A DNA stretch of 64,000 bases from Streptomyces sp. ITFR-16 (GTDB lineage Bacteria; Actinomycetota; Actinomycetes; Streptomycetales; Streptomycetaceae), in assembly GCF_031844705.1 (NCBI RefSeq), contig NZ_CP134609.1, positions 6,634,001 through 6,698,000 of the forward strand. The letters are read 5' to 3'. This document shows, piece by piece, positions 1 through 64,000 of this stretch; the first letter of the stretch is position 1, and each line of letters opens with the position of its first letter. Under the pieces are notes generated by a model. The model worked only from the letters and a program-made list of their open reading frames with translations. It had not been told where the DNA came from and did not search any database. Both the position numbers and the translations under genes were made by a program.

Positions 1-109
1 GGGTGACGCCCTGTTCACGCGCTGATCACCCGACCGGCTCAACGCGCGAACAAGCGCCCGCAGCCGGAGAATTGCGAAGAAAAGGGAACGATCTTCGCGA
101 GGTGGTTGT

Positions 110-817
110 ATGCAGACGCGGACAGCCGTGTCGGAGTTCCTCGGCACCCTGCTGCTGGTTTTCTTCGCCGTCGGATCGGCGGTACTGGGCGTGCAGTACA
201 TCGGGACCGTGGGCATCGCGCTCGCCTTCGGTTTCGTCCTGCTCGCCCTCGCCTACGCCCTCGGCCCGATATCCGGCTGCCATCTCAACCCCGCGGTCAC
301 CCTGGGGATGCTGACGGCCCACCGGATCGACATACGCACCGCGGTGACGTACTGGATCGCGCAGTTCATCGGCGGCATCGCCGGTGCCGCCCTGCTGTTC
401 CTGCTGGCGAAGCAGGTGCCGGGGCTGAAGACGAGCGGCAAGTTCGGCAGCAACGGCTACGGGGACCGCTCCGACGTGCACATCAACCTGGGCGGCGCGT
501 TCCTCGCCGAGGTGGTGCTCACCTTCCTGCTGGTCTTCGTCGTGCTGGCGGTGACGCACAAGGTCGCGGTCATCGGGTTCGACGGGCTCCCCATCGGCCT
601 GTCGCTGACGGTGATCCACCTGGTCGGCATCCCGCTCACCGGCACCTCGGTCAACCCGGCGCGGAGCCTGGGCCCGGCGATCTTCGCGGGTGGTGCGGCG
701 CTCTCCCAGCTCTGGCTGTTCCTGGTGGCTCCCCTCGTCGGCGGGGTCATCGCGGCGCTGGCCCACCGGCTGACCCACCCCGTCCCCGGACGCGACGAGC
801 AGGTCGCGGAGGTCTGA
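110..817 (+). CDS. MIP-family aquaporin, AqpZ-like water channel
   Basis: A 235-residue polytopic membrane channel, close to the usual length of bacterial aquaporins. Both pore signatures are visible: HLNPAVTLG (about residues 58-66) and SVNPARSLGPAIF (about 180-192). The segment IHLVGIPLTGTSVNPARS contains the His and Arg of the narrow AqpZ-type filter, so water transport is more likely than glycerol transport (inference from family knowledge). The ATG at 110 is chosen because GAGGTGG lies 4 nt upstream. The gene stands alone and converges on the DUF1844 gene, with a perfect hairpin between them. The first 109 bases of the window hold its upstream region; I see no other gene there. Confidence 0.9.
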   Translation: MQTRTAVSEFLGTLLLVFFAVGSAVLGVQYIGTVGIALAFGFVLLALAYALGPISGCHLNPAVTLGMLTAHRIDIRTAVTYWIAQFIGGIAGAALLFLLAKQVPGLKTSGKFGSNGYGDRSDVHINLGGAFLAEVVLTFLLVFVVLAVTHKVAVIGFDGLPIGLSLTVIHLVGIPLTGTSVNPARSLGPAIFAGGAALSQLWLFLVAPLVGGVIAALAHRLTHPVPGRDEQVAEV

Positions 818-833
818 CCGTCCTTTCCCGGGA

Positions 834-874
834 CGCCGAGAGCCCCCCGCCGGCAGGGCAGGGGGCTCTCGGCG
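834..874. terminator. Bidirectional hairpin terminator between aquaporin and DUF1844 genes
   Basis: A perfect 14-bp stem (CGCCGAGAGCCCCC at 834-847 with its complement at 861-874) closes a 13-nt loop between two convergent genes. There is no U-tract, which is normal for terminators in this genus. Confidence 0.8.
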
Positions 875-895
875 CGGTGCGGGTGGGCGGCCGGC

Positions 896-1270
896 TCAGC
901 CGAAGACCGGTCCGGTGTACTTCTCGCCCGGGCCGTGGCCCGGCTCGTCCGGTACGAGCGACGCCTCGCGGAAGGCCAGCTGGAGGGACTTCAGGCCGTC
1001 GCGCAGCGGCGCGGCGTGGAAGGAGCTGATCTCGGTGGTGCTCGCGTCCAGCAGGCCGGCCAGCGCGTGGATCAGCTTGCGGGCCTCGTCGAGGTCCTTG
1101 TGGTCGTCGCCGTCCTCGGTCAGCCCGAGCTTCACGGCGGCCGCGCTCATCAGATTGACGGCGACCGTCACGATCACCTCGACCGCGGGAACCTCCGCGA
1201 TGTCGCGGGTCATGTCGTCGAAGCCGGGGGAATCACTGGTGGGGCTGGTGCCGGGGGTCGCGTCGCTCAT
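896..1270 (-). CDS. DUF1844 domain protein
   Basis: A small 124-residue protein matching the DUF1844 family, which sits next to infC in many actinobacteria. It is mostly helical and soluble: an acidic Ser/Pro/Thr N-terminus, then the conserved-looking VPAVEVIVTVAVNLMSAAA segment, then EARKLIHALAGLLDAST. No catalytic motif is visible and the function is unknown. The ATG is at 1270. A TATCGT hexamer lies 7 nt upstream of it on the minus strand (1278-1283) and there is no Shine-Dalgarno sequence, so the mRNA may be leaderless. It is divergent from infC; the roughly 385 bases between them hold the infC leader. Confidence 0.85.
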   Translation of the reverse strand: MSDATPGTSPTSDSPGFDDMTRDIAEVPAVEVIVTVAVNLMSAAAVKLGLTEDGDDHKDLDEARKLIHALAGLLDASTTEISSFHAAPLRDGLKSLQLAFREASLVPDEPGHGPGEKYTGPVFG

Positions 1271-1655
1271 GCGCCATACGATAGGCGCACGTCCGGGGCC
1301 TCCCGCGCGCGGGAGGCGCTGCCGCCGCCGGTTAGCGCCCTCCCGGCCGAGCTGCTAACCTGCTGTAACGACCGGCTGGGCACCTATGTGCCCGGCCCAC
1401 AAGTGGAGGCTCCGATCTCCCACCTGGCCGTCCTCAGGACGGCGGGTCACCGGTCAGGTGGCGCCCATCGTTCCGTACGGACGATGGAGCCGCCCGATGC
1501 GCCCCGCGGTTGACCGCGGCGGTGTTCCGGTTGTTCAGGAGCCCCGCCTGTGTCCCGTCCGGGGCATTTTTCTTGTCCTGATGCGGTTGGTCCGTCGAAA
1601 CAGACGTTACGTGGCTGTCCGCCAGGCGGCCGCGTGGTGCTACCGAGGAGGATCC
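1271..1655 (+). promoter_or_regulatory. Structured 5' leader of the infC-rpmI-rplT operon
   Basis: About 385 bases without a standard gene, unusually rich in hairpins. Seen: GGGCAC/GTGCCC around CTAT (1378-1393); CCATCGT/ACGATGG enclosing CCGTACGG (1465-1487); CCGCGG/CCGCGG around a TTGA loop (1504-1519); and a U-tailed terminator (1541-1574). A 9-codon [12 protein letters not shown], runs 1484-1513 and its stop lies inside the third hairpin. GCCCCG occurs twice (1501-1506 and 1541-1546), and either copy can pair with CGGGGC at 1560-1565, so mutually exclusive folds are possible. Attenuation control of this operon is known in Firmicutes by other leaders; a role here is inferred. Confidence 0.6.
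1541..1574 (+). terminator. Intrinsic terminator/attenuator inside the infC leader
   Basis: GCCCCG (1541-1546) pairs with CGGGGC (1560-1565) and is followed at once by ATTTTTCTT. A true T-tract is exceptional in this GC-rich sequence. It lies 82 bases upstream of the infC start and on the same strand, so it should act on infC itself rather than on an upstream gene. Confidence 0.65.
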
Positions 1656-2321
1656 ATCAGCGCCGAGCCCCGCATCAACGACCGGATTCGTGTACCCGAG
1701 GTGCGACTTGTCGGTCCCAGCGGCGAGCAGGTCGGGATTGTTCCGCTTGCCAAGGCCCTGGAACTCGCACAGGAGTACGACCTCGACCTGGTCGAGGTGG
1801 CGGCTACCGCCCGTCCGCCCGTGTGCAAGCTCATGGACTACGGGAAGTTCAAGTACGAGTCGGCCATGAAGGCCCGTGAGGCGCGCAAGAACCAGGCGCA
1901 CACGGTCATCAAGGAGATGAAGCTCCGGCCGAAGATCGACCCGCACGACTATGACACCAAGAAGGGTCACGTCGTCCGGTTCCTCAAGCAGGGCGACAAG
2001 GTCAAGATCACGATCATGTTCCGTGGTCGTGAGCAGTCCCGCCCGGAGCTGGGCTTCCGACTGCTCCAGCGTCTCGCTTCGGACGTGGAGGAACTCGGCT
2101 TCATCGAGTCCAACCCGAAGCAGGACGGCCGGAACATGATCATGGTTCTGGGCCCGCACAAGAAGAAGACCGAAGCCATGGCCGAGGCCCGTGAGGCCCA
2201 GGCCGCCCGCAAGGCGGAGCGTCAGGGATACACCCCCGACGCCGAGGCTGCGGACGAGGCTGCCGAGGCTCCGGCCGAGGCGACCTCCGAGGCTCCGGCC
2301 GAGACACCTTCCGAGGCGTGA
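1656..2321 (+). CDS. infC: Translation initiation factor IF-3 (AUC start)
   Basis: IF-3 binds the 30S subunit, blocks premature 50S joining and checks start-codon/initiator-tRNA pairing. The protein has the N domain ([17 protein letters not shown] onward, about residues 4-75), the linker rich in Lys/Arg, and the C domain (about 85-175). It ends in an Ala/Glu/Pro-rich tail of about 26 residues that many relatives lack. I place the start at ATC 1656, read as fMet, giving 221 aa: GAGGAGGA (1645-1652) sits 3 nt upstream, and family homology begins at this point. The frame stays open upstream (GTG 1611, ATG 1581), but those starts lack this ribosome site. Rare AUU/AUC starts on infC are known to support autoregulation. 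First gene of infC-rpmI-rplT. Confidence 0.93.
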
Positions 2322-2441
2322 CCTCCGGGGGCCGCCATCCAGGCGCCCCCGGGTCCACCCGGAATCCCACCAAGATCTGACGCCCCTGCTGTCCGGTGCC
2401 CGCACCGTGAGGGGCGCCACTGACGAGGAGAGAACGGCGCG

Positions 2442-2636
2442 ATGCCGAAGAACAAGACGCACAGCGGTGCCAGCAAGCGCTTCAAGATCACCGGCTCCGG
2501 CAAGGTGCTCCGCGAGAAGGCCGGCAAGCGCCACCTGCTCGAGCACAAGTCGTCCAAGAAGACCCGCTCGCTGACCGGCACGGTCGTCGTGGCTCCGGCC
2601 GACGCCAAGAAGATCAAGAAGCTTCTCGGCAAGTGA
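2442..2636 (+). CDS. rpmI: 50S ribosomal protein L35
   Basis: A 64-residue basic protein with the L35 start [15 protein letters not shown] and the family core [17 protein letters not shown]. It belongs to the large ribosomal subunit. GAGGAGAG lies about 10 nt before the ATG. It is the middle gene of the conserved infC-rpmI-rplT operon; 120 bases separate it from infC and 107 from rplT. Confidence 0.97.
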
Positions 2637-2743
2637 GGCCGTCGTCCCCGGTGAACCCGGGGACGCGCCCTCGATCCGACCGGGACCAATTCGTTTCCGG
2701 GCCGTGTGAGGACCACCGCGGCCCCGCTACAAGGAGTTAACAA

Positions 2744-3127
2744 GTGGCACGCGTCAAGCGGGCAGTCAACGCCCACAAGAAGCGCCGGGCAATTCTCGAG
2801 GCCGCCAGCGGTTACCGCGGTCAGCGCTCGCGTCTGTACCGCAAGGCCAAGGAGCAGGTCACCCACTCCCTGGTCTACAACTACAACGACCGCAAGAAGC
2901 GCAAGGGCGACTTCCGTCAGCTGTGGATCCAGCGCATCAACGCCGCTGCCCGCCAGAACGGCATGACGTACAACCGCCTCATCCAGGGTCTGAAGGCCGC
3001 CAACATCGAGGTGGACCGCAAGATCCTGGCCGAGCTCGCGGTCAACGACGCCAACGCGTTCGCCGCCCTCGTCGAGGTTGCCCAGAAGGCCCTCCCGAGC
3101 GACGTCAACGCCCCGAAGGCCGCCTGA
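2744..3127 (+). CDS. rplT: 50S ribosomal protein L20
   Basis: A 127-residue protein that binds 23S rRNA early in 50S assembly and, in other bacteria, represses its own operon through the leader RNA. It shows the L20 signature: basic N-terminus [15 protein letters not shown], then [16 protein letters not shown], then the globular half with [18 protein letters not shown]. Start is GTG 2744 with AAGGAG 9 nt upstream. The alanine-rich end NAPKAA is a short extension. It is the last gene of the operon and is followed by a strong hairpin. Confidence 0.97.
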
Positions 3128-3154
3128 TCCAGGCCGCACTTCTTGGCTCTTGAG

Positions 3155-3189
3155 CCGGACCCGCAGGCGCTCGCCGTCTGCGGGTCCGG
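3155..3189 (+). terminator. Terminator of infC-rpmI-rplT
   Basis: A perfect 12-bp stem, CCGGACCCGCAG (3155-3166) with CTGCGGGTCCGG (3178-3189), around an 11-nt loop, 28 bases after the rplT stop. Confidence 0.8.
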
Positions 3190-3240
3190 TGCGTTGTACC
3201 ACCAGGACCTTTTCGTAACGCAGAGAGGCTCGCCGCCGAC

Positions 3241-4083
3241 ATGGGCACCCCCGAACTGATCTCCCCGCGGTCGCCACGGGTCGCCGCAGCCCGGCGGCTG
3301 GCCAGGCGCAACTTCCGCGGCAAGGAGCGCAGGTTCATCGCCGAGGGGCCGCAGGCCGTGCGCGAGGCCGCGGACCACCGCGGCAGCGACGGCGAACCCA
3401 CCCTCATCGAGCTGTTCGCCACCGTCGAGGCCGCCGAGCGCTACGAAGCCATCATCGGGGCGGCCCACGCGGCGGGCGCCCGGGTGCACCTCGCCGACAG
3501 CGAAGTCCTGGCCGACGTGTCGCAGACCGTCACCCCGCAGGGGCTCATCGGCGTCTGCCGCTTCCTCGACTCGCCGTTCGACGCCGTTCTCGCCGCCCGC
3601 CCGAAGCTGGTCGCGGTCCTGGCGAACGTCCGCGACCCCGGGAACGCCGGCACCGTGCTGCGCTGCGCGGACGCCGCGGGCGCCAACGCGGTGGTCCTCA
3701 CCGACGCCTCCGTGGACCTGTACAACCCCAAGTCCGTGCGTGCCTCCGTCGGTTCGCTCTTCCATCTGCCGGTCGCCGTCGGCGTGCCCGTGGAGCAGGC
3801 CGTGCACGGGCTGCGGGAGGCCGGCGTACGGATCCTCGCCGCCGACGGCGCGGGCGAGGACGACCTCGACGACGAACTCGACGCCGGCACCATGGGCGTC
3901 CCCACCGCCTGGGTCTTCGGCAACGAGGCCTGGGGGCTGCCCGAGGAGACCCGGGCCCTGGCCGACGCCGTCGTACGCGTGCCGATCCACGGCAGGGCGG
4001 AGAGCCTCAACCTCGCCACCGCCGCCGCGGTCTGCCTGTACGCCTCCGCGCGCGCCCAGCGCCCGCGCCGCGAAGCCCGCTGA
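3241..4083 (+). CDS. TrmH/SpoU-family RNA 2'-O-methyltransferase
   Basis: A 280-residue protein with an N-terminal substrate-binding domain (about residues 10-95) and a C-terminal SPOUT methyltransferase domain with the trefoil knot. The SpoU motifs are present: NVRDPGNAGTVLRCADAAGA (about 122-141), VFGNEAWGLPEE (about 221-232) and IHGRAESLNLATAAAVCLY near the end. It should methylate a ribose in rRNA or tRNA using SAM; RlmB-like 23S methylation is the closest family guess, but the target cannot be read from sequence. The ATG at 3241 has only a distant GAGAGG. It follows the rplT terminator, so it probably has its own promoter. Confidence 0.88.
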   Translation: MGTPELISPRSPRVAAARRLARRNFRGKERRFIAEGPQAVREAADHRGSDGEPTLIELFATVEAAERYEAIIGAAHAAGARVHLADSEVLADVSQTVTPQGLIGVCRFLDSPFDAVLAARPKLVAVLANVRDPGNAGTVLRCADAAGANAVVLTDASVDLYNPKSVRASVGSLFHLPVAVGVPVEQAVHGLREAGVRILAADGAGEDDLDDELDAGTMGVPTAWVFGNEAWGLPEETRALADAVVRVPIHGRAESLNLATAAAVCLYASARAQRPRREAR

Positions 4084-4206
4084 CCCGCCCCGTCCCACCA
4101 CCGTGCGGCGCGCGGTCCCCGCAGGGTGTCGCTCCGTCACCGACGACTAGTAGGGTGACGAACTCGGGGGCCCACTGCACCGGTTCGAGAGGTGGGGTAC
4201 GGGAAT

Positions 4207-5358
4207 ATGGCTGTCGGCATGAGCGGACCGCGGGCGACACACGCGGCCGTCGTGCGCGCCGCCGGGGAGCCGGACGCGGTGAGCGTCCCGGGCGCCGGAC
4301 CGGGCGGCGGAGCACTGGACCCCGACGACCTTCCCGACGGGCTCGTCGTCGCGGACGAGAGCGGCCGGGTCATCTGCTTCAACGCCGCGGCCGTACGGAT
4401 CACCGCCGTGCCCCGGGCCTCGGCCCTGGGCCGCCCGCTGGAGCACGCCCTGCCGCTGGAGGACCTCAAGGGCCGCCGCTGGTGGGAGCTGACCGACCCC
4501 TACGGCGGCCTCGCCACCCGGGTCGGCCAGCCCGAGCGCAATCTCCTGCTGCCCGGCGGCCGTGAGGTCCTCGTCTCCGCCCGCTATGTGCGCGAGCACC
4601 CCACCGGCCCCGTGTCCCGGCTGGTGATCAGCCTGCGCGGCACGGAGGCCCGCCGGCGCACCGAGCGCAGCCACGCCGAGCTGATCGCGACCGTCGCCCA
4701 TGAGCTGCGCTCCCCGCTGACCTCGGTCAAAGGCTTCACCGCGACCCTGCTGGCCAAGTGGGAGCGGTTCACGGACGACCAGAAGCGGCTGATGCTGGAG
4801 ACCGTCGACGCCGACGCCAACCGCGTCACGCGGCTCATCACCGAGCTGCTGGACATCTCCCGGATCGACTCCGGGCGCCTGGAGCTGCGGCGCCAGCCCG
4901 TGGACCTCTCCGCTGCCGTCGAGCGCCACGTCCAGGCCCTCACCGCCTCCGGCCAGGACCCCGGCCGCTTCCTCGTGCGCACCTGCCAGCCGCTGCCCGC
5001 CGTGTGGGCCGACCCGGACAAGGTCGACCAGGTCCTGGGCAACCTGCTGGAAAACGCGGTGCGCCACGGCGAGGGAACCGTCACCATCGAGGTGGCACCC
5101 GCACCGGCGAAGAGCGACGAGAGGGGAGCGGCCGTCACTGTGAGCGACGAAGGTCCCGGCATCCCCGAGGAGTCGATGAGCCGCGTCTTCACCCGCTTCT
5201 GGCGGGGCAGCAAGCGCGGCGGCACGGGCCTGGGCCTGTACATCGTGAAGGGCATCGTCGAGGCGCACGGCGGCACGATCACGGTCGGCCGCGGCCCCGG
5301 CGGCGGCGCCGAATTCCGATTTATTCTGCCCGTGAGCACGCCGGCCTACATGAAGTAG
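4207..5358 (+). CDS. PAS-domain sensor histidine kinase
   Basis: A 383-residue soluble kinase with no predicted membrane segment. A PAS domain occupies about residues 35-110 (LPDGLVVADESGRVICFN). Next come the HisKA dimerisation domain with the phospho-acceptor His165 in VAHELRSPLTSVKGF, and an HATPase domain with N box (LGNLLENAVRHG), G1 (DEGPGIPEE) and G2 (GGTGLGLYIVKG). The frame is open from GTG 4192; I prefer ATG 4207, with GGTGGGG 9 nt before it. No response regulator is adjacent, so it is an orphan kinase. It lies between the methyltransferase and pheS, a position I recall as conserved in Streptomyces. Confidence 0.88.
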   Translation: MAVGMSGPRATHAAVVRAAGEPDAVSVPGAGPGGGALDPDDLPDGLVVADESGRVICFNAAAVRITAVPRASALGRPLEHALPLEDLKGRRWWELTDPYGGLATRVGQPERNLLLPGGREVLVSARYVREHPTGPVSRLVISLRGTEARRRTERSHAELIATVAHELRSPLTSVKGFTATLLAKWERFTDDQKRLMLETVDADANRVTRLITELLDISRIDSGRLELRRQPVDLSAAVERHVQALTASGQDPGRFLVRTCQPLPAVWADPDKVDQVLGNLLENAVRHGEGTVTIEVAPAPAKSDERGAAVTVSDEGPGIPEESMSRVFTRFWRGSKRGGTGLGLYIVKGIVEAHGGTITVGRGPGGGAEFRFILPVSTPAYMK

Positions 5359-5404
5359 CGGGCCGGGCGGCCCACGGGCGCCCCATACATCCTGTGACCC
5401 TTAG

Positions 5405-6609
<1,205 letters not shown>

Positions 6610-6610
<1 letters not shown>

Positions 6611-9159
6611 TGCGCGTCCCGCTTTCCTGGCTGCGGGAGTACGTGGACCTGCCGGCCACCGAGACCGGCCGTGACGTACAGGCCAAGCTCGTCGCCGTCG
6701 GCCTCGAGGTCGAGACCGTCGAGCAGACCGGCGCCGGCCTCAAGGGCCCGCTGGTCGTCGGACAGGTGCTGACCATCGAGGAGCTGGAGGGCTTCAAGAA
6801 GCCCATCCGCTTCTGCACGGTCGACGTCGGCACGGCCAACGGCACCGGCGAGCCGCAGGAGATCGTCTGCGGCGCCCGCAACTTCTCCGTCGGCGACAAG
6901 GTCGTCGTGGTGCTGCCCGGCGCCGTGCTGCCCGGCGACTTCGCGATCGCCGCCCGCAAGACGTACGGCAAGACCTCGCACGGCATGATCTGCTCCACCG
7001 ACGAGCTCGGCATGGGCGACGACGGCGCGCACGGCATCATCGTGCTGCCGCCGGAGCACGAGGCGGGCACCGACGCGATCGAGCTGCTCCAGCTCGTCGA
7101 CGAGGTCCTCGACATCGCGGTCACGCCCGACCGCGGCTACTGCCTGTCGATGCGCGGTGTCGCCCGCGAGACCGCCATCGCCTACGGGCTGCCGCTGCGC
7201 GACCCGGCCCTGCTGGACGTGCCCGCGCCCAACGCGTACGGCTACCCGGTCAAGGTCTCCGACCCGATCGGCTGCGACCGCTTCACCGCGCGCACCGTCG
7301 TGGGTCTGCGGCCCGAGGCCCGCTCCCCGATCTGGATGCAGCGCCGCCTGCAGAAGGCCGGGATGCGCCCGATCTCGCTCGCCGTCGACGTCACCAACTA
7401 CGTGATGCTCGAACTCGGCCAGCCGCTGCACGCCTACGACCGGACCCGGATCGACGGCCCCATCGGGGTGCGCCGCGCCGAGCAGGGCGAGAAGCTCACC
7501 ACGCTCGACGGCACCGTACGGGTGCTCGACGCCGCGGACCTCGTCATCACCGACAACCGCGGGCCGATCGGCCTCGCGGGCGTCATGGGCGGTGCCAACA
7601 CCGAGATCGCCGACTCCTCCGAGGAGGCGCACACCACCGAGGTCGTCATCGAGGCCGCGCACTTCGACGCGATCTCGATCGCCCGGACCGCGCGCCGCCA
7701 CAAGCTGGCCTCCGAGGCCTCCAAGCGCTTCGAGCGCGGTGTCGACCCGCAGGCCGCGGCCGCCGCCGCGCAGCGCACGGTCGACCTGCTGGTGCTGCTC
7801 GCCGGCGGCACCGCCGAGTCCGGCGTCACCGAGGTGTCCGCCCCGTCCGGGCCGCGCACCATCACGATGCCGGCCGACCACCCGGACAAGGTGGCCGGTG
7901 TGGCGTACGGCCGCGAGACCGTCGTGCGCCGCCTCCAGGAGGTCGGCTGCGACGTCTACGGGCAGGACGAACTGCTCGTCACCGCCCCGTCCTGGCGGCC
8001 CGACCTGGGCGAGCCGAACGACCTCGCCGAAGAGGTCATCCGGCTGGAGGGCTACGAGAACCTCCCGTCCACGCTCCCGACCCCGCCCTCCGGCCGCGGG
8101 CTCACCGACCGCCAGCGGCTGCACCGCCGCGTCGGCCGGGCGCTGGCCGGCGCCGGTTACGTCGAGGCGCTGAACTACCCGTTCACCGGCGAGGCGGTCC
8201 TCGACCAGCTGGGCCTGGAGGCGGACGACGACCGCCGCCGCACGGTCCGGCTCGTCAACCCGCTCTCCGACGAGGAGCCGTCGCTGCGCACCACGCTGCT
8301 GCCGGGCCTCCTCGGCGCCCTGCGGCGCAACGACGGCCGGGGCAGCCACGACCTCGCGCTCTTCGAGACCGGTCTGGTCTTCCTTCCCCAAGCTCTCAGC
8401 TCCGTTCGAGCAGGGGAGGCCCCACTGACCGGCCAGGAGACGAAGCCGGTCCGGCTGCCCGTCGACCGGCGCCCCTCCGACGAGGAGATCGCGTCGCTCG
8501 ACGCCGCGCTGCCGCGTCAGCCGCGCCGCGCCGCCGTCGTCCTCGCGGGCGCCCGCGAGCAGGCCGGCTGGTGGGGCAAGGGCCGCCCGGCCGACTGGGC
8601 GGACTCGGTCGAGGCCGCCCGTACCGTCGCCCGTGAAGCCGGTGTCGAGGTCACGGTCCGCGCCGACCGGCACGCGCCGTGGCACCCGGGCCGCTGCGCC
8701 GCGCTGTATGTGACGGTCGACGGCGAGGAGACGCTGTTCGGGCACGCAGGTGAGCTGCACCCGCGCGTCATCAAGGAGCTGCACCTGCCCGAGCGCACCT
8801 GCGCCATGGAGGTCGAGCTCGACGTCCTGGAGCAGGCCGCCGACGGCGTCCTCCAGGCGCCCCGGATCTCCACCTTCCCGGTGGCGACCCAGGACGTCGC
8901 GCTCGTCGTCGACGAGGGTGTTCCCGCCGCCGACGTGGAGCGGGCGCTCCGCGAGGGGGCCGGTGAACTCCTGGAGTCGCTGCGGCTGTTCGACGTGTTC
9001 ACGGGTGAGCAGATCGGCGGGGGCCGCAAGTCCCTGGCGTACGCCCTGCGGTTCCGTGCCCCGGACCGCACGCTGACCGTCGACGAGGCGAGCGCCGCCC
9101 GCGACGCGGCGGTGGCGCTGGCCGCCGAGAGCACGGGCGCCGTGCTGCGCGGCGCTTAG
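6610..9159 (+). CDS. pheT: Phenylalanyl-tRNA synthetase beta subunit
   Basis: The 849-residue beta subunit that binds tRNA-Phe and edits mischarged tRNA. Domains in order: EMAP/OB tRNA-binding domain (about 40-155), B3/B4 editing domain (about 215-385), B5 (about 410-485), catalytic-like core (about 490-735) and C-terminal FDX-ACB domain (about 755-848). Start codon and pheS stop share a base (TGATG), so the two are translationally coupled. Around residues 592-605 ([14 protein letters not shown]) the reading frame runs through a palindromic dispersed repeat, which adds an in-frame insertion to a surface region of the core. Confidence 0.96.
8382..8424. repeat. Dispersed palindromic repeat inside pheT
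   Basis: CCCC and GCTC (8386-8395) pair with GAGC and GGGG (8408-8416), and the same GGGG can also pair with CCCC at 8420-8423. The sequence resembles the short interspersed element I know from Streptomyces intergenic regions, built of CTC/CGAGCAGGGG and a trailing CCCCA. Here it is in frame within a coding sequence. Family membership is from memory and not checked. Confidence 0.6.
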
Positions 9160-9185
9160 GGCTCCACGCGGTTCCGCGCACAGTG

Positions 9186-9222
9186 AGGAGGGGCGTATCC
9201 GGCCACCGGATACGCCCCTCCT
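9186..9222 (+). terminator. Terminator of pheST
   Basis: A perfect 17-bp stem (AGGAGGGGCGTATCCGG at 9186-9202 with its complement at 9206-9222) around a 3-nt CCA loop, 26 bases after the pheT stop. Confidence 0.88.
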
Positions 9223-9588
9223 GTGTGCTCGCCCGGAGACGGGGGACCGCACGCGGGCTCCGGCCCGGCCCGGGGGAACCCGGTTCCCGGCCGACCCCGC
9301 AGCCACCCTCCGATCCGTGGGCAGTGGGTCGTGCGATCCGGCGCCGTCCGCGCTGCCGCGGAGTGTCGGGCAGGTCGGCAGAGCGGACGGCGCGGGTGCG
9401 GGTCGTCGTGCTGTACGAGGGGGAGCAGACGACCCGGCCGCCTCTTGCGAGGGGACTTATTCAAGCGAGCCCCGGACCGGTGCGACAGGGTGCGCAGCGG
9501 GACGGTTCGGGCATTCCGTTCACACCCCGTGTGATTCGTGCTCCACTGGGGCGACACGTCCTGGCGTGCCGGACCACCGGAGGGGGCA
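9223..9588 (+). promoter_or_regulatory. Intergenic region before the HTH/TPR regulator
   Basis: About 365 bases with no convincing gene; open frames here do not have family similarity I recognise. It contains a short perfect palindrome, GGGAACCCGGTTCCC (9274-9288), which could be an operator, and a locally AT-richer patch (GACTTATTCAAG, about 9456-9467) that is a possible promoter element for the downstream regulator. Both assignments are weak. Confidence 0.35.
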
Positions 9589-10938
9589 ATGGGGGCAATG
9601 GAGCCCAACACTCTGCTAGAGGCTCTGATCGACGAGGCGGGTGTCTCCCGGGCCGGACTCGCCGCCCATGTGAACCGGGCCGGCCGCACCCGGGGCCTCT
9701 CGCTGCGCTACGAGCACACCGCCGTCGCCCGCTGGCTGAAGGGCCAGCGCCCGCGCGGCCAGGTGCCCGATCTGATCTGCGAGGTGCTGGGCAACCGCCT
9801 GAACAGGGCCGTTTCGCTCGATGACATCGGCATGGCGGCCCACGGCGGCCACCCGTCCGCGCAGGGCTCCTCGCTCACCGGCTTCGTCGAGCGGGCCACC
9901 GCCCTGTGGCGCTCCGACGAGCAGCAGCGCCCCCATGCCGTCGCCGCCCCGGCCGTCACGGGGACCACCGCGGTGATGCCCGTCTGGGAGTGGGAGAACC
10001 CGCCGGAGGACGCCGACGTCTCCCGGACGGGTCCGAACCGGGTCGGCCCGGCCGACATAGCGACACTGAGGGCGGCCCGTGCCCACTACGAACTGATGTA
10101 CCGCAGGGCCGGCGGAATCGCGACGCGTGCGCGCATCGTCGGCTTCCTCAACGCCGAGACGGCCCCCCTGCTGCGCGGCGGCTACAGCGACGCGACGGGG
10201 CGTCAGCTGCACCGCGCCACCGGCGCGCTGGTCGCCGTCGCCGGTATCTGCGCCTACGACTCCGACGCGCACGGGCTCGCCCAGCGCTACTTCCACCAGG
10301 CGCTGCGGCTGGCCAAGGCGAGCGGGGACCGGGGGCTCGGCGGCTATGTGATCGCGCTGCTGGTCAACCAGTCGCTGTTCCTGGCCGAGTTCCGGCAGTC
10401 CGTCGCCTTCGCCGAGGCGGCGCTGCGGGCCGCCGGACGCGACATCACCCCCGCCCTGGCCGCGGACCTCCACGCGATGCAGGCCAAGGCGTACGCCAGG
10501 CTCGGGGACCGGGCGAGCGCGCTGAGGTGCATCCGGCGCGCCGAGTCCGAGGCGGAAGGCATCCGGGCGGACCGGGAGCCGGACGAGACGGGGTACGTCC
10601 AGCCGGGTCTGGTCGATGTGCAGGTGGCGGAGGCCCTGCTGGGGCTGGGGGACCTCCCGGCGGCCAGGGAGCACGCCGTGGCCGCCGTGCGCACGCCCGC
10701 GCACGACCGGGGCCGGGTCCACCGGCTGGCGATGCTGACCACGATCGAGCTGCGCCAGGGCGAGGCGGACCGGGCGGCGGTCACGGCAGCGGAGATGGCG
10801 TTCCGGGCCCGGGGGATGGAGTCGCAGCGGCTGCGCGACCGGCTGCGGACGGTGCGCGCGGACCTGGTCGCGAGCAGGAGCGCCGACGCGGAGCGGGCGG
10901 CCGAACTGGTCGAGGGGGCGCTGCGCGTACCGCTGTGA
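9589..10938 (+). CDS. HTH regulator with TPR-like C-terminal domain
   Basis: A 449-residue probable cytoplasmic regulator. Residues about 5-75 look like a helix-turn-helix unit (LLEALIDEAGVSRAGLAAHV, then RYEHTAVARWLKGQRP). A linker follows, and residues about 160-440 form a helical, alanine-rich series consistent with tetratricopeptide repeats (for example QRYFHQALRLAKASGDRGLG and YARLGDRASALRCIRRAE). This architecture is common in Streptomyces developmental regulators such as the NsdA type; the relation is inferred from architecture only. GGAGG is 5 nt before ATG 9589; ATG 9598 is an alternative. The Nudix gene begins about 50 bases downstream on the same strand, so co-expression is likely. 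Confidence 0.75.
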   Translation: MGAMEPNTLLEALIDEAGVSRAGLAAHVNRAGRTRGLSLRYEHTAVARWLKGQRPRGQVPDLICEVLGNRLNRAVSLDDIGMAAHGGHPSAQGSSLTGFVERATALWRSDEQQRPHAVAAPAVTGTTAVMPVWEWENPPEDADVSRTGPNRVGPADIATLRAARAHYELMYRRAGGIATRARIVGFLNAETAPLLRGGYSDATGRQLHRATGALVAVAGICAYDSDAHGLAQRYFHQALRLAKASGDRGLGGYVIALLVNQSLFLAEFRQSVAFAEAALRAAGRDITPALAADLHAMQAKAYARLGDRASALRCIRRAESEAEGIRADREPDETGYVQPGLVDVQVAEALLGLGDLPAAREHAVAAVRTPAHDRGRVHRLAMLTTIELRQGEADRAAVTAAEMAFRARGMESQRLRDRLRTVRADLVASRSADAERAAELVEGALRVPL

Positions 10939-10989
10939 GCCGAGGTCTGCTGCGATATGGCCACCTACGAGTCAGAAGGTGGCAGAACT

Positions 10990-11520
10990 GTGCAGTGGAC
11001 GAACCTGAACGAACAAACTGTGTATGAGAACCGATGGTTCCGGGTCAATCTGGCCGATGTCGTCCTCCCCGACGGACATCACCTCGACCACTTCGTGATC
11101 CGGCTCCGCGCGGTCGCGGCGGCCACCGTCGTCAACGAGGCGAATGAGGTCCTGCTGCTGTGGCGGCACCGGTTCATCACCGACAGCTGGGGCTGGGAGA
11201 TCGCCGCCGGGGTGGTCGAGGACGGCGAGGAGCCCGCCGCGGCGGCCGCCCGGGAGATGGAGGAGGAGACCGGCTGGCGCCCCGGCCCGCTGCACCCGCT
11301 GCTGACCGTGGAGCCGTCGAACGGCCTCACCGACGCCCGGCACCACTTCTACTGGGGCGAGCAGGCCGCCTGGACGGGCGATCCCTGCGACGCCTTCGAG
11401 TCCTCGCGCCGCGAGTGGATACCGCTCAAGCTGGTGCCCGACATGATCGCGCGCGGCGAGGTCCCGGCGGCGGGCATGGCGGCCAGCCTGATGATGCTGC
11501 ACCACTTACGGCTGGGCTGA
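10990..11520 (+). CDS. Nudix hydrolase, ADP-ribose pyrophosphatase type, with a TTA codon
   Basis: A 176-residue Nudix enzyme. The Nudix box G-x5-E-x7-REUxEExGU is complete (VVEDGEEPAAAAAREMEEET, about residues 66-86), so metal-dependent cleavage of a nucleoside diphosphate derivative is expected; sequence around the box resembles ADP-ribose pyrophosphatases. I choose GTG 10990 because GAAGGTGG ends 7 nt before it; ATG 10957 in the same frame would add 11 residues. The fifth codon from the end (11506-11508) is TTA, the rare leucine codon read by the bldA tRNA in Streptomyces. It follows the HTH/TPR regulator on the same strand and ends before a convergent terminator. Confidence 0.87.
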   Translation: MQWTNLNEQTVYENRWFRVNLADVVLPDGHHLDHFVIRLRAVAAATVVNEANEVLLLWRHRFITDSWGWEIAAGVVEDGEEPAAAAAREMEEETGWRPGPLHPLLTVEPSNGLTDARHHFYWGEQAAWTGDPCDAFESSRREWIPLKLVPDMIARGEVPAAGMAASLMMLHHLRLG

Positions 11521-11530
11521 GCGTTCCGCA

Positions 11531-11565
11531 CGTGTGCGAGGGGCCGGGCCGGTCCCTCGCACACG
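11531..11565. terminator. Bidirectional terminator between the Nudix and hydroxyacyl-CoA dehydrogenase genes
   Basis: A perfect 12-bp stem (CGTGTGCGAGGG at 11531-11542 with CCCTCGCACACG at 11554-11565) lies between two convergent stop codons. Confidence 0.82.
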
Positions 11566-11574
11566 CCGGTGGTG

Positions 11575-12435
11575 TCAGGCGTACGGGTAGAAGCCCGAGC
11601 CCGTCTTGCGGCCGAGCCGGCCCGCGTCGACCATGCGCTGGAGCAGCGGGGGAGCGGCGTACAGCGGCTCCTTGTACTCGGCGTACATCGAGTCCGCGAC
11701 CGACGCCACGGTGTCCAGACCGATCAGGTCGGCGAGCTTGAGCGGGCCCATCGGGTGGGCGCAGCCCATCTCCATGCCGTTGTCGATGTCCTCGCGGCTG
11801 GCGATGCCCGACTCGAACATCCGGATCGCGGAGAGCAGGTACGGGATCAGCAGCGCGTTGACCACGAAGCCGGAGCGGTCCTGGGCGCGGATCGGGTGCT
11901 TGCCGAGTATGTCCTGCACCACGGTCTCGGCCCGCTTGACCGTCTCGTCCGACGTCGTCAGCGCGGGGATCAGCTCGACGAGCCGCTGCACCGGGGCCGG
12001 GTTGAAGAAGTGGATGCCGATGACCTGGTCCGGGCGGGAGGTCGCGACGGCCAGCTTCACCAGCGGGATGGAGGAGGTGTTGGAGGCGAGGATCGCGTCC
12101 CGCCGGGTCACCACCTGGTCGAGCACCTGGAAGATCTCGGTCTTGACCTGCTCGTTCTCCACGACGGCCTCGATGACGAGGTCGCGGTCGGCGAACTCGC
12201 CGAGGTCGGTGGTGAAGCTGAGACGGGCGAGGGTCTCGTCGCGCTCCTCAGCGGTGATCTTGCCGCGTTCGGCTGCCTTCGAGAGGGAGTTGTGGAGCCG
12301 GGTGCGGCCGATCTCCAGCGCCTCGCCGGTGGTCTCGGCCACCTTGACGTCGAGGCCGCTGCGGGCGCACACCTCCGCGATGCCTGCGCCCATCTGGCCA
12401 CAGCCGACCACCCCGACGCGTGCAATGTCGGCCAT
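11575..12435 (-). CDS. 3-hydroxybutyryl-CoA dehydrogenase
   Basis: A 286-residue NAD(P)-dependent 3-hydroxyacyl-CoA dehydrogenase that interconverts acetoacetyl-CoA and 3-hydroxybutyryl-CoA in short-chain acyl metabolism. The Rossmann motif GVVGCGQMGAGIAEV is at about residues 7-21, the catalytic region SNTSSIPL and HFFNPAPVQRLVELI in the middle, and the C-terminal helical domain has NGMEMGCAHPMGPLKLADLI. Length fits the single-function family (about 282-290). The ATG at 12435 begins MADIARVGVVG; GTG 12447 is an alternative with GAAAGG upstream. It is divergent from the Tat-exported glycosidase-like gene. Confidence 0.9.
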   Translation of the reverse strand: MADIARVGVVGCGQMGAGIAEVCARSGLDVKVAETTGEALEIGRTRLHNSLSKAAERGKITAEERDETLARLSFTTDLGEFADRDLVIEAVVENEQVKTEIFQVLDQVVTRRDAILASNTSSIPLVKLAVATSRPDQVIGIHFFNPAPVQRLVELIPALTTSDETVKRAETVVQDILGKHPIRAQDRSGFVVNALLIPYLLSAIRMFESGIASREDIDNGMEMGCAHPMGPLKLADLIGLDTVASVADSMYAEYKEPLYAAPPLLQRMVDAGRLGRKTGSGFYPYA

Positions 12436-12631
12436 AGAGTCCGTCACCTCGTGCCTTTCGCTGTTCTCCGTTCGGCGGCTTCCGTCTGATTCCGGGCTCC
12501 ACCACGACCCCACGACGTTACTCCGCGCCTTACCGGGGATCGCGGGCCGGGGCAGGCATGCTCGGCTCTGTGCCCGGAATGCGGGACTGTGCGAGTGCGG
12601 ACGAGTACAGAGAGACGGCAGGTGCGACGAT

Positions 12632-13912
12632 ATGCGGCGAATGACCCGAAGGGGCTTTGTGACGGGAGCGGCCGGGACGGTCGCGGGGGTGACCGCGTCG
12701 GCCACCGTGGCCGGTGACGCGGTCGCCGGACCCCGGAGCGCGGCGGCCCGCCCGGCCCCCGGGGGCGCCTCGCGCGATGTGGTGCGGCGCGAGCTGCGCG
12801 GCATGTGGGTGGCGACCGTCGGCAATCTCGACTGGCCGTCGGAGCCGGGCCTGTCCGCCGCCGCCCAGCGGGCCGGGCTGATCGCGTACCTCGACGAGGC
12901 GGTGGAGCGGCGGCTGAACACCGTGATCCTCCAGGTCCGCCCGTCCGCCGACGCGCTGTGGCCCTCGCCGTACGAGCCGTGGGCCCAGTGCCTCACCGGC
13001 GTCCAGGGCAAGGACCCCGGCTGGGACCCGCTGGGCACGGCCGTGCGGGAGGCGCACGACCGGGGGCTGGAGCTGCACGCCTGGTTCAACCCGTACCGGG
13101 TCGCCAACCACACCGACCCCTCCCGGCTGGCCGCCTCCCATCCCGCGCGGCTCCACCCCGGCTGGGTGCTGCCCTACGGCGGGAAGCTCTACTACGACCC
13201 GGGGCTGCCCGAGGTCCGCGCCTTCGTCCAGGACGCGATGCTCGACGCGGTGCGCCGCTACGACATCGACGCCGTCCACTGGGACGACTACTTCTACCCG
13301 TATCCCGTCGCGGGACAGACCTTCGCGGACGACGCCACCTACGCGAAGCACGGGGCGGGCTTCCCCGACAAGGCCGCCTGGCGCCGCGCCAACACCGACA
13401 GGCTGGTCCGCGAGACCGCCGAGCGCATCAAGGCGGTCAAGCCCGGGGTCCGCTTCGGCATCAGCCCCTTCGGCGTGTGGCGCAACGCCTCCGCGGACCC
13501 GCTCGGCTCACGGACCGCGGCGGGGGTGCAGACGTACGACGACCTCCACGCGGACACCCGCGGCTGGATCAAGAAGGGGTGGATCGACTACATCTGCCCG
13601 CAGATCTACTGGAACATCGGCTTCACCGCCGCCGACTACGCCGTGCTGCTGCCCTGGTGGGACGAGGTGGTACGGGGCACGGGCGTCGACCTCTTCGTCG
13701 GCGAGGCCCTCTACAAGGCCGGCGACCCGGCCCAGCCCGCCGCCTGGCAGGACCCGGCGGAACTCTCCCGGCACATCGACCTCGCCGCCGGATACGACCA
13801 GGTCCGCGGCCATGCCTTCTTCTCCGGGAAGGCGGTGGTCGCGGACCGGGTGGGCGCGATGGAGCGGGTGGTGGCCGACCACTACCGGACGCGGGCCCGG
13901 CCACCCCGCTGA
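12632..13912 (+). CDS. Tat-exported GH10-like (DUF187/GHL10) glycoside hydrolase
   Basis: A 426-residue secreted protein. The N-terminus MRRMTRRGFVTGAAG is a twin-arginine signal with a hydrophobic Ala/Thr/Gly stretch and a likely cleavage near AVAGPRSAAA. The mature part begins RRELRGMWVATVGNLDWPS and fits the TIM-barrel GHL10/DUF187 family: NTVILQVRPSADALWPSPYEP, LELHAWFNPYRV, and DAVHWDDYFYPYP with acidic residues in the expected places. Family members act on cell-surface or environmental polysaccharides; the substrate here is unknown. It stands alone, facing away from the dehydrogenase gene. Confidence 0.85.
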   Translation: MRRMTRRGFVTGAAGTVAGVTASATVAGDAVAGPRSAAARPAPGGASRDVVRRELRGMWVATVGNLDWPSEPGLSAAAQRAGLIAYLDEAVERRLNTVILQVRPSADALWPSPYEPWAQCLTGVQGKDPGWDPLGTAVREAHDRGLELHAWFNPYRVANHTDPSRLAASHPARLHPGWVLPYGGKLYYDPGLPEVRAFVQDAMLDAVRRYDIDAVHWDDYFYPYPVAGQTFADDATYAKHGAGFPDKAAWRRANTDRLVRETAERIKAVKPGVRFGISPFGVWRNASADPLGSRTAAGVQTYDDLHADTRGWIKKGWIDYICPQIYWNIGFTAADYAVLLPWWDEVVRGTGVDLFVGEALYKAGDPAQPAAWQDPAELSRHIDLAAGYDQVRGHAFFSGKAVVADRVGAMERVVADHYRTRARPPR

Positions 13913-13921
13913 CGACACGCC

Positions 13922-14125
13922 CTAGGACCCCGGGTCCCGGACGGCGTCGTGCTGGACGACGCTGTCCGGGCCGGGTGCGACGAGATGTTCGTGTCCGTCG
14001 CCGAAGCGGACGCGGTACGGGGGAGTGCCCCCGGCACCGAGCACTTCGACGATCTCCGCGACCCGGTCGTGCTCGCCCACGGTCCTGCCGTGCGTCAGCA
14101 GCCGGTCGCCCGTGTGTGCCTCCAT
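13922..14125 (-). CDS. DUF1918 small protein
   Basis: A 67-residue protein with the DUF1918 pattern: GDRLLTHGRTVGEHDRVAEI, then PPYRVRFGDGHEHLVAPGPD. The family forms a small beta-rich (SH3-like) fold of unknown function and is common in Streptomyces. The ATG at 14125 is set by a perfect AGGAGGT about 7 nt upstream on the minus strand. A longer open frame through this region is only the antisense of the EamA gene context and has no support. Confidence 0.82.
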   Translation of the reverse strand: MEAHTGDRLLTHGRTVGEHDRVAEIVEVLGAGGTPPYRVRFGDGHEHLVAPGPDSVVQHDAVRDPGS

Positions 14126-14166
14126 CGGGGTGACCTCCTCACGGTGGCGTTCCCTTGTCGACAAGT

Positions 14167-15078
14167 CTATGACCGGCGGGCTCCCGTGTGCTGGGTGACC
14201 GCGATGCAGACGAGGACCGCGACGGCGGCCACCGGCGCGGCGGGGGCCACCTCCTCGCCGAGCAGGAAGAACGACCAGAACAGGGTCAGCAGGGGCTGGG
14301 CGAGCTGGAGCTGGCTGGCGCGTGCCACCCCGATCCCGGCCATGCCCCGGTACCAGACGTAGAGCCCGAAGAAGGTGGAGACCGCCGCCACCCAGACCAG
14401 GCCGATCACGCCGTGCGCGGTCGGCCGAACCGGTTCGAGGGGCAGCGCGACGGCGGCGCCCGCCACCGCGAGCGGCAGGGCCAGGATCAGCGCCCAGCCG
14501 GTCACCTGCCAGCCCGGCATCACCTTCGCCAGCCTGCCGCCCTCGGTGTACCCGGCGGCGCACACCAGCAGGGCGCCGAACAGATACAGGTCCCCGGCGC
14601 CGAGCGCCCCGCCGCTCTGCACCACCGTGAACGAGATGACCACGGCCGCGCCGGCCAGCGCCGCGCACCAGAACGCGCGGGGCGGGCGGGCCCCGGTGCG
14701 CAGCGAGGCGAACACCGCCGTGGTCAGCGGCAGCAGCCCCACCACGACCGCCGCGTGCGAGGTCGTCGAGGTCCGCAGCGCCAGCGTCGTCAGCAGGGGG
14801 AAGCCGACCACCACCCCGCCCGCCACCACGGCGAGTGCCGCCCAGTGCTCCCGCGCGGGCACCCGCACCCGGGCCGCGAGCAGCACCGTGCCCGCGATCA
14901 CGGCGGCGAGCAGGCTGCGCAGCGCCACCAGTGACCAGGGGCCGAAGCTCTCCAGGCCCCATGCGGTGGAGGGGAAGGTCAGCGAGAAGGTGACCACGCC
15001 GAGCAGGGCCAGCAGAGTGCCGCCGCGACCGGCCGGGAGGTCCACCGGGGGATCGGGGAGTGCGGGGCCCCTCGTCAT
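14167..15078 (-). CDS. EamA/DMT-family exporter
   Basis: A 303-residue membrane protein with about ten hydrophobic helices arranged as two EamA repeats (first about residues 25-150, second about 160-295). It belongs to the drug/metabolite transporter superfamily, whose members export amino acids and other metabolites; the substrate is not readable. The ATG at 15078 is used; the frame opens 51 bases earlier at ATG 15129, which would overlap the first codon of the divergent MocR regulator. That regulator probably controls this exporter, a common arrangement for MocR/EamA pairs. Confidence 0.85.
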   Translation of the reverse strand: MTRGPALPDPPVDLPAGRGGTLLALLGVVTFSLTFPSTAWGLESFGPWSLVALRSLLAAVIAGTVLLAARVRVPAREHWAALAVVAGGVVVGFPLLTTLALRTSTTSHAAVVVGLLPLTTAVFASLRTGARPPRAFWCAALAGAAVVISFTVVQSGGALGAGDLYLFGALLVCAAGYTEGGRLAKVMPGWQVTGWALILALPLAVAGAAVALPLEPVRPTAHGVIGLVWVAAVSTFFGLYVWYRGMAGIGVARASQLQLAQPLLTLFWSFFLLGEEVAPAAPVAAVAVLVCIAVTQHTGARRS

Positions 15079-15127
15079 GGGCCGCACCGCTATCGGGGTC
15101 TGGGCAGTAGCGCTATCCTGTGCTCTC

Positions 15128-16609
15128 ATGCATGAGCGTAGCAGTGTGGCGGAGCTGGCCGATTCCCTGCGGAGCGAGCTGTATCGCTACTCGCACGGCG
15201 AGAAGCTGCCGTCCAGCCGGGTCCTGGTCGAGCGCTTCCGGGCCAGCCCCGTGACCGTGTCCCGGGCCGTCGCCCAGCTCGCCGCCGAAGGGCTCGTCGT
15301 CACCCGCCCCGGCGCCGGTGCCTTCCGCGCGCACCCGCCGGCCGGTGCCTCCCCGGCCGGCGACACCTCCTGGCAGGAGGTCTCGCTCAGCGGCGACGGC
15401 GGCCCCGAGGCGCTGCCGCGCACCGTCGACGCGTCCGGCGTCCTGGCCACCCTGGCCGCCCCGCCCACGGGCGTCATCGAGTTCAACGGCGGCTATCTGC
15501 ACGGCTCGCTCCAGCCCGAACGCGCCCTGGCCGCCGCGCTGGCCCGGGCAGGGCGCCGCCCCGGGGCCTGGAGCCGCCCGCCCACCGACGGGCTCACCGA
15601 ACTGCGTGCCTGGTTCGCCCGGGAGATCGGGCCCGCGCTCACCGCCGCCGATGTGCTGATCACGGCCGGCGGCCAGAGCGCCCTGGCCACCGCATTGCGG
15701 GCGCTCGCCCCGCCCGGCGCACCCGTCCTCGTCGAGTCGCCCACCTACCCAGGCATGCTCGCCGCCGCGCGGGCCGCCGGGCTGCGGCCGGTGCCCGTCC
15801 CGGTCGACGCCGACGGCATCCGGCCCGAGCTGCTGGCCGCCGCCTTCCGGGCCACCGGCGCCCGTGTCCTCGTCTGCCAGCCGCTGTTCCAGAACCCGAC
15901 CGGCACGGTCCTGTCCGAGGCCCGGCGGCCCGAGGTCGTCCGGATCGCCCGAGAGGCCGGGGCCTTCGTCGTCGAGGACGACTTCGCCCGCCTCCTCGTC
16001 CACGACGACGCCGGACCGCTGCCGGGCCCGCTGGCCGCCGACGACCCCGACGGCGTCGTCGTCCACGTCCGCTCGCTCACCAAGGCCGCCTCGCCGAGCC
16101 TGCGGGTGGGCGCCCTCGCCGCGCGCGGCCCGGCCCTCGAACGGCTGCGGGCCATCCAGGTCGTCGAGAGCTTCTTCGTCCCCCGGCCGCTCCAGGAGGC
16201 CGCCGTCGAACTGGTCGGCTCACCCGCCTGGAGCCGCCATCTGCGCGCCCTCCCGGCGGAGCTGAGGGCCCGCCGGAGCGCGATGACCACGGCGCTGAGC
16301 GAGGCGCTGCCCGGCCTCGCGCTGTCCCGCGTCCCGGCCGGCGGGGGCTTCCTGTGGCTGCGGCTGCCCGGAGCCGAAGCCGGCACGGACGAGTCCGCCA
16401 TGGTGGCGTCCGCGCTGCGCGCCGGGGTCGCTGTCGCGCCCGGGCGGCCCTACTTCAGCGCCGAACCCCCGTCACCGCACATCCGGTTGAGTTTCGCCTC
16501 GGTCGCCGGCCCCGCCGAGATCGCCGAGGGCGTGCGCCGGCTCCGTACCGCCTGGGAGGAAACCCGGGCCACCGAAAACCCCGGGGAACGGTCCGCCCCC
16601 GGCCGATAG
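15128..16609 (+). CDS. MocR-type regulator (GntR HTH + aminotransferase-like domain)
   Basis: A 493-residue PLP-dependent regulator. The GntR winged helix is N-terminal (LADSLRSELYRYSHGEKLPS, then SPVTVSRAVAQLAAEGLV, residues about 8-70). The class I aminotransferase fold fills residues about 110-480, with the PLP lysine in RSLTKAASPSLRVGAL and the conserved FQNPTG motif. Such proteins sense amino-acid-like effectors through PLP. TATCCT (15114-15119) lies 8 nt before the ATG and no ribosome site is visible, so the transcript is probably leaderless or nearly so. Its target is likely the divergent EamA exporter. Confidence 0.9.
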   Translation: MHERSSVAELADSLRSELYRYSHGEKLPSSRVLVERFRASPVTVSRAVAQLAAEGLVVTRPGAGAFRAHPPAGASPAGDTSWQEVSLSGDGGPEALPRTVDASGVLATLAAPPTGVIEFNGGYLHGSLQPERALAAALARAGRRPGAWSRPPTDGLTELRAWFAREIGPALTAADVLITAGGQSALATALRALAPPGAPVLVESPTYPGMLAAARAAGLRPVPVPVDADGIRPELLAAAFRATGARVLVCQPLFQNPTGTVLSEARRPEVVRIAREAGAFVVEDDFARLLVHDDAGPLPGPLAADDPDGVVVHVRSLTKAASPSLRVGALAARGPALERLRAIQVVESFFVPRPLQEAAVELVGSPAWSRHLRALPAELRARRSAMTTALSEALPGLALSRVPAGGGFLWLRLPGAEAGTDESAMVASALRAGVAVAPGRPYFSAEPPSPHIRLSFASVAGPAEIAEGVRRLRTAWEETRATENPGERSAPGR

Positions 16610-16618
16610 CCTCCGGCC

Positions 16619-17050
16619 ATGACCGAAACGCCTCGGCACCGTTACGAGATCTCGTCCGACCCCGCCCGGCTCGACGCCGGCCGTGTCCACAACTGGCTCT
16701 CCACGGACGCCTACTGGGCCAAGGGCCGCACCCGCGAGCACCAGGACCGGGCCATCGCCGGCTCGCTCAACTTCGGTGCCTACGCCCTCGGGTCGGGTGA
16801 ACAGGCCGGCTACGCCCGCGTGGTGACCGACCACGCCACCTTCGCCTGGCTCTGCGACGTCTATGTCGACCCGGCGGCGCGCGGGCACGGTCTGGGCGGG
16901 CGGCTCGTCGCCGCGGCGCGCGATCACCTCGCCCCGACGGGCGTCCGCAGGTTCCTGCTCGCCACGGCGGACGCGCACGGGGTCTACGAGAGGGCCGGAT
17001 TCCGGCCACTGGATCATCCGGACCAGTGGATGTGCCTGCGGTTCGCCTGA
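16619..17050 (+). CDS. GNAT-family N-acetyltransferase
   Basis: A 143-residue single-domain GNAT protein. The acetyl-CoA-binding motif A is VYVDPAARGHGLGGRLV (about residues 80-96), followed by LLATADAHGVYERAGF. The substrate is unknown. The start ATG is 10 bases after the MocR stop; TAGCCT (16607-16612), which includes the MocR stop codon, lies exactly 6 nt before it and could be the -10 of a leaderless transcript. It may therefore be expressed alone as well as by readthrough. Confidence 0.87.
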   Translation: MTETPRHRYEISSDPARLDAGRVHNWLSTDAYWAKGRTREHQDRAIAGSLNFGAYALGSGEQAGYARVVTDHATFAWLCDVYVDPAARGHGLGGRLVAAARDHLAPTGVRRFLLATADAHGVYERAGFRPLDHPDQWMCLRFA

Positions 17051-17110
17051 CCGCAAGCGCTTCCGGAGGCGCTCTTGACCTGGGGGGCCAACGGCTCCAC
17101 GATCGCGCCC

Positions 17111-17686
17111 ATGAGTGTTCGAGTCTCGCTCGTCGCGGCGGCGCGCAGCTCCTCCCTGCTCGGTGAGCGCTTCGAGGACGACCGGCCGCTCGACGAGGCC
17201 GGCTGGCACGAGGTGCGGTTCGCCGCCCCCGCCCTGATCGCCCTCGGGGCGGCCGAACTCCGCTACTGCTCGCCCACCCCGCGCAGCCGCGCCACGGGCG
17301 ACGCCCTCGGCTTCGCGCCCCTGGTCCAGCCCGCCCTGCGCGACTGCGACATGGGGCGGTGGCGGGGCTTCACCCTCGCCGACGTCACCGCCCGCGAACC
17401 GGCCGCCGTGGACGCCTGGCTGGCGGACCCGCGCTCCGCCCCGCACGGCGGTGAACCACTGCTCGCGTTCATCTCGCGGATCGGCGGCTGGCTGGACACC
17501 CGCCCCGCCTGCGACGGGGCCATCGTCGCCGTCGCCGAGCCGGCCGTCGTGCGGGCCGCCCTCGTCTACGCCCTGAACGCCCCGCCGTCCTCGTACTGGA
17601 ACGTCGACGTGCCGCCGCTCTCCACGGTCACCCTGACCGGGCTGCCCCGCCGCTGGAGCCTGCGCCTGGGCACCGTCGTGCACTGA
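17111..17686 (+). CDS. Histidine-phosphatase-like protein lacking catalytic histidines
   Basis: A 191-residue protein that follows the layout of the phosphoglycerate-mutase-like histidine phosphatases: a first strand LVAAARSS where the family has LVRHGET, the segment SPTPRSRATGDALGF (family SPLxRAxQTAxAL), CDMGRWRGFTLADV (family DLGxWEG), and AVAEPAVVRAAL where the family has xSHGGVIRAL. Both essential histidines are thus replaced, so phosphatase activity is unlikely; a binding or regulatory role is inferred. The ATG at 17111 is preferred to GTG 17075 because homology begins there. It lies between a GNAT gene and a serine hydrolase, all on the plus strand. Confidence 0.7.
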   Translation: MSVRVSLVAAARSSSLLGERFEDDRPLDEAGWHEVRFAAPALIALGAAELRYCSPTPRSRATGDALGFAPLVQPALRDCDMGRWRGFTLADVTAREPAAVDAWLADPRSAPHGGEPLLAFISRIGGWLDTRPACDGAIVAVAEPAVVRAALVYALNAPPSSYWNVDVPPLSTVTLTGLPRRWSLRLGTVVH

Positions 17687-17848
17687 TCGGGCACCCGCCC
17701 GGCCCGGCGCGACGCCCCTCACCCCCTCCCGGTCCGGCGCCGGTCCGCCGCGATGCCCGACGCGCGCCCCTTCCCGCCGGTCCGACCAGTCGGTACGTTG
17801 TCCCGGAACCGGGCCCGCCCCGGCGTGCCCCAGGCGAGGGAGGCCACC

Positions 17849-19000
17849 GTGCCGCAGATCCACGGCCACTGCGACGAGCGGTTCGCCGCGGTGCGCGGCG
17901 CGTTCGAGGCGAATTTCCGTGAGCGCGGCGAACTCGGCGCGGCCGTCACGGTCCTGGTCGACGGAGCGCCCGTGGCCGACCTCTGGGGAGGCTGGGCGGA
18001 CGGTGCGGGGACCCGCCCCTGGGAGCGGGACACCCTGGTCAACGTGTGGTCGACCACCAAGGGGCCCACCGCGCTGTGCGCCCACATCCTCGCCGACCGG
18101 GGGCTGCTCGACCTCGACGCCCCGGTCGCCGCGTACTGGCCGGAATTCGCCGCGGCGGGCAAGGAGTCCGTCCTCGTACGGCATCTGCTCTCGCACCGTG
18201 CCGGCCTCGCGGGTCTGCGCGAGCCGCACACCCTGGCCGAGCTCTACGACTGGGAGCTGACCACCGCCCGGCTCGCCGCGACCGCCCCGTGGTGGGAGCC
18301 CGGCACCCGCTCCGGCTATCACGCGCTCACCTACGGATTCCTGGTCGGCGAGGTGGTCCGCCGGGTCAGCGGGCTGCTGCCGGGGGAGTTCCTCCGGCGG
18401 GAGGTGACCGGCCCGCTCGGGATCGACTTCACGGTCGGACTGCCGGAGAAGGAGGCGGACCGCGTCGCCGAACTCGTCGTCCCCAAGGCGGACCGGGCCC
18501 AGCAGGCGGCGCTGTTCGCGCGGCTGGAGCCGCTGGCCGTCGCCTCGCTGCTCAATCCGCCGACGGGGGCGGCAGCCGCCAACACCCCGGCCTGGCGGGC
18601 GGCGGAGATCCCCGCAGCCAACGGCCACGGCACGGCCCGCGCGGTGGCAGCGCTGTACGCGGTCCTCGCGGGGCGCGGCAGCCACGACGGCCGGCGGATC
18701 CTGTCGGCACAGGCCGCCGAACGGGTCCGCGAGGGCCAGGGCAGCTGCCGCGACCTGGTGCTGGGCGCCGGGTTCGCCCATGAGACGGAGATCGCGCTCG
18801 GCGTCTGGCTGAGCGGCCCGGACGCCAGCTACGGCCCCAACCCCCGCGCCGTGGGCCACGACGGCGCGGGCGGCTCCTGCGGCCTCGCCGACCCGGAGAA
18901 CGGGGTCGCCCTGGGCTATGTGATGAACCGGATGGGGCCCCATCTCGCCGACGACCCGCGCAAGACGGCGCTGATCGACGCGGTGTACGCCTCGCTGTGA
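17849..19000 (+). CDS. Serine hydrolase, class C beta-lactamase/esterase fold
   Basis: A 383-residue enzyme of the beta-lactamase/penicillin-binding-like family, most like cytoplasmic esterases of the EstB/LipL type since no signal peptide is seen. The nucleophile motif SxxK is STTK in NVWSTTKGPTAL (about residue 68), the second motif is YHALTYG (about 158), and the third is HDGAGGS near residue 336. GTG 17849 is chosen: GAGGGAGG ends 5 nt before it. It converges on the HTH/Clp-N gene with only 6 bases between the stops. Confidence 0.87.
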   Translation: MPQIHGHCDERFAAVRGAFEANFRERGELGAAVTVLVDGAPVADLWGGWADGAGTRPWERDTLVNVWSTTKGPTALCAHILADRGLLDLDAPVAAYWPEFAAAGKESVLVRHLLSHRAGLAGLREPHTLAELYDWELTTARLAATAPWWEPGTRSGYHALTYGFLVGEVVRRVSGLLPGEFLRREVTGPLGIDFTVGLPEKEADRVAELVVPKADRAQQAALFARLEPLAVASLLNPPTGAAAANTPAWRAAEIPAANGHGTARAVAALYAVLAGRGSHDGRRILSAQAAERVREGQGSCRDLVLGAGFAHETEIALGVWLSGPDASYGPNPRAVGHDGAGGSCGLADPENGVALGYVMNRMGPHLADDPRKTALIDAVYASL

Positions 19001-19006
19001 GCCGGG

Positions 19007-19777
19007 TCAGCCCTCCTCGGCCGCTGTCTCCCCGGAGGCCGGCTGCTGGGCGTTGACGAGGAGCGACAGGGCCTCGGTGATGCCCCGCTCGGCGGTCTCC
19101 TTGTCGACGCCGAGGCCGCTCAGCGGTCCGCTGCCGTTCTCGTGCTCCAGCAGGGCGAGCAGGATGTGCTCCGTACCGATGTAGTTGTGCCCCAGGCGCA
19201 ACGCCTCGCGGAACGTGAGCTCCAGCGCCTTGCGCGCGTCCGCGTTGTAGGGGATCAGCTCCGGGATCTCGCCCTCGGAGGCCGCCGGGAGGACTTCGGT
19301 GGCGGCCTGGCGGACGGTGTCCAGGACCACGCCCTGTGCCCTGATGAACGCCGCCGCGAGTGCTTCCGGCTCGCTGAGCAGGCCCAGCACCAGGTGCGGG
19401 GTGCCGATCTCGGTGTTGCCGGCGGCGCGCGCCTCGTTCTGCGCGGCCATCACGACGTTCTTGGCGCGGGGGGTGAAGCGGCCGAAGCCCTGGCTGGGGT
19501 CGAGGTCGGAGCCCTCGCCGGGGTCCTTGGCGACGAACCGCTTCTGGGCCGCCTGCCGGGTCACCCCCATGCTCTTGCCGATCTCGGTCCAGGAGGCGCC
19601 GGAGCGCCGTGCCTGGTCCACGAAGTGGCCGATCAGGTGGTCGGCGACATCGCCCAGGTGATCGGCGGCGATGACGGCGTCCTGGAGCTGGTCGAGGGCG
19701 TCGGGATGGACCTTCTTGATGGCCGCGATGAGGTCGTCGAGACGGACCGGCACCGTAGGGCCTGTGGGATGCGTCAT
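19007..19777 (-). CDS. HTH protein with Clp N-terminal repeat domain
   Basis: A 256-residue protein with an unusual domain mix. The N-terminal third contains SGASWTEIGKSMGVTRQAAQKRF (about residues 60-82), a convincing helix-turn-helix. Residues about 100-245 match the double Clp-N repeat of ClpC/ClpA (FTPRAKNVVMAAQNEARAAG, then IGTPHLVLGLL; second repeat ARKALELTFREALRLGHNYI, then GTEHILLALLEHE). There is no AAA+ ATPase domain, so it is not a chaperone subunit. I infer a regulator that uses Clp-N to sense or bind a Clp-type partner or substrate. The ATG at 19777 directly abuts a promoter covered by two palindromes, which suggests autoregulation. Confidence 0.85.
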   Translation of the reverse strand: MTHPTGPTVPVRLDDLIAAIKKVHPDALDQLQDAVIAADHLGDVADHLIGHFVDQARRSGASWTEIGKSMGVTRQAAQKRFVAKDPGEGSDLDPSQGFGRFTPRAKNVVMAAQNEARAAGNTEIGTPHLVLGLLSEPEALAAAFIRAQGVVLDTVRQAATEVLPAASEGEIPELIPYNADARKALELTFREALRLGHNYIGTEHILLALLEHENGSGPLSGLGVDKETAERGITEALSLLVNAQQPASGETAAEEG

Positions 19778-19778
19778 G

Positions 19779-19825
19779 TGTCAACCTTAGGTTGACACAC
19801 CCGGGGTGTCAACTGTCGGTTGACA
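19779..19825 (-). promoter_or_regulatory. Leaderless promoter with two palindromic operators for the HTH/Clp-N gene
   Basis: Two palindromes, TGTCAACCTTAGGTTGACA (19779-19797) and TGTCAACTGTCGGTTGACA (19807-19825), lie 28 bp centre to centre. On the minus strand they include a near-perfect promoter: TTGACA (19812-19807), a 17-bp spacer and TAAGGT (19789-19784), ending 6 nt before the ATG. Transcription should begin at or next to the start codon. Protein bound to either palindrome would block RNA polymerase. Confidence 0.82.
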
Positions 19826-19873
19826 GTGCATCGACCGGTACGCCGCTGCGGAAAACAGCCCGGATACGACGGA

Positions 19874-19908
19874 ACGCGCCGGCCGACGGGGTTCGTCGGC
19901 CGGCGCGT
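19874..19908 (-). terminator. Terminator downstream of the cyclophilin gene
   Basis: A perfect 15-bp stem (ACGCGCCGGCCGACG at 19874-19888 with its complement at 19894-19908) around a 5-nt loop, 30 bases past the cyclophilin stop. Confidence 0.82.
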
Positions 19909-19938
19909 CCGGTCAGCTGCTTCGCGAGGGAGCCGGGG

Positions 19939-20436
19939 TCAGAGGACCCCGGAGTCGGCGATGGTGACCTTCGCCTTGGTGCGGCCGCTCTGCGAGCCGA
20001 GCCCCTCGATCTTCTTGACCAGCTCCATGCTCTGCTCGTCGGCGACCTCGCCGAACACGACGTGCTTGCCGTCCAGCCAGGACGTCACGATCGTGGTGAT
20101 GAAGAACTGCGAGCCGTTCGAGTTCGGGCCGCTGTTCGCCATGGAGAGCAGGCCGGGCTTGGTGTGCGCCAGCTTGAAGTTCTCGTCGTCGAACTTCGCG
20201 CCGTAGATGCTCTTGCCGCCCGTGCCGTCGCCGCGGGTGAAGTCACCGCCCTGGAGCATGAACTCGGGGATGACGCGGTGGAAGGACGAACCCTTGTAGC
20301 CGAAGCCGTGCTCGCCGGTCGCCAGCTGGCGGAAGTTCTCCGCGGTCTTGGGAACGACGTCGTCGAACAGATTGAAGACGATCCGCCCGGCGGGCTCGTC
20401 GTTGATGGTGATGTCGAAGTAAACCTTGCTCGTCAT
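19939..20436 (-). CDS. Peptidyl-prolyl cis-trans isomerase, cyclophilin type
   Basis: A 165-residue cytoplasmic cyclophilin that speeds proline isomerisation in folding proteins. Seen: [18 protein letters not shown] at the start, the active-site segment [22 protein letters not shown] (Arg, Phe and Gln of the catalytic pocket), and [11 protein letters not shown]. There is no signal peptide. The start is ATG 20436; CAGGAT ends 6 nt upstream and no clear ribosome site is present, so a leaderless mRNA is possible. It is transcribed in the same direction as the LysR-like gene 112 bases upstream. Confidence 0.95.
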
Positions 20437-20547
20437 GGAACCATCCTGACATCTGCCCGTACGGGTGTGTCGAGCGGGCGCGGCGAAACACGCTCAGGGG
20501 TGACACGACAGGCGTGCCGGACGGGCGCGCGGACCGCCCGCCCCGGC

Positions 20548-21357
20548 CTACGGACGCCGACGGGGTTTGCCGCGCTTGGCCCCCGCGCTCTTGGAGCCCG
20601 CGCCCTTGGCGCCGCGCGCTCCCTTGGCCCCCTTGGCGCCGCCGGACCCTGCCCGGGCGCCCCTGCCCGCCGCGCCCCCGGCGGACTTCCGGGCTCCGCC
20701 GTCGGCGCGCTTCGCCTTCGCCTCCGGGCGGGTGGCCGAGGTGGTACCGCGCCCGCGCGTGCTGTTCACCGTCCGCCCCCGGACGATCCCGATGAAGTCC
20801 TCCACCAGGTCCGTGGTCGCCTCCTCGGGCCACGACAGCGCGATGCGCGACTCGGGGGCGTCCGACAGCGGCCGGTAGGTCAGGTCCTTGCGGTGGTGCA
20901 GCCGGGCGAGCGACTGCGGGACCGCGAGCACACCCACCCCCGCCGCCACCAGTTCGATCGCGTCCGCCGTGGTCGCCGGACGCTCGATCGCGGGCCGGCC
21001 GGGCAACTGCTCCCAGACCAGGGTGTCGTCCAGCGGGTGCAGCACGATCTCGTCGGCCAGCTCGTCGAGGGAGAGCTCCTCGACCGCCGCCACCACATGG
21101 TCCTTCGGGATCACGACGACGGTCTGCTCGGTGTAGAGGGGGATCGCGCTGAGATCCGTACCGTCGACCGGCAGCCGGACGAAGCCCGCGTCGGCGCCGC
21201 GCTCGCGCAGCAGCGACTGGGCGTCGGCGGAGGCCACCTGCACCAGGGTCAGCGGGATGCCGGGCAGGCGCTCGTTCCAGATCCGCACCCACTTGGTGGG
21301 CGTCACTCCGGGGACGTACGCCAGCCGGAACGAAGGGGATGCTTCCGAGCCTGTCAC
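20548..21357 (-). CDS. LysR-type effector-binding domain protein without HTH, with basic Gly/Ala/Lys tail
   Basis: A 269-residue protein. Residues about 8-195 match the LysR substrate-binding fold (SFRLAYVPGVTPTKWV, then ADAGFVRLPVDGTDLSAIPL, then ATTADAIELVAAGVGVLAVP). The usual N-terminal winged helix is missing. Instead the last 70 residues are a basic low-complexity tail built of repeats such as KGAKGARGAKGAGSKSAGAK, reminiscent of histone-H1-like tails, that could bind DNA non-specifically. Start is GTG 21357; TAACCT (21369-21364, minus strand) ends 6 nt upstream, which indicates a leaderless mRNA. It is divergent from the DUF5997 gene, 57 bases away. Confidence 0.75.
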   Translation of the reverse strand: MTGSEASPSFRLAYVPGVTPTKWVRIWNERLPGIPLTLVQVASADAQSLLRERGADAGFVRLPVDGTDLSAIPLYTEQTVVVIPKDHVVAAVEELSLDELADEIVLHPLDDTLVWEQLPGRPAIERPATTADAIELVAAGVGVLAVPQSLARLHHRKDLTYRPLSDAPESRIALSWPEEATTDLVEDFIGIVRGRTVNSTRGRGTTSATRPEAKAKRADGGARKSAGGAAGRGARAGSGGAKGAKGARGAKGAGSKSAGAKRGKPRRRP

Positions 21358-21363
21358 CCCGCC

Positions 21364-21408
21364 AGGTTACCGGTCGTGGTCGGAGGCGCCGCACACGCTC
21401 GATACCCT
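21364..21408. promoter_or_regulatory. Divergent leaderless promoters of the LysR-like and DUF5997 genes
   Basis: The 57-base gap between the two start codons contains TAACCT on the minus strand (21364-21369), ending 6 nt before GTG 21357, and TACCCT on the plus strand (21403-21408), ending 6 nt before ATG 21415. Neither gene has a Shine-Dalgarno sequence. The two promoters must share regulatory space, so co-regulation is likely; -35 elements are not convincing. Confidence 0.6.
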
Positions 21409-21414
21409 GGACCC

Positions 21415-21819
21415 ATGACGTCGCACCAGACCACCCAGACCATGAAGCCCGCGACCGCGGCGAAGAAACTGGGTGTGTACCTCGAGGCCACCCCCACCGA
21501 GTTCCAGGAGGGTGTCGTCTCGCGCGCCGAGCTGGCGGCCCTCCAGGCCGATCCGCCCCAGTGGCTGCAGGACCTGCGACGCAACGGCCCGCACCCCCGC
21601 CCGGTGGTCGCGGCCAAGCTGGGGGTCTCCATCTCCGGCCTCGCCCGCGGCGGTGTCACGGACGCCCTCACCACGGAGCAGATCGACGCGCTGAAGCAGG
21701 ACAACCCCGAGTGGCTGCAGAAGGAGCGCGCCACGCAGGCGGAGGTCCGCAAGGAGACCGTCCGCATCAAGGAGCGCAACGCCGAGCGGGCCGCCAGGCC
21801 GCAGGAGCCCGGCGCCTGA
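21415..21819 (+). CDS. DUF5997 family protein
   Basis: A 134-residue protein matching DUF5997, a family found next to LysR-like genes in actinobacteria. Seen: MKPATAAKKLGVYLEATPTEF near the start, PPQWLQDLRRNGPHPRPVVAAK in the middle and a charged helical tail (AEVRKETVRIKERNAERAAR). There is no membrane segment or known catalytic motif; function unknown. The ATG at 21415 lies 6 nt after TACCCT, pointing to a leaderless transcript. A much longer upstream open frame is rejected because it runs through the LysR-like gene and the cyclophilin gene. Confidence 0.82.
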   Translation: MTSHQTTQTMKPATAAKKLGVYLEATPTEFQEGVVSRAELAALQADPPQWLQDLRRNGPHPRPVVAAKLGVSISGLARGGVTDALTTEQIDALKQDNPEWLQKERATQAEVRKETVRIKERNAERAARPQEPGA

Positions 21820-21832
21820 CACGCGATACGCG

Positions 21833-21880
21833 AGGTGGGGTGGTGCCGTTCCGTGCAGACGGAACGGCACCACCCCACCT
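21833..21880. terminator. Bidirectional terminator with a 22-bp perfect stem
   Basis: The arms at 21833-21854 and 21859-21880 are fully complementary over 22 bp around a GCAG tetraloop, followed by TTGTTTC. It lies between the convergent DUF5997 and FG-GAP genes. Confidence 0.92.
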
Positions 21881-21895
21881 TGTTTCGCGGGTACG

Positions 21896-23383
21896 TCAGC
21901 CGATGTTCGCGCCGTTGTCGTTGGACAGGTCCAGGCCGAAGTGCGCCTTGGCCACGGGTGCGCCCAGGTCGACCGGGTTGAAGGCGAAGGCGCCCGTAGC
22001 CGTCAGGCCGGACGAGACGCCCCGCAGGGACCACACCGCGCCGCCGTCCGCGACCGCGTCCAGGTCCTCTTCCGGGGCGCCGGACGCCAGGTCCGCCTTG
22101 CCGTCCTTGTTGATGTCGAGCAGACGGACCGAACCGCCGAAGTGGTCACCGGCCTCCGCCACCCCCGGCACCCCCGCGCTGTCCTGGTGGAAGGACTGCG
22201 AGCCCGTACCGCTCAGCCCGCCCGGTCCCCCCTTCAGCAGGACGACCGCGCCGGCCCCCTTGGTCTTCTCGATGGCCTCGAAGGGCACCCCGGCGGCGAG
22301 GTCGGCGTAACCGTCGCCGTTGACGTCACCCGTGCTGAGCCGGGCGCCGAACTGGTCGCCCTTCTCGCTCACTCCGGGCACGCCCGCGGTGTCCTGGGTG
22401 ATCGTCCTGGTCCGGGTGGTGCTCGGTCCGGACGCGGAGCCGTAGTAGATCTTGATGGTCCCGGGGTCCGTGGGCAGGTCCTCCGTGATGCCGTTCGGGA
22501 TCACCCGGGTGGCGAGGTCGGCCTTGCCGTCCTTGTCGAAGTCACCGACCGCGGTGGCCGCAGCGCTGGGGAGCGCGGTTGAGGTCGTGGACAGGCCCTT
22601 GGGGGTCCCCAGCCACAGCTTGCCGCCCTCGGCGTGGTTCTCGTACACGTAGAAGGTGCACAGGTCGTCGATGCCGTCGCCGTTGAAGTCGCCGGCCGCG
22701 GTGTTCGACATGTAGTTGTCGGTGCTGAACATGAAGATCCGCTGCTCGCGGCTGGGCTGTCCGGCCCGGCTGAACGGCCCGTAGAGCACGCTGCGCTGGT
22801 CCCCGTCGTCCCCGTGCAGCATCATCAGGTCCGTCGTCCCGTCGCCGTCGAAGTCACCGGCGGTGAGGTTGTCTCCCACCTGGGTGTCGGGCAGGGCCGG
22901 TATACGGACCGCGCCCTGTCCGGTGATGCCGCCGGTGCGGCCCCACAGCACGATGACGGAGCCGTTGATGGCGGAGCCTTCGGACGGGAACCATTCATGG
23001 GTGACCAGGGCCAGGTCGGTCAGACCGTCGTGGTCGAGGTCCTCGGCGAACAGCCGGTAGCCGAAGCCGTGATCGTCGCCGGGTTCCCCCGGTACCCCGG
23101 CGGTGTTCTGATCGATGATCGTGGTGCGTGCCGTCGTCAGGCCCTGGGCGGAGCCATAGCTGACGGTGATGTATCCGGCCCAGGAGTGACCTGCCACCGT
23201 GGCGGCGGGGGCGGCGACGGCGAGATCCTGATAGCCGTCCCCGTTGAAGTCCTCGCGCACGGTGGTCGCTGCTGTTCCCCCGGCCGTACCCGCGGACGTG
23301 CCTTCGGTCGCTGCGACGGCCGTGCCGCCGGACAGCGCCGTGGCAGCACACACGGCTGCGGCCAGCATGGTGCGAATGCCCAC
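21896..23383 (-). CDS. Secreted FG-GAP/VCBS repeat protein
   Basis: A 495-residue exported protein. A Sec signal is at the N-terminus (hydrophobic Ala-rich stretch to about residue 25, likely cleavage after GGTAVAA). The rest is a beta-propeller of FG-GAP repeats with calcium-loop motifs seen at least seven times: DFNGDGYQDLAV, DLDHDGLTDLAL, DFDGDGTTDLMM, DFNGDGIDDLCT, DFDKDGKADLAT, DVNGDGYADLAA and DINKDGKADLAS. No catalytic domain is attached. Such integrin-alpha-like propellers bind ligands or calcium outside the cell. GTG 23383 is set by AAGGAGAA 4 nt upstream. Confidence 0.88.
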   Translation of the reverse strand: MGIRTMLAAAVCAATALSGGTAVAATEGTSAGTAGGTAATTVREDFNGDGYQDLAVAAPAATVAGHSWAGYITVSYGSAQGLTTARTTIIDQNTAGVPGEPGDDHGFGYRLFAEDLDHDGLTDLALVTHEWFPSEGSAINGSVIVLWGRTGGITGQGAVRIPALPDTQVGDNLTAGDFDGDGTTDLMMLHGDDGDQRSVLYGPFSRAGQPSREQRIFMFSTDNYMSNTAAGDFNGDGIDDLCTFYVYENHAEGGKLWLGTPKGLSTTSTALPSAAATAVGDFDKDGKADLATRVIPNGITEDLPTDPGTIKIYYGSASGPSTTRTRTITQDTAGVPGVSEKGDQFGARLSTGDVNGDGYADLAAGVPFEAIEKTKGAGAVVLLKGGPGGLSGTGSQSFHQDSAGVPGVAEAGDHFGGSVRLLDINKDGKADLASGAPEEDLDAVADGGAVWSLRGVSSGLTATGAFAFNPVDLGAPVAKAHFGLDLSNDNGANIG

Positions 23384-23545
23384 AAAATTCTCCTTGGTCG
23401 CGTACGCGGAGCCAATGGCGTACGAGGTGTGAGGGCTCACAGGTGAGACACACGCGACAGGAAGAAGGTTGCCCCGTGAACGGAAGGTGAACTCGACCGG
23501 CGGGCAAGGGAGTCGAGGACCGTGCACCGCTCACGGAACGGGCCG

Positions 23546-23571
23546 GCGGGGGCGGCGCGGACCGCCCCCGC
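23546..23571 (-). terminator. Terminator of the GAPDH gene
   Basis: A perfect 10-bp GC stem (GCGGGGGCGG at 23546-23555 with CCGCCCCCGC at 23562-23571) lies just past the GAPDH stop on the minus strand. Confidence 0.7.
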
Positions 23572-23578
23572 GCGCCGG

Positions 23579-24577
23579 TCAGCGGCCGGCGAGGAGGGTG
23601 AGCGTGTCGATCACCCGGTTGGAGAAGCCCCACTCGTTGTCGTACCAGGCGGACACCTTGATGTGGCGGCCGTCGACCCGGGTGAGCTCCGAGTCGAAGA
23701 TCGAGGAGGCCGGGTTGCCCGTGATGTCGGACGAGACGAGCGCGTCCTGCGAGTACTCCAGCACGCCCGCCAGCGGCCCCTGCGCCGCGTTGCGGTACGC
23801 CGTCAGCACCTCGTCGCGCGTGACGTCGCGCGACACCGTCGTGTTCAGCTCGACGAGGGAACCCACCGGCACGGGGACCCGGATGGAGTCGCCCGACAGC
23901 TTGCCGTCGAGGCCGGGCAGCACGAGGCCGATCGCCTTGGCGGCGCCCGTCGTGGTCGGCACGATGTTGACGCCCGCGGCACGGGCGCGGCGGGGGTCGC
24001 GGTGCGGACCGTCCTGGAGGTTCTGCTCCTGCGTGTAGGCGTGCACGGTGGTCATGAAGCCGTGCTCGATGCCCGCGAGGTCGTCGAGCACCGCGGCCAG
24101 CGGGGCGAGCGCGTTGGTCGTGCAGGAGGCGTTCGAGACGATCGTGTGCAGCTCGGGGTCGTATGCGTCGTTGTTGACCCCGTACGCGAGGGTGACGTCG
24201 GCGCCGTCCGACGGCGCGGCGACCAGCACGCGCTTCGCCCCGGCGTCGAGGTGGGCGCGGGCGGCCTTGGCCGAGGTGAAGCGGCCGGTCGCCTCCAGGG
24301 CGATGTCGACGCCGAGTTCGGCCCACGGCAGCCGCGCCGGCTCCCGCTCGGCGAGCACCTTGATGCGGCGGCCGTCGACGACGAGTGTGTCCCCGTCCAC
24401 CGAGACCGGGCGGCCCAGCCGGCCGGACGTGGTGTCGAACGCGAGCAGCCGCGCGAGTGCGGTGGGCTCGGTGAGGTCGTTGACGGCGACGACTTCGAGG
24501 TCGGTGTCGCGTTCGAGCAGCGCGCGCAGCACATTGCGTCCGATGCGGCCGAATCCGTTGATGGCGATGCGAGTCAT
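23579..24577 (-). CDS. gap: Glyceraldehyde-3-phosphate dehydrogenase (type I)
   Basis: A 332-residue glycolytic enzyme that oxidises and phosphorylates glyceraldehyde-3-phosphate with NAD. The NAD-binding start RIAINGFGRIGRNVLRALL, the catalytic cysteine in SNASCTTNALAPL (about residues 147-159), HAYTQEQNLQDGPHRDPRRA and the C-terminal WYDNEWGFSNRVIDT are all intact. The ATG at 24577 follows AAGGGA by 8 nt. It is not next to pgk or tpi, so it is probably an additional GAPDH rather than the main glycolytic copy, which in Streptomyces is usually in a gap-pgk-tpi operon (family knowledge). Confidence 0.95.
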   Translation of the reverse strand: MTRIAINGFGRIGRNVLRALLERDTDLEVVAVNDLTEPTALARLLAFDTTSGRLGRPVSVDGDTLVVDGRRIKVLAEREPARLPWAELGVDIALEATGRFTSAKAARAHLDAGAKRVLVAAPSDGADVTLAYGVNNDAYDPELHTIVSNASCTTNALAPLAAVLDDLAGIEHGFMTTVHAYTQEQNLQDGPHRDPRRARAAGVNIVPTTTGAAKAIGLVLPGLDGKLSGDSIRVPVPVGSLVELNTTVSRDVTRDEVLTAYRNAAQGPLAGVLEYSQDALVSSDITGNPASSIFDSELTRVDGRHIKVSAWYDNEWGFSNRVIDTLTLLAGR

Positions 24578-24685
24578 GTGAGATGTCCCTTCTCTCTTCG
24601 CACCCAGCATCACTCCCGGCCCGCACCCCCTGACAGCGGCGGGATCGCCATGGTCCGTAAGGATCTCGCCACAGCGGGCGGCGGC

Positions 24686-25642
24686 CTACTCGCCCTGGGC
24701 GAAGGTGCGCCGGTACTCGCTCGGCGTGGTCCCGAGAATGCGCTGGAAGTGCAGCCGAAGGTTCGCGCCGGTGCCGAGCCCGACGTCGGCGGCGATCTGC
24801 TCGACGCCCCGTTCGGAGCGTTCGAGCAGCTCACGGGCCACGTCGATACGGGCCCGCATCACCCACTGCATCGGGGTGTACCCGGTGTCCTCGACGAAGC
24901 GCCGGGAGAACGTGCGGGGCGAGACCGCCGCGTGCCGCGCGAGCACCTCCAGGGTGAGGGGCTCCCCGAGCCGGTGCAGGGCCCATTCACGGGTGGCGGC
25001 GAAGCGCTCACCCAGCGGTTCGGGCACGCTGCGCGGCACGTACTGGGCCTGCCCGCCGCTGCGGTAGGGGGCCGCGACCAGGCGCCGGGCCGCGTAGTTC
25101 GACGCGGCGACCCCGAGATCGCCGCGCAGGATGTGCAGACACAGGTCGATGCCCGAGGCGGCGCCCGCCGAGGTCAGCACGCTCCCCTCGTCGACGAACA
25201 GCACGTTCTCGTCGACCCGGACGAGCGGATACTTCGCGGCGAGCGCCCGGGTGTAGTGCCAGTGGGTCGTGGCCCGCCGGCCGTCGAGCAGCCCGGTCGC
25301 GGCGAGGGCGAACGCCCCGGTGGAGATCGCGGCGAGCCGCGCGCCCCGCGCATGGGCACCGACCAGGGCGTCGATGACGGCCTGCGGCGGGTCGTCGCGG
25401 TCCGGCAGCCGGTAGCCGGGTACGAAGACGATGTCGGCCCAGGCGAGCGCGTCGAGCCCGTGGGTGACGTAGTACGCGAGCCCGTCGCCGCCGGTCACGA
25501 GGCCGGGCGCCGCGCCGCACACCCGTACCTCGTACGGCATGCTCGCGCGGGTCGTGAACACCTGCGCGGGGATGCCGACATCGAGAGGCTTCGCGCCTTC
25601 GAGCACGAGGACCGCGACGTGGTGCAGGCGCGAGGGTGGCAT
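24686..25642 (-). CDS. GlxA-type AraC-family regulator (DJ-1/PfpI + AraC HTH)
   Basis: A 318-residue regulator. Residues about 5-185 form a DJ-1/PfpI glutamine-amidotransferase-like sensor (HHVAVLVLEGAKPLDVGIPA, then ADIVFVPGY, then ISTGAFALAATGLLDGRRAT). Residues about 215-315 form the AraC double HTH (LTLEVLARHAAVSPRTFSRRF, then VEQIAADVGLGTGANLRLHF and the C-terminal PSEYRRTF). In place of the nucleophile Cys of active amidases there is Ser-Thr in AISTGAF, so it is likely a sensor. It is upstream of, and in line with, GAPDH (109 bases), though a direct link is unproven. Confidence 0.87.
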   Translation of the reverse strand: MPPSRLHHVAVLVLEGAKPLDVGIPAQVFTTRASMPYEVRVCGAAPGLVTGGDGLAYYVTHGLDALAWADIVFVPGYRLPDRDDPPQAVIDALVGAHARGARLAAISTGAFALAATGLLDGRRATTHWHYTRALAAKYPLVRVDENVLFVDEGSVLTSAGAASGIDLCLHILRGDLGVAASNYAARRLVAAPYRSGGQAQYVPRSVPEPLGERFAATREWALHRLGEPLTLEVLARHAAVSPRTFSRRFVEDTGYTPMQWVMRARIDVARELLERSERGVEQIAADVGLGTGANLRLHFQRILGTTPSEYRRTFAQGE

Positions 25643-25712
25643 GGGACGTGAGGGTACGCGGCCGTCCGGGGCTCCCGGCGAACGGAGGCGGGTGTGTCCG
25701 GCCGGGCGCCGG

Positions 25713-26618
25713 TCAGCCCTCCGCGACCGGTGCGGTGGCCGCCTCCGGGGCGAGGAACGGCTCCAGCAGCCGGAGCAGTTCGGCGGGCCGGTGCAGCGGG
25801 ATGATGTGCCCGCAGTCCTCGATGACATGGCCGGTGAGGTCGTCCGCCACCGGCCGCAGCTGCTGTTCGAGCGCCCTGCCGACGGGGCGGGCGCCGATGG
25901 CCAGGGCGGGCACGGTCAGCCGGCCCGTACCGACGGCGTCCCGGATCTGTCCGGCGCTCGACGGCAGCGCGCGGTAGTACGAGAACGCGCACCGCAGGGC
26001 CTCGCTCCCGGTGTACGCGTCGAGGAAGGCCGCCCGGACGGCGGGGTCCATGCCCTGCCCGAGGGTGCCGGCGTCGAGGAACCAGTCGATGTACCGGTGC
26101 TCGTTCCCGGGGAGTACGGACTCGGCGAGGCCGGGCTCGGAGTGGAAGCCGAACCACCAGGGCGCTCCCGCGGCGAGGAACTCCTCGGCGCCCGGCAGCC
26201 GGCCCAGCAGCGATTCCATGACCACCAGCCGCCGGACGAGGCCGGGGCGGCGCATGGCCAGCAGAAAGGCAGGCGGCGCACCCGCGTCGATGCCGACGAC
26301 GGCCGCGGACGTCTCGCCGAGGGCGTGGAGCAGGGCCTCGGCGTCCTCGGCCAGCGTGCCCGCGTCGTAGCCGTCCTCGGCCCTGGTGCTCGCCCCGAAG
26401 CCCCGCAGGTCCGGTGCGATGACCCGGAAGCGGTCCGAGAGCCTGTCCATGACGGGGGTCCACAGCCGCCAGGTGTGCGGGAAGCCGTGCAGCAGCAGGA
26501 CGGCGGGGCCTTCCCCGGCGATGGCCACGTTGAGCTCGATGCCGTTGGCCTCGACCCGCCGGAGCTCGGGGCGGGCCGGACGGGTGGTGCCGGCGGGACT
26601 GGACGGGGCTGCGGACAC
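25713..26618 (-). CDS. Alpha/beta hydrolase, epoxide-hydrolase-like
   Basis: A 301-residue soluble alpha/beta hydrolase. The oxyanion motif HGFPHTWRLW is at about residues 51-60. At the nucleophile elbow the sequence is VVGIDAGAPPA, which puts Asp where lipases have Ser, as in epoxide hydrolases and haloalkane dehalogenases. The late catalytic His is in DCGHIIPLHRP. The substrate is unknown. GTG 26618 has GGAG 6 nt upstream; the open frame continues to 26753 but would cross the HxlR operator. It is divergent from an HxlR regulator, which probably controls it. Confidence 0.85.
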   Translation of the reverse strand: MSAAPSSPAGTTRPARPELRRVEANGIELNVAIAGEGPAVLLLHGFPHTWRLWTPVMDRLSDRFRVIAPDLRGFGASTRAEDGYDAGTLAEDAEALLHALGETSAAVVGIDAGAPPAFLLAMRRPGLVRRLVVMESLLGRLPGAEEFLAAGAPWWFGFHSEPGLAESVLPGNEHRYIDWFLDAGTLGQGMDPAVRAAFLDAYTGSEALRCAFSYYRALPSSAGQIRDAVGTGRLTVPALAIGARPVGRALEQQLRPVADDLTGHVIEDCGHIIPLHRPAELLRLLEPFLAPEAATAPVAEG

Positions 26619-26659
26619 GGGGACTCCAGGTGCGACCGGGGCTGCGAAGTGGTTACGAT

Positions 26660-26686
26660 TAGTTACTACAAAACGATAGGTAACTA
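26660..26686. promoter_or_regulatory. HxlR-type operator between the hydrolase and its regulator
   Basis: TAGTTAC (26660-26666) and GTAACTA (26680-26686) form an inverted repeat with a 13-bp spacer. It sits in an AT-rich island within the 116-base divergent region. A half-site, GGTTAC, occurs again at 26651-26656. GTTAC/GTAAC repeats are typical of HxlR-family sites (recalled), so binding by the adjacent regulator is likely. Confidence 0.65.
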
Positions 26687-26734
26687 CTCCGGAGGTGCCA
26701 AGACGGCACTTCCGCCTCAGGTGGTGAGCTCCAG

Positions 26735-27175
26735 GTGACCTCCCCGGTGCCACGGTCCCCGCAGGGAAATCGCGGAGATCTGTTCGACCCGAAGTGCCCG
26801 ACCCGGGGCCTGCTCGACCGGATCGGCACGAAGTGGATGTCGATGGCCGTCAAAGTGCTGGCGGAGGCGTCCCCGGAGGAGGTGCGCTTCGCGGAGCTGC
26901 GGCGCAGGATGCCCGGCATCTCGCAGAAGATGCTGTCCGCCACTCTCCAGGGCCTGACCCGCGACGGTCTGGCCGGCCGCCGGGTGGAACCGACGGTCCC
27001 GCCGCGCGTGTACTACCGCCTCACCCCGCTCGGCCTCTCCCTGGAGGAACCGCTCGCCATGGTGCGGGCCTGGGCCGAGGAGCACATGGCCGAGATCGAC
27101 CGCGCCAACCGGGAGAGCGACGGGAGCGCCGCCTCCTCGCGGTCGGACACCACCGGAGGCAGTGTGGAGACATGA
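26735..27175 (+). CDS. HxlR-family transcriptional regulator
   Basis: A 146-residue winged-helix protein with the HxlR pattern: CPTRGLLDRIGTKWMSMAVKVL, then FAELRRRMPGISQKMLSATLQGLTRDGL and RVYYRLTPLGLSLEEPL. The N-terminal Cys (in FDPKCPTRG) corresponds to the redox-sensing Cys found in some members. The C-terminus is a short Ser-rich tail. Start is GTG 26735. Its last codons overlap the start of the VOC gene (ATGA), so they form an operon. Probable targets are this operon and the divergent epoxide-hydrolase-like gene. Confidence 0.9.
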   Translation: MTSPVPRSPQGNRGDLFDPKCPTRGLLDRIGTKWMSMAVKVLAEASPEEVRFAELRRRMPGISQKMLSATLQGLTRDGLAGRRVEPTVPPRVYYRLTPLGLSLEEPLAMVRAWAEEHMAEIDRANRESDGSAASSRSDTTGGSVET

Positions 27176-27639
27176 ACACAGACGGCAGGAACGCGGGCGG
27201 GAGAGGCGCGGGCGGCAGCGAGGGCGCCGGCACCATGCTGGTCCGCTCGCGCGTGGCGACCCGGCTGCCAGCCCAGGACCTGGACCGGGCGCGGCGCTTC
27301 TACGCGGAGGCGCTCGGGCTGGACCCCGTGGACGAACGGCCGGGCGGCCTTCTGTACCGGTGCGGGGGCGTGGACTTCGTGGTGTTCCGCTCGACGGGCG
27401 CCTCGTCCGGAGCCTTCACCCAGATGGCATGGGAGGTCGACGACATCGAGGCGGCGGTGCGGGACCTGAGAGGCCGCGGCGTGGTGTTCGAGGACGTCGA
27501 CGTGCCCGGTCTCCGTACGAGGGGCGGGATCGCGGAGGTCGAGGGCAACTACCCGGGCAAGGGCGCTCGGGGCGAACGAGGGGCCTGGTTCCGCGACAGC
27601 GAGGGCAACCTGCTGGCCATCGGCGAGCCGATCGTCTGA
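27172..27639 (+). CDS. VOC-family (glyoxalase-like) protein
   Basis: A 155-residue protein with one vicinal-oxygen-chelate domain: VATRLPAQDLDRARRFYAEALGL (about residues 24-46), the second half MAWEVDDIEAAVRDLRGRGVVFE, and the closing GAWFRDSEGNLLAIGEP with the metal-binding Glu. The first 20 residues are Gly-rich and probably disordered. It starts at ATG 27172, overlapping the HxlR stop by 4 bases. Relatives act on methylglyoxal-like compounds, resistance substrates or ring-cleavage products; the substrate here is unknown. Confidence 0.87.
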   Translation: MNTDGRNAGGRGAGGSEGAGTMLVRSRVATRLPAQDLDRARRFYAEALGLDPVDERPGGLLYRCGGVDFVVFRSTGASSGAFTQMAWEVDDIEAAVRDLRGRGVVFEDVDVPGLRTRGGIAEVEGNYPGKGARGERGAWFRDSEGNLLAIGEPIV

Positions 27640-27673
27640 GACGGCCGGACGGCGGGGCGGCTAGTGTGCCCCG

Positions 27674-28588
27674 GTGACAGACTTCAACGTCCTTGACGAC
27701 ACAGCGGGTTGGCAGCGGGACTTCGAGCGGCGGCTGACCGCCTCGCACCTGGCGGCGGGGCTGACAGGTCCTGCGGCCGCGCGCATGATGGGGGACATAC
27801 GAGGCTGTCCGGCCGACTGGACCGTGGCCGCGATCACGGACGCCGGGACCCGCGTGGGATACGTCGCCGTCGCCGTCACAGCCGACGACGAGGCGCCGGC
27901 GGGACGGATCGGCGACCTCCGCATCGACCCGGACCACGCCGGCCGGGGGTACGAACAGGCCGCCCGGGACTGGGCCGAACAGTGGTGCGCGCGGCGGGGC
28001 GCGCGCCGGGTGGACATACGGCTCACCGAGCCCGCCGGGGACCTCTTCGACGCGTACGGTGTGCACGGCCAGCTCAGGGCCCGGCGCATCGATGCCCCGC
28101 CGGAGCCGGTGGACGGTGTCACCGCGCGCCCGATGACCGGGACCGAATACCCGCAGTGGCTGGCCGCCGAGAAGGCCGGCTACATCGGGGACATCGTCCG
28201 GGCGGGGGCCCTCGGCCCCGAGGAGGCCGCGCGCAAGTCCGACGACGACTTCGCCAAGCTGATCCCCGAGGGCCTGTCGACGCCCGACCACACGTTCCTG
28301 GTCCTGGAGGCGGAGGGGGAGCGGATCGGCACCGGCTGGCTGAAGCACCGTCACCTCCCGGGGACCACGTACGGCTTCTCGCTGCACATAGAGGAGCGCC
28401 ACCGGGGCAAGGGGTACGGACGGGCCGCGATGGCCGCCGGTGAACGGGCGACGCTCGCGGCCGACGACGGGGTGCTCATGTTCACCGTGTGGGGCGGCAA
28501 CGAGGTGGCGATGAACCTCTACACGAGCGCCGGCTACCGGATCGTGGAGGAGATCCGGTCGTTCGCCCTTCCCCGCGGCGCGGCCTGA
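27674..28588 (+). CDS. Tandem GNAT N-acetyltransferase
   Basis: A 304-residue protein with two GNAT-like halves. The N-terminal half (residues about 15-140) has a degraded motif IDPDHAGRGYEQAARDW. The C-terminal half (about 150-300) is intact: GFSLHIEERHRGKGYGRAAMAA with the R-G-x-G-x-G/A acetyl-CoA loop, and MNLYTSAGYRIVEE. Only the second half is likely catalytic. TAGTGT (27662-27667) ends 6 nt before GTG 27674 and there is no ribosome site, so a leaderless transcript is expected. Substrate unknown. Confidence 0.85.
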   Translation: MTDFNVLDDTAGWQRDFERRLTASHLAAGLTGPAAARMMGDIRGCPADWTVAAITDAGTRVGYVAVAVTADDEAPAGRIGDLRIDPDHAGRGYEQAARDWAEQWCARRGARRVDIRLTEPAGDLFDAYGVHGQLRARRIDAPPEPVDGVTARPMTGTEYPQWLAAEKAGYIGDIVRAGALGPEEAARKSDDDFAKLIPEGLSTPDHTFLVLEAEGERIGTGWLKHRHLPGTTYGFSLHIEERHRGKGYGRAAMAAGERATLAADDGVLMFTVWGGNEVAMNLYTSAGYRIVEEIRSFALPRGAA

Positions 28589-28608
28589 GGCACCCGCCCG
28601 CGCCTCAG
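28585..28608. terminator. Short bidirectional terminator overlapping two stop codons
   Basis: CTGAGGC (28585-28591) pairs with GCCTCAG (28602-28608). Each arm contains the stop codon of one of the two convergent genes. Confidence 0.6.
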
Positions 28609-29276
28609 TCGCCGAGCAGCAGCGCGGCGACCGCCTCCGGCGCCTCGTGCATGGCGTCGTGCCCGGTCGGGAGGTCGTGGACCCGCCACCCGGGGTCGGC
28701 CAGGAGCCGGGCGCGGAGTCCCTTGAAGGGCGTGCGGTCCTCCCAGCCCGAGCAGTGGACGAACTCCCGGCGGGGGACCCGGTCGAACGCGCCGGTGAGC
28801 CGGACCGACTGCAGGAACGAGGCGAGGGGATGGGGGCGGCGGCGCGGATCGCCGCCGCTGCCCGGGGGTGCGACCGCGTAACCGGTGGCCGAGGCGCCGG
28901 TGGCGAACACGTCGCGGAAGTGGTCGTTCGTCGAGGACCAGCACGACTCGCCGTCGCGCGGTACGTAGGCGTCGAGATGGACCAGCCGTGCGATCCGGCC
29001 GTCGGCGCGGTCGGCGGCGGCCGCGATCACCATCCCGGCGTAGCTGTGGCCGACCAGCGTCGCACCGGTGACGCGGTGGCGGTCGAGGAGCCGCAGCACG
29101 TCGTCGGCGTGCGTGTCGAGGTTGGCGGCCGCGACCGCCGCAGGGCCGTCGTCCGGCCGCAGACCGGTGAGCGTCAGGGCGTGAACGGTGTGACCGGCAC
29201 GTTCCAGCAGCGGAACCACCGCTTCGAACGCCCAGGAGCCCTTCCAGGCACCGGGTACAAGGACGAACGTCGCCAT
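28605..29276 (-). CDS. Alpha/beta hydrolase (salicylate-esterase-like)
   Basis: A 223-residue hydrolase of the small AB-hydrolase type that resembles plant methyl-ester esterases: FVLVPGAWKGSWAFEAVVPLL at the start, nucleophile Ser in TLVGHSYAGMVI (about residues 72-83), LVHLDAYVP, and the catalytic His in LPTGHDAMHEAPEAV at the end. ATG 29276 has GGGAGAG about 5 nt upstream. It is divergent from an AraC-type regulator that is a plausible controller. Confidence 0.88.
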   Translation of the reverse strand: MATFVLVPGAWKGSWAFEAVVPLLERAGHTVHALTLTGLRPDDGPAAVAAANLDTHADDVLRLLDRHRVTGATLVGHSYAGMVIAAAADRADGRIARLVHLDAYVPRDGESCWSSTNDHFRDVFATGASATGYAVAPPGSGGDPRRRPHPLASFLQSVRLTGAFDRVPRREFVHCSGWEDRTPFKGLRARLLADPGWRVHDLPTGHDAMHEAPEAVAALLLGD

Positions 29277-29395
29277 GTGTCTCTCCCTCTCTCCCGGAGC
29301 GCGGCCCGGCGCTCCGCGCGCGACTGAGAACCGCCCCCCATGGAGCCAGCGTCCTCGGATCCCGGCGTGGCCTGCCACCGCTAACATGCCAACTG

Positions 29396-30208
29396 ATGCC
29401 CGTTCGCCGCCAACCTCGCCCGCGCGCCGGTGTGACCTCACATGTGTGGCCATCCGGTGGCCGCCACCTGTGGCCGTCCGGCGGGACGAGCGGGGCTCGG
29501 TCGCACGCCCAGGGACACCTGGTGTACGCGGCCGGCGGCGTCCTGACGGTGCACACCGAGCGCGGTACGTCGATCGTTCCCGCCGACCGGGCCGCCTGGA
29601 CGCCCGCCGGGTTCACGCACGACCACCGCGCCCACGGCGACACCGATATGCGGATCGTCTTTCTCGCCCCGTCCCTCGCCCGGCTCGTCCCGGACCGTCC
29701 CACCGTCTTCCTGGTCTCAGGACTCGCCCGCGAGGCCCTGCTCGCCCTGACGGGCCCCCACACCTACGAGGACGCCGCGCCCCGCTACACCGGCGCGGCA
29801 CGCGACCGCCTCCTGCGCGTCCTGGTCGACGAACTCCGCGAAGCGCCCGAACCGGCCCTGCACCTGCCCGAACCACGGGACGACCGGCTGCGGGCCGTCG
29901 CCCGGACCCTGCGCGAAAACCCCGCGGACAACGCCACGCTGGCCGAGCTCGGAAGGGCAGTCGGCGCCGGCAGCCGCACTCTCAGCCGGCTCCTCCACGA
30001 CGAACTCGGCATGACCTTCTACGAGTGGCGCACCCATCTGCGCGTCCACCACGCGCTCGTGCTCCTCGCAGAGGGCCATGACACCCTCCGTACGGCCTCC
30101 GCCTGCGGATGGGCCAACCCCAGCAGCTTCATCGCCGCGTTCACGAACATCATCGGCACGACCCCGGGCCGCTACCGAACCGGTCGCCGAACCGGACCGG
30201 ACCCATGA
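29396..30208 (+). CDS. AraC-family regulator with cupin-like sensor
   Basis: A 270-residue regulator. Residues about 20-100 form a small cupin-type sensing domain (GHLVYAAGGVLTVHTERGTS, then RAAWTPAGFTHDHRAHGDTDM). The AraC double HTH is C-terminal (NATLAELGRAVGAGSRTLSR, then LRTASACGWANPSSFIAAF and the closing TTPGRYR). The N-terminus contains the near-repeat HVWPSGG/HLWPSGG. TAACAT (29382-29387) lies 8 nt before ATG 29396 without a ribosome site, so the leader is very short or absent. The divergent hydrolase is the obvious candidate target. Confidence 0.87.
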   Translation: MPVRRQPRPRAGVTSHVWPSGGRHLWPSGGTSGARSHAQGHLVYAAGGVLTVHTERGTSIVPADRAAWTPAGFTHDHRAHGDTDMRIVFLAPSLARLVPDRPTVFLVSGLAREALLALTGPHTYEDAAPRYTGAARDRLLRVLVDELREAPEPALHLPEPRDDRLRAVARTLRENPADNATLAELGRAVGAGSRTLSRLLHDELGMTFYEWRTHLRVHHALVLLAEGHDTLRTASACGWANPSSFIAAFTNIIGTTPGRYRTGRRTGPDP

Positions 30209-30388
30209 ACGACCTCCCGCCGGAGGGGTGAGCCGACGGGCGCCACCCGGCGGATCCCGTCCAGGGGCTCCCCGTCGTGCCACGCCCGGGCGACCGGGGA
30301 GGCTCGCGTGGAACGGCGTGCCGTTGCCTCCCTGTGCTCCCGGCACGAAACTCTTCCGGTCGCGCGTCAGACGTACGAAGGCGACCCC

Positions 30389-32909
<2,521 letters not shown>

Positions 32910-32913
<4 letters not shown>

Positions 32914-33812
32914 GCGCCGCGCGGAAGCACACCGCACTCCCGAAGGCGCAGATCCTCATCGAGGCGCTGCCCTGGCTGACCCGGCACAACGGCAAGACCG
33001 TCGTCATCAAGTTCGGCGGCAACGCCATGGTCGACGAGGAGCTGAAGGCGGCCTTCGCCCAGGACGTCGTCTTCCTGCGGCACGCCGGCCTCAAGCCCGT
33101 CGTCGTGCACGGCGGCGGCCCGCAGATCAGCGCCCAGCTCGACAAGCAGGGCCTGGTCAGCGAGTTCAAGGCCGGGCTGCGCGTCACCACGCCCGAGGCG
33201 ATGGACGTCGTACGGATGGTGCTCGCGGGCCAGGTGCAGCGCGAGCTCGTCGGCCTGCTCAACGAGCACGGCCCGCTCGCCGTCGGCATGACCGGCGAGG
33301 ACGCGCACACGATCACCGCGACCCAGCACCGGCCCACCATCGACGGCGAGCTCGTCGACATCGGCCGGGTCGGCGAGATCACCGCGATCGACACCGGGGC
33401 CATCCAGGCACTGCTGGACGACGGCCGGATCCCCGTCGTCTCCTCGATCGCCCGCTCCGCCGACGACCACCACGTCTACAACGTCAACGCCGACACCGCG
33501 GCCGCCGCGCTCGCCGCCGCGCTGAACGCCGAGACGCTGATGGTCCTCACCGACGTCGAGGGCCTCTACGAGGACTGGCCGAACAGCGACGACGTCATCA
33601 GCCGTCTCACCGCCACCGAACTGGAGAAGCTCCTGCCGGAACTCTCCAGCGGCATGGTGCCGAAGATGCAGGGCTGCCTGCACGCCGTGCGCAACGGCGT
33701 GGAGACCGCCCGGGTCATCGACGGCCGGGTCCAGCACTCGATCCTGCTGGAGATCTTCACCGACGAGGGAATCGGCACGATGGTCGTGCCCGACGCACAG
33801 GGGGAAGCATGA
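32910..33812 (+). CDS. argB: Acetylglutamate kinase
   Basis: Second step of the pathway, usually the arginine-inhibited one. The 300-residue amino-acid kinase has [15 protein letters not shown] (about residues 29-43), [30 protein letters not shown] and the phosphate-binding [13 protein letters not shown]. An N-terminal helix (about residues 10-25) is the region used for hexamer formation in arginine-sensitive family members. It starts at ATG 32910, overlapping the argJ stop (ATGA), and its own stop overlaps argD the same way. Confidence 0.97.
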
Positions 33813-35005
33813 CCAACGCCGAGCTCTCGCAGCGCTGGAAGGCCGCGCTGATGGACAACTACGGCACCCCGAAGCTGTCTCTCGTCCGCGGTGAGGGCGC
33901 CCGGGTGTGGGACGCCGACGGCACCGAGTACCTCGACTTCGTCGGCGGCATCGCGGTCAACGCCCTGGGCCACGCCCACCCGGCCGTCGTCGAGGCGGTC
34001 TCCGCGCAGGTCGCCTCGCTCGGCCATGTCTCCAACCTCTTCATCGCCGAACCGCCCGTCGCCCTCGCCGAACGGCTCCTGCAGCTCTTCGGCCGCACCG
34101 GCAAGGTCTACTTCTCCAACTCCGGCGCCGAGGCCAACGAGGCCGCGTTCAAGATCGGCCGGCTGACCGGGCGCACCCACATGGTCGCCACCGACGGCGG
34201 CTTCCACGGCCGGACCATGGGCGCTCTCGCGCTCACCGGCCAGCCCAAGAAGCGCGAGCCGTTCGTCCCGCTGCCCGGTGACGTCACGCATGTCCCGTAC
34301 GGGGACGCCGAGGCGCTGCGGGCCGCGGTGACCGCGGACACCGCGCTGCTGATCATCGAGCCGGTGCAGGGCGAGAACGGGGTGGTCGTTCCGCCCAAGG
34401 GCTATCTGGAGGCGGCACGGGAGATCACCCGGGCCACCGGCACGCTGCTCGTCCTCGACGAGGTGCAGACCGGCATCGGCCGGTGCGGCACCTGGTTCGA
34501 GCACCAGGCCCACCAGGGTGTGGAACCCGATCTGGTCACCCTCGCCAAGGGCCTCGGCGGCGGGCTGCCGATCGGCGCCACCGTGGCGTTCGGCGCCGCG
34601 GCCGACCTGCTCGGCCCCGGCCAGCACGGTACGACCTTCGGCGGCAACCCGGTCGCCTGCGCCGCCGGCCTCGCGGTCCTGGACACCCTGGCCGCCGACG
34701 GCGCCCTGGACGAGGTGAAGCGGCTCGGCGAGCGGATCCGCGAGGGCGTGGAGGGCCTGGGACACCCCCTGGTCTCGCATGTCCGCGGCTCGGGCCTGCT
34801 GCTGGGTATCGTGCTCACCGGGCCCCTCGCACCCCAGGTGCAGCAGGCGGCCCAGGGAGCCGGACTTCTGGTGAACGCGCCCGCCCCCGATGTCGTGCGG
34901 CTGATGCCGCCGCTGATCATCGGTGACGCGGAGGTGGACGCGTTCCTCCGGGCGCTGCCGGGCGCTCTCGACGCGGCGTACGAGGACGGGCGGTCCGGAG
35001 AATGA
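33809..35005 (+). CDS. argD: Acetylornithine aminotransferase
   Basis: PLP-dependent class III aminotransferase that makes N-acetylornithine from the semialdehyde and glutamate. The 398-residue protein has [19 protein letters not shown], the [13 protein letters not shown] motif, the acidic [13 protein letters not shown], the PLP lysine in [16 protein letters not shown] (about residue 246) and [21 protein letters not shown] 33809 overlaps the argB stop. argR follows 10 bases after its stop. Confidence 0.97.
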
Positions 35006-35015
35006 GGCGACGACG

Positions 35016-35552
35016 ATGACCGAGGCGCAGGATTCCGAACACGGGGGGCCGTCCGTGCCGCAGACCCGCACGGCACGCCACCGCCGGATCGTGGACATCC
35101 TCAACCGGCAGCCGGTGCGCTCGCAGAGCCAGCTGGCCAAGCTCCTCGCGGACGACGGGCTGAGCGTCACACAGGCGACGCTCTCCCGGGATCTGGACGA
35201 GCTGGGCGCGGTGAAGATCCGCAACACCGGCGGCGAGCTGATCTACGCGGTGCCGAGCGAGGGCGGATTCCGCACCCCGCAGGCACCGCTGGGCGGTTCG
35301 GCCAAGGAGGAGCGGATGCGGCGGCTCTCCGCCGAACTGCTCATCTCGGCCGAGGCCTCGGCCAACCTCGTGGTGCTGCGCACGCCTCCGGGCGCCGCCC
35401 AGTTCCTCGCCTCGGCGATCGACCAGGCCGAACTGCACGACATCCTCGGCACCATCGCAGGCGACGACACGCTGATGCTGATCAGCCGCGACCCGGCCGG
35501 CGGCCAGGCGCTCGCCGACCATCTGCTGCGGCTCGCGCAGAACGAGCGCTGA
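35016..35552 (+). CDS. argR: Arginine repressor
   Basis: A 178-residue ArgR. The winged-helix domain (about residues 22-95) has [20 protein letters not shown], then [19 protein letters not shown]. The C-terminal oligomerisation and arginine-binding domain has [18 protein letters not shown], whose GTIAGDDT segment carries the acidic Asp pair that contacts arginine. It ends argCJBDR, 10 bases after argD, and should repress the argC and argH promoters, both of which carry ARG-box-like sequence. ATG 35016 is used; the open frame upstream lies within argD. Confidence 0.95.
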
Positions 35553-35567
35553 CGGCCGCCGGCGCTC
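35544..35567. terminator. Short convergent terminator after argR
   Basis: GAGCGC (35544-35549) pairs with GCGCTC (35562-35567) between and across the stop codons of argR and the L,D-transpeptidase-like gene. Confidence 0.5.
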
Positions 35568-36273
35568 AGTAGCGCGTGATCGCGGTCGGGCCCGACCGGG
35601 TCCCGATCGCGATGTGCGGCCTGCGCGCCGGGTCGGCCCAGGCCAGGACGCGGTCCATCGAGGCCGCCGGTACGGAGACGCAGCCGGCGGTCGCGCCGTT
35701 GCCGTTGACATGCAGAAAGATCCCGGCGCCCCGGCCCCGTACGGGCTTGGCGTAGTTGAACCCGACGACGAGCGCCCGGGCGTACTGCGTCGGATACGCG
35801 GTCAGCCGCTCGGACTCGGAGGCCCGGCAGTCCGAAGGCAGCGGCTCCACCCAGCGGTTGTAGTCGCGGGCCTCGTTGTCCTCGCACCACCACGAGGCGC
35901 TGGTCGCCCGGCGGTAGGGATAGCGGGTGCCCGAGGGGGCCGCCTGGGTCCCGAAGGCGTACGGCAGGTCGTACAGCCCGGTGGGCGTCGTGTTCGTCCC
36001 CTGCTCGCGTGTCGCCCCCTCGGTCAGCCCGTTCGCCCCGAACCTGGCCGGCGCCGACCCGGCCTCCACCCACCGCCCGGCGCGCAGATCCCACCAGGTC
36101 ACTGTCCCCGTGGTGGACCCGGTCCCGGCCGCCACCGCGGTGATCAACTGCGTACCGCCCCCGGTGTCGGCCAGCCGCACCGGCAGCGGGGCGGTGGCCA
36201 ACGGCGGTCGCGCGGCACCGACCAGGCCGCCGAGAGCGAGCAGAACGGAACAGGTCGCCAGAAGTCTTCGCAT
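35566..36273 (-). CDS. Exported L,D-transpeptidase-like (YkuD) protein
   Basis: A 235-residue exported protein with a Sec signal (MRRLLATCSVLLALGGLVGA). The YkuD-type catalytic motif is IFLHVNGNGATAGCVSVP (about residues 188-205), with His, the Gly-x-x-x-TAGC stretch and the nucleophile Cys followed by Val. L,D-transpeptidases crosslink peptidoglycan stem peptides; small stand-alone proteins of this kind in Streptomyces are usually annotated only as L,D-TPase catalytic domain proteins. The substrate is not established. ATG 36273; much longer open frames on this strand are antisense of argH and the aldo/keto reductase. Confidence 0.83.
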   Translation of the reverse strand: MRRLLATCSVLLALGGLVGAARPPLATAPLPVRLADTGGGTQLITAVAAGTGSTTGTVTWWDLRAGRWVEAGSAPARFGANGLTEGATREQGTNTTPTGLYDLPYAFGTQAAPSGTRYPYRRATSASWWCEDNEARDYNRWVEPLPSDCRASESERLTAYPTQYARALVVGFNYAKPVRGRGAGIFLHVNGNGATAGCVSVPAASMDRVLAWADPARRPHIAIGTRSGPTAITRY

Positions 36274-36286
36274 GTCCGGACGGTAG

Positions 36287-37858
<1,572 letters not shown>

Positions 37859-37923
37859 CCGGGGAGGCATCGCGGGCTACGTTGGGGGTAGTCGACTTTC
37901 CTGCCGACCACGAGGAGCCCGCG

Positions 37924-38898
37924 ATGCCGTTCGCCCGACTTGCCACAGCGACCACTCCGACCGCCCACATCGGGCTCGGCCTGGCAGCGGTCGGCAGGCC
38001 CGGCTACATCAACCTCCACCGCGACCGCGACCTGCCCGGCGACCGCTCGGTGGAGGAACTGCGCGCCCGTACGCACGAACTCCTCGACGCCGCCTACGCG
38101 CAGGGCGTCCGCTACTTCGACGCGGCCCGCTCCTACGGCCGCTCCGAGGAGTTCCTCGCCGGCTGGCTGGCCGCCCGGCCCGAGGTCCGCGACGTCGTCG
38201 TCGGCAGCAAATGGGGCTACACCTACACCGCCGGCTGGAAGGCCGACGCCGAGACGCCGCACGAGGTCAAAGACCACTCCCTCGCCGCCTACGAGCGCCA
38301 GCGCGCCGAGACCGGTGAACTCCTCGGCGACCGGCTCGACCTCTACCAGATCCACTCGGTGACCCCGGACAGCCCGGCCCTCACCGACAAGGAACTGCAG
38401 GCCCGGCTCGCCGCGCTCGCCGCTGAAGGGGTAAGCGTCGGCCTCTCCACCAGCGGGCCCGCCCAGGCCGACGCGATCCGGGCCGCCCTCACCGTCACGG
38501 TCGACGGCGAACCCCTCTTCCGCACGGTCCAGGCCACCTACAACGCCCTGGAGACCTCCGCCGGCCCGGCGCTCGCCGAGGCCCATGACGCGGGCCTCAC
38601 CGTCATCGTCAAGGAGGCCATGGCCAACGGCCGGCTCGCCGGCACCGAGGCCCCCGCCGTGGTCCGGGAGATCGCGGGCGAGGAGGGGCTCGGCAGCGAC
38701 GCGGTCGCACTGGCGCTGGTACTGCACCAGCCGTGGGCCGGCGTCGTCCTCTCCGGCGCGGCGACCGTGGGCCAGCTCTCCGGCAACCTCCACGCGGCCG
38801 TCCTGGACCTCGACGAGGAGCGGCGGGCCCGGCTGGACGCGCTGGTGGAGGAGCCGGAGGCGTACTGGCGCCACCGCGCGTCCCTCCCGTGGAGCTGA
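37924..38898 (+). CDS. Aldo/keto reductase
   Basis: A 324-residue NADPH-dependent oxidoreductase with a TIM barrel. The catalytic tetrad is visible: Asp and Tyr in YFDAARSYGRSEEFLAGW (about residues 60-77), Lys in VGSKWGYTYTAGWK, and His in LYQIHSVTPDS. The NADPH site follows near the end. The substrate is unknown. It lies directly upstream of an ECF41-type sigma gene; oxidoreductases are among the usual neighbours of ECF41 factors (recalled), so the sigma factor may control it, though no matching promoter is seen before it. Confidence 0.88.
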   Translation: MPFARLATATTPTAHIGLGLAAVGRPGYINLHRDRDLPGDRSVEELRARTHELLDAAYAQGVRYFDAARSYGRSEEFLAGWLAARPEVRDVVVGSKWGYTYTAGWKADAETPHEVKDHSLAAYERQRAETGELLGDRLDLYQIHSVTPDSPALTDKELQARLAALAAEGVSVGLSTSGPAQADAIRAALTVTVDGEPLFRTVQATYNALETSAGPALAEAHDAGLTVIVKEAMANGRLAGTEAPAVVREIAGEEGLGSDAVALALVLHQPWAGVVLSGAATVGQLSGNLHAAVLDLDEERRARLDALVEEPEAYWRHRASLPWS

Positions 38899-38914
38899 TC
38901 CCCGCAGGCTCTCC

Positions 38915-38941
38915 CGTCACATCGCGGGGGTCCGGCGCGTC
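38915..38941 (+). promoter_or_regulatory. ECF41-type autoregulatory promoter
   Basis: CGTCACA (38915-38921), a 16-bp spacer and CGTC (38938-38941), 36 bases before the sigma gene. It differs at one base from the ECF41 consensus TGTCACA-N16-CGTC as I remember it. It suggests the sigma factor transcribes its own gene. Confidence 0.6.
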
Positions 38942-38976
38942 AATGCGGTGACGGCACGGGACGCGGGAGGACGGCT

Positions 38977-39876
38977 GTGGACGAGAACGCATATCTGGCG
39001 GCGCGCTTCGAGGAGAACCGGGCGCGGCTGAACGCGGTGGCGTACCGGATGCTCGGTTCCGCCACCGAGGCGGAGGACGCGGTCCAGGAGGCCTGGATCC
39101 GGCTCGGCCGCTCCGACGGCTCCGCCATCGAGAACCTGCCCGGCTGGCTGACGACCGTCGTCGGACGGGTCTGCCTGGACATGCTGCGCTCCCGCCGCTC
39201 CCGCCGCGAGGAACCCCTGGAGGCCGGGGCGCCCGACGGCCCGGGCGTCGAACGGGCGCCGGCCCCCGGCCCCGGCGGCGACCCCGAGCAGCAGGCGCTG
39301 ATGGCCGACTCGGTGGGCCTGGCCCTCCTCGTCGTGCTCGAAACCCTCGACCCGGCCGAGCGCCTGGCCCTCGTGCTGCACGACATGTTCGCCGTGCCCT
39401 TCGACGAGATCGCCCGGATCGTGGACCGCACCCCGGCCGCCGCCCGGCAGCTCGCCAGCCGGGCCCGCCGCCGGGTGCGGGGCGCCGACCCGGCACCCGA
39501 CCCCGGCGCGGCCCGCCGGCGCGAGGTCGTCGACGCCTTTCTGGCCGCGGCCCGCAACGGTGACTTCGACGCGCTGGTCGCCGTCCTGGACCCGGACGTG
39601 GTGGTCCGCACCGAGGACGCGGCCGGAGTCTCCTCGGCGGTGCGCGGCGCGGCGAACGTGGCGCGCCAGGCCATCATGTTCGCGCCCTTCGCCCGGTCGG
39701 CACGGTTCGCGCTGGCCGACGGCGCCCCGGCCGTCATCTCCGCACTGGAGGGCCGGCGCTTCTCGGTCATGCGGTTCACGATCGAGGACGGGAAGGTGAG
39801 CGAACTGTTCGTGATCAGGGATCCGGCGCTGCTGCCCGGCCTGGACCTGACGCTCCTCGACAACGGGGACGACTGA
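38977..39876 (+). CDS. ECF41-group RNA polymerase sigma factor (SigJ-like)
   Basis: A 299-residue sigma factor. Region 2 (RLNAVAYRMLGSATEAEDAV, then QEAWIRLGR) is at about residues 14-75 and region 4 (LDPAERLALVLHDMFAVPFD, then EIARIVDRTPAAARQLASRARRRV) at about 125-180. After that comes a SnoaL/NTF2-like domain (AFLAAARNGDFDALVAVLDPD onward) that serves as a built-in regulator in the ECF41 group, so no separate anti-sigma factor is needed. The C-terminal NPDKL-like motif is altered to RDPALLPGL. GTG 38977 has GGGAGG upstream. Its stop codon lies in a tandem 14-bp repeat. Confidence 0.87.
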   Translation: MDENAYLAARFEENRARLNAVAYRMLGSATEAEDAVQEAWIRLGRSDGSAIENLPGWLTTVVGRVCLDMLRSRRSRREEPLEAGAPDGPGVERAPAPGPGGDPEQQALMADSVGLALLVVLETLDPAERLALVLHDMFAVPFDEIARIVDRTPAAARQLASRARRRVRGADPAPDPGAARRREVVDAFLAAARNGDFDALVAVLDPDVVVRTEDAAGVSSAVRGAANVARQAIMFAPFARSARFALADGAPAVISALEGRRFSVMRFTIEDGKVSELFVIRDPALLPGLDLTLLDNGDD

Positions 39877-39914
39877 GCGGGGACGACTGAGCGGGGACGG
39901 CTGAGCGGGGGCGG
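39863..39914. repeat. Tandem 14-bp repeat across the sigma-factor stop codon
   Basis: Units ACGGGGACGACTGA, GCGGGGACGACTGA, GCGGGGACGGCTGA and a partial GCGGGGGCGG follow head to tail. Each full unit carries a TGA, the first being the stop of the sigma gene. It looks like replication slippage. Confidence 0.85.
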
Positions 39915-39941
39915 CGGCCGGGACGCGCGGTCAGCCGCCGC
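39911..39941. terminator. Convergent terminator between sigma and HAD-like genes
   Basis: GCGGCGG (39911-39917) pairs with CCGCCGC (39935-39941) with a 17-nt loop; one arm lies just inside the end of the HAD-like gene. Confidence 0.45.
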
Positions 39942-40455
39942 CCGCCCGGCCGTCCGCCCATGCGGCCAGCGCGTCGAAGTCGGCCCGCTCCAGACCGACC
40001 CGGGGGTCTATCTGCCGCAGCAGACTGTTCTCGCCGACGCCCCGGCCGGCGACCCACGCCCGGTCCCGCTCGGTGATCTCGTCGTCGATCCACGCGAACG
40101 GCCGCCCGGCCGCGTACTCGACGACGTACCGCGTCTTCCAGTACGTCCCCTCCGGGGCGTCGCCGTGCATCTCGGGCCAGTCGATGAACGGCAGGGCGGG
40201 CAGACCGAGATGCGGACCGACCCACTCGTTCGCCTCGTCCTTCCAGGTCGTCGCCCAGACCAGTTCGTAGCGCCCGGCGAGCGCGAGCAGCTCGCGGCCG
40301 TGACCGTGGTTGAGCAGGACGGGCAGCGCGGGGCCCGAGGTCCACCCGGTCGGCCGCATGCGGTGCCGGGTGTATCCCTCGGGCGTACGGCGGCGAGACA
40401 GCGCTGCGTACGGATTGAGCGGACCGTCGATGTCGATCAGCAGCAGCGGCTTCAT
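39931..40455 (-). CDS. HAD-like protein
   Basis: A 174-residue soluble protein that begins MKPLLLIDIDGPLNPYAAL, a HAD motif I with the catalytic Asp pair (DID). Later come LVWATTWKDEANEW, similar to motif II (Thr), and FAWIDDEITERDRAWV, similar to motif IV (Asp pair). The cap is minimal. Such small HAD proteins are widespread in Streptomyces and may be phosphatases of nucleic-acid or nucleotide ends; this is not established. ATG 40455. It is divergent from a TetR/MFS operon. Confidence 0.75.
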   Translation of the reverse strand: MKPLLLIDIDGPLNPYAALSRRRTPEGYTRHRMRPTGWTSGPALPVLLNHGHGRELLALAGRYELVWATTWKDEANEWVGPHLGLPALPFIDWPEMHGDAPEGTYWKTRYVVEYAAGRPFAWIDDEITERDRAWVAGRGVGENSLLRQIDPRVGLERADFDALAAWADGRAGGG

Positions 40456-40522
40456 GACGTCATCGTCCCCGCGTCCGGGAGGCGGGGCGAGGCATTTTCC
40501 CGGCGCGGCGGTGCACCTTGGA

Positions 40523-40560
40523 TGAGACGTTCGTGTCTCAAATGGGTTATTGTCGTCTCA
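40523..40560 (+). promoter_or_regulatory. Operator and leaderless promoter of the TetR/MFS operon
   Basis: TGAGAC (40523-40528) and GTCTCA (40535-40540) form an inverted repeat with a 6-bp spacer; a third copy of GTCTCA is at 40555-40560, 20 bp after the second. TATTGT (40548-40553) ends 6 nt before the ATG, so the mRNA is probably leaderless. Repressor bound here would cover promoter and start codon. Confidence 0.7.
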
Positions 40561-41111
40561 TGACTCTTGATCGTGAGCAGGTGCTGCGCAGTGCCGCCGC
40601 CCTGCTGACCCGCAGATCCACCGCCACCATGGACGAGGTCGCCAAGGCGGCGGGCATCGGCCGCGCCACCCTGCACCGGCACTTCGCCGGACGGGACGCC
40701 CTGGTCAGGGCGTTGGAGGAGCTGGGCATCCAGGAGTTCGAAGCGGCGCTCGACGCCGCCGCGCTGGACGAGGGCACCGCCGAGGAGGCGCTGCGCCGGT
40801 TCGTCGCGGCCGTCGAGCCCAGCGCCGGGCTGCTGTCCTTCCTCGTGACCGAGAATCAGCTCTTCGAGGGCGACGAGCAGAACGACGGCTGGGACCGGCT
40901 GGACGCCCGGGTCGCCGCCTTCTTCCGGCGCGGCCAGGAGCGCGGCGAGATCCGTATCGACCTGACCCCCGCCTGGCTGACCGAGGCCCTCTACGGGCTC
41001 ATCGGCACCGCCGCGTGGGCCGTCCAGGTGGGCCGGGTCGCCGCCCAGGACTTCCAGTTCATGATCGTCGAGTTGCTGCTCGGCGGCGCACGCCGGAGCG
41101 TGGAGCAATGA
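40560..41111 (+). CDS. TetR-family regulator
   Basis: A 183-residue TetR protein. The HTH is at about residues 5-50 (EQVLRSAAALLTRRSTATMD, then EVAKAAGIGRATLHRHFAGRDALVRALEE). The remaining helices form the ligand pocket. ATG 40560 is chosen: homology starts there and the -10 element ends 6 nt upstream. Its stop overlaps the MFS start (ATGA), so regulator and pump are co-transcribed and probably induced by the pump's substrate. Confidence 0.92.
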   Translation: MTLDREQVLRSAAALLTRRSTATMDEVAKAAGIGRATLHRHFAGRDALVRALEELGIQEFEAALDAAALDEGTAEEALRRFVAAVEPSAGLLSFLVTENQLFEGDEQNDGWDRLDARVAAFFRRGQERGEIRIDLTPAWLTEALYGLIGTAAWAVQVGRVAAQDFQFMIVELLLGGARRSVEQ

Positions 41112-42652
41112 GCACCGTGGAACAGCGTCCGGAGCCGCCCGTCGAGCCCTACCGCCCCGGGCGGTGGATCGCGCTGTCCGTGCTCGTCCTGGCCGTCCTG
41201 CTGGTGGCCGTCGACGCCACCGTGCTCGGCCTGGCGACCCCGTTCCTCAGCGAGGACCTCGAACCGACCGGCACCCAGCTGCTCTGGATCGGTGACGTCT
41301 ACTCCTTCGTCATCGCGGGGCTCCTGGTCTCCATGGGCAGCCTCGGCGACCGCATCGGCCGCAAGAAGCTGCTGCTGTGCGGCGCCACCGCCTTCGGCGC
41401 GGTCTCGGTGCTCAACGCATACGCGGGCACGCCCGAGATGATGATCCTGGCGCGAGCCCTGCTCGGCGTGGCCGGCGCCACCCTGATGCCCTCCACCCTC
41501 GCCCTGATCCGCAACCTCTTCCACGACGCGCGGGAGCGGAGCCTGGCGATCGGCATCTGGGGCGCGATGGCCTCGGCCGGCGCGGCCGTCGGGCCCGTCG
41601 TCGGCGGGTTCCTCCTGGAGCACTTCTGGTGGGGCTCGGTCTTCCTGATCAACCTGCCGGTCATGGCCGTGCTCGTGGTGGTCGGCATCAAGATGATCCC
41701 CGAGTCGAAGAACCCGGCACCCGGGCCGTGGGACCTGGCGAGCGTGGCGCTCTCCCTGGTCGGCATGATCGGGGTCGTCTACGCCATCAAGGAGCTGGCC
41801 GCGCACGGCGGGAGCTGGCAGGTCGCGCTCGCGGGCGTCGGCGGCGTCGTGGCGCTCATCTGGTTCGTACGCCGGCAGTTCCACCTGCCCGCGCCGCTGC
41901 TCGACATGCGGCTCTTCCACCACCGCGGGTTCTCCGGTGCCGTGCTCGCCGATCTGCTGACCATCCTGGGCCTGTCCGGCCTGGTCTTCTTCCTCTCCCA
42001 GTTCCTGCAACTGGTCCAGGGCCGCGGACCGCTGGAGGCCGGCCTGGCCGAACTGCCCGCGGCCGTCGGCGCGGTCACGGCCGGTCTGCTGGCCGGCACC
42101 GTCGCCCGCCGCTTCTCGGTACGGTCCGTGGTGGCCGGCGGCCTCGGCGCGATCGGCCTGTCACTGGCGGCGGTCGCCGCGGTCCACAAGGACACCGCCT
42201 ACCCGCTGATCGGCGCGCTCCTCCTGGTCGTCGGCGTGGGCGCTGGCTTCGCGTTCACGGTGACGTCCGACGTGATCCTCTCCAGCGTCCCCAAGGAGCA
42301 CGCGGGCTCGGCGTCCGCCGTCTCCGAGACGGCGTACGAGCTCGGCGCCGCCCTCGGCATCGCCCTGCTCGGCTCCATCGTCACCGGCGCCTACCAGGGC
42401 TTCAACGCCCCGCCGGGCACACCGCCCGCCGTCTCCTCGGCCGCCCATGAGTCGCTGGGCGGCGCGGTCGAGGCCGCCAAGGTGCTCCCGCAGCAGCAGG
42501 CGACCGAGCTGGTCTCCGCCGCCCAGGCCGCCTTCGTCGACGGGCTGGGGCTCGCCGCGGGCGTCGGCGCGGTGGTCCTGGTGGCGACGGCGGTCGCCGC
42601 CTGGTTCCTGCTGCGCGGCCAGGAGCTGGAGGAAGGCATCGTGCACGACTAG
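41108..42652 (+). CDS. MFS drug exporter, DHA2 (14-helix) type
   Basis: A 514-residue membrane transporter of the proton-driven DHA2 group. Helices are visible throughout. The MFS loop motif is GSLGDRIGRKKLLLCGA (about residues 78-94), helix 5 has the antiporter-type GAAVGPVVGGFLLEHFWW, and helix 1 contains the acidic DATVLGLATPFL. It resembles SmvA/QacA multidrug and antiseptic exporters; the true substrate is unknown. Translationally coupled to the TetR regulator by an ATGA overlap. Two hairpins follow the gene. Confidence 0.92.
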   Translation: MSTVEQRPEPPVEPYRPGRWIALSVLVLAVLLVAVDATVLGLATPFLSEDLEPTGTQLLWIGDVYSFVIAGLLVSMGSLGDRIGRKKLLLCGATAFGAVSVLNAYAGTPEMMILARALLGVAGATLMPSTLALIRNLFHDARERSLAIGIWGAMASAGAAVGPVVGGFLLEHFWWGSVFLINLPVMAVLVVVGIKMIPESKNPAPGPWDLASVALSLVGMIGVVYAIKELAAHGGSWQVALAGVGGVVALIWFVRRQFHLPAPLLDMRLFHHRGFSGAVLADLLTILGLSGLVFFLSQFLQLVQGRGPLEAGLAELPAAVGAVTAGLLAGTVARRFSVRSVVAGGLGAIGLSLAAVAAVHKDTAYPLIGALLLVVGVGAGFAFTVTSDVILSSVPKEHAGSASAVSETAYELGAALGIALLGSIVTGAYQGFNAPPGTPPAVSSAAHESLGGAVEAAKVLPQQQATELVSAAQAAFVDGLGLAAGVGAVVLVATAVAAWFLLRGQELEEGIVHD

Positions 42653-42688
42653 GGCGTGTCGCGTCATGGGGCGGGCCGCGAAAGAAGC

Positions 42689-42713
42689 CCCGTACGGCCG
42701 TCGGCCGTACGGG
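42689..42713. terminator. First hairpin after the MFS gene
   Basis: CCCGTACGGCC (42689-42699) pairs with GGCCGTACGGG (42703-42713) over 11 bp around a GTC loop, just before a second, larger hairpin. Confidence 0.65.
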
Positions 42714-42725
42714 TGCGGCGGGCAC

Positions 42726-42768
42726 ACGGAAGGGCCCGTACCCCCGACCGGGGTACGGGCCCTTCCGT
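42726..42768. terminator. Bidirectional terminator between MFS and acyltransferase genes
   Basis: A perfect 19-bp stem (ACGGAAGGGCCCGTACCCC at 42726-42744 with its complement at 42750-42768) around a 5-nt loop between convergent genes. Confidence 0.9.
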
Positions 42769-42790
42769 ATGGCCGTCCTGGGGCCGCCGG

Positions 42791-43462
42791 TCAGGCGGCC
42801 TTGGCCTTCGTCGCGTACATGTCGACGTACTCCTGGCCGGACAGCCGCATCACCTCGGCCATCACCGAGTCCGTCACCGCCCGCAGCACATAGCGGTCGC
42901 GGTCCATGCCCTCGTAGCGCGAGAACTCCATCGGCTCACCGAAGCGGACCGTGACCTTGCCCGGCCGGGGCAGACCGGAGCCGCCCGGCTGGAGCTTGTC
43001 CGTGCCGATCATCGCGAACGGGACCACCGGGGCGCCCGTCATCAGCGTCAGCCGGGCGATGCCCGTACGGCCCCGGTAGAGCCGGCCGTCGGGGGAGCGG
43101 GTGCCCTCCGGGTAGATCGCGAACGCCTTGCCCTCTTCCAGCACCCGGCGGCCCGTCATCAGCGCCGCGACACCGCCGCGGCCGCCGTCCCGGTCCACCG
43201 GGATCATGCCGACGCCCGTGAAGAACCAGGCCATCAGCCGGCCCTTGAGGCCCTTGCCCGTCACGTACTCGTCCTTGCCGATGAAGAACACCGGCCGGTC
43301 GCAGCAGATCGGCATGATCATCGAGTCGATGAACGTCAGATGGTTTCCCGCCAGAATCACCGGCCCGGACCCCGGGATGTTCTCGATGCCCTCCATCCGC
43401 GGACGGAACATCAGACGCAGGATCGGTCCGAGCACTGCCTTGATGAGTGCGAGTCGGGACAA
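42791..43462 (-). CDS. 1-acylglycerol-3-phosphate O-acyltransferase (PlsC-like), TTG start
   Basis: A 223-residue membrane-associated acyltransferase of phospholipid synthesis, converting lysophosphatidate to phosphatidate. The PlsC blocks are intact: block I GNHLTFIDSM (H-x4-D) at about residues 40-49, block III IYPEGTRSPDGRL at about 116-128, and GAPVVPFAMIG after that. The start is TTG 43462: it is the first codon of the family-like sequence MSRLALIKAVLGP (read as Met) and has a perfect GGAGGAA 4 nt upstream, while the longer open frame has neither. It is divergent from the glycerophosphodiesterase gene, so two lipid enzymes share the region. Confidence 0.9.
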   Translation of the reverse strand: MSRLALIKAVLGPILRLMFRPRMEGIENIPGSGPVILAGNHLTFIDSMIMPICCDRPVFFIGKDEYVTGKGLKGRLMAWFFTGVGMIPVDRDGGRGGVAALMTGRRVLEEGKAFAIYPEGTRSPDGRLYRGRTGIARLTLMTGAPVVPFAMIGTDKLQPGGSGLPRPGKVTVRFGEPMEFSRYEGMDRDRYVLRAVTDSVMAEVMRLSGQEYVDMYATKAKAA

Positions 43463-43696
43463 CGGTTCCTCCGGTGTAGTGGCCGGGCCGGCCGAGGCGA
43501 CGGATTGAGAGGGTCCATGCAGGTGAGGACGATACTCGCGGGTACTCGCTGATCGCACATCGGGTTCACGCACCGGATACGCAGTGTTGACGTGTGTTTG
43601 CGTCATGTTCGTCCAGGTGCCGCGCTCAGGACGGTGCCGGTGCCTACGCTCGATCTTCGCTCGACAGGTGCCGTACATCACATGCGAGGAGCATTC

Positions 43697-44866
43697 ATGA
43701 CAGAGCGTGCGCAGGCCGCCCCCGGACGACGGACCGTCATGGGCGTGGGGGCCGCGGTACTCGGTACCGCCGCCCTCGGCCTGAACGGAACGGCCCATGC
43801 CGCCGGTACGGCCACCGCCGGCAAGTCCGGCGGGCACGGCGGCCACCGCCTCGACCTGCCGGTGCCCACCGTCATCGGACACCGCGGCACCAGCGGCTAC
43901 CGGCCCGAGCACACGCTCGGCTCCTACCAGCTGGCCCTCGACATGGGCGCGCACATCGTCGAGCAGGACCTCGTGCCCACCCGGGACGGCCACCTCGTCT
44001 GCCGCCACGAGAACGACATCACGGCCACCACCGATGTCGCCGACCACCCCGAGTTCGCGAGTCGCAGAACGACGAAGACTGTCGACGGCATCGCCCTGAC
44101 GGGCTGGTTCACCGAGGACTTCACGCTCGCCGAACTGAAGACACTCCGCGCCAAGGAGCGCATCCCCGGCAACCGCCAGAAGAACACCCTCTACGACGGC
44201 CGCTGGGAGATCCCCACCTTCGAGGAGGTCCTGCGCTGGGCCGACCGCGAGGGCCGCCGCCGCGGCAGGCCGGTCTGGCTGTACGTCGAGACCAAGCACC
44301 CCACCTACTTCCGCGGCATCGGCCTCGGGCTCGAGGAGCGGCTCGCCAAGCTGCTGCGCCGCTACGGCCGCCACCGCGCGCAGTCCCCGCTCATCCTCCA
44401 GTCCTTCGAGCCCGGCAGCATCCAGCGGCTGGCGAAGCTCGTCGACACCCCGCGCGTCGTCCTGCTCTCGGGCGCCGGGTCCAAGCCCTGGGACTTCGTG
44501 GTGTCCGGCGACCCCCGCACCACCGACGACCTGGTGAAGCCCGCCGGACTGAAGTGGATCGCGTCCTTCGCCCAGGGCATCGGGCCCACCCTGGACCTGA
44601 TCATCCCCAAGGACGCCGCCGGCCGGCTGGCCGAGCCCACCACCCTGGTGCGGGACGCGCACGCCAAGGGCCTGGTCCTGCACCCGTACACCATGCGCAA
44701 CGAGAACACCTTCCTGCCCGCCGACTTCCGGCGCGGCACGGACCCCAACGCCTACGGCGACGCGTTCGGCGCCTTCGCCGCGTACTTCGCCACCGGGATC
44801 GACGGGATCTTCTCCGACAACCCGGACACGGCGCTGCTCGCGGCGGCGGACTTCACCGGCAAGTAG
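43697..44866 (+). CDS. Exported glycerophosphodiester phosphodiesterase
   Basis: A 389-residue secreted enzyme that hydrolyses glycerophosphodiesters to glycerol-3-phosphate and an alcohol. The N-terminus PGRRTVMGVGAAVLGTAALG is a twin-arginine-type signal. The GDPD domain has VIGHRGTSGYRPEHTLGSY (catalytic His/Arg, metal Glu), IVEQDLVPTRDGHLVCRHEN (metal Glu-Asp, second His), LYVETKHPTYF and the closing GIDGIFSDNPDT. ATG 43697 has GAGGAG 6 nt upstream. It probably releases phosphate and glycerol from lipid head groups outside the cell. Confidence 0.93.
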   Translation: MTERAQAAPGRRTVMGVGAAVLGTAALGLNGTAHAAGTATAGKSGGHGGHRLDLPVPTVIGHRGTSGYRPEHTLGSYQLALDMGAHIVEQDLVPTRDGHLVCRHENDITATTDVADHPEFASRRTTKTVDGIALTGWFTEDFTLAELKTLRAKERIPGNRQKNTLYDGRWEIPTFEEVLRWADREGRRRGRPVWLYVETKHPTYFRGIGLGLEERLAKLLRRYGRHRAQSPLILQSFEPGSIQRLAKLVDTPRVVLLSGAGSKPWDFVVSGDPRTTDDLVKPAGLKWIASFAQGIGPTLDLIIPKDAAGRLAEPTTLVRDAHAKGLVLHPYTMRNENTFLPADFRRGTDPNAYGDAFGAFAAYFATGIDGIFSDNPDTALLAAADFTGK

Positions 44867-44958
44867 CCGGCGTCAGCACCCGGCCGGGGATGCCCCGGTC
44901 GGGTGGTGCCCGGCCCGTTCGGCAACCCGGCGGCCACCGCAGGGCGTCGGGTGGGGGC

Positions 44959-45537
44959 ATGACGCTTGTCGATCTTCAACCGGCCCCGCCCGCCCTCCTT
45001 CCGGCCCCGGGCTTCTCCGCCGCGGTCCGCACCCTGTATCCGCTGGTCAGCGCGGAGGCGAGGGCCGAGACCGAAGCGGCCGCCACCGGTGCGGCGGTCG
45101 ATCCCGCCGACCTCGAACAGACCGTCTGGCTGCGGCTGCTGGAACGCCTCGCCCACCAGGGCCCGCCCCCGGATCCCGCCCGCTGGGTGCGCGACACCGT
45201 CCGCGCGGAGGCCCGCCGGGCCCGCCGCACCGCCCGGCGCGAGCGCCCGTACCGCGACGAGTGCACCCCGGACCCGGCCGGCTGTCCGGAGCGCGCCGCC
45301 CTCGGTGCCGACCAACGCCGCCTGCTGCGCGCCGCCGTGGAGCGGCTTCCCGCGCCCTGTGCCCGCTTACTGAGCGCGATGTTCGCGCCGGGCGATCCCA
45401 CCTACCGCGAAATCGCAGGGGAGTTGGGTATGTCACAGGGGAGTTTGGGCCCGATCCGTTCCCGTTGCCTTGGATGTCTGCGCAGAATGCTGCCGGCGGA
45501 GGTTGTAGCTCCTGAACTGCGGGGAAAGGAGCGGTAG
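44959..45537 (+). CDS. Small sigma-70-family (ECF-like) sigma factor with TTA codon
   Basis: A 192-residue sigma factor. Region 2-like sequence is short (DPADLEQTVWLRLLERLAHQ, about residues 50-69). Region 4 has LLRAAVERLPAPCARLLSAM, then PTYREIAGELGMSQGSLGPI and RSRCLGCLRRML (about 125-182), a good promoter -35 HTH. Leu137 is encoded by TTA (45367-45369), so translation should need the bldA tRNA and be tied to development. No anti-sigma gene is adjacent. ATG 44959; the open frame upstream lies antisense or out of frame with the phosphodiesterase gene. Confidence 0.85.
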   Translation: MTLVDLQPAPPALLPAPGFSAAVRTLYPLVSAEARAETEAAATGAAVDPADLEQTVWLRLLERLAHQGPPPDPARWVRDTVRAEARRARRTARRERPYRDECTPDPAGCPERAALGADQRRLLRAAVERLPAPCARLLSAMFAPGDPTYREIAGELGMSQGSLGPIRSRCLGCLRRMLPAEVVAPELRGKER

Positions 45538-45574
45538 ACAACCGGCGGATCAGGTGAGCGGGAGGCATGCGCGG

Positions 45575-46078
45575 ATGGGCATGAGCGTGATCATCTCGAC
45601 GGCGAGCGCACAGGACGCCGAACAGATCTTGAAGCTCCAGTACCTCTGTTTTCAGAGCGAGGCGGAGCTGTACGGGAATTACCGCATCGAACCCCTCGTC
45701 CAGACCCTGGACTCGCTGCGCGCCGAGATAGCGACGAACCTGGTGTTCGTCGCACGGCTCGGCGAGGAGGTCGTCGGTTCGGTACGGGGCGCGGCGGGAC
45801 CGGAGGGCACCGGCCAGATCGGCCGGCTCTGCGTCCACCCCCGGCTCCAGGGCCACGGCCTCGGCGCCCGGCTGCTGAACGCGGCGGAGGCGGGGCTCAC
45901 CGACCGGTGCGCGGCCACCCGCTTCCGGCTGCACACCGGCCATCGCAGCGAGAGCAATCTGCGGCTCTACCAGCGCGCGGGCTACGCGGCCGTGGGCAAC
46001 GCCACCGGCAGCGACGGGGTCCAGATGATCCTGCTGGAGAAGGAGGCCGCGGCCGCCGCCTATGTGGCGAGCGCCTGA
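45575..46078 (+). CDS. GNAT-family N-acetyltransferase
   Basis: A 167-residue GNAT protein: MSVIISTASAQDAEQILKLQ at the start, acetyl-CoA motif IGRLCVHPRLQGHGLGARLL (about residues 89-108), then FRLHTGHRSESNLRLYQRAGY. Substrate unknown. ATG 45575 is preferred, with GGGAGG about 10 nt upstream; GTG 45554 and ATG 45581 are alternatives. It lies 37 bases after the sigma gene on the same strand and may be co-transcribed with it. Confidence 0.87.
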   Translation: MGMSVIISTASAQDAEQILKLQYLCFQSEAELYGNYRIEPLVQTLDSLRAEIATNLVFVARLGEEVVGSVRGAAGPEGTGQIGRLCVHPRLQGHGLGARLLNAAEAGLTDRCAATRFRLHTGHRSESNLRLYQRAGYAAVGNATGSDGVQMILLEKEAAAAAYVASA

Positions 46079-46082
46079 GGCG

Positions 46083-46520
46083 TCACGCGGTCCGCGCGCG
46101 GCGCAGCCACATCATCCCGGTGACCGGCAGGATCACCGGGATGAACAGGTAGTCCCTGCCGCAGTACGACCAGACCGTGGTGTCCGCGAACGCGGACGGC
46201 TCGACCAGGGTCCACGTACCGACGATCAGCACGCCGGCGAGCTCGGCGGCGCAGCACACCAGCGCCGTCCGGCGCGCCCGCTCGCCGCCGCGCACCAGCG
46301 AGTAGGTGATGAAGCCGTACACGGCGGCGGCGACGGCCGACAGCAGATAGGCCAGGGGCGCGCGGTCGAAGTCCAGGATCATCTGGACGATCGCGCGGGA
46401 GGCCGCGGCGACGGTGAACACGCCGTAGAACCAGACCAGTACGCGGCCCGGGCCGGTGCCGAGGTCGAAGGGCTGCTTCTCGCCCGTGGCGGCTGCCGGG
46501 GTGCGGTCGGTGTCGGTCAC
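46083..46520 (-). CDS. Small integral membrane protein
   Basis: A 145-residue protein with about four hydrophobic helices (VLVWFYGVFTVAAASRAIVQ, APLAYLLSAVAAAVYGFITY, TALVCCAAELAGVLIVGTW and DYLFIPVILPVTGMMWL). No family is recognised. The GTG at 46520 begins VTDTDRTPAAA and lies 2 bases after the stop of the preceding membrane-protein gene, so they form a two-gene operon, a pair I recall as conserved upstream of metNIQ in Streptomyces. Confidence 0.75.
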   Translation of the reverse strand: MTDTDRTPAAATGEKQPFDLGTGPGRVLVWFYGVFTVAAASRAIVQMILDFDRAPLAYLLSAVAAAVYGFITYSLVRGGERARRTALVCCAAELAGVLIVGTWTLVEPSAFADTTVWSYCGRDYLFIPVILPVTGMMWLRRARTA

Positions 46521-46522
46521 GG

Positions 46523-46882
46523 TCAGTTTCCCCAGATGTCGTAGAGCCGTACTTCGAGGACGGCCAGCACGACCGCGCCCGCCGCCACCGTCACCGAACC
46601 CCAGCGGGTGCGCTCGCTCAGCGACAGGAACCCCGCCGCCGGGACGGCGAGGAAGGCCCCGATCAGATACGCGAAGAAGATGGTCATGCCCTGCTCGGGC
46701 CGCTCGCCGCGGGCCGTCTGCACGATCCCCACCACCAGCTGGGCCAGCGCCAGCAGCGAGACCACGGCCATCCCGATGAAGTGCCAGTCCTTGGTGGGCT
46801 GGTCCCGGTAGGCGGCGAATCCGCACCAGGCGGCGAGGCCGAGGGCGGCCACGCCGACCGCGATCGTCAGGGCGTCAAGCAT
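46523..46882 (-). CDS. Small integral membrane protein
   Basis: A 119-residue protein with four predicted membrane helices: ALTIAVGVAALGLAAWCGFA, FIGMAVVSLLALAQLVVGIV, MTIFFAYLIGAFLAVPAAGF and SVTVAAGAVVLAVLEVRLYD. Function unknown. ATG 46882: TACCCT (46894-46889, minus strand) ends exactly 6 nt upstream and no ribosome site is present, so the operon is probably leaderless. It is first in a two-gene unit with the protein encoded at 46083-46520. Confidence 0.8.
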   Translation of the reverse strand: MLDALTIAVGVAALGLAAWCGFAAYRDQPTKDWHFIGMAVVSLLALAQLVVGIVQTARGERPEQGMTIFFAYLIGAFLAVPAAGFLSLSERTRWGSVTVAAGAVVLAVLEVRLYDIWGN

Positions 46883-46894
46883 GAGCCGAGGGTA

Positions 46895-47140
46895 TTACGG
46901 GACGGAGTGCCCCCTGCGTGCGCCCCCGGGGCGGACCGTGGCCTTGGCCACAGCACCCCACTGTCCCGGGCCGGTGACCGAGCGCGTCACCGCAGGGTGC
47001 CTGAGCATGTCTGCGCAGGTCACAGCCTTGCCGCAGAGAAATCCCGGAGCCGGCCGCCCGTTCCCGCCGAACCATCCACGGCTGTCCGCTATCCGGACAG
47101 CCGGTTCGGCAGGAACGTTACGTCTGTTTTACTTGGGTCC
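46895..47140 (+). promoter_or_regulatory. Upstream region of the metNIQ leader with a palindrome
   Basis: About 245 bases without a supported gene. It holds GTGGCC/GGCCAC around TT (about 46938-46951) and a 9-bp hairpin or operator, GGCTGTCCG/CGGACAGCC (47080-47102, loop CTATC). An AT-rich stretch, CTGTTTTACTTGGG (about 47124-47137), just before the leader peptide is the likely -10 region. Confidence 0.4.
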
Positions 47141-47227
47141 ATGACCACGACGAGCAGCCGCACCCCTGCGACCGAGGCGATCACCGCGCCCGGTGCTCGT
47201 TGTATGTGTCGAATGCGCGCCTTCTGA
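47141..47227 (+). CDS. Putative Cys/Met leader peptide upstream of metNIQ
   Basis: A 28-codon ORF starting at ATG 47141 and ending TGA 47225-47227. It begins MTTTSSRTPATEA and ends RCMCRMRAF, placing two Cys and two Met within five codons. The two Cys codons are TGT, which is rare in this genome type, and the preceding Arg is CGT. It lies about 230 bases upstream of metN. Leader peptides that contain the regulated amino acid control transcription or translation of biosynthesis genes in many bacteria, including Cys-containing ones in actinobacteria. Function is inferred from position and composition. Confidence 0.6.
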   Translation: MTTTSSRTPATEAITAPGARCMCRMRAF

Positions 47228-47453
47228 GGGCCCACGACCGAGCCTCGCGCCCCGAAGCGAGACCGAGCCCGCGCCGTCCGCACCCAGCGGAACGAGCCTG
47301 CCGGGACCCGTCGCCCCGCGGCCACCGCCGCGCCCGGCCGTAGCGGATCCCCGCTCGAACACGTCCGATCGAAACGTCCGGACAGTCTCACCGGACGAAT
47401 GCCCCGTGCCCGGCGGACACCGCGCCGCGCACTCGACAGTGACGGAAACCCCT
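47228..47453 (+). promoter_or_regulatory. Possible attenuator region between leader peptide and metN
   Basis: CGTCCGG (47375-47381) pairs with CCGGACG (47391-47397). ACGTCCG occurs twice (47361-47367 and 47374-47380), so the CGGACG strand has two possible partners and alternative folds exist. CTCGC/GCGAG (47244-47261) lies just after the leader-peptide stop. No U-tract is present, so either a factor-dependent terminator or ribosome-site masking would be needed. Confidence 0.4.
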
Positions 47454-48503
47454 GTGATCACCACTACGGGCCTCACGAAGGTCTACCAGTCGCGCGACCG
47501 CGAGGTCACCGCTCTGGACGGCGTCGACCTGCATGTCCGCGAGGGCGAGGTGTACGGCGTCATCGGCCAGAGCGGCGCCGGCAAATCCTCCCTGATCCGC
47601 TGCGTCAACCTGCTGGAACGCCCCACCTCCGGCACCGTGACCGTCGCCGGCCAGGACCTGACGGCCCTTGCCGGCCGGGGCCGCCGGGCCGGCAAGGAGC
47701 TGCGCGAGGCGCGCAGCCGTATCGGCATGGTCTTCCAGCACTTCAACCTGCTGGCCTCCCGCACCGTCCAGGGCAACATCGAGCTCCCGCTGGAGATCCT
47801 CGGCGTCGCCGGGCGCGAACGGTCCCGCAAGGCCCTCGAACTCCTCGACCTGGTCGGCCTCGCCGACAAGGCCAAGTCCTACCCCGGGCAGCTCTCCGGC
47901 GGCCAGAAGCAGCGCGTCGGCATCGCCCGCGCCCTCGCCGGCGACCCCAAGGTGCTCCTCTCCGACGAGGCGACCTCGGCCCTGGACCCCGAGACCACCC
48001 GCTCCATCCTCCAGCTGCTGCGCGACCTCAACCGGCAGCTCGGCCTCACCGTCCTGCTCATCACGCACGAGATGGACGTCGTCAAGACCATCTGCGACTC
48101 CGCCGCGCTGATGCAGAAGGGCCGTGTCGTCGAGTCCGGCACCGTCGGCGAACTGCTCGCCACCCCCGGCTCCGAGCTGGCCCACGAGCTGTTCCCGGTC
48201 GGCGGCACTGCCTCCGGCCCCGACGCCACGGTCGTCGACGTCACCTTCCACGGCGAGGCCGCCGCCCGCCCGGTGATCTCGCAGCTCTCCCGTACGTACA
48301 ACATCGACATCTCGATCCTGGGCGCCGCGATGGACACCGTCGGCGGCCGGCAGATCGGCCGGATGCGCATCGAGCTGCCCGGCCGGTTCGAGGAGAACGT
48401 CGTGCCCATCGGCTTCCTGCGCGAGCAGGGCCTCCAGGCCGAGATCGTCGGGGCCGAACCCGTCGTCATCCCCGCACCGCTCACCAAGGAGGTGGCGAAG
48501 TGA
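47454..48503 (+). CDS. metN: Methionine ABC transporter ATP-binding protein
   Basis: The ATPase of the MetNIQ importer for L- and D-methionine. The 349-residue protein has Walker A GQSGAGKSSL (about residues 39-48), the Q loop VFQHFNLL, signature LSGGQKQRVGIARAL, Walker B VLLSDEATSALD and H loop ITHEMD. The C-terminal NIL domain (about 265-345) binds methionine and shuts the transporter down when it is abundant. GTG 47454 gives the typical length; GTG 47439 is an alternative, and neither has a clear ribosome site. Its stop overlaps the metI start (GTGA). Confidence 0.95.
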   Translation: MITTTGLTKVYQSRDREVTALDGVDLHVREGEVYGVIGQSGAGKSSLIRCVNLLERPTSGTVTVAGQDLTALAGRGRRAGKELREARSRIGMVFQHFNLLASRTVQGNIELPLEILGVAGRERSRKALELLDLVGLADKAKSYPGQLSGGQKQRVGIARALAGDPKVLLSDEATSALDPETTRSILQLLRDLNRQLGLTVLLITHEMDVVKTICDSAALMQKGRVVESGTVGELLATPGSELAHELFPVGGTASGPDATVVDVTFHGEAAARPVISQLSRTYNIDISILGAAMDTVGGRQIGRMRIELPGRFEENVVPIGFLREQGLQAEIVGAEPVVIPAPLTKEVAK

Positions 48504-49171
48504 CCTGGTCCGAAATGCAGCCGCTGCTGACGCAGGGCACCGTCGACACCCTCTACATGGTGCTGTGGTCCACCCTCGTCACCGTTCTGGCCGGACTGCC
48601 GCTCGGCGTCCTGCTGGTCCTCACCGACAAGGGCGGGCTCCTGCAGAACACCCCGGTGAACAAGGTCATCGGCGTGATCGTGAACATCGGCCGCTCGCTG
48701 CCGTTCATCATCCTGCTGATCGCCCTGATCCCCTTCACCACCTGGGTCGTCGGCACCTTCATCGGCCCCACCGCGATGATCGTGCCGCTCGCCGTCGGAG
48801 CCATCCCCTTCTTCGCACGGCTCGTCGAGACAGCCGTCCGCGAGGTCGACCACGGGCTCGTCGAGGCCGTCCAGTCCATGGGCGGTTCCATCCCGACGAT
48901 CGTCCGCAAGGTCCTGCTGCCGCAGGCGCTGCCCTCCCTGGTCTCCGGCGTCACCACCACCGTCATCGTGCTCATCGGCTACTCCGCGATGGCCGGAGCG
49001 GTCGGCGGCGAAGGGCTCGGCTCCAAGGCCGTCACCTACGGATTCCAGCGTTTCGACAACCAGTTCATGCTCATCACCGTCGCGCTGCTGATCGTCATCG
49101 TGACCGTGATCCAGCTGATCGGCGACGGAGCCGTCCGCCTGCTGGCCCGCCGAGGCCGCACCACCTCCTGA
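48500..49171 (+). CDS. metI: Methionine ABC transporter permease
   Basis: A 223-residue inner-membrane permease with about five helices. The ABC coupling motif is VEAVQSMGGSIPTIVRKVLL, then PQALPSLVSGV (EAA loop, about residues 114-145). IGRSLPFIILLIALIPFT is a typical MetI helix. GTG 48500 overlaps the metN stop by 4 bases, and metQ follows 71 bases downstream. Confidence 0.95.
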   Translation: MTWSEMQPLLTQGTVDTLYMVLWSTLVTVLAGLPLGVLLVLTDKGGLLQNTPVNKVIGVIVNIGRSLPFIILLIALIPFTTWVVGTFIGPTAMIVPLAVGAIPFFARLVETAVREVDHGLVEAVQSMGGSIPTIVRKVLLPQALPSLVSGVTTTVIVLIGYSAMAGAVGGEGLGSKAVTYGFQRFDNQFMLITVALLIVIVTVIQLIGDGAVRLLARRGRTTS

Positions 49172-49242
49172 ACTTCCCCCCGCACAAGCCCGCACTCCTT
49201 GTCCGGGCCGCACCACCATCACCATGGAAAGAGGCACTCTTC

Positions 49243-50109
49243 GTGCGTAAGAACATCAAGCTCACCGCCGCAGCCGCCGCCACCGCCGCCCTCGCCTTCG
49301 GCCTCACCGCCTGCGGCACGGACTCCGACCCGGCGTCCAAGAGCGAGACCGGCGCCAAGGCCGACACCTCCAAGGCGCTCGTCGTCGCCGCGTCCCCGAC
49401 GCCGCACGCCGACATCCTGGGCTTCGTCAAGAAGAGCCTCGCGGACAAGGCCGGCCTCAAGCTGGAGGTCAAGGAGTTCACGGACTACGTCCTGCCGAAC
49501 ACCGCCACCGAGACCGGCCAGGTCGACGCCAACTTCTTCCAGCACCAGCCCTACCTGGACGACTTCAACCAGAAGAACAACACCCACCTGGTCTCCGTCG
49601 GCACCGTCCACCTGGAGCCCCTCGGCCTCTACTCCAAGAAGATCAAGGGCCTCGGCGACATCAAGTCCGGCCAGACCATCGCCGTGCCCAACGACACCAC
49701 CAACGAGGGCCGCGCGCTCCAGCTGCTCGCCGAGAACGGCCTGATCACCCTCAAGTCCGGTGTCGGCACCAGCGCCAAGCTGAGCGACATCACCGACAAG
49801 AAGGGCCTGGAGTTCAAGGAGCTGGAGGCGGCGACCGTCCCCCGCGCCCTGAACGACGTGGACGCCGCCGTCATCAACGGCAACTACGCGATCCAGGCCA
49901 AGCTCAAGCCCGCCAAGGACGCCCTCGTGCTGGAGAAGGCCGACGGCAACCCGTACGCGAACATCGTCGCCGTGAAGAAGGGCAACGAGAAGGACCCCCG
50001 CGTCCAGAAGCTCGTGAAGCTCCTCCACTCCGACGAGGTCAAGAAGTTCATCGAGGACACCTACCAGGGCTCGGTCGTCCCGGCCTTCGGTGACGCCGCC
50101 AAGTCCTGA
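49243..50109 (+). CDS. metQ: Methionine-binding lipoprotein
   Basis: The extracytoplasmic receptor of the transporter, 288 residues. A lipoprotein signal peptide ends in the lipobox LTACG (Cys about residue 24), so the mature protein is lipid-anchored. The NlpA/MetQ fold shows in LVVAASPTPHADILGFV, FTDYVLPNTATETGQVDANF, FQHQPYLDDFNQKN and the VPNDTTNEGRALQLLAENGL segment. GTG 49243 has AAAGAGG about 8 nt upstream. It ends the metNIQ operon and is followed by a strong hairpin. Confidence 0.96.
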   Translation: MRKNIKLTAAAAATAALAFGLTACGTDSDPASKSETGAKADTSKALVVAASPTPHADILGFVKKSLADKAGLKLEVKEFTDYVLPNTATETGQVDANFFQHQPYLDDFNQKNNTHLVSVGTVHLEPLGLYSKKIKGLGDIKSGQTIAVPNDTTNEGRALQLLAENGLITLKSGVGTSAKLSDITDKKGLEFKELEAATVPRALNDVDAAVINGNYAIQAKLKPAKDALVLEKADGNPYANIVAVKKGNEKDPRVQKLVKLLHSDEVKKFIEDTYQGSVVPAFGDAAKS

Positions 50110-50133
50110 CCCCCGTACGGCACTTGTCCGACG

Positions 50134-50166
50134 AGCCCCGCACACCCCGCCCGGGTGTGCGGGGCT
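50134..50166 (+). terminator. Terminator of metNIQ
   Basis: A perfect 14-bp stem (AGCCCCGCACACCC at 50134-50147 with its complement at 50153-50166) around a 5-nt loop, 24 bases after the metQ stop. Confidence 0.87.
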
Positions 50167-50249
50167 CCGTCGTACGGACCCGCCCATGCACAAGGTCCCC
50201 GCGATGCTGCATGCTGTGCCTTTACACGGTCTTCGGCATGGAGCTGCGC

Positions 50250-50888
50250 ATGACTTCCACCTTTCCGGACATCTCCATCAGCACGGACCGGTTGGTGCTG
50301 CGCCCGTTCGACATGGCCGACGTCCCCGCGTACATCGAGATGATGAACGACGAACTCGTCACCGCCTGGACCGACGCCCCGCACCCCTACACCCAGGTCG
50401 ACGCCGAACGCTGGGTGCGCAGAATCGCTCCGGCACAGCGCACCAAGGGGGACGGCATCGTCCTGGCCGTCACCGAGTTCCTCACCCAGCGCCTCGTCGG
50501 CTCGGTACGGCTGCGCAACACCGACTGGCGCACCCTCGCCACCGAGGCCGCCTACATCACCGCCCCCTGGGCGCGCGGCGAGGGCTACGCCACCGAGTCC
50601 GTACTCGCCCTGGCCCAGTGGCTCTTCCGCGACCAGGGATTCGAGCGCATCGAACTGCGCACCGCCGCCGACAACACCGCCTCCCAGCAGGTCGCCCAGA
50701 AGCTCGGCTGCATCAGCGAGGGAGTCCTGCGCAACGCCCGCATAGCGCGCTCACAGACCGAGGACGGCGGCTGGACCGACATCCGGACCGACCTGATCGT
50801 CTGGGGGCTGCTGCCCGAGGACCTCGAAGGAGTCGCAGAACAGCTCGCCGACGCCGGTGGATACGGCACCTACAACGACTGGAACTGA
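50250..50888 (+). CDS. GNAT acetyltransferase of the RimJ/RimL type
   Basis: A 212-residue protein of the ribosomal-protein-alanine acetyltransferase-like group: ISTDRLVLRPFDMADVPAYI (about residues 8-27), WARGEGYATESVLALAQWLF with the acetyl-CoA loop (about 108-127), RIELRTAADNTASQQVAQKL and LGCISEGVLRNARI. The target could be a protein N-terminus or a small molecule. ATG 50250 has GGAG 6 nt upstream; ATG 50238 is possible. It stands between metNIQ and the B12 genes on the same strand. Confidence 0.88.
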   Translation: MTSTFPDISISTDRLVLRPFDMADVPAYIEMMNDELVTAWTDAPHPYTQVDAERWVRRIAPAQRTKGDGIVLAVTEFLTQRLVGSVRLRNTDWRTLATEAAYITAPWARGEGYATESVLALAQWLFRDQGFERIELRTAADNTASQQVAQKLGCISEGVLRNARIARSQTEDGGWTDIRTDLIVWGLLPEDLEGVAEQLADAGGYGTYNDWN

Positions 50889-51008
50889 CGCCCCGGAGCC
50901 CCCGGCACCGCGCCGCGACGGACCGGGTAACCTCACCCTGCCCGGGACGACAACTCCCACCTGCGACGACATCAGACGACATCGGGCGACACAGGAGACG
51001 GACAACAG

Positions 51009-52241
51009 ATGGCCGACCGGGTCACAGTGATCGGCTGGGACGGCTCACCGCTGACCAGAGCGGCCACCGCCGCACTCTCCGCCGCCACCCTGGTCGCCGG
51101 CGCCGCCCACCACCTCGCCCTGCCCGAAGTGCCCGGGGGAGCGGAACGCATCCGCCTCGGCTCGGTCGATCTCGCCGCCCGCCGCATCGCCGCCCACCGG
51201 GGCAGCGCCGTCGTCCTCGCCGACGGCGACCCCGGCTTCTTCGGAGTCGTACGCACCCTGCGGGCCCCCGAACACGGCCTGGAGGTCGAGGTGGTCCCCG
51301 CCGTCTCCTCCGTCGCCACCGCCTTCGCCCGCGCCGGCATGCCCTGGGAGGACGCCCAGACGGTCGTCGCCCACCCCCGCACCCTGCGCCGCGCGGTCAA
51401 CGTCTGCCGCGCCCACCACAAGGTCGCCGTCCTCACCTCGCCCGGCGCGGGCCCCGCCGAACTCGCCCTGCTCCTCGAAGGCGTCCACCGCACCTTCGTC
51501 ATCTGCGAGGAACTCGGCACCGACTGCGAACAGGTCACCGTCGTCACCTCCGACACGGCCGCCGACCACGTCTGGCGCGACCCCAACGTCGTCATCGTCA
51601 TCGGCGGCGGCCCCGAACAGCGCGCCGAGGGTGCCTGGATCGCCGGCCGCCACCCCGCCTACCCCCAGGGCGTACGCGGCTGGGCCCTGCCCGCCGACGC
51701 CTACCGAGGGACCGGCCCCGCCCGGGAGAGCGGCGAGGGCGAGACCCCAGGCCTGCGCGCCGCCCAGCTCGCCCACCTGGGACCCCGCACCGGCGACCTG
51801 GTGTGGGACATCGGTTCCGGCAGCGGGGCGCTCGCCGTGGAGGCCGCCCGGTTCGGCGCCGCGGTCTTGGCCGTGGACGAGGACCCGGACGCCTGCGCCC
51901 GCACCACCGCCGCCGCCCGGGCCTTCGGGGTCCAGCTCCAGGTCGTCGAGGGCCGCGCCCCGCACGTACTGGAACGGCTGCCCGAACCCGATGTCGTACG
52001 GATCGGGGGCGGCGGCGCCCCCGTCGTCACCGCCGTCGCCGACCGCAGGCCCGAGCGGATCGTCACCCACGCCTCCACCCGCGACGAGGCCGAGAGCCTG
52101 GGCGCGGCCCTCACCGAGAACGGCTACACGGTCTCCTGCTCGCTGCTGCAGTCCGTCGAACTCGACACGGCCGCGTGGTCGGAGCGCGAACGCACGGTCG
52201 TCTTCCTGCTTTCCGCACTTCGTTCGGACCTTGCCCCCTGA
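51009..52241 (+). CDS. cobL: Precorrin-6Y C5,15-methyltransferase (decarboxylating), CbiE-CbiT fusion
   Basis: A bifunctional 410-residue B12-ring enzyme. The N-terminal CbiE half (about residues 1-205) is a tetrapyrrole methylase with VLADGDPGFFGVV and VVPAVSSVATAFARAGMPW. The C-terminal CbiT half (about 215-405) is a class I SAM methyltransferase with LVWDIGSGSGALAVEAARFG and RIGGGGAPVV. Together they methylate C5 and C15 and decarboxylate the C12 acetate. SD AGGAGA precedes ATG 51009. I looked for a B12 riboswitch upstream and saw none. It leads a same-strand run with bluB-cobT and cysG. Confidence 0.94.
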   Translation: MADRVTVIGWDGSPLTRAATAALSAATLVAGAAHHLALPEVPGGAERIRLGSVDLAARRIAAHRGSAVVLADGDPGFFGVVRTLRAPEHGLEVEVVPAVSSVATAFARAGMPWEDAQTVVAHPRTLRRAVNVCRAHHKVAVLTSPGAGPAELALLLEGVHRTFVICEELGTDCEQVTVVTSDTAADHVWRDPNVVIVIGGGPEQRAEGAWIAGRHPAYPQGVRGWALPADAYRGTGPARESGEGETPGLRAAQLAHLGPRTGDLVWDIGSGSGALAVEAARFGAAVLAVDEDPDACARTTAAARAFGVQLQVVEGRAPHVLERLPEPDVVRIGGGGAPVVTAVADRRPERIVTHASTRDEAESLGAALTENGYTVSCSLLQSVELDTAAWSERERTVVFLLSALRSDLAP

Positions 52242-52574
52242 CCCGGCCGCCATGCGGTGCGGGGTAGGCTGGCCGATCGTCGCACCGCTCCCGGACGTTC
52301 GTCGCTTCGTTCGTCAATGTCCGGAAAAGAGGACCGTTTTGGCCCTCCTTGTGGTACGGCAGAACCCTGGGACGCGCAACGTGGCGCAGTCCACAGCGAG
52401 CCGTGGCGAAATGACCTGCCGCGGCGGCGAACGACCGCGAGAATGCAGGATGTCCGCGACCGATTCGTGCCGCGCGGCGCGCCCGCTCGTTCCACTGGAC
52501 GAGCACCGGCGTGCCGTGTTCGGGCGTCCCGGGCGAAGGGCCGAAGGAGCACTGACGATGGGCGAGGGGTACGC
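52242..52574 (+). other. Intergenic region before bluB-cobT
   Basis: 333 bases without a supported gene. It holds a weak inverted repeat, CCGGAC (52291-52296) with GTCCGG (52319-52324), enclosing TTCGTC direct repeats. The frame of the downstream gene is open here, but the encoded Arg-rich sequence does not resemble its Pro/Ala/Glu-rich N-terminus, so I do not extend the gene. No B12-box sequence was seen. Confidence 0.4.
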
Positions 52575-55500
52575 ATGAGTGACACCGGCCAGATCCCGGG
52601 CGAGGGACTGCCGGAGAACGCAGGCATGGTGGAGCAGCCGGGCGTCCCCGCCCCGGATGCCTACACCTTCCTCGATCCCTCCGAGCATGCGTCCGAGGAC
52701 GACGACCTCCTGCTGATGCCGAGCCCCCAGGGCGCCTGGAGCGAGCCCCAGCCGGCCGCCGCACCCGGCCACTTCCCGGACGGCGCCGCCGCACCGGCCC
52801 CGCTGCCCGAGCAGGGCGGCTACCCGCAGGCGCAGGGCTTCGACCCGGCGCAGGCGCAGGGCCCCGTGCAGCTCCAGGAGCAGGTCCAGGCCCCGGCGTA
52901 CGCCATGCAGGCCGCCGCCGAGCCGCTGCCGGAGACCGGGCGCAACACCCATGAGTCCGGCGGCCGCGACTCCGGCTCCGTCGACCTCGGTGCCGTACGC
53001 CTCGCGGCCCCCGTCTCCGCCCCGGCACAGGCCCAGCCGCCGGTGGCCCAGACGCAGGCTCCCGTGCGCCGCCCGCTGCACCGCGGCCCCTCGGCCGATT
53101 CCGGACCGTCCTACGGCGGTACGTCGGGCGGCGGCGTGGTCCGCTCGCTCGCCGACCGGGGACCGGCCGGCGCACCCCAGGCCCAGGCGACCGCACCGGC
53201 CCCGCCGCGCCACGCGGGACCCGCCACCGCCGAACCCGAGTACTTCGAGCTGCCGCCCGACGAGGCGGCCGCGCTCCCCGGCCCCCAGCTCGGCGAGATC
53301 CCGCCGCAGGGCGTCAGCCAGTGGGTGGCCCAGCCGCAGGAGGCCCCGGCCCCGGCGGCCGTCGAGCCCGAGCCGGTGGCGGCGCAGTCCCCCGCAGCAG
53401 AAACGGTCGTTCCGGAATCAGTTGTTCCGGAACCGGCCGTGGCAGAGCCGGTCGCCGAGGCCCCGGCCGCCGAACCGATCGCGGAGCCGGCCGCCGCAGA
53501 GCCCGCGGCCGAGCCCGCGGCCGAGCCCGCGGCGGAGGCCCCGGCCGCCGAGCCCGTGCCGGTGGCGCAACCGGTCGAGCCCGTGGTGGCGGAGGCTCAG
53601 GCAGAGGCCCCCGCGATGGAGGCCACGGCCGAGCCGCCGGCGGCGGAGGCACCCGCCGAAGCCGCGCCTGCGGAGCACGTGCCGGCAGAGCCCGTCGCCG
53701 CCGAGCCCGTGCTCGCGGAAGCCGTGCCTGCGGAGGCGGACCCGGTGCAGGCCGCACCGGCCCACGCGGCGCCCGTCCCGGCCGAAGCGGTGCAGGCCGA
53801 TGCCGCGCCGGTCGAGCCGGCGCCCGCCGAGGTGCCCGTGCCCGAAGCGGTGGCCGTCGAGGCACCCGAGACAGTGGCCGACGTGGCCGCGCCCGAGGCC
53901 GCGCCCGTCGAGGCGCCCGTGGCGGCGGAGCCTCCGGCGGAACCGGTTCCGGACCACGCGTCCCTGGCCGGGTTCGCACCGGTGACGGACTCGCTTCCCG
54001 TCGCCCCGCTCCCGGCCCCTGCGGCCGAACAGCCGGTGCGGCCCATCGCGGTGGCGGCGGTGCCCGGGCCCCGGCCCGAGGCCGTGGAGGCGCAGGCGGG
54101 CGCCGAGCCCGCCGCCGAGGAACTCCCGGCCCGGCCGGAGCCCGAGTCGGGCCCCGAGGTCATCGAGACCCCGGACCTCACGGAGCCCGTCGCGGAGGCG
54201 CCCGAAGCCCCCGCCCCGGCCGCCGGGACGCCGGAGACCACCGAGGCGCCCGAGCAGCCGGAGCAGCCGCTCGTCACCGCGCCGCCGGCCCCCGGCTACG
54301 ACGACGCCGAGCGCGACGCCGTCCTGCGCGTGATGCGCGAGCGCCGCGACATCCGCAACGGCTTCCGCAGCGACCCCATCCCGCACGAGGTCCTGCTGCG
54401 CGTGCTGGAGGCGGCCCACACCGCGCCCAGCGTCGGCCACTCCCAGCCCTGGGACTTCGTGGTGATCCGCTCGGCGGAGACCCGCCGGTCCATGCACGAG
54501 CTGGCCCAGCAGCAGCGCGAGGCGTACGCCCAGTCGCTGCCGAAGGCCCGGGCCAAGCAGTTCAAGGAACTGAAGATCGAGGCCATCCTCGACACCCCGG
54601 TCAACATCGTCGTCACCGCCGACCCGACGCGGGGCGGCCGGCACACCCTCGGCCGGCACACCCAGCCGCAGATGGCCCCGTACTCCTCGGCGCTCGCCGT
54701 GGAGAACCTGTGGCTCGCAGCCCGCGCCGAAGGGCTCGGCGTCGGCTGGGTCAGCTTCTTCGACGAGCGCGAGATGGTCCGGGCGCTCGGCCTGCCCGAA
54801 CACCTCGAAGTGGTCGCGTACCTCTGTGTGGGCTACGTCGACGAGTTCCCCGAGGACCCCGAGCTGGTGCAGGCGGGCTGGTCCAAGCGCCGTCCGCTGT
54901 CCTGGGTCGTGCACGAGGAGACGTACGGCCGCCGTGCCCTGCCCGGCGCGGAGCCGCACGACCTCCTCCAGGAGACCATCTCCAACATCCGGCCGCTGGA
55001 CGCCAAGGCGCTCGGTGAGGCCTGGGAGCGCCAGAAGCGGATGACCAAGCCGGCCGGTGCGCTCGGCATGCTGGAGATCATCTCGGCCCAGCTGTCCGGG
55101 CTCTCCCGGATGTGCCCGCCGCCGATCCCCGAGCCCGCGGCCGTCGCGATCTTCGCCGGCGACCACGGGGTGCACGCCCAGGGCGTCACCGCCTGGCCCC
55201 AGGAGGTCACGGCCCAGATGGTGGCCAACTTCCTCGGCGGCGGCGCGGTCTGCAACGCCTTCGCCGCCCAGGTGGGCGCCGAGGTCTGCGTGGTCGACGT
55301 CGGCGTGGCCACGGAGCTGCCCGCGACGCCGGGCCTGCTGCCCCGCAAGGTGCGCGCCGGCACGGCGGACTTCACGACCGGTCCCGCGCTCACCCGCGAG
55401 GAGGTCCTCGCGGCGATCGAGGTCGGCATCGAGACCGCCCGCGATCTGGTCGCGGCGGGCAACAAGGGCCTGCTCACCGGCGAGATGGGCATCGCCAACA

Positions 55501-56012
55501 CCACGGCGTCGGCCGCCCTGATCTGCGTCTACACGGGGATGGACCCGGCCGAGGTCACCGGCCGGGGGACCGGCATCAACGACGAGATGCACGCCCGCAA
55601 GGTCGATGTCGTACGCCGTGCGCTCGACCTGCACCAGCCGGACCCGGCCGACCCGATCGGCGTCCTGGCGGCCGTGGGCGGCCTGGAGCACGCGGCGATG
55701 GCCGGGTTCCTCCTCGGCGGCGCCTCGCTGCGTACGCCGGTCGTCCTCGACGGGGTGAGCGCGGGCGCGGCGGCCCTGGTCGCCCGGGCCATCGCGCCGG
55801 AGGCGCTGGCGGCCTGCATCGCCGGCCACCGCAGCGCGGAGCCCGGCCATGTCGCGGCGCTCAACAAGCTGGGCCTGCGCCCGCTGGTCGACCTCGACCT
55901 CCGCCTGGGCGAGGGGACCGGGGCGCTGCTGGCCCTGCCCATCGTGCAGAGCGCCGCGCGGGCGATGCACGAGGTGGCGACGTTCGACTCGGCAGGCGTC
56001 ACGGAGAAGTAG
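52575..56012 (+). CDS. cobT: BluB-CobT fusion with long disordered N-terminus
   Basis: A 1145-residue protein in three parts. Residues 1 to about 570 are low-complexity Ala/Pro/Glu/Val sequence without a known domain, including long EPAAEPAAE-like runs. Residues about 575-790 are BluB, the FMN-destroying DMB synthase (MRERRDIRNGFRSDPIPHEV, then HTAPSVGHSQPWDFVVIR, then GLGVGWVSFFDE). Residues about 795-1145 are CobT, nicotinate-nucleotide:DMB phosphoribosyltransferase (IFAGDHGVHAQGVTAWPQEV, then GEMGIANTTASAA, GRGTGINDEM and the catalytic Glu in RLGEGTGALLALP). One chain therefore makes 5,6-dimethylbenzimidazole and activates it for the lower B12 ligand. ATG 52575. Confidence 0.93.
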   Translation: MSDTGQIPGEGLPENAGMVEQPGVPAPDAYTFLDPSEHASEDDDLLLMPSPQGAWSEPQPAAAPGHFPDGAAAPAPLPEQGGYPQAQGFDPAQAQGPVQLQEQVQAPAYAMQAAAEPLPETGRNTHESGGRDSGSVDLGAVRLAAPVSAPAQAQPPVAQTQAPVRRPLHRGPSADSGPSYGGTSGGGVVRSLADRGPAGAPQAQATAPAPPRHAGPATAEPEYFELPPDEAAALPGPQLGEIPPQGVSQWVAQPQEAPAPAAVEPEPVAAQSPAAETVVPESVVPEPAVAEPVAEAPAAEPIAEPAAAEPAAEPAAEPAAEAPAAEPVPVAQPVEPVVAEAQAEAPAMEATAEPPAAEAPAEAAPAEHVPAEPVAAEPVLAEAVPAEADPVQAAPAHAAPVPAEAVQADAAPVEPAPAEVPVPEAVAVEAPETVADVAAPEAAPVEAPVAAEPPAEPVPDHASLAGFAPVTDSLPVAPLPAPAAEQPVRPIAVAAVPGPRPEAVEAQAGAEPAAEELPARPEPESGPEVIETPDLTEPVAEAPEAPAPAAGTPETTEAPEQPEQPLVTAPPAPGYDDAERDAVLRVMRERRDIRNGFRSDPIPHEVLLRVLEAAHTAPSVGHSQPWDFVVIRSAETRRSMHELAQQQREAYAQSLPKARAKQFKELKIEAILDTPVNIVVTADPTRGGRHTLGRHTQPQMAPYSSALAVENLWLAARAEGLGVGWVSFFDEREMVRALGLPEHLEVVAYLCVGYVDEFPEDPELVQAGWSKRRPLSWVVHEETYGRRALPGAEPHDLLQETISNIRPLDAKALGEAWERQKRMTKPAGALGMLEIISAQLSGLSRMCPPPIPEPAAVAIFAGDHGVHAQGVTAWPQEVTAQMVANFLGGGAVCNAFAAQVGAEVCVVDVGVATELPATPGLLPRKVRAGTADFTTGPALTREEVLAAIEVGIETARDLVAAGNKGLLTGEMGIANTTASAALICVYTGMDPAEVTGRGTGINDEMHARKVDVVRRALDLHQPDPADPIGVLAAVGGLEHAAMAGFLLGGASLRTPVVLDGVSAGAAALVARAIAPEALAACIAGHRSAEPGHVAALNKLGLRPLVDLDLRLGEGTGALLALPIVQSAARAMHEVATFDSAGVTEK

Positions 56013-56047
56013 CGCGCCCGGACCCCGCTCCTCAGTCGCCGCAGAGG

Positions 56048-56130
56048 CTTGGAACCACTCAGCCTCGCCGGCGTTCGAGGCGCGGGGTCCGGGCGGAGCC
56101 CCGGTCACGGGAAGGGGCGGGGCGGGGAAC
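56048..56130. repeat. Dispersed GC-rich repeat element before cysG
   Basis: The segment ACTCAGCCTCGCCGGCGTTC, then GAGGCGCGGGGTCCGGGCGG and AGCCCCGGTCACGG contains several nested inverted repeats (GCCTCG/CGAGGC; GGGGTCCGGGCGGAGCCCC). It closely resembles a short intergenic element I have seen many times in Streptomyces genomes. Identity as a repeat family is from memory; a second copy is not present in this window. Confidence 0.6.
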
Positions 56131-56268
56131 AGGCCCGCTGCGGGCGCCCCCACCGGCCGCCCCCGACCACCCCCGCACCCCACCCCGTATCGTGAATCCC
56201 GCACGTCACAGCCGCTCCAGCGCCGCAGCGGCCGCGCACCCCGCATCGCACGAGGAGCCCGCACCGCC

Positions 56269-57522
56269 ATGGCCGAGCACGCCGATCGCCCCGCCTACCC
56301 CGTCGGACTGCGCCTGAGCGGGCGCCGCGTAGTCGTCGTCGGCGGCGGCCAGGTCGCCCAGCGCCGTCTGCCCGCCCTCATCGCGGCCGGCGCCGACATC
56401 GTCCTCGTGTCGCCGGCCGCCACCCCGTCCGTCGAGGCGATGGCCGACGCCGGCGAGATCCGCTGGGAGCGCCGCCCCTATGCCGACGGGGACCTCGCCG
56501 ACACCTGGTACGCCCTGATCGCCTCCGACGACACCGAGGCCAACGACGCGGCATCCGCCGAGGCCGAGCGCACCCGCACCTGGTGCGTCCGCAGTGACAA
56601 CGCGGACGCCGCCACCGCCTGGACGCCCGCCACCGGCCGCAGCGAGGGCGTGACCGTCGCCGTGCTCACCACCGACGCGCACGGCCGCGACCCCCGCCAC
56701 TCCGCCGCCGTCCGCGACGCGATCGTCGAGGGCCTGCGCGACGGCACCCTCGCCGCCCCCCACCACCGCACCCGGACCCCCGGCGTCGCCCTGGTCGGCG
56801 GCGGCCCCGGCGACCCGGACCTGATCACCGTCCGTGGCCGCCGCCTCCTCGCCGAGGCCGACGTCGTCATCGCGGACCGGCTCGGCCCGCGCGACCTGCT
56901 GGACGAACTCCCGCCGCACGTCGAGGTGATCGACGCCGCGAAGATCCCGTACGGCCGGTACATGGCCCAGGAGGCCATCAACAACGCCCTGATCGAGCAC
57001 GCCAAGGCGGGCAAGGCCGTCGTGCGGCTCAAGGGCGGCGACCCGTTCGTCTTCGGACGCGGCATGGAGGAGGCCCGGGCGCTCGCCGCCGAGGGCATCG
57101 CCTGCACCGTCGTCCCCGGCATCTCCAGCTCGATCTCGGTGCCCGGCGCGGCCGGCATCCCCGTCACCCACCGCGGCGTCGCCCATGAGTTCACCGTGGT
57201 CAGCGGCCATGTCGCCCCCGACGACGAGCGCTCGCTCGTCGACTGGGCGGCCCTCGCCCGGCTGCGCGGCACCCTGGTCCTCCTGATGGCCGTCGACAAG
57301 ATCGGTGCCATCGCTGGCACGCTCATCGCCCACGGGAAGTCCCCCGACACCCCGGTGGCCCTCGTCCAGGAAGGGACCACCGCCGCCCAGCGCCGCGTCG
57401 ACGCGACGCTCGCGACCGTCGGCGAGCGGGCCGTGGCCGAGGACGTCCGCCCGCCCGCCGTCATCGTCATCGGTGACGTCGTCGGCGTCGGACCCGAGGC
57501 CGCGGCAGCGACCGAAAAGTAA
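56269..57522 (+). CDS. cysG: Siroheme synthase-type protein: precorrin-2 dehydrogenase + uroporphyrinogen-III C-methyltransferase
   Basis: A 417-residue protein at the branch from uroporphyrinogen III to siroheme and B12. The N-terminal NAD domain (about residues 10-155) has RRVVVVGGGQVAQRRLPALI and the CysG-like IASDDTEANDAASAEAERT. The C-terminal SUMT domain (about 165-410) has VALVGGGPGDPDLITVRGRR, LKGGDPFVFGRGMEEARAL and VVPGISSSISVPGAAGIPVT. It is about 40 residues shorter than enteric CysG, mainly in the region between the domains, so the ferrochelatase part may be weak. GAGGAG lies 11 nt before ATG 56269. Confidence 0.93.
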   Translation: MAEHADRPAYPVGLRLSGRRVVVVGGGQVAQRRLPALIAAGADIVLVSPAATPSVEAMADAGEIRWERRPYADGDLADTWYALIASDDTEANDAASAEAERTRTWCVRSDNADAATAWTPATGRSEGVTVAVLTTDAHGRDPRHSAAVRDAIVEGLRDGTLAAPHHRTRTPGVALVGGGPGDPDLITVRGRRLLAEADVVIADRLGPRDLLDELPPHVEVIDAAKIPYGRYMAQEAINNALIEHAKAGKAVVRLKGGDPFVFGRGMEEARALAAEGIACTVVPGISSSISVPGAAGIPVTHRGVAHEFTVVSGHVAPDDERSLVDWAALARLRGTLVLLMAVDKIGAIAGTLIAHGKSPDTPVALVQEGTTAAQRRVDATLATVGERAVAEDVRPPAVIVIGDVVGVGPEAAAATEK

Positions 57523-57551
57523 CCAGCGGTAACGGATCTTTCTCCCGACCG

Positions 57552-57580
57552 TTGGCACCACACACCGGACAAGGCAGTAT
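57552..57580 (+). promoter_or_regulatory. Leaderless promoter of the SpoU methyltransferase gene
   Basis: TTGGCA (57552-57557), a 17-bp spacer and CAGTAT (57575-57580), ending 6 nt before GTG 57587. No ribosome site is present. Spacing points to transcription starting at the GTG. Confidence 0.75.
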
Positions 57581-57586
57581 CAACCT

Positions 57587-58405
57587 GTGGCTGATCTCAT
57601 CACCGTCGACGACCCCGACGACCCCCGCCTGAGCGACTACACCGGCCTGACCGACGTCGAGCTGCGGCGCAGGCGAGAGCCCGCCGAGGGCCTCTTCATC
57701 GCCGAGGGCGAGAAGGTGATCAGACGCGCCAGGCACGCCGGGTACGAGATGCGCTCCATGCTGCTCTCGGCGAAGTGGGTCGACCTCATGCGCGACGTCA
57801 TCGACGAGGTCCCGGCCCCCGTGTACGCCGTCAGCCCGGAGCTCGCCGAGCGGGTCACCGGCTACCACGTGCACCGGGGGGCCCTCGCCTCGATGCAGCG
57901 CAAGCCGCTGCCGGCCGCCGAGGAACTGCTGCGCACCACCCGCCGTGTGGTCGTCATGGAAGCCGTCAACGACCACACGAACATCGGGGCGATCTTCCGC
58001 AGCGCCGCCGCGCTCGGCATGGACGCGGTCCTGCTCTCCCCGGACTGCGCCGACCCGCTGTACCGGCGCTCGGTCAAGGTCTCGATGGGCGCCGTCTTCT
58101 CCGTCCCGTACGCCCGCCTCGACACCTGGCCCAAGGCCCTGGAGACGGTACGGGAGGCCGGCTTCAAGCTGCTCGCGCTGACACCCGACGAGAAGGCCAG
58201 CAGCATCGAGGAGGCGGCCCCGCACCGGATGGACCAGGTGGCCCTGATGCTCGGCGCCGAGGGCGACGGGCTGTCCACGCAGGCGCTGGTCGCCGCCGAC
58301 GAATGGGTACGCATCCCGATGGCCCACGGCGTCGACTCGCTGAACGTCGGCGCCGCCGCGGCGGTCGCCTTCTACGCGGTGGCCACGGGCCGCCCGGAGA
58401 GCTGA
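57587..58405 (+). CDS. TrmH/SpoU-family RNA 2'-O-methyltransferase
   Basis: A 272-residue SPOUT enzyme, second of its family in the window. N-terminal substrate domain about residues 10-105 (LRRRREPAEGLFIAEGEKVI), SpoU domain about 115-270 with VVMEAVNDHTNIGAIFRSAA, LMLGAEGDGLSTQAL and IPMAHGVDSLNVGAAAAVAF. It should methylate a ribose in rRNA or tRNA; the site is unknown. GTG 57587 lies directly at a leaderless promoter. It converges on the Ser/Thr kinase gene with 9 bases between the stops. Confidence 0.92.
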   Translation: MADLITVDDPDDPRLSDYTGLTDVELRRRREPAEGLFIAEGEKVIRRARHAGYEMRSMLLSAKWVDLMRDVIDEVPAPVYAVSPELAERVTGYHVHRGALASMQRKPLPAAEELLRTTRRVVVMEAVNDHTNIGAIFRSAAALGMDAVLLSPDCADPLYRRSVKVSMGAVFSVPYARLDTWPKALETVREAGFKLLALTPDEKASSIEEAAPHRMDQVALMLGAEGDGLSTQALVAADEWVRIPMAHGVDSLNVGAAAAVAFYAVATGRPES

Positions 58406-58414
58406 GCCCGCAGG

Positions 58415-59713
58415 CTACCGCTCGCCTGGCGCCGGGGCCTGGACCCGGACGACCTGCCCCGGATCCGCGCCCAGGCCGCGCGGCGGACCCTGGCAGCCCT
58501 GGGCCGCCGCGATACCGAGGGCCACCAGCAGCGTCACCACCACGAAGACGACGAGCCGCTGCCGGAGCAGCCTCGGGTTGGCCGGGCGGCGGCCGGTGGA
58601 GGTCGTCCGGGTGCCCGGCCGCGTCCCCGGCCTGCCGTTCGTCCCGTTGGTGCCCTGCGGCCGCCGTCCCGGACGCGTCGACCGCCCCGGCTGCTGCTGA
58701 GCCGGACGCGAACCCCCGGTGCGCGGCGAGGAGGGACGGGGCGCCGCCGGCCGGCCCTGCGGACGCGCGACCGGGGCGGGCCCGGCGGCCCTGCGGGTCT
58801 GCTGCTCGGTGTACGGGCCGTCCAGCCGCCCGGTCGGCCGGTCCGCCTCCTGCGCCGAACGCTGGGCGGGCGGCCGGCTCTCGTGCAGCCCCTGCGCCTC
58901 CCGCGCCGCGATCTCCTTGAGCCGCATGGAGAGCTGGAGCGTGCTCGGGCGCTCCTCCGGATCCTTGGCCAGACAGGCGCTCACCAGGGGTGCGAGCGCG
59001 TCGTGCACATCGAACAGCTGGGGCTCCTCGTGCACCACGCGGTAGAGCATGACCTCGGAACTGCCGTGCCCGAAGGGTGAATCGGCCATCGCCGCGTACG
59101 CCAGCGTGGCGCCGAGGGAGAAGACGTCCGTCGCGGGCGTCACCGCCGCGCCCCGCACCTGCTCCGGCGCGAGGAAGCCGGGCGAGCCCACCGCCGTACC
59201 GACGTGCGTGAGCGTGGAGGCACCGGTCGCCCAGGCGATGCCGAAGTCGATGATGCGCGGGCCCTTGGGGGAGAGCAGGATGTTCGACGGCTTCAGGTCG
59301 CGGTGGACGACTCCGGCCTCGTGCACCGCCACCAGACCCTCGGAGAGCGCCGCCCCGATCGAGGCCACCTCGGCGGCCGACAGCGGGCCCTCCTCGGCCA
59401 CCTTGTCGTGCAGCGAGGGCCCCGGCACGTACTGCGTGGCGAACCAGGGGCGGTCCGCCTCCAGGTCCGCGGCCACCAGCCGGGCCGTACAGCCGCCGCG
59501 GATCCGCCGGGCGGCGGACACCTCGCGCGCGAACCGCGAACGGAACTCCTGATCCTCCGCCAGGTCCGGGCGGATCACCTTGAGCGCCACCCGCTGGCCC
59601 CGCCGGTCCGAACCCAGGTAGACGACACCCATGCCGCCCGCCCCGAGCCGCCGGTGCAGCCTGAACGAGCCGACGACACGCGGGTCCTCGCGCCGGAGCC
59701 GCATCATCGCCAT
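58415..59713 (-). CDS. Membrane-anchored Ser/Thr protein kinase (PknB-type)
   Basis: A 432-residue Hanks-type kinase. The catalytic domain fills residues about 10-270: glycine loop GAGGMGVVYLG, Lys in VALKVIRPDL, VVHRDLKPSNILL, DFGIAW, and VGSPGFLAPEQV. Then comes a long Arg/Pro/Gly/Thr-rich linker (about 275-385), a single transmembrane helix (about 392-412), and a tail of only about 20 residues outside. So it lacks an extracellular PASTA or other sensor domain. ATG 59713 (MAMMRLRRED). It is divergent from a small hypothetical gene. Confidence 0.9.
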   Translation of the reverse strand: MAMMRLRREDPRVVGSFRLHRRLGAGGMGVVYLGSDRRGQRVALKVIRPDLAEDQEFRSRFAREVSAARRIRGGCTARLVAADLEADRPWFATQYVPGPSLHDKVAEEGPLSAAEVASIGAALSEGLVAVHEAGVVHRDLKPSNILLSPKGPRIIDFGIAWATGASTLTHVGTAVGSPGFLAPEQVRGAAVTPATDVFSLGATLAYAAMADSPFGHGSSEVMLYRVVHEEPQLFDVHDALAPLVSACLAKDPEERPSTLQLSMRLKEIAAREAQGLHESRPPAQRSAQEADRPTGRLDGPYTEQQTRRAAGPAPVARPQGRPAAPRPSSPRTGGSRPAQQQPGRSTRPGRRPQGTNGTNGRPGTRPGTRTTSTGRRPANPRLLRQRLVVFVVVTLLVALGIAAAQGCQGPPRGLGADPGQVVRVQAPAPGER

Positions 59714-59918
59714 GTCTGCCCATCCCCGCTGCCTGGTACGCCTGACGAGGCACAGCTTACGTACCCGCCGCCCGGGGCGCTCAGAGGCCGCGCCCTCGCC
59801 GGGGAATCGATTGTCAGTGCCGGGTGGGAAACTTGAGGAGTGGTCAGGGCGCTGCGGATCCAGGCGCCCCGGCCCGTGCGAGATCTCAACGGTCCGTCGC
59901 AGAAGGGGGATTGGATCA

Positions 59919-60179
59919 GTGAAGGGCGATCGAGTCGAGATAGTCGTGGACGCCGGGGACACGACCCGGACCTACGAAGTGGTGGCCTCCAGGGCGGGCC
60001 GCAGGGTGGAGACAGCGGTCCGTCGCGGTGTGGTCGAAGTGAGTGAAGTCACCCGGAACGGATCAGTGGTGCGCACCGCCCGCTTCATGGCGACCAGGGT
60101 CCTCGCCCTGGTCGAACAACCGGTGCCCAGGGAGGACGGCTCCGAGCGTCCCCTCGGGGATGACCCCAAGGCCGGGTAG
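59919..60179 (+). CDS. Hypothetical small protein
   Basis: An 86-residue soluble protein, VKGDRVEIVVDAGDTTRTYE at the start and VTRNGSVVRTARFMATRVLA in the middle; it alternates hydrophobic and charged residues, suggesting a small beta fold. No family is recognised. GTG 59919 has AAGGGGG 10 nt upstream. It is divergent from the Ser/Thr kinase gene, which may reflect a shared promoter region of about 200 bases. It could be a kinase partner, but nothing in the sequence proves that. Confidence 0.65.
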   Translation: MKGDRVEIVVDAGDTTRTYEVVASRAGRRVETAVRRGVVEVSEVTRNGSVVRTARFMATRVLALVEQPVPREDGSERPLGDDPKAG

Positions 60180-60365
60180 TCCTGTCTCCACCCAGGGGAG
60201 TACGCCGGGTACCCACGGCTCATCCTCCGGGAGGCCCGGCATTCGGTACGCGGGCATGACGCCGCCGCGTTCCCGGATCCCTAATGTTGAGGTCAAGCGG
60301 CGGGCGTTGCACTCGTCCCCCGAGGTCAGACGCCCGCCGCTCCACAACAGGTCAGGAGAGGAACC

Positions 60366-60575
60366 ATGGCGGACACGGCAGCGCGGACCATGATCCGCAC
60401 GCAGGGACGCAGGGCATCCGCCTCGTTCGGCAGCCGCCCGTCGTCCGGCAAGCGCCACCCCCTGGTGGCGACGGTCATGGTTCTTCCTCTGGCGGCCCTG
60501 CTCGCAGTCGTCTTCGGCGGCTGGGACGCGGTGGTCACACAGGCGTCGTCCGTGGGCGTGATGCTGGGGCGCTGA
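60366..60575 (+). CDS. Small membrane protein
   Basis: A 69-residue protein with a Ser/Arg-rich basic N-terminus (about residues 1-30) and one clear membrane helix (LVATVMVLPLAALLAVVFGG, about 33-52). CAGGAGAGGAACC just before the ATG is a very strong ribosome site, which is the best evidence that it is real. TAATGT (60282-60287) is a possible -10. No family recognised. About 240 bases to the next gene hold no further supported ORF. Confidence 0.6.
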   Translation: MADTAARTMIRTQGRRASASFGSRPSSGKRHPLVATVMVLPLAALLAVVFGGWDAVVTQASSVGVMLGR

Positions 60576-60817
60576 GCGGCGCCCCGGGTCCGGAAGAGCG
60601 GTCCGGACCGGGACATCCGGCCAACAACCCCGTGGGGACGGGGGTGCGGCGGACGGCAGCGTTTGTCCGGTCAGCTGGGGAGCTGACCGGACATCGCGCT
60701 GTCCGGGCCCGATTCCGGCGACCGCCGTCCGCCCACGACACGGCCCGGCGCCTCCACGTACGCTCGGCGCCGGGCACGGCGCCGCCGGCCCGCAGAGCCG
60801 CACCACCGGGGGAGTCC

Positions 60818-61804
60818 GTGACCAGCCCAGTCGTACGCGCCCTGGGCGCCCTCGCCCGGCAGGCAGCCGGGACCGGCCTCCGGCCCTCGCCGTCCCCCGG
60901 CGTCCTCGCCGACCGGGCGGACGGGACCGTCGTCCGCTGCGGCTCCGTCGTCGCCAAGGCCCACGCTCCCGGCACGGACACCGACGCCCTGTCCTCACGG
61001 ATCGCGCTGGCCGCCGATCCGGCCCTGGCCGGAGTCCTGCTCGCGCCCCTGCCGCAGCCCGGGTCCGCCACCGGGCCCGGCGCCGCCTCCCCGTACCTCA
61101 CCGAGCTGCACGGCCGCCCGGTCAGCCTGTGGCCCCACGGGGAGCCCGTGGCCCCGGAGGACCCGGACGCCGCGCCCTGGGAGGAGGCGGCCGTACTGCT
61201 GGCGCGTCTCCACCGCCGCGACGCGGGGCGGCTGCCCGGACTGCCGGCCATGCGCGGCCCCGCGAAGGCCGCCCTCGCCGTGGCCCGGATGCGGGCCGCC
61301 CTCCCCGGCGACCCGGCCACCGGACCCGTACTCGCTGCCTGGCGCGGGCTGCCGCCCTGGGCTCGCGACGAGGACCGCGCTCCCGCGCACCGGGCGCACC
61401 ACCTCTGCCACGGCGACCTGCACCTGGGCCAGCTCGTCCGGCACCCCGCGCCGCAGGGGCCCTGGCTGCTCATCGACGTCGACGACGCCGGGCTGGGCGA
61501 CCCCGCCTGGGACCTCGCCCGCCCCGCCGCCTGGTACGCCGCCGGACTGCTGCCCCCCGACGTCTGGCTCCGCTTCCTGGCCGCCTACCGCGCCGAACGG
61601 GGCCCCGCCGTACGGGCCGAGGGCGACCCGTGGCCCGAACTGGACGTGCCCGCCCGCGCGATGACCGTACAGACGGCGGCCCTGGCGCTGGCGAAGGCCG
61701 CGACGGAGGGCCGCGCTCCGGATGAGGTGGAACAGGTGATGATCGACACCTGCGCCCGAATTGCCTCTCTCCCGCCCGAGTTGACCGGCGCGGACTCGTC
61801 GTAA
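60818..61804 (+). CDS. Aminoglycoside-phosphotransferase-like kinase
   Basis: A 328-residue protein of the APH/choline-kinase fold. Brenner motif HLCHGDLHLGQLVRH (about residues 192-206) carries the catalytic Asp; the metal-binding Asp is in LLIDVDDAGLGDPAWDLARP. At the position usually held by Asn after HGDLH there is Gln (HxGQ), which also occurs in maltokinase-like and other family members. Substrate unknown, and antibiotic resistance should not be assumed. GTG 60818 has GGGGGAG 4 nt upstream. It precedes the zinc-ribbon gene on the same strand. Confidence 0.83.
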   Translation: MTSPVVRALGALARQAAGTGLRPSPSPGVLADRADGTVVRCGSVVAKAHAPGTDTDALSSRIALAADPALAGVLLAPLPQPGSATGPGAASPYLTELHGRPVSLWPHGEPVAPEDPDAAPWEEAAVLLARLHRRDAGRLPGLPAMRGPAKAALAVARMRAALPGDPATGPVLAAWRGLPPWARDEDRAPAHRAHHLCHGDLHLGQLVRHPAPQGPWLLIDVDDAGLGDPAWDLARPAAWYAAGLLPPDVWLRFLAAYRAERGPAVRAEGDPWPELDVPARAMTVQTAALALAKAATEGRAPDEVEQVMIDTCARIASLPPELTGADSS

Positions 61805-61870
61805 GGTGAACCGACCCTCGCCGGGCGCATTCCGGCGACGGCCAACCGACGGTGAGGAGTGAGCCCGAAC

Positions 61871-62152
61871 ATGCAGTGTCCCAAGTGCCACGCACAGATG
61901 CACACGTACAACCGCAACGGCATTCAGATCGAGCAGTGCAGCGGCTGCCGGGGGATATTCCTGGACTACGGAGAGCTGGAGTCCCTGACCCGCATCGAGG
62001 CGCAGTGGACGCAGCAGGCCCCGCCCCCGCCGCCCGCCCCGCAGGCCTACCCGTCCGCCCCCGCGCCCGCCTGGGGCGCCCCGCAGCACCACGGCGGACA
62101 CCACGGCCACTACCGGCAGAAGAGCTTCGGCCGCATGCTCTTCTCCTCCTGA
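61871..62152 (+). CDS. TFIIB-type zinc-ribbon protein
   Basis: A 93-residue protein with a four-cysteine zinc ribbon at the N-terminus (MQCPKCHAQM, then QIEQCSGCRGIFLDYGELE), a Pro/Ala linker and a His-rich end (HHGGHHGHYRQKSFGRML). The C-x2-C-x19-C-x2-C pattern is the zf-TFIIB family seen in many bacteria; function unknown. ATG 61871 is chosen because the family begins at MQCPKC; GTG 61859 is an alternative. A strong terminator follows. Confidence 0.85.
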   Translation: MQCPKCHAQMHTYNRNGIQIEQCSGCRGIFLDYGELESLTRIEAQWTQQAPPPPPAPQAYPSAPAPAWGAPQHHGGHHGHYRQKSFGRMLFSS

Positions 62153-62165
62153 GCCACGGCAACGA

Positions 62166-62199
62166 CGAAGCCCCGGTCGTCGGAACGACCGGGGCTTCG
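62166..62199. terminator. Bidirectional terminator between the zinc-ribbon gene and the tRNA cluster
   Basis: A perfect 15-bp stem (CGAAGCCCCGGTCGT at 62166-62180 with its complement at 62185-62199) around CGGA, between convergent transcripts. Confidence 0.9.
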
Positions 62200-62201
62200 G
62201 G

Positions 62202-62276
62202 TGGTGCGCGATACTGGGATTGAACCAGTGACCTCTTCCGTGTCAGGGAAGCGCTCTCCCGCTGAGCTAATCGCGC
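62202..62276 (-). tRNA. tRNA-Val (anticodon GAC), copy 3 of 3 in transcript order
   Basis: Cloverleaf with acceptor GCGCGAT/ATCGCGC, anticodon loop CTGACAC and T-loop TTCAATC. The CCA end is encoded (62204-62202). Its body is identical to the other two valine tRNAs. Confidence 0.96.
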
Positions 62277-62299
62277 AGGGTGACCCTGCGTGTACTGCG

Positions 62300-62371
62300 T
62301 GCGCGATACTGGGATTGAACCAGTGACCTCTTCCGTGTCAGGGAAGCGCTCTCCCGCTGAGCTAATCGCGC
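62300..62371 (-). tRNA. tRNA-Val (anticodon GAC), copy 2 of 3
   Basis: Same sequence as the copy at 62202-62276, including acceptor GCGCGAT/ATCGCGC, but no encoded CCA. The spacer to the next copy is 23 bases. Confidence 0.96.
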
Positions 62372-62390
62372 GGGGGTCCTTGCGGACCGG

Positions 62391-62462
62391 TGGACGATAC
62401 TGGGATTGAACCAGTGACCTCTTCCGTGTCAGGGAAGCGCTCTCCCGCTGAGCTAATCGTCC
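62391..62462 (-). tRNA. tRNA-Val (anticodon GAC), copy 1 of 3
   Basis: Same body and anticodon as the other two, but the acceptor stem is GGACGAT/ATCGTCC: pairs 2 and 3 are changed on both strands, keeping the stem paired. It begins one base after the end of tRNA-Cys. CCA is not encoded. Confidence 0.96.
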
Positions 62463-62463
62463 T

Positions 62464-62537
62464 TGGAGGTGGAGACGGGATTTGAACCCGTGTAGACGGC
62501 TTTGCAGGCCGTTGCCTCGCCTCTCGGCCACTCCACC
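62464..62537 (-). tRNA. tRNA-Cys (anticodon GCA)
   Basis: Acceptor GGTGGAG/CTCCACC, anticodon arm ACGGC-CTGCAAA-GCCGT and T-loop TTCAAAT. The CCA end is encoded (62466-62464). Confidence 0.97.
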
Positions 62538-62574
62538 AGGGGTGGGAGTTCGGGAAGATCCCCCACCTTCTGCG

Positions 62575-62647
62575 AGCGGACGACCAGGTTCGAACTGGCG
62601 ACCTCAACCTTGGCAAGGTTGCGCTCTACCAACTGAGCTACGTCCGC
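62575..62647 (-). tRNA. tRNA-Gly (anticodon GCC)
   Basis: Acceptor GCGGACG/CGTCCGC, anticodon arm CAACC-TTGCCAA-GGTTG and T-loop TTCGAAC. CCA is not encoded. It is first in the Gly-Cys-Val-Val-Val transcript. Confidence 0.97.
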
Positions 62648-62689
62648 TTGTCGGTTCCGGTTCACTTGCGCGTCCCGGCGACGGGTTGA

Positions 62690-62717
62690 ACTCTAGCGGA
62701 TTCCCGGGCCAGTACAA
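62690..62717 (-). promoter_or_regulatory. Promoter of the tRNA cluster
   Basis: On the minus strand, TTGTAC (62717-62712), a 16-bp spacer and TAGAGT (62695-62690), 43 bases before tRNA-Gly. Both hexamers fit the vegetative consensus. Confidence 0.65.
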
Positions 62718-62792
62718 AAACGCGTTTGCGCAGCGTGCTGCGGTGCGCCCGCCCCGGCGCAGGTCACCGCGCACCGCTCTAGACTCACGGAC

Positions 62793-63848
62793 GTGCACGA
62801 CCTCGCTCCAATGGCCCGCTTCGGCGGCCTCGTCGCCTTCGATCTGCAGGATGTGACCAGTGATCCCGCAGCTCTCGACTCGTCCGGTTTCTGGGCGGTA
62901 TCAGCCGATTTCGAGGGCCGGCTCGTCTGCGCCCGCTTCGCCACCGTACGGACCGCCGCCGTGCCCGCCCCGGTGCGGGGTGCCTGGCGCGGTCCCGCGG
63001 CGGGCGACTGGAGCTCCTCGCTCGACCGCGCCGCGTACACGGCGGGCGTCCGGCGCATCCGGGAGTACATCGCGACCGGCGAGGTCTATCAGGCCAACCT
63101 CTGCCGGGTGATGACGGCTCCGCTGCCCGACCCGGCCGCCGCCGACGTCGACGCGCTCACCGCGCTGCTGGCGCGGGGCAACCCGGCCCCGTACGCAGGA
63201 ACGATCCGCCTCCCCGCGCACGGCGTGGAGATCGCGACCGCGTCGCCGGAGCTGTTCCTGCGCAGGGACGGCCGTACGGTCGAGTCCGGGCCGATCAAGG
63301 GGACCGGCCGCACCGAGGCCGATCTGCTGGAGAAGGACCACGCCGAGAACGTGATGATCGTCGACCTGGTCCGCAACGACCTGGGCCGGGTCTGCGCCAC
63401 CGGATCGGTCACCGTGCCCGACCTCTGCGCCGTCGAGAAGCACCCCGGCCTCGTCCACCTCGTCTCCACCGTGCGGGGCCGGCTCGCCGACGTGGCCGGC
63501 TGGCCGGAACTCCTTGCCGCCGCCTTCCCGCCCGGCTCGGTCACCGGCGCCCCCAAGTCCAGTGCGCTGCGGATCATCGAGGAGCTGGAGACCGCCCCGC
63601 GCGGCCCGTACTGCGGAGGCATCGGCTGGGTGGACGCCGACCGCGCCACCGCCTCCCTCGCCGTCGGCATCCGCACCTTCTGGACCGACCGCACCGGCGA
63701 CGCACCGGTCCTGCGCTTCGGCACCGGGGCCGGCATCACCTGGGGCTCCGACCCGGAACGCGAATGGGACGAGACCGAGCTGAAGGCGGCCAGGCTGCTC
63801 GCTGTAGCGTCGGGCGCATACGAAGCAACCGGAAGGACCGCACCATGA
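62793..63848 (+). CDS. pabB: Aminodeoxychorismate synthase component I-like protein
   Basis: A 351-residue chorismate-binding enzyme that makes 4-amino-4-deoxychorismate for folate or a PABA-derived product. The catalytic half has IREYIATGEVYQANLCRVM (about residues 90-108), VESGPIKGTGRTEADLLEKD, NVMIVDLVRNDLGRV, PPGSVTGAPKSSALRIIEEL and GIGWVDADRATASLAVGIRT. The PIKGT sequence at the active-site Lys favours PabB over anthranilate synthase (PIAGT). It is shorter than typical PabB because the N-terminal half is reduced. TAGACT (62780-62785) ends 7 nt before GTG 62793. Its stop overlaps pabC. Confidence 0.88.
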   Translation: MHDLAPMARFGGLVAFDLQDVTSDPAALDSSGFWAVSADFEGRLVCARFATVRTAAVPAPVRGAWRGPAAGDWSSSLDRAAYTAGVRRIREYIATGEVYQANLCRVMTAPLPDPAAADVDALTALLARGNPAPYAGTIRLPAHGVEIATASPELFLRRDGRTVESGPIKGTGRTEADLLEKDHAENVMIVDLVRNDLGRVCATGSVTVPDLCAVEKHPGLVHLVSTVRGRLADVAGWPELLAAAFPPGSVTGAPKSSALRIIEELETAPRGPYCGGIGWVDADRATASLAVGIRTFWTDRTGDAPVLRFGTGAGITWGSDPEREWDETELKAARLLAVASGAYEATGRTAP

Positions 63849-64000
63849 GGATCTGGGTCAACGGCGCACTGCGCGGTGCCGATGACGCCCGGGTGTCCGT
63901 GCTCGACCACGGGCTCACCGTCGGCGACGGCATCTTCGAGACGGTCAGGACCATCGACGGCAGGCCCTTCGCGCTCACCCGCCACCTCGACCGGCTGACC
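63845..64000 (+). CDS. pabC: Aminodeoxychorismate lyase-like PLP enzyme (partial)
   Basis: The first 52 codons of a class IV aminotransferase-fold enzyme, cut by the window end. MRIWVNGALRGADDARVSVL, then DHGLTVGDGIFETVRTIDG and ALTRHLDRL match the N-terminal domain of PabC/BCAT-like proteins. The catalytic Lys lies beyond the window. ATG 63845 overlaps the pabB stop (ATGA). With PabB upstream, a role in turning aminodeoxychorismate into 4-aminobenzoate is the best reading. Confidence 0.83.
   Translation, partial: MRIWVNGALRGADDARVSVLDHGLTVGDGIFETVRTIDGRPFALTRHLDRLT

Follow-up and report, generated by a model that had tools for sequence, protein, structure and literature searches.

The locus examined here lies in a 64,000-nucleotide stretch of the genome of Streptomyces sp. 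ITFR-16 (the window), where a gene joining a putative helix-turn-helix (HTH) to a double Clp_N domain stands directly behind two promoter palindromes, and it raises the question of which part of such a protein reads DNA, at which promoter and in response to what. A sequence-only reading had seen in it a self-repressing sensor of protein quality or Clp activity, in an arrangement not known as characterised. The latter statement was wrong, the system having been characterised in 2023 by Taylor et al., who described mycobacterial ClpC2 (Rv2667 and its M. smegmatis orthologue) as a repressor of its own promoter (PMC10030653). We consider it very probable that the window gene is the Streptomyces orthologue of ClpC2, with a double operator read by the HTH, self-repression and a Clp_N domain that titrates ligand. 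Sequence analysis establishes the gene, its operators, the leaderless layout, their conservation, the homology of the HTH and its covariation with the operator.

A clpC2-type gene behind a double operator

The following features were placed in the window.

19007..19777, minus strand: clpC2-type gene, dimer/HTH module plus double Clp_N (ORF list, ATG, 256 aa; phmmer; Pfam)
19604..19777, minus strand: helices of the dimer part, residues 1-58 (8ada_B Z 12.4 over residues 10-72; AlphaFold2; alignment)
19535..19591, minus strand: helix-turn-helix, residues 63-81 (AlphaFold2; hhalign with RheA; invariant residues)
19535..19558, minus strand: proposed recognition helix, residues 74-81, RQAAQKRF (models, covariation; missing from PDB 8ada)
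19490..19531, minus strand: linker, residues 83-96 (AlphaFold2 pLDDT <50)
19061..19486, minus strand: double Clp_N domain (residues 98-239) resembling the ClpC1 N-domain, with a proposed role as sensor and sponge (Pfam, phmmer)
19784..19789, minus strand: -10 TAAGGT, within the inner operator, 17-nt spacer, ending 6 nt before the ATG
19807..19812, minus strand: -35 TTGACA, within the outer operator
19779..19797, no strand: inner operator TGTCAACCTTAGGTTGACA, exact 19-bp palindrome over the -10, ending 1 nt before the ATG
19807..19825, no strand: outer operator TGTCAACTGTCGGTTGACA, exact 19-bp palindrome over the -35, spaced 28 bp from the inner operator

A search against Pfam identified the double Clp_N (PF02861, E 1.8e-26, two stretches) as the sole family above cut-off in the 256-residue product, with no AAA+ modules. 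The closest solved structures found by phmmer were the ClpC2 chains 9p2p, 8ad9, 8b9o and 8ada, which cover both halves of the protein; 8ada, whose title names the ClpC2 N-terminal domain, matches residues 1-72 at E 6.5e-31. The published salt-bridge pair D46 and R57 is invariant among relatives of the window protein, and of the 26 residues without variation in the N-terminal part, 22 lie within residues 46-80 (39-sequence alignment). No HTH family was named for this part by Pfam or NCBIfam, the best Pfam matches lying below cut-off, and Foldseek returned 8ada alone at a useful E. VIA-align placed KorB/ParB HTH domains at Z 5.3-5.5, a level that the tool itself calls common and that therefore argues only weakly for an HTH. 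AlphaFold2 predicted helices at residues 44-58, 63-70 and 74-81, with block means of pLDDT of 77-86 over residues 41-80, and the N-terminal part modelled alone gave the same helices as the full-length model. The HTH joined to a double Clp-N domain, as first proposed, is thus borne out by Pfam for Clp_N and, for the HTH, by the two modelled helices 63-70 and 74-81 together with the homology to RheA set out below. This evidence for an HTH is more direct than that given by Taylor et al. Upstream of the gene, a cyclophilin-type peptidyl-prolyl isomerase (19939-20436, minus strand) was named by eye.

Both operators have the form TGTCAAC-N5-GTTGACA. The two palindromes that the sequence-only reading had placed over the -35 and -10 proved exact, the -10 does end 6 nt before the ATG, and a leaderless transcript start is predicted at 19777. 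A strict sigma-70 scan listed no promoter at the gene; it passes over this one because the -10 is only TAnnnT (TAAGGT, 3/6 against TATAAT). The self-repression and the leaderless start proposed earlier gain support, since exactly these were reported for mycobacterial ClpC2: in many cases two copies of its operator, CGTCAAC-n5-GTTGACG, cover the -35 and -10, and the arrangement points to leaderless transcripts (PMC10030653). The legend of the promoter figure in that paper names seven actinobacteria, and Streptomyces is not among them.

The palindromes could also be chance repeats or sites of another regulator, the window protein binding no DNA. At up to 3 mismatches the window holds three matches to the palindrome, with an average of 0.77 in shuffled sequences; as 3 of 100 shuffles reach three, this count by itself is unremarkable and would fit chance. 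The genome search proposed with the sequence-only reading gave a different picture, the window pair being the only exact matches in the 8.12-Mb genome (0.002 expected from the base composition of the window). The pair also keeps its position in all loci scored below, and binding of the orthologue in an electrophoretic mobility shift assay (EMSA) has been published (PMC10030653). On these three grounds chance was rejected, and we regard either form of this explanation as extremely improbable. With up to 2 mismatches, 11 places were found in the genome, of which two are the operators, one is the RheA-type operator and 8 are further sites; the reversed pattern gave 2. A 3-mismatch site at 18037 falls within an open reading frame and was attributed to chance, and a wider regulon was rejected as no further exact operator exists anywhere in the genome.

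The window protein was searched in 41 genomes, its own included, of which 25 belong to the same genus. In 19 of these 25, a match of E 3e-92 or better runs from the first residues to at least residue 202 (one being ended by a contig end); among the others, one genome has a match in two pieces and five have ClpC-type matches only. In the former (L041 of genome G010), the clpC2 frame is broken between the HTH module and Clp_N, and operator-like sites persist upstream. Leaving out this broken locus and the ClpC matches L049-L051, and taking as start codon the first in-frame one past the inner site, the best two sites stood at -48 to -50 and -20 to -21 in 26 of 26 loci (window gene included), with scores of 10-14 of 14 letters. 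The best 80 of 576 named relatives provided 58 loci matching the N-terminal part (L112-L169), the other 22 (L170-L191) being mainly matches to the Clp_N half and left out of the operator score. All 58 carry an operator pair scoring at least 25/28, spaced 28-29 bp apart and followed by the ATG after 1-2 nt. Among 1013 control stretches taken from these loci, scores cluster around 15-16; a value of 26 is reached by two, which may be the promoters of L159 or L169, because the exclusion zone for controls assumed the match to be at 3001.

The part of the protein that reads DNA

In the proposal of Taylor et al., who crystallised ClpC2 as two fragments (residues 4-72 and 94-252), DNA is bound by a helix of the Clp_N half that carries R185 and R189 (PMC10030653). 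A ClpC2 orthologue whose positively charged Clp_N helix reads the operator, the N-terminal module merely dimerising, would agree with several of their results: the R185A/R189A mutant binds DNA less well, the corresponding M. smegmatis mutant shows 2-fold higher expression, and the dimer mutant R57A a 4.6-fold increase (PMC10030653). The two arginines correspond to R190 and R194 of the window protein, and the Clp_N half may therefore contribute to DNA binding. The second arginine, on the other hand, is replaced by Gln in a ClpC-type ATPase of the same genome and by Gly in a split Clp_N protein of that genome (aligned by eye), both of which keep the first. ClpC1 itself, in the experiments of Taylor et al., bound the clpC2 operator weakly and with little specificity (PMC10030653). 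Taylor et al. moreover cite a C-terminal-domain variant in support of the need for dimers, which implies that this variant bound less well (PMC10030653). The terms 'helix-turn-helix' and 'HTH' are absent from their main text, the 8ada chain ends at residue 72, and the proposed recognition helix, residues 74-81, falls between the two published fragments. Two further lines of evidence speak against a Clp_N reader, namely the near-identical operators of HTH proteins that have no Clp_N, such as RheA and small free-standing proteins, and the covariation of the equivalents of residues 76 and 79 with operator bases. Weighing these, we hold a Clp_N reader to be improbable and infer that DNA reading in the window protein maps to the N-terminal HTH; the HTH would make the base contacts, with the Clp_N half perhaps contacting the backbone or keeping the dimer in shape.

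RheA is a thermosensing repressor of hsp18 in Streptomyces and is subject to negative autoregulation (PMC11754652). When the N-terminal 90 residues were searched against the own genome, two more matches appeared, both weak (E 2.4e-4 and 0.0018), the latter being a gene divergent from an apparent Hsp20-type gene (by eye), as in the rheA/hsp18 layout. The name RheA is given to it on the basis of this layout and of published descriptions (PMC11754652).

G000:C1:1365.4-1366.1 kb (L004 794-1480, minus strand, and 1475-1519): divergent genes of RheA/Hsp18 type, their two tandem operators spaced by 26 bp

Between these two genes lies the 2-mismatch site TGTCATCGTTTGGATGACA. Profile comparison with hhalign showed the HTH segments of ClpC2 and RheA to be homologous over 51 columns (96.5%, E 9e-10), and Pfam detected no Clp_N in the RheA of this genome. 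We take the published RheA operator to be TGTCATC-N5-GATGACA. When base 6 was allowed to be A or T, the best site reached at least 13/14 in 19 of 30 RheA loci (6 of the 30 being ended by contig ends), and each of these 19 has a second site (9-14 of 14) at 26-27 bp. Neither the C-terminal region of RheA, nor a divergent hsp18, nor a TGTCATC operator was found at the window gene (ORF, palindrome and Pfam searches).

A profile of the HTH found matches in each of 21 genomes, including relatives beyond ClpC2 and RheA. In one group, of which 17 loci were examined, a gene for an HTH protein of about 70 residues stands immediately before a distinct Clp_N-like gene; in many cases its stop codon overlaps the next start codon, and the two are apparently translationally coupled. 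Clp_N scored above cut-off in all 8 downstream proteins scanned, and 16 of the 17 loci have two promoter palindromes with a 4-nt spacer, the inner one 2-4 nt from the ATG; the remaining locus, L231, has one palindrome and an uncertain start. One such operon occurs in the own genome.

G000:C1:2601.4-2602.2 kb (L205 374-1155 and upstream): split operon, 69-aa HTH gene overlapping a 191-aa Clp_N gene

Its two sites are the only places in the genome within 1 mismatch of TGTCAAC-N4-GTTGACA. The small HTH protein has no Clp_N of its own, yet the ClpC2 half-site stands before its ATG. It has weak matches to sigma-factor and YlxM HTH models, and its profile found matches in 67 of 118 genomes at E 1e-6, a count that takes in other HTH relatives.

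The split loci also made it possible to compare recognition helix and operator. Out of 79 examined, 9 without an HTH by pattern and 7 without a site were set aside, and 63 were used. Ala after the recognition-helix Gln accompanies A at base 6 of the half-site in 51 of 51 loci, and Ser or Thr accompanies G in 12 of 12 (ties at L198 and L267 counted as G); six of the Ala loci have one G among four half-sites. The association between this residue and base 6 has a Fisher value of 3.7e-13, which ignores kinship and is inflated by the relatedness of the loci. On a tree built from the adjacent Clp_N proteins, with 57 of the 63 rows, each trait changes 6 times, and 2 independent pairs on supported branches both run in the expected direction, too few for significance. 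In a second sample of 69 further split loci (48 scored, 15 without an HTH by pattern, 6 without a site), A accompanied Ala in 33 of 35 cases, the other 2 being ties, and G accompanied Ser or Thr in 9 of 12, with 3 ties; a single Gly locus tied, and no case was reversed. As this sample includes several loci from one genome or family and was drawn with a query built from the Ser/Thr rows of the first set, it represents new data and not independent evolution.

The residue three positions further on covaries with base 7. In the same 48 loci, Arg occurs with C in 8 of 8, Lys with C in 24 of 28 (4 ties), Gln with G in 2 of 4 (2 ties), Ala, Thr or Asn with T in 7 of 7, and one Tyr with A. Among fused ClpC2 genes, for which 80 of 84 loci had a site by pattern, base 7 is C in 258 of 260 half-sites where residue 79 is Lys, and in only 5 of 20 where it is Gln. 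This covariation ties the second helix of the HTH to half-site bases 6 and 7. We propose a code with two positions. Base 6 would be set by the residue that follows the recognition-helix Gln, Ala going with A and Ser or Thr with G; base 7 would be influenced by the residue three places on, with Lys or Arg paired with C, Gln or Glu tending toward G, and Ala, Thr or Asn paired with T. RheA lies outside the base-6 rule, with Ala after Gln but T at base 6, and has one extra residue before the Gln. At a further locus (L226, G011:C6:538.2-540.2 kb), the HTH protein lies in a frame of 131 residues that is preceded by two CGTCAAG-N4-CTTGACG palindromes; its residue for base 7 is Glu, which agrees with this code.

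Among the other HTH relatives, the fmt-adjacent group in Streptomyces comprises 11 loci (L212-L222), with a member in the own genome (L012 1312-1842, minus strand) that is divergent from an fmt-like gene (by eye); upstream of the start, 4 of the 11 carry TGGTCAAG-N5-GTTGACCA or a sequence that differs from it by one base. L223 and L224 join the HTH to different C-terminal regions and may be the DUF3887 and DUF2812 fusions of the RelI paper (PMC13284704). A pattern search found no GTCA-type site at L207, L211, L223, L224 and L227, at 7 of 70 split loci, or in the fmt-adjacent group. The window HTH-type module is also homologous to the N-terminal module of RelI (9sdc, E 2e-10), an antitoxin (Rv2664) whose authors note the similarity to ClpC2 in the HTH region; in RelI this region is engaged with the RelS toxin, and its authors found no operator (PMC13284704). 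Where that paper notes the similarity, it makes no claim that the HTH-like region of ClpC2 reads the clpC2 operator. In a literature search with subscription papers mostly outside its reach, we found no publication naming both RheA and ClpC2, no paper on a Streptomyces HTH repressor with a Clp N-terminal domain and no description of the split HTH/Clp_N operon.

A larger family joining ClpC2, RheA and the split operon is likely. It appears quite probable that ClpC2 belongs, together with RheA and the widespread two-gene operon, to an actinobacterial repressor family with a common HTH reader, and that this HTH, not Clp_N, reads the operator by a simple code. The HTH as the DNA reader of ClpC2 seems to be new and, if true, the published DNA-binding site of ClpC2 needs revision. 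With the reader in the HTH, ligand binding in Clp_N would have to exert its effect on the HTH from afar and not by direct occlusion of the DNA site. In the split operon reader and sensor are separate proteins, and the transfer of the signal could therefore be studied by mixing the two.

Ligand and function

In mycobacteria, autorepression, induction by cyclomarin A and the sponge effect have been demonstrated: cyclomarin A derepresses ClpC2, with a 263-fold increase in mRNA in M. smegmatis, and the induced ClpC2 acts as a sponge for cyclomarin A, thereby protecting ClpC1 (PMC10030653). Ilamycin E2 and an ecumicin analogue, according to a 2026 paper, bind ClpC2 without triggering induction (PMC12913811). 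The Streptomyces protein would be expected to behave as its mycobacterial counterpart in autorepression, induction and sponge effect. The published cyclomarin contacts (Q94, F96, F172 and E181 in M. tuberculosis) correspond to Q96, F98, Y177 and E186 of the window protein, with one conservative change. A structure titled ClpC1 F80Y bound to cyclomarin A (PDB 3wde) indicates that a Tyr need not prevent binding.

The proposal of a sensor of protein quality or Clp activity holds in part. A general protein-quality sensor, with unfolded proteins or idle Clp substrates as natural ligand and the induced protein as a holdase relieving ClpC1, would explain the induction of about 2-fold by heat, some binding of casein by ClpC2 and the protection of casein at high ClpC2 (PMC10030653), as well as the kinship of the HTH with that of a heat repressor, RheA. 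The heat effect, however, is far below that of the published inducer, an antibiotic that targets ClpC1, and the window protein retains the cyclomarin pocket, the Phe-to-Tyr change aside. Protein-quality sensing as the general function therefore seems to us possible but doubtful, and it is not exclusive of the ClpC2 orthologue reading, with which it is compatible.

A mechanism can be proposed for the ClpC2 orthologue in which the N-terminal helices would hold the dimer and the recognition helix, residues 74-81, would dock into each half-site of the two tandem palindromes. Bound over the -35 and -10, the dimer would shut the gene's own leaderless promoter. The C-terminal double Clp_N, imitating the ClpC1 N-domain, would bind a ClpC1-targeting cyclic peptide, or possibly unfolded protein, and DNA binding would be lost. 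Release from DNA would lead to strong induction, and the surplus protein would titrate the ligand away from ClpC1. ClpC1-targeting peptides are products of actinomycetes and are studied against mycobacteria; a Streptomyces ClpC2 would be a candidate intrinsic tolerance gene in organisms that are likely to meet them.

Comparison with known systems

The window protein differs from the Clp-ATPases ClpC and ClpA, which have the AAA+ modules that it lacks. It shares its name with the Streptomyces "ClpC2" of PMC9765437, which is a Clp-ATPase working with ClpP1P2. RelI has a homologous N-terminal HTH-type module and differs in binding the RelS toxin, in the lack of an operator found by its authors and in having no Clp_N (PMC13284704). 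RheA shares the homologous HTH, tandem 19-bp operators with an N5 spacer and negative autoregulation, but is without Clp_N, uses the half-site TGTCATC, is divergent from hsp18 and senses temperature directly (PMC11754652). By sequence comparison, ClpC2 and RheA are the same putative reader on a near-same operator, coupled to different sensors. Mycobacterial ClpC2 resembles the window gene in domain order, the dimer residues D46 and R57, the double Clp_N, the cyclomarin-contact positions, the two tandem operators over the -35 and -10 and the leaderless layout; it differs in the outer base of the operator, C/G there and T/A in the window gene, and in one of the two Phe contacts, which is Tyr in the Streptomyces protein (PMC10030653).
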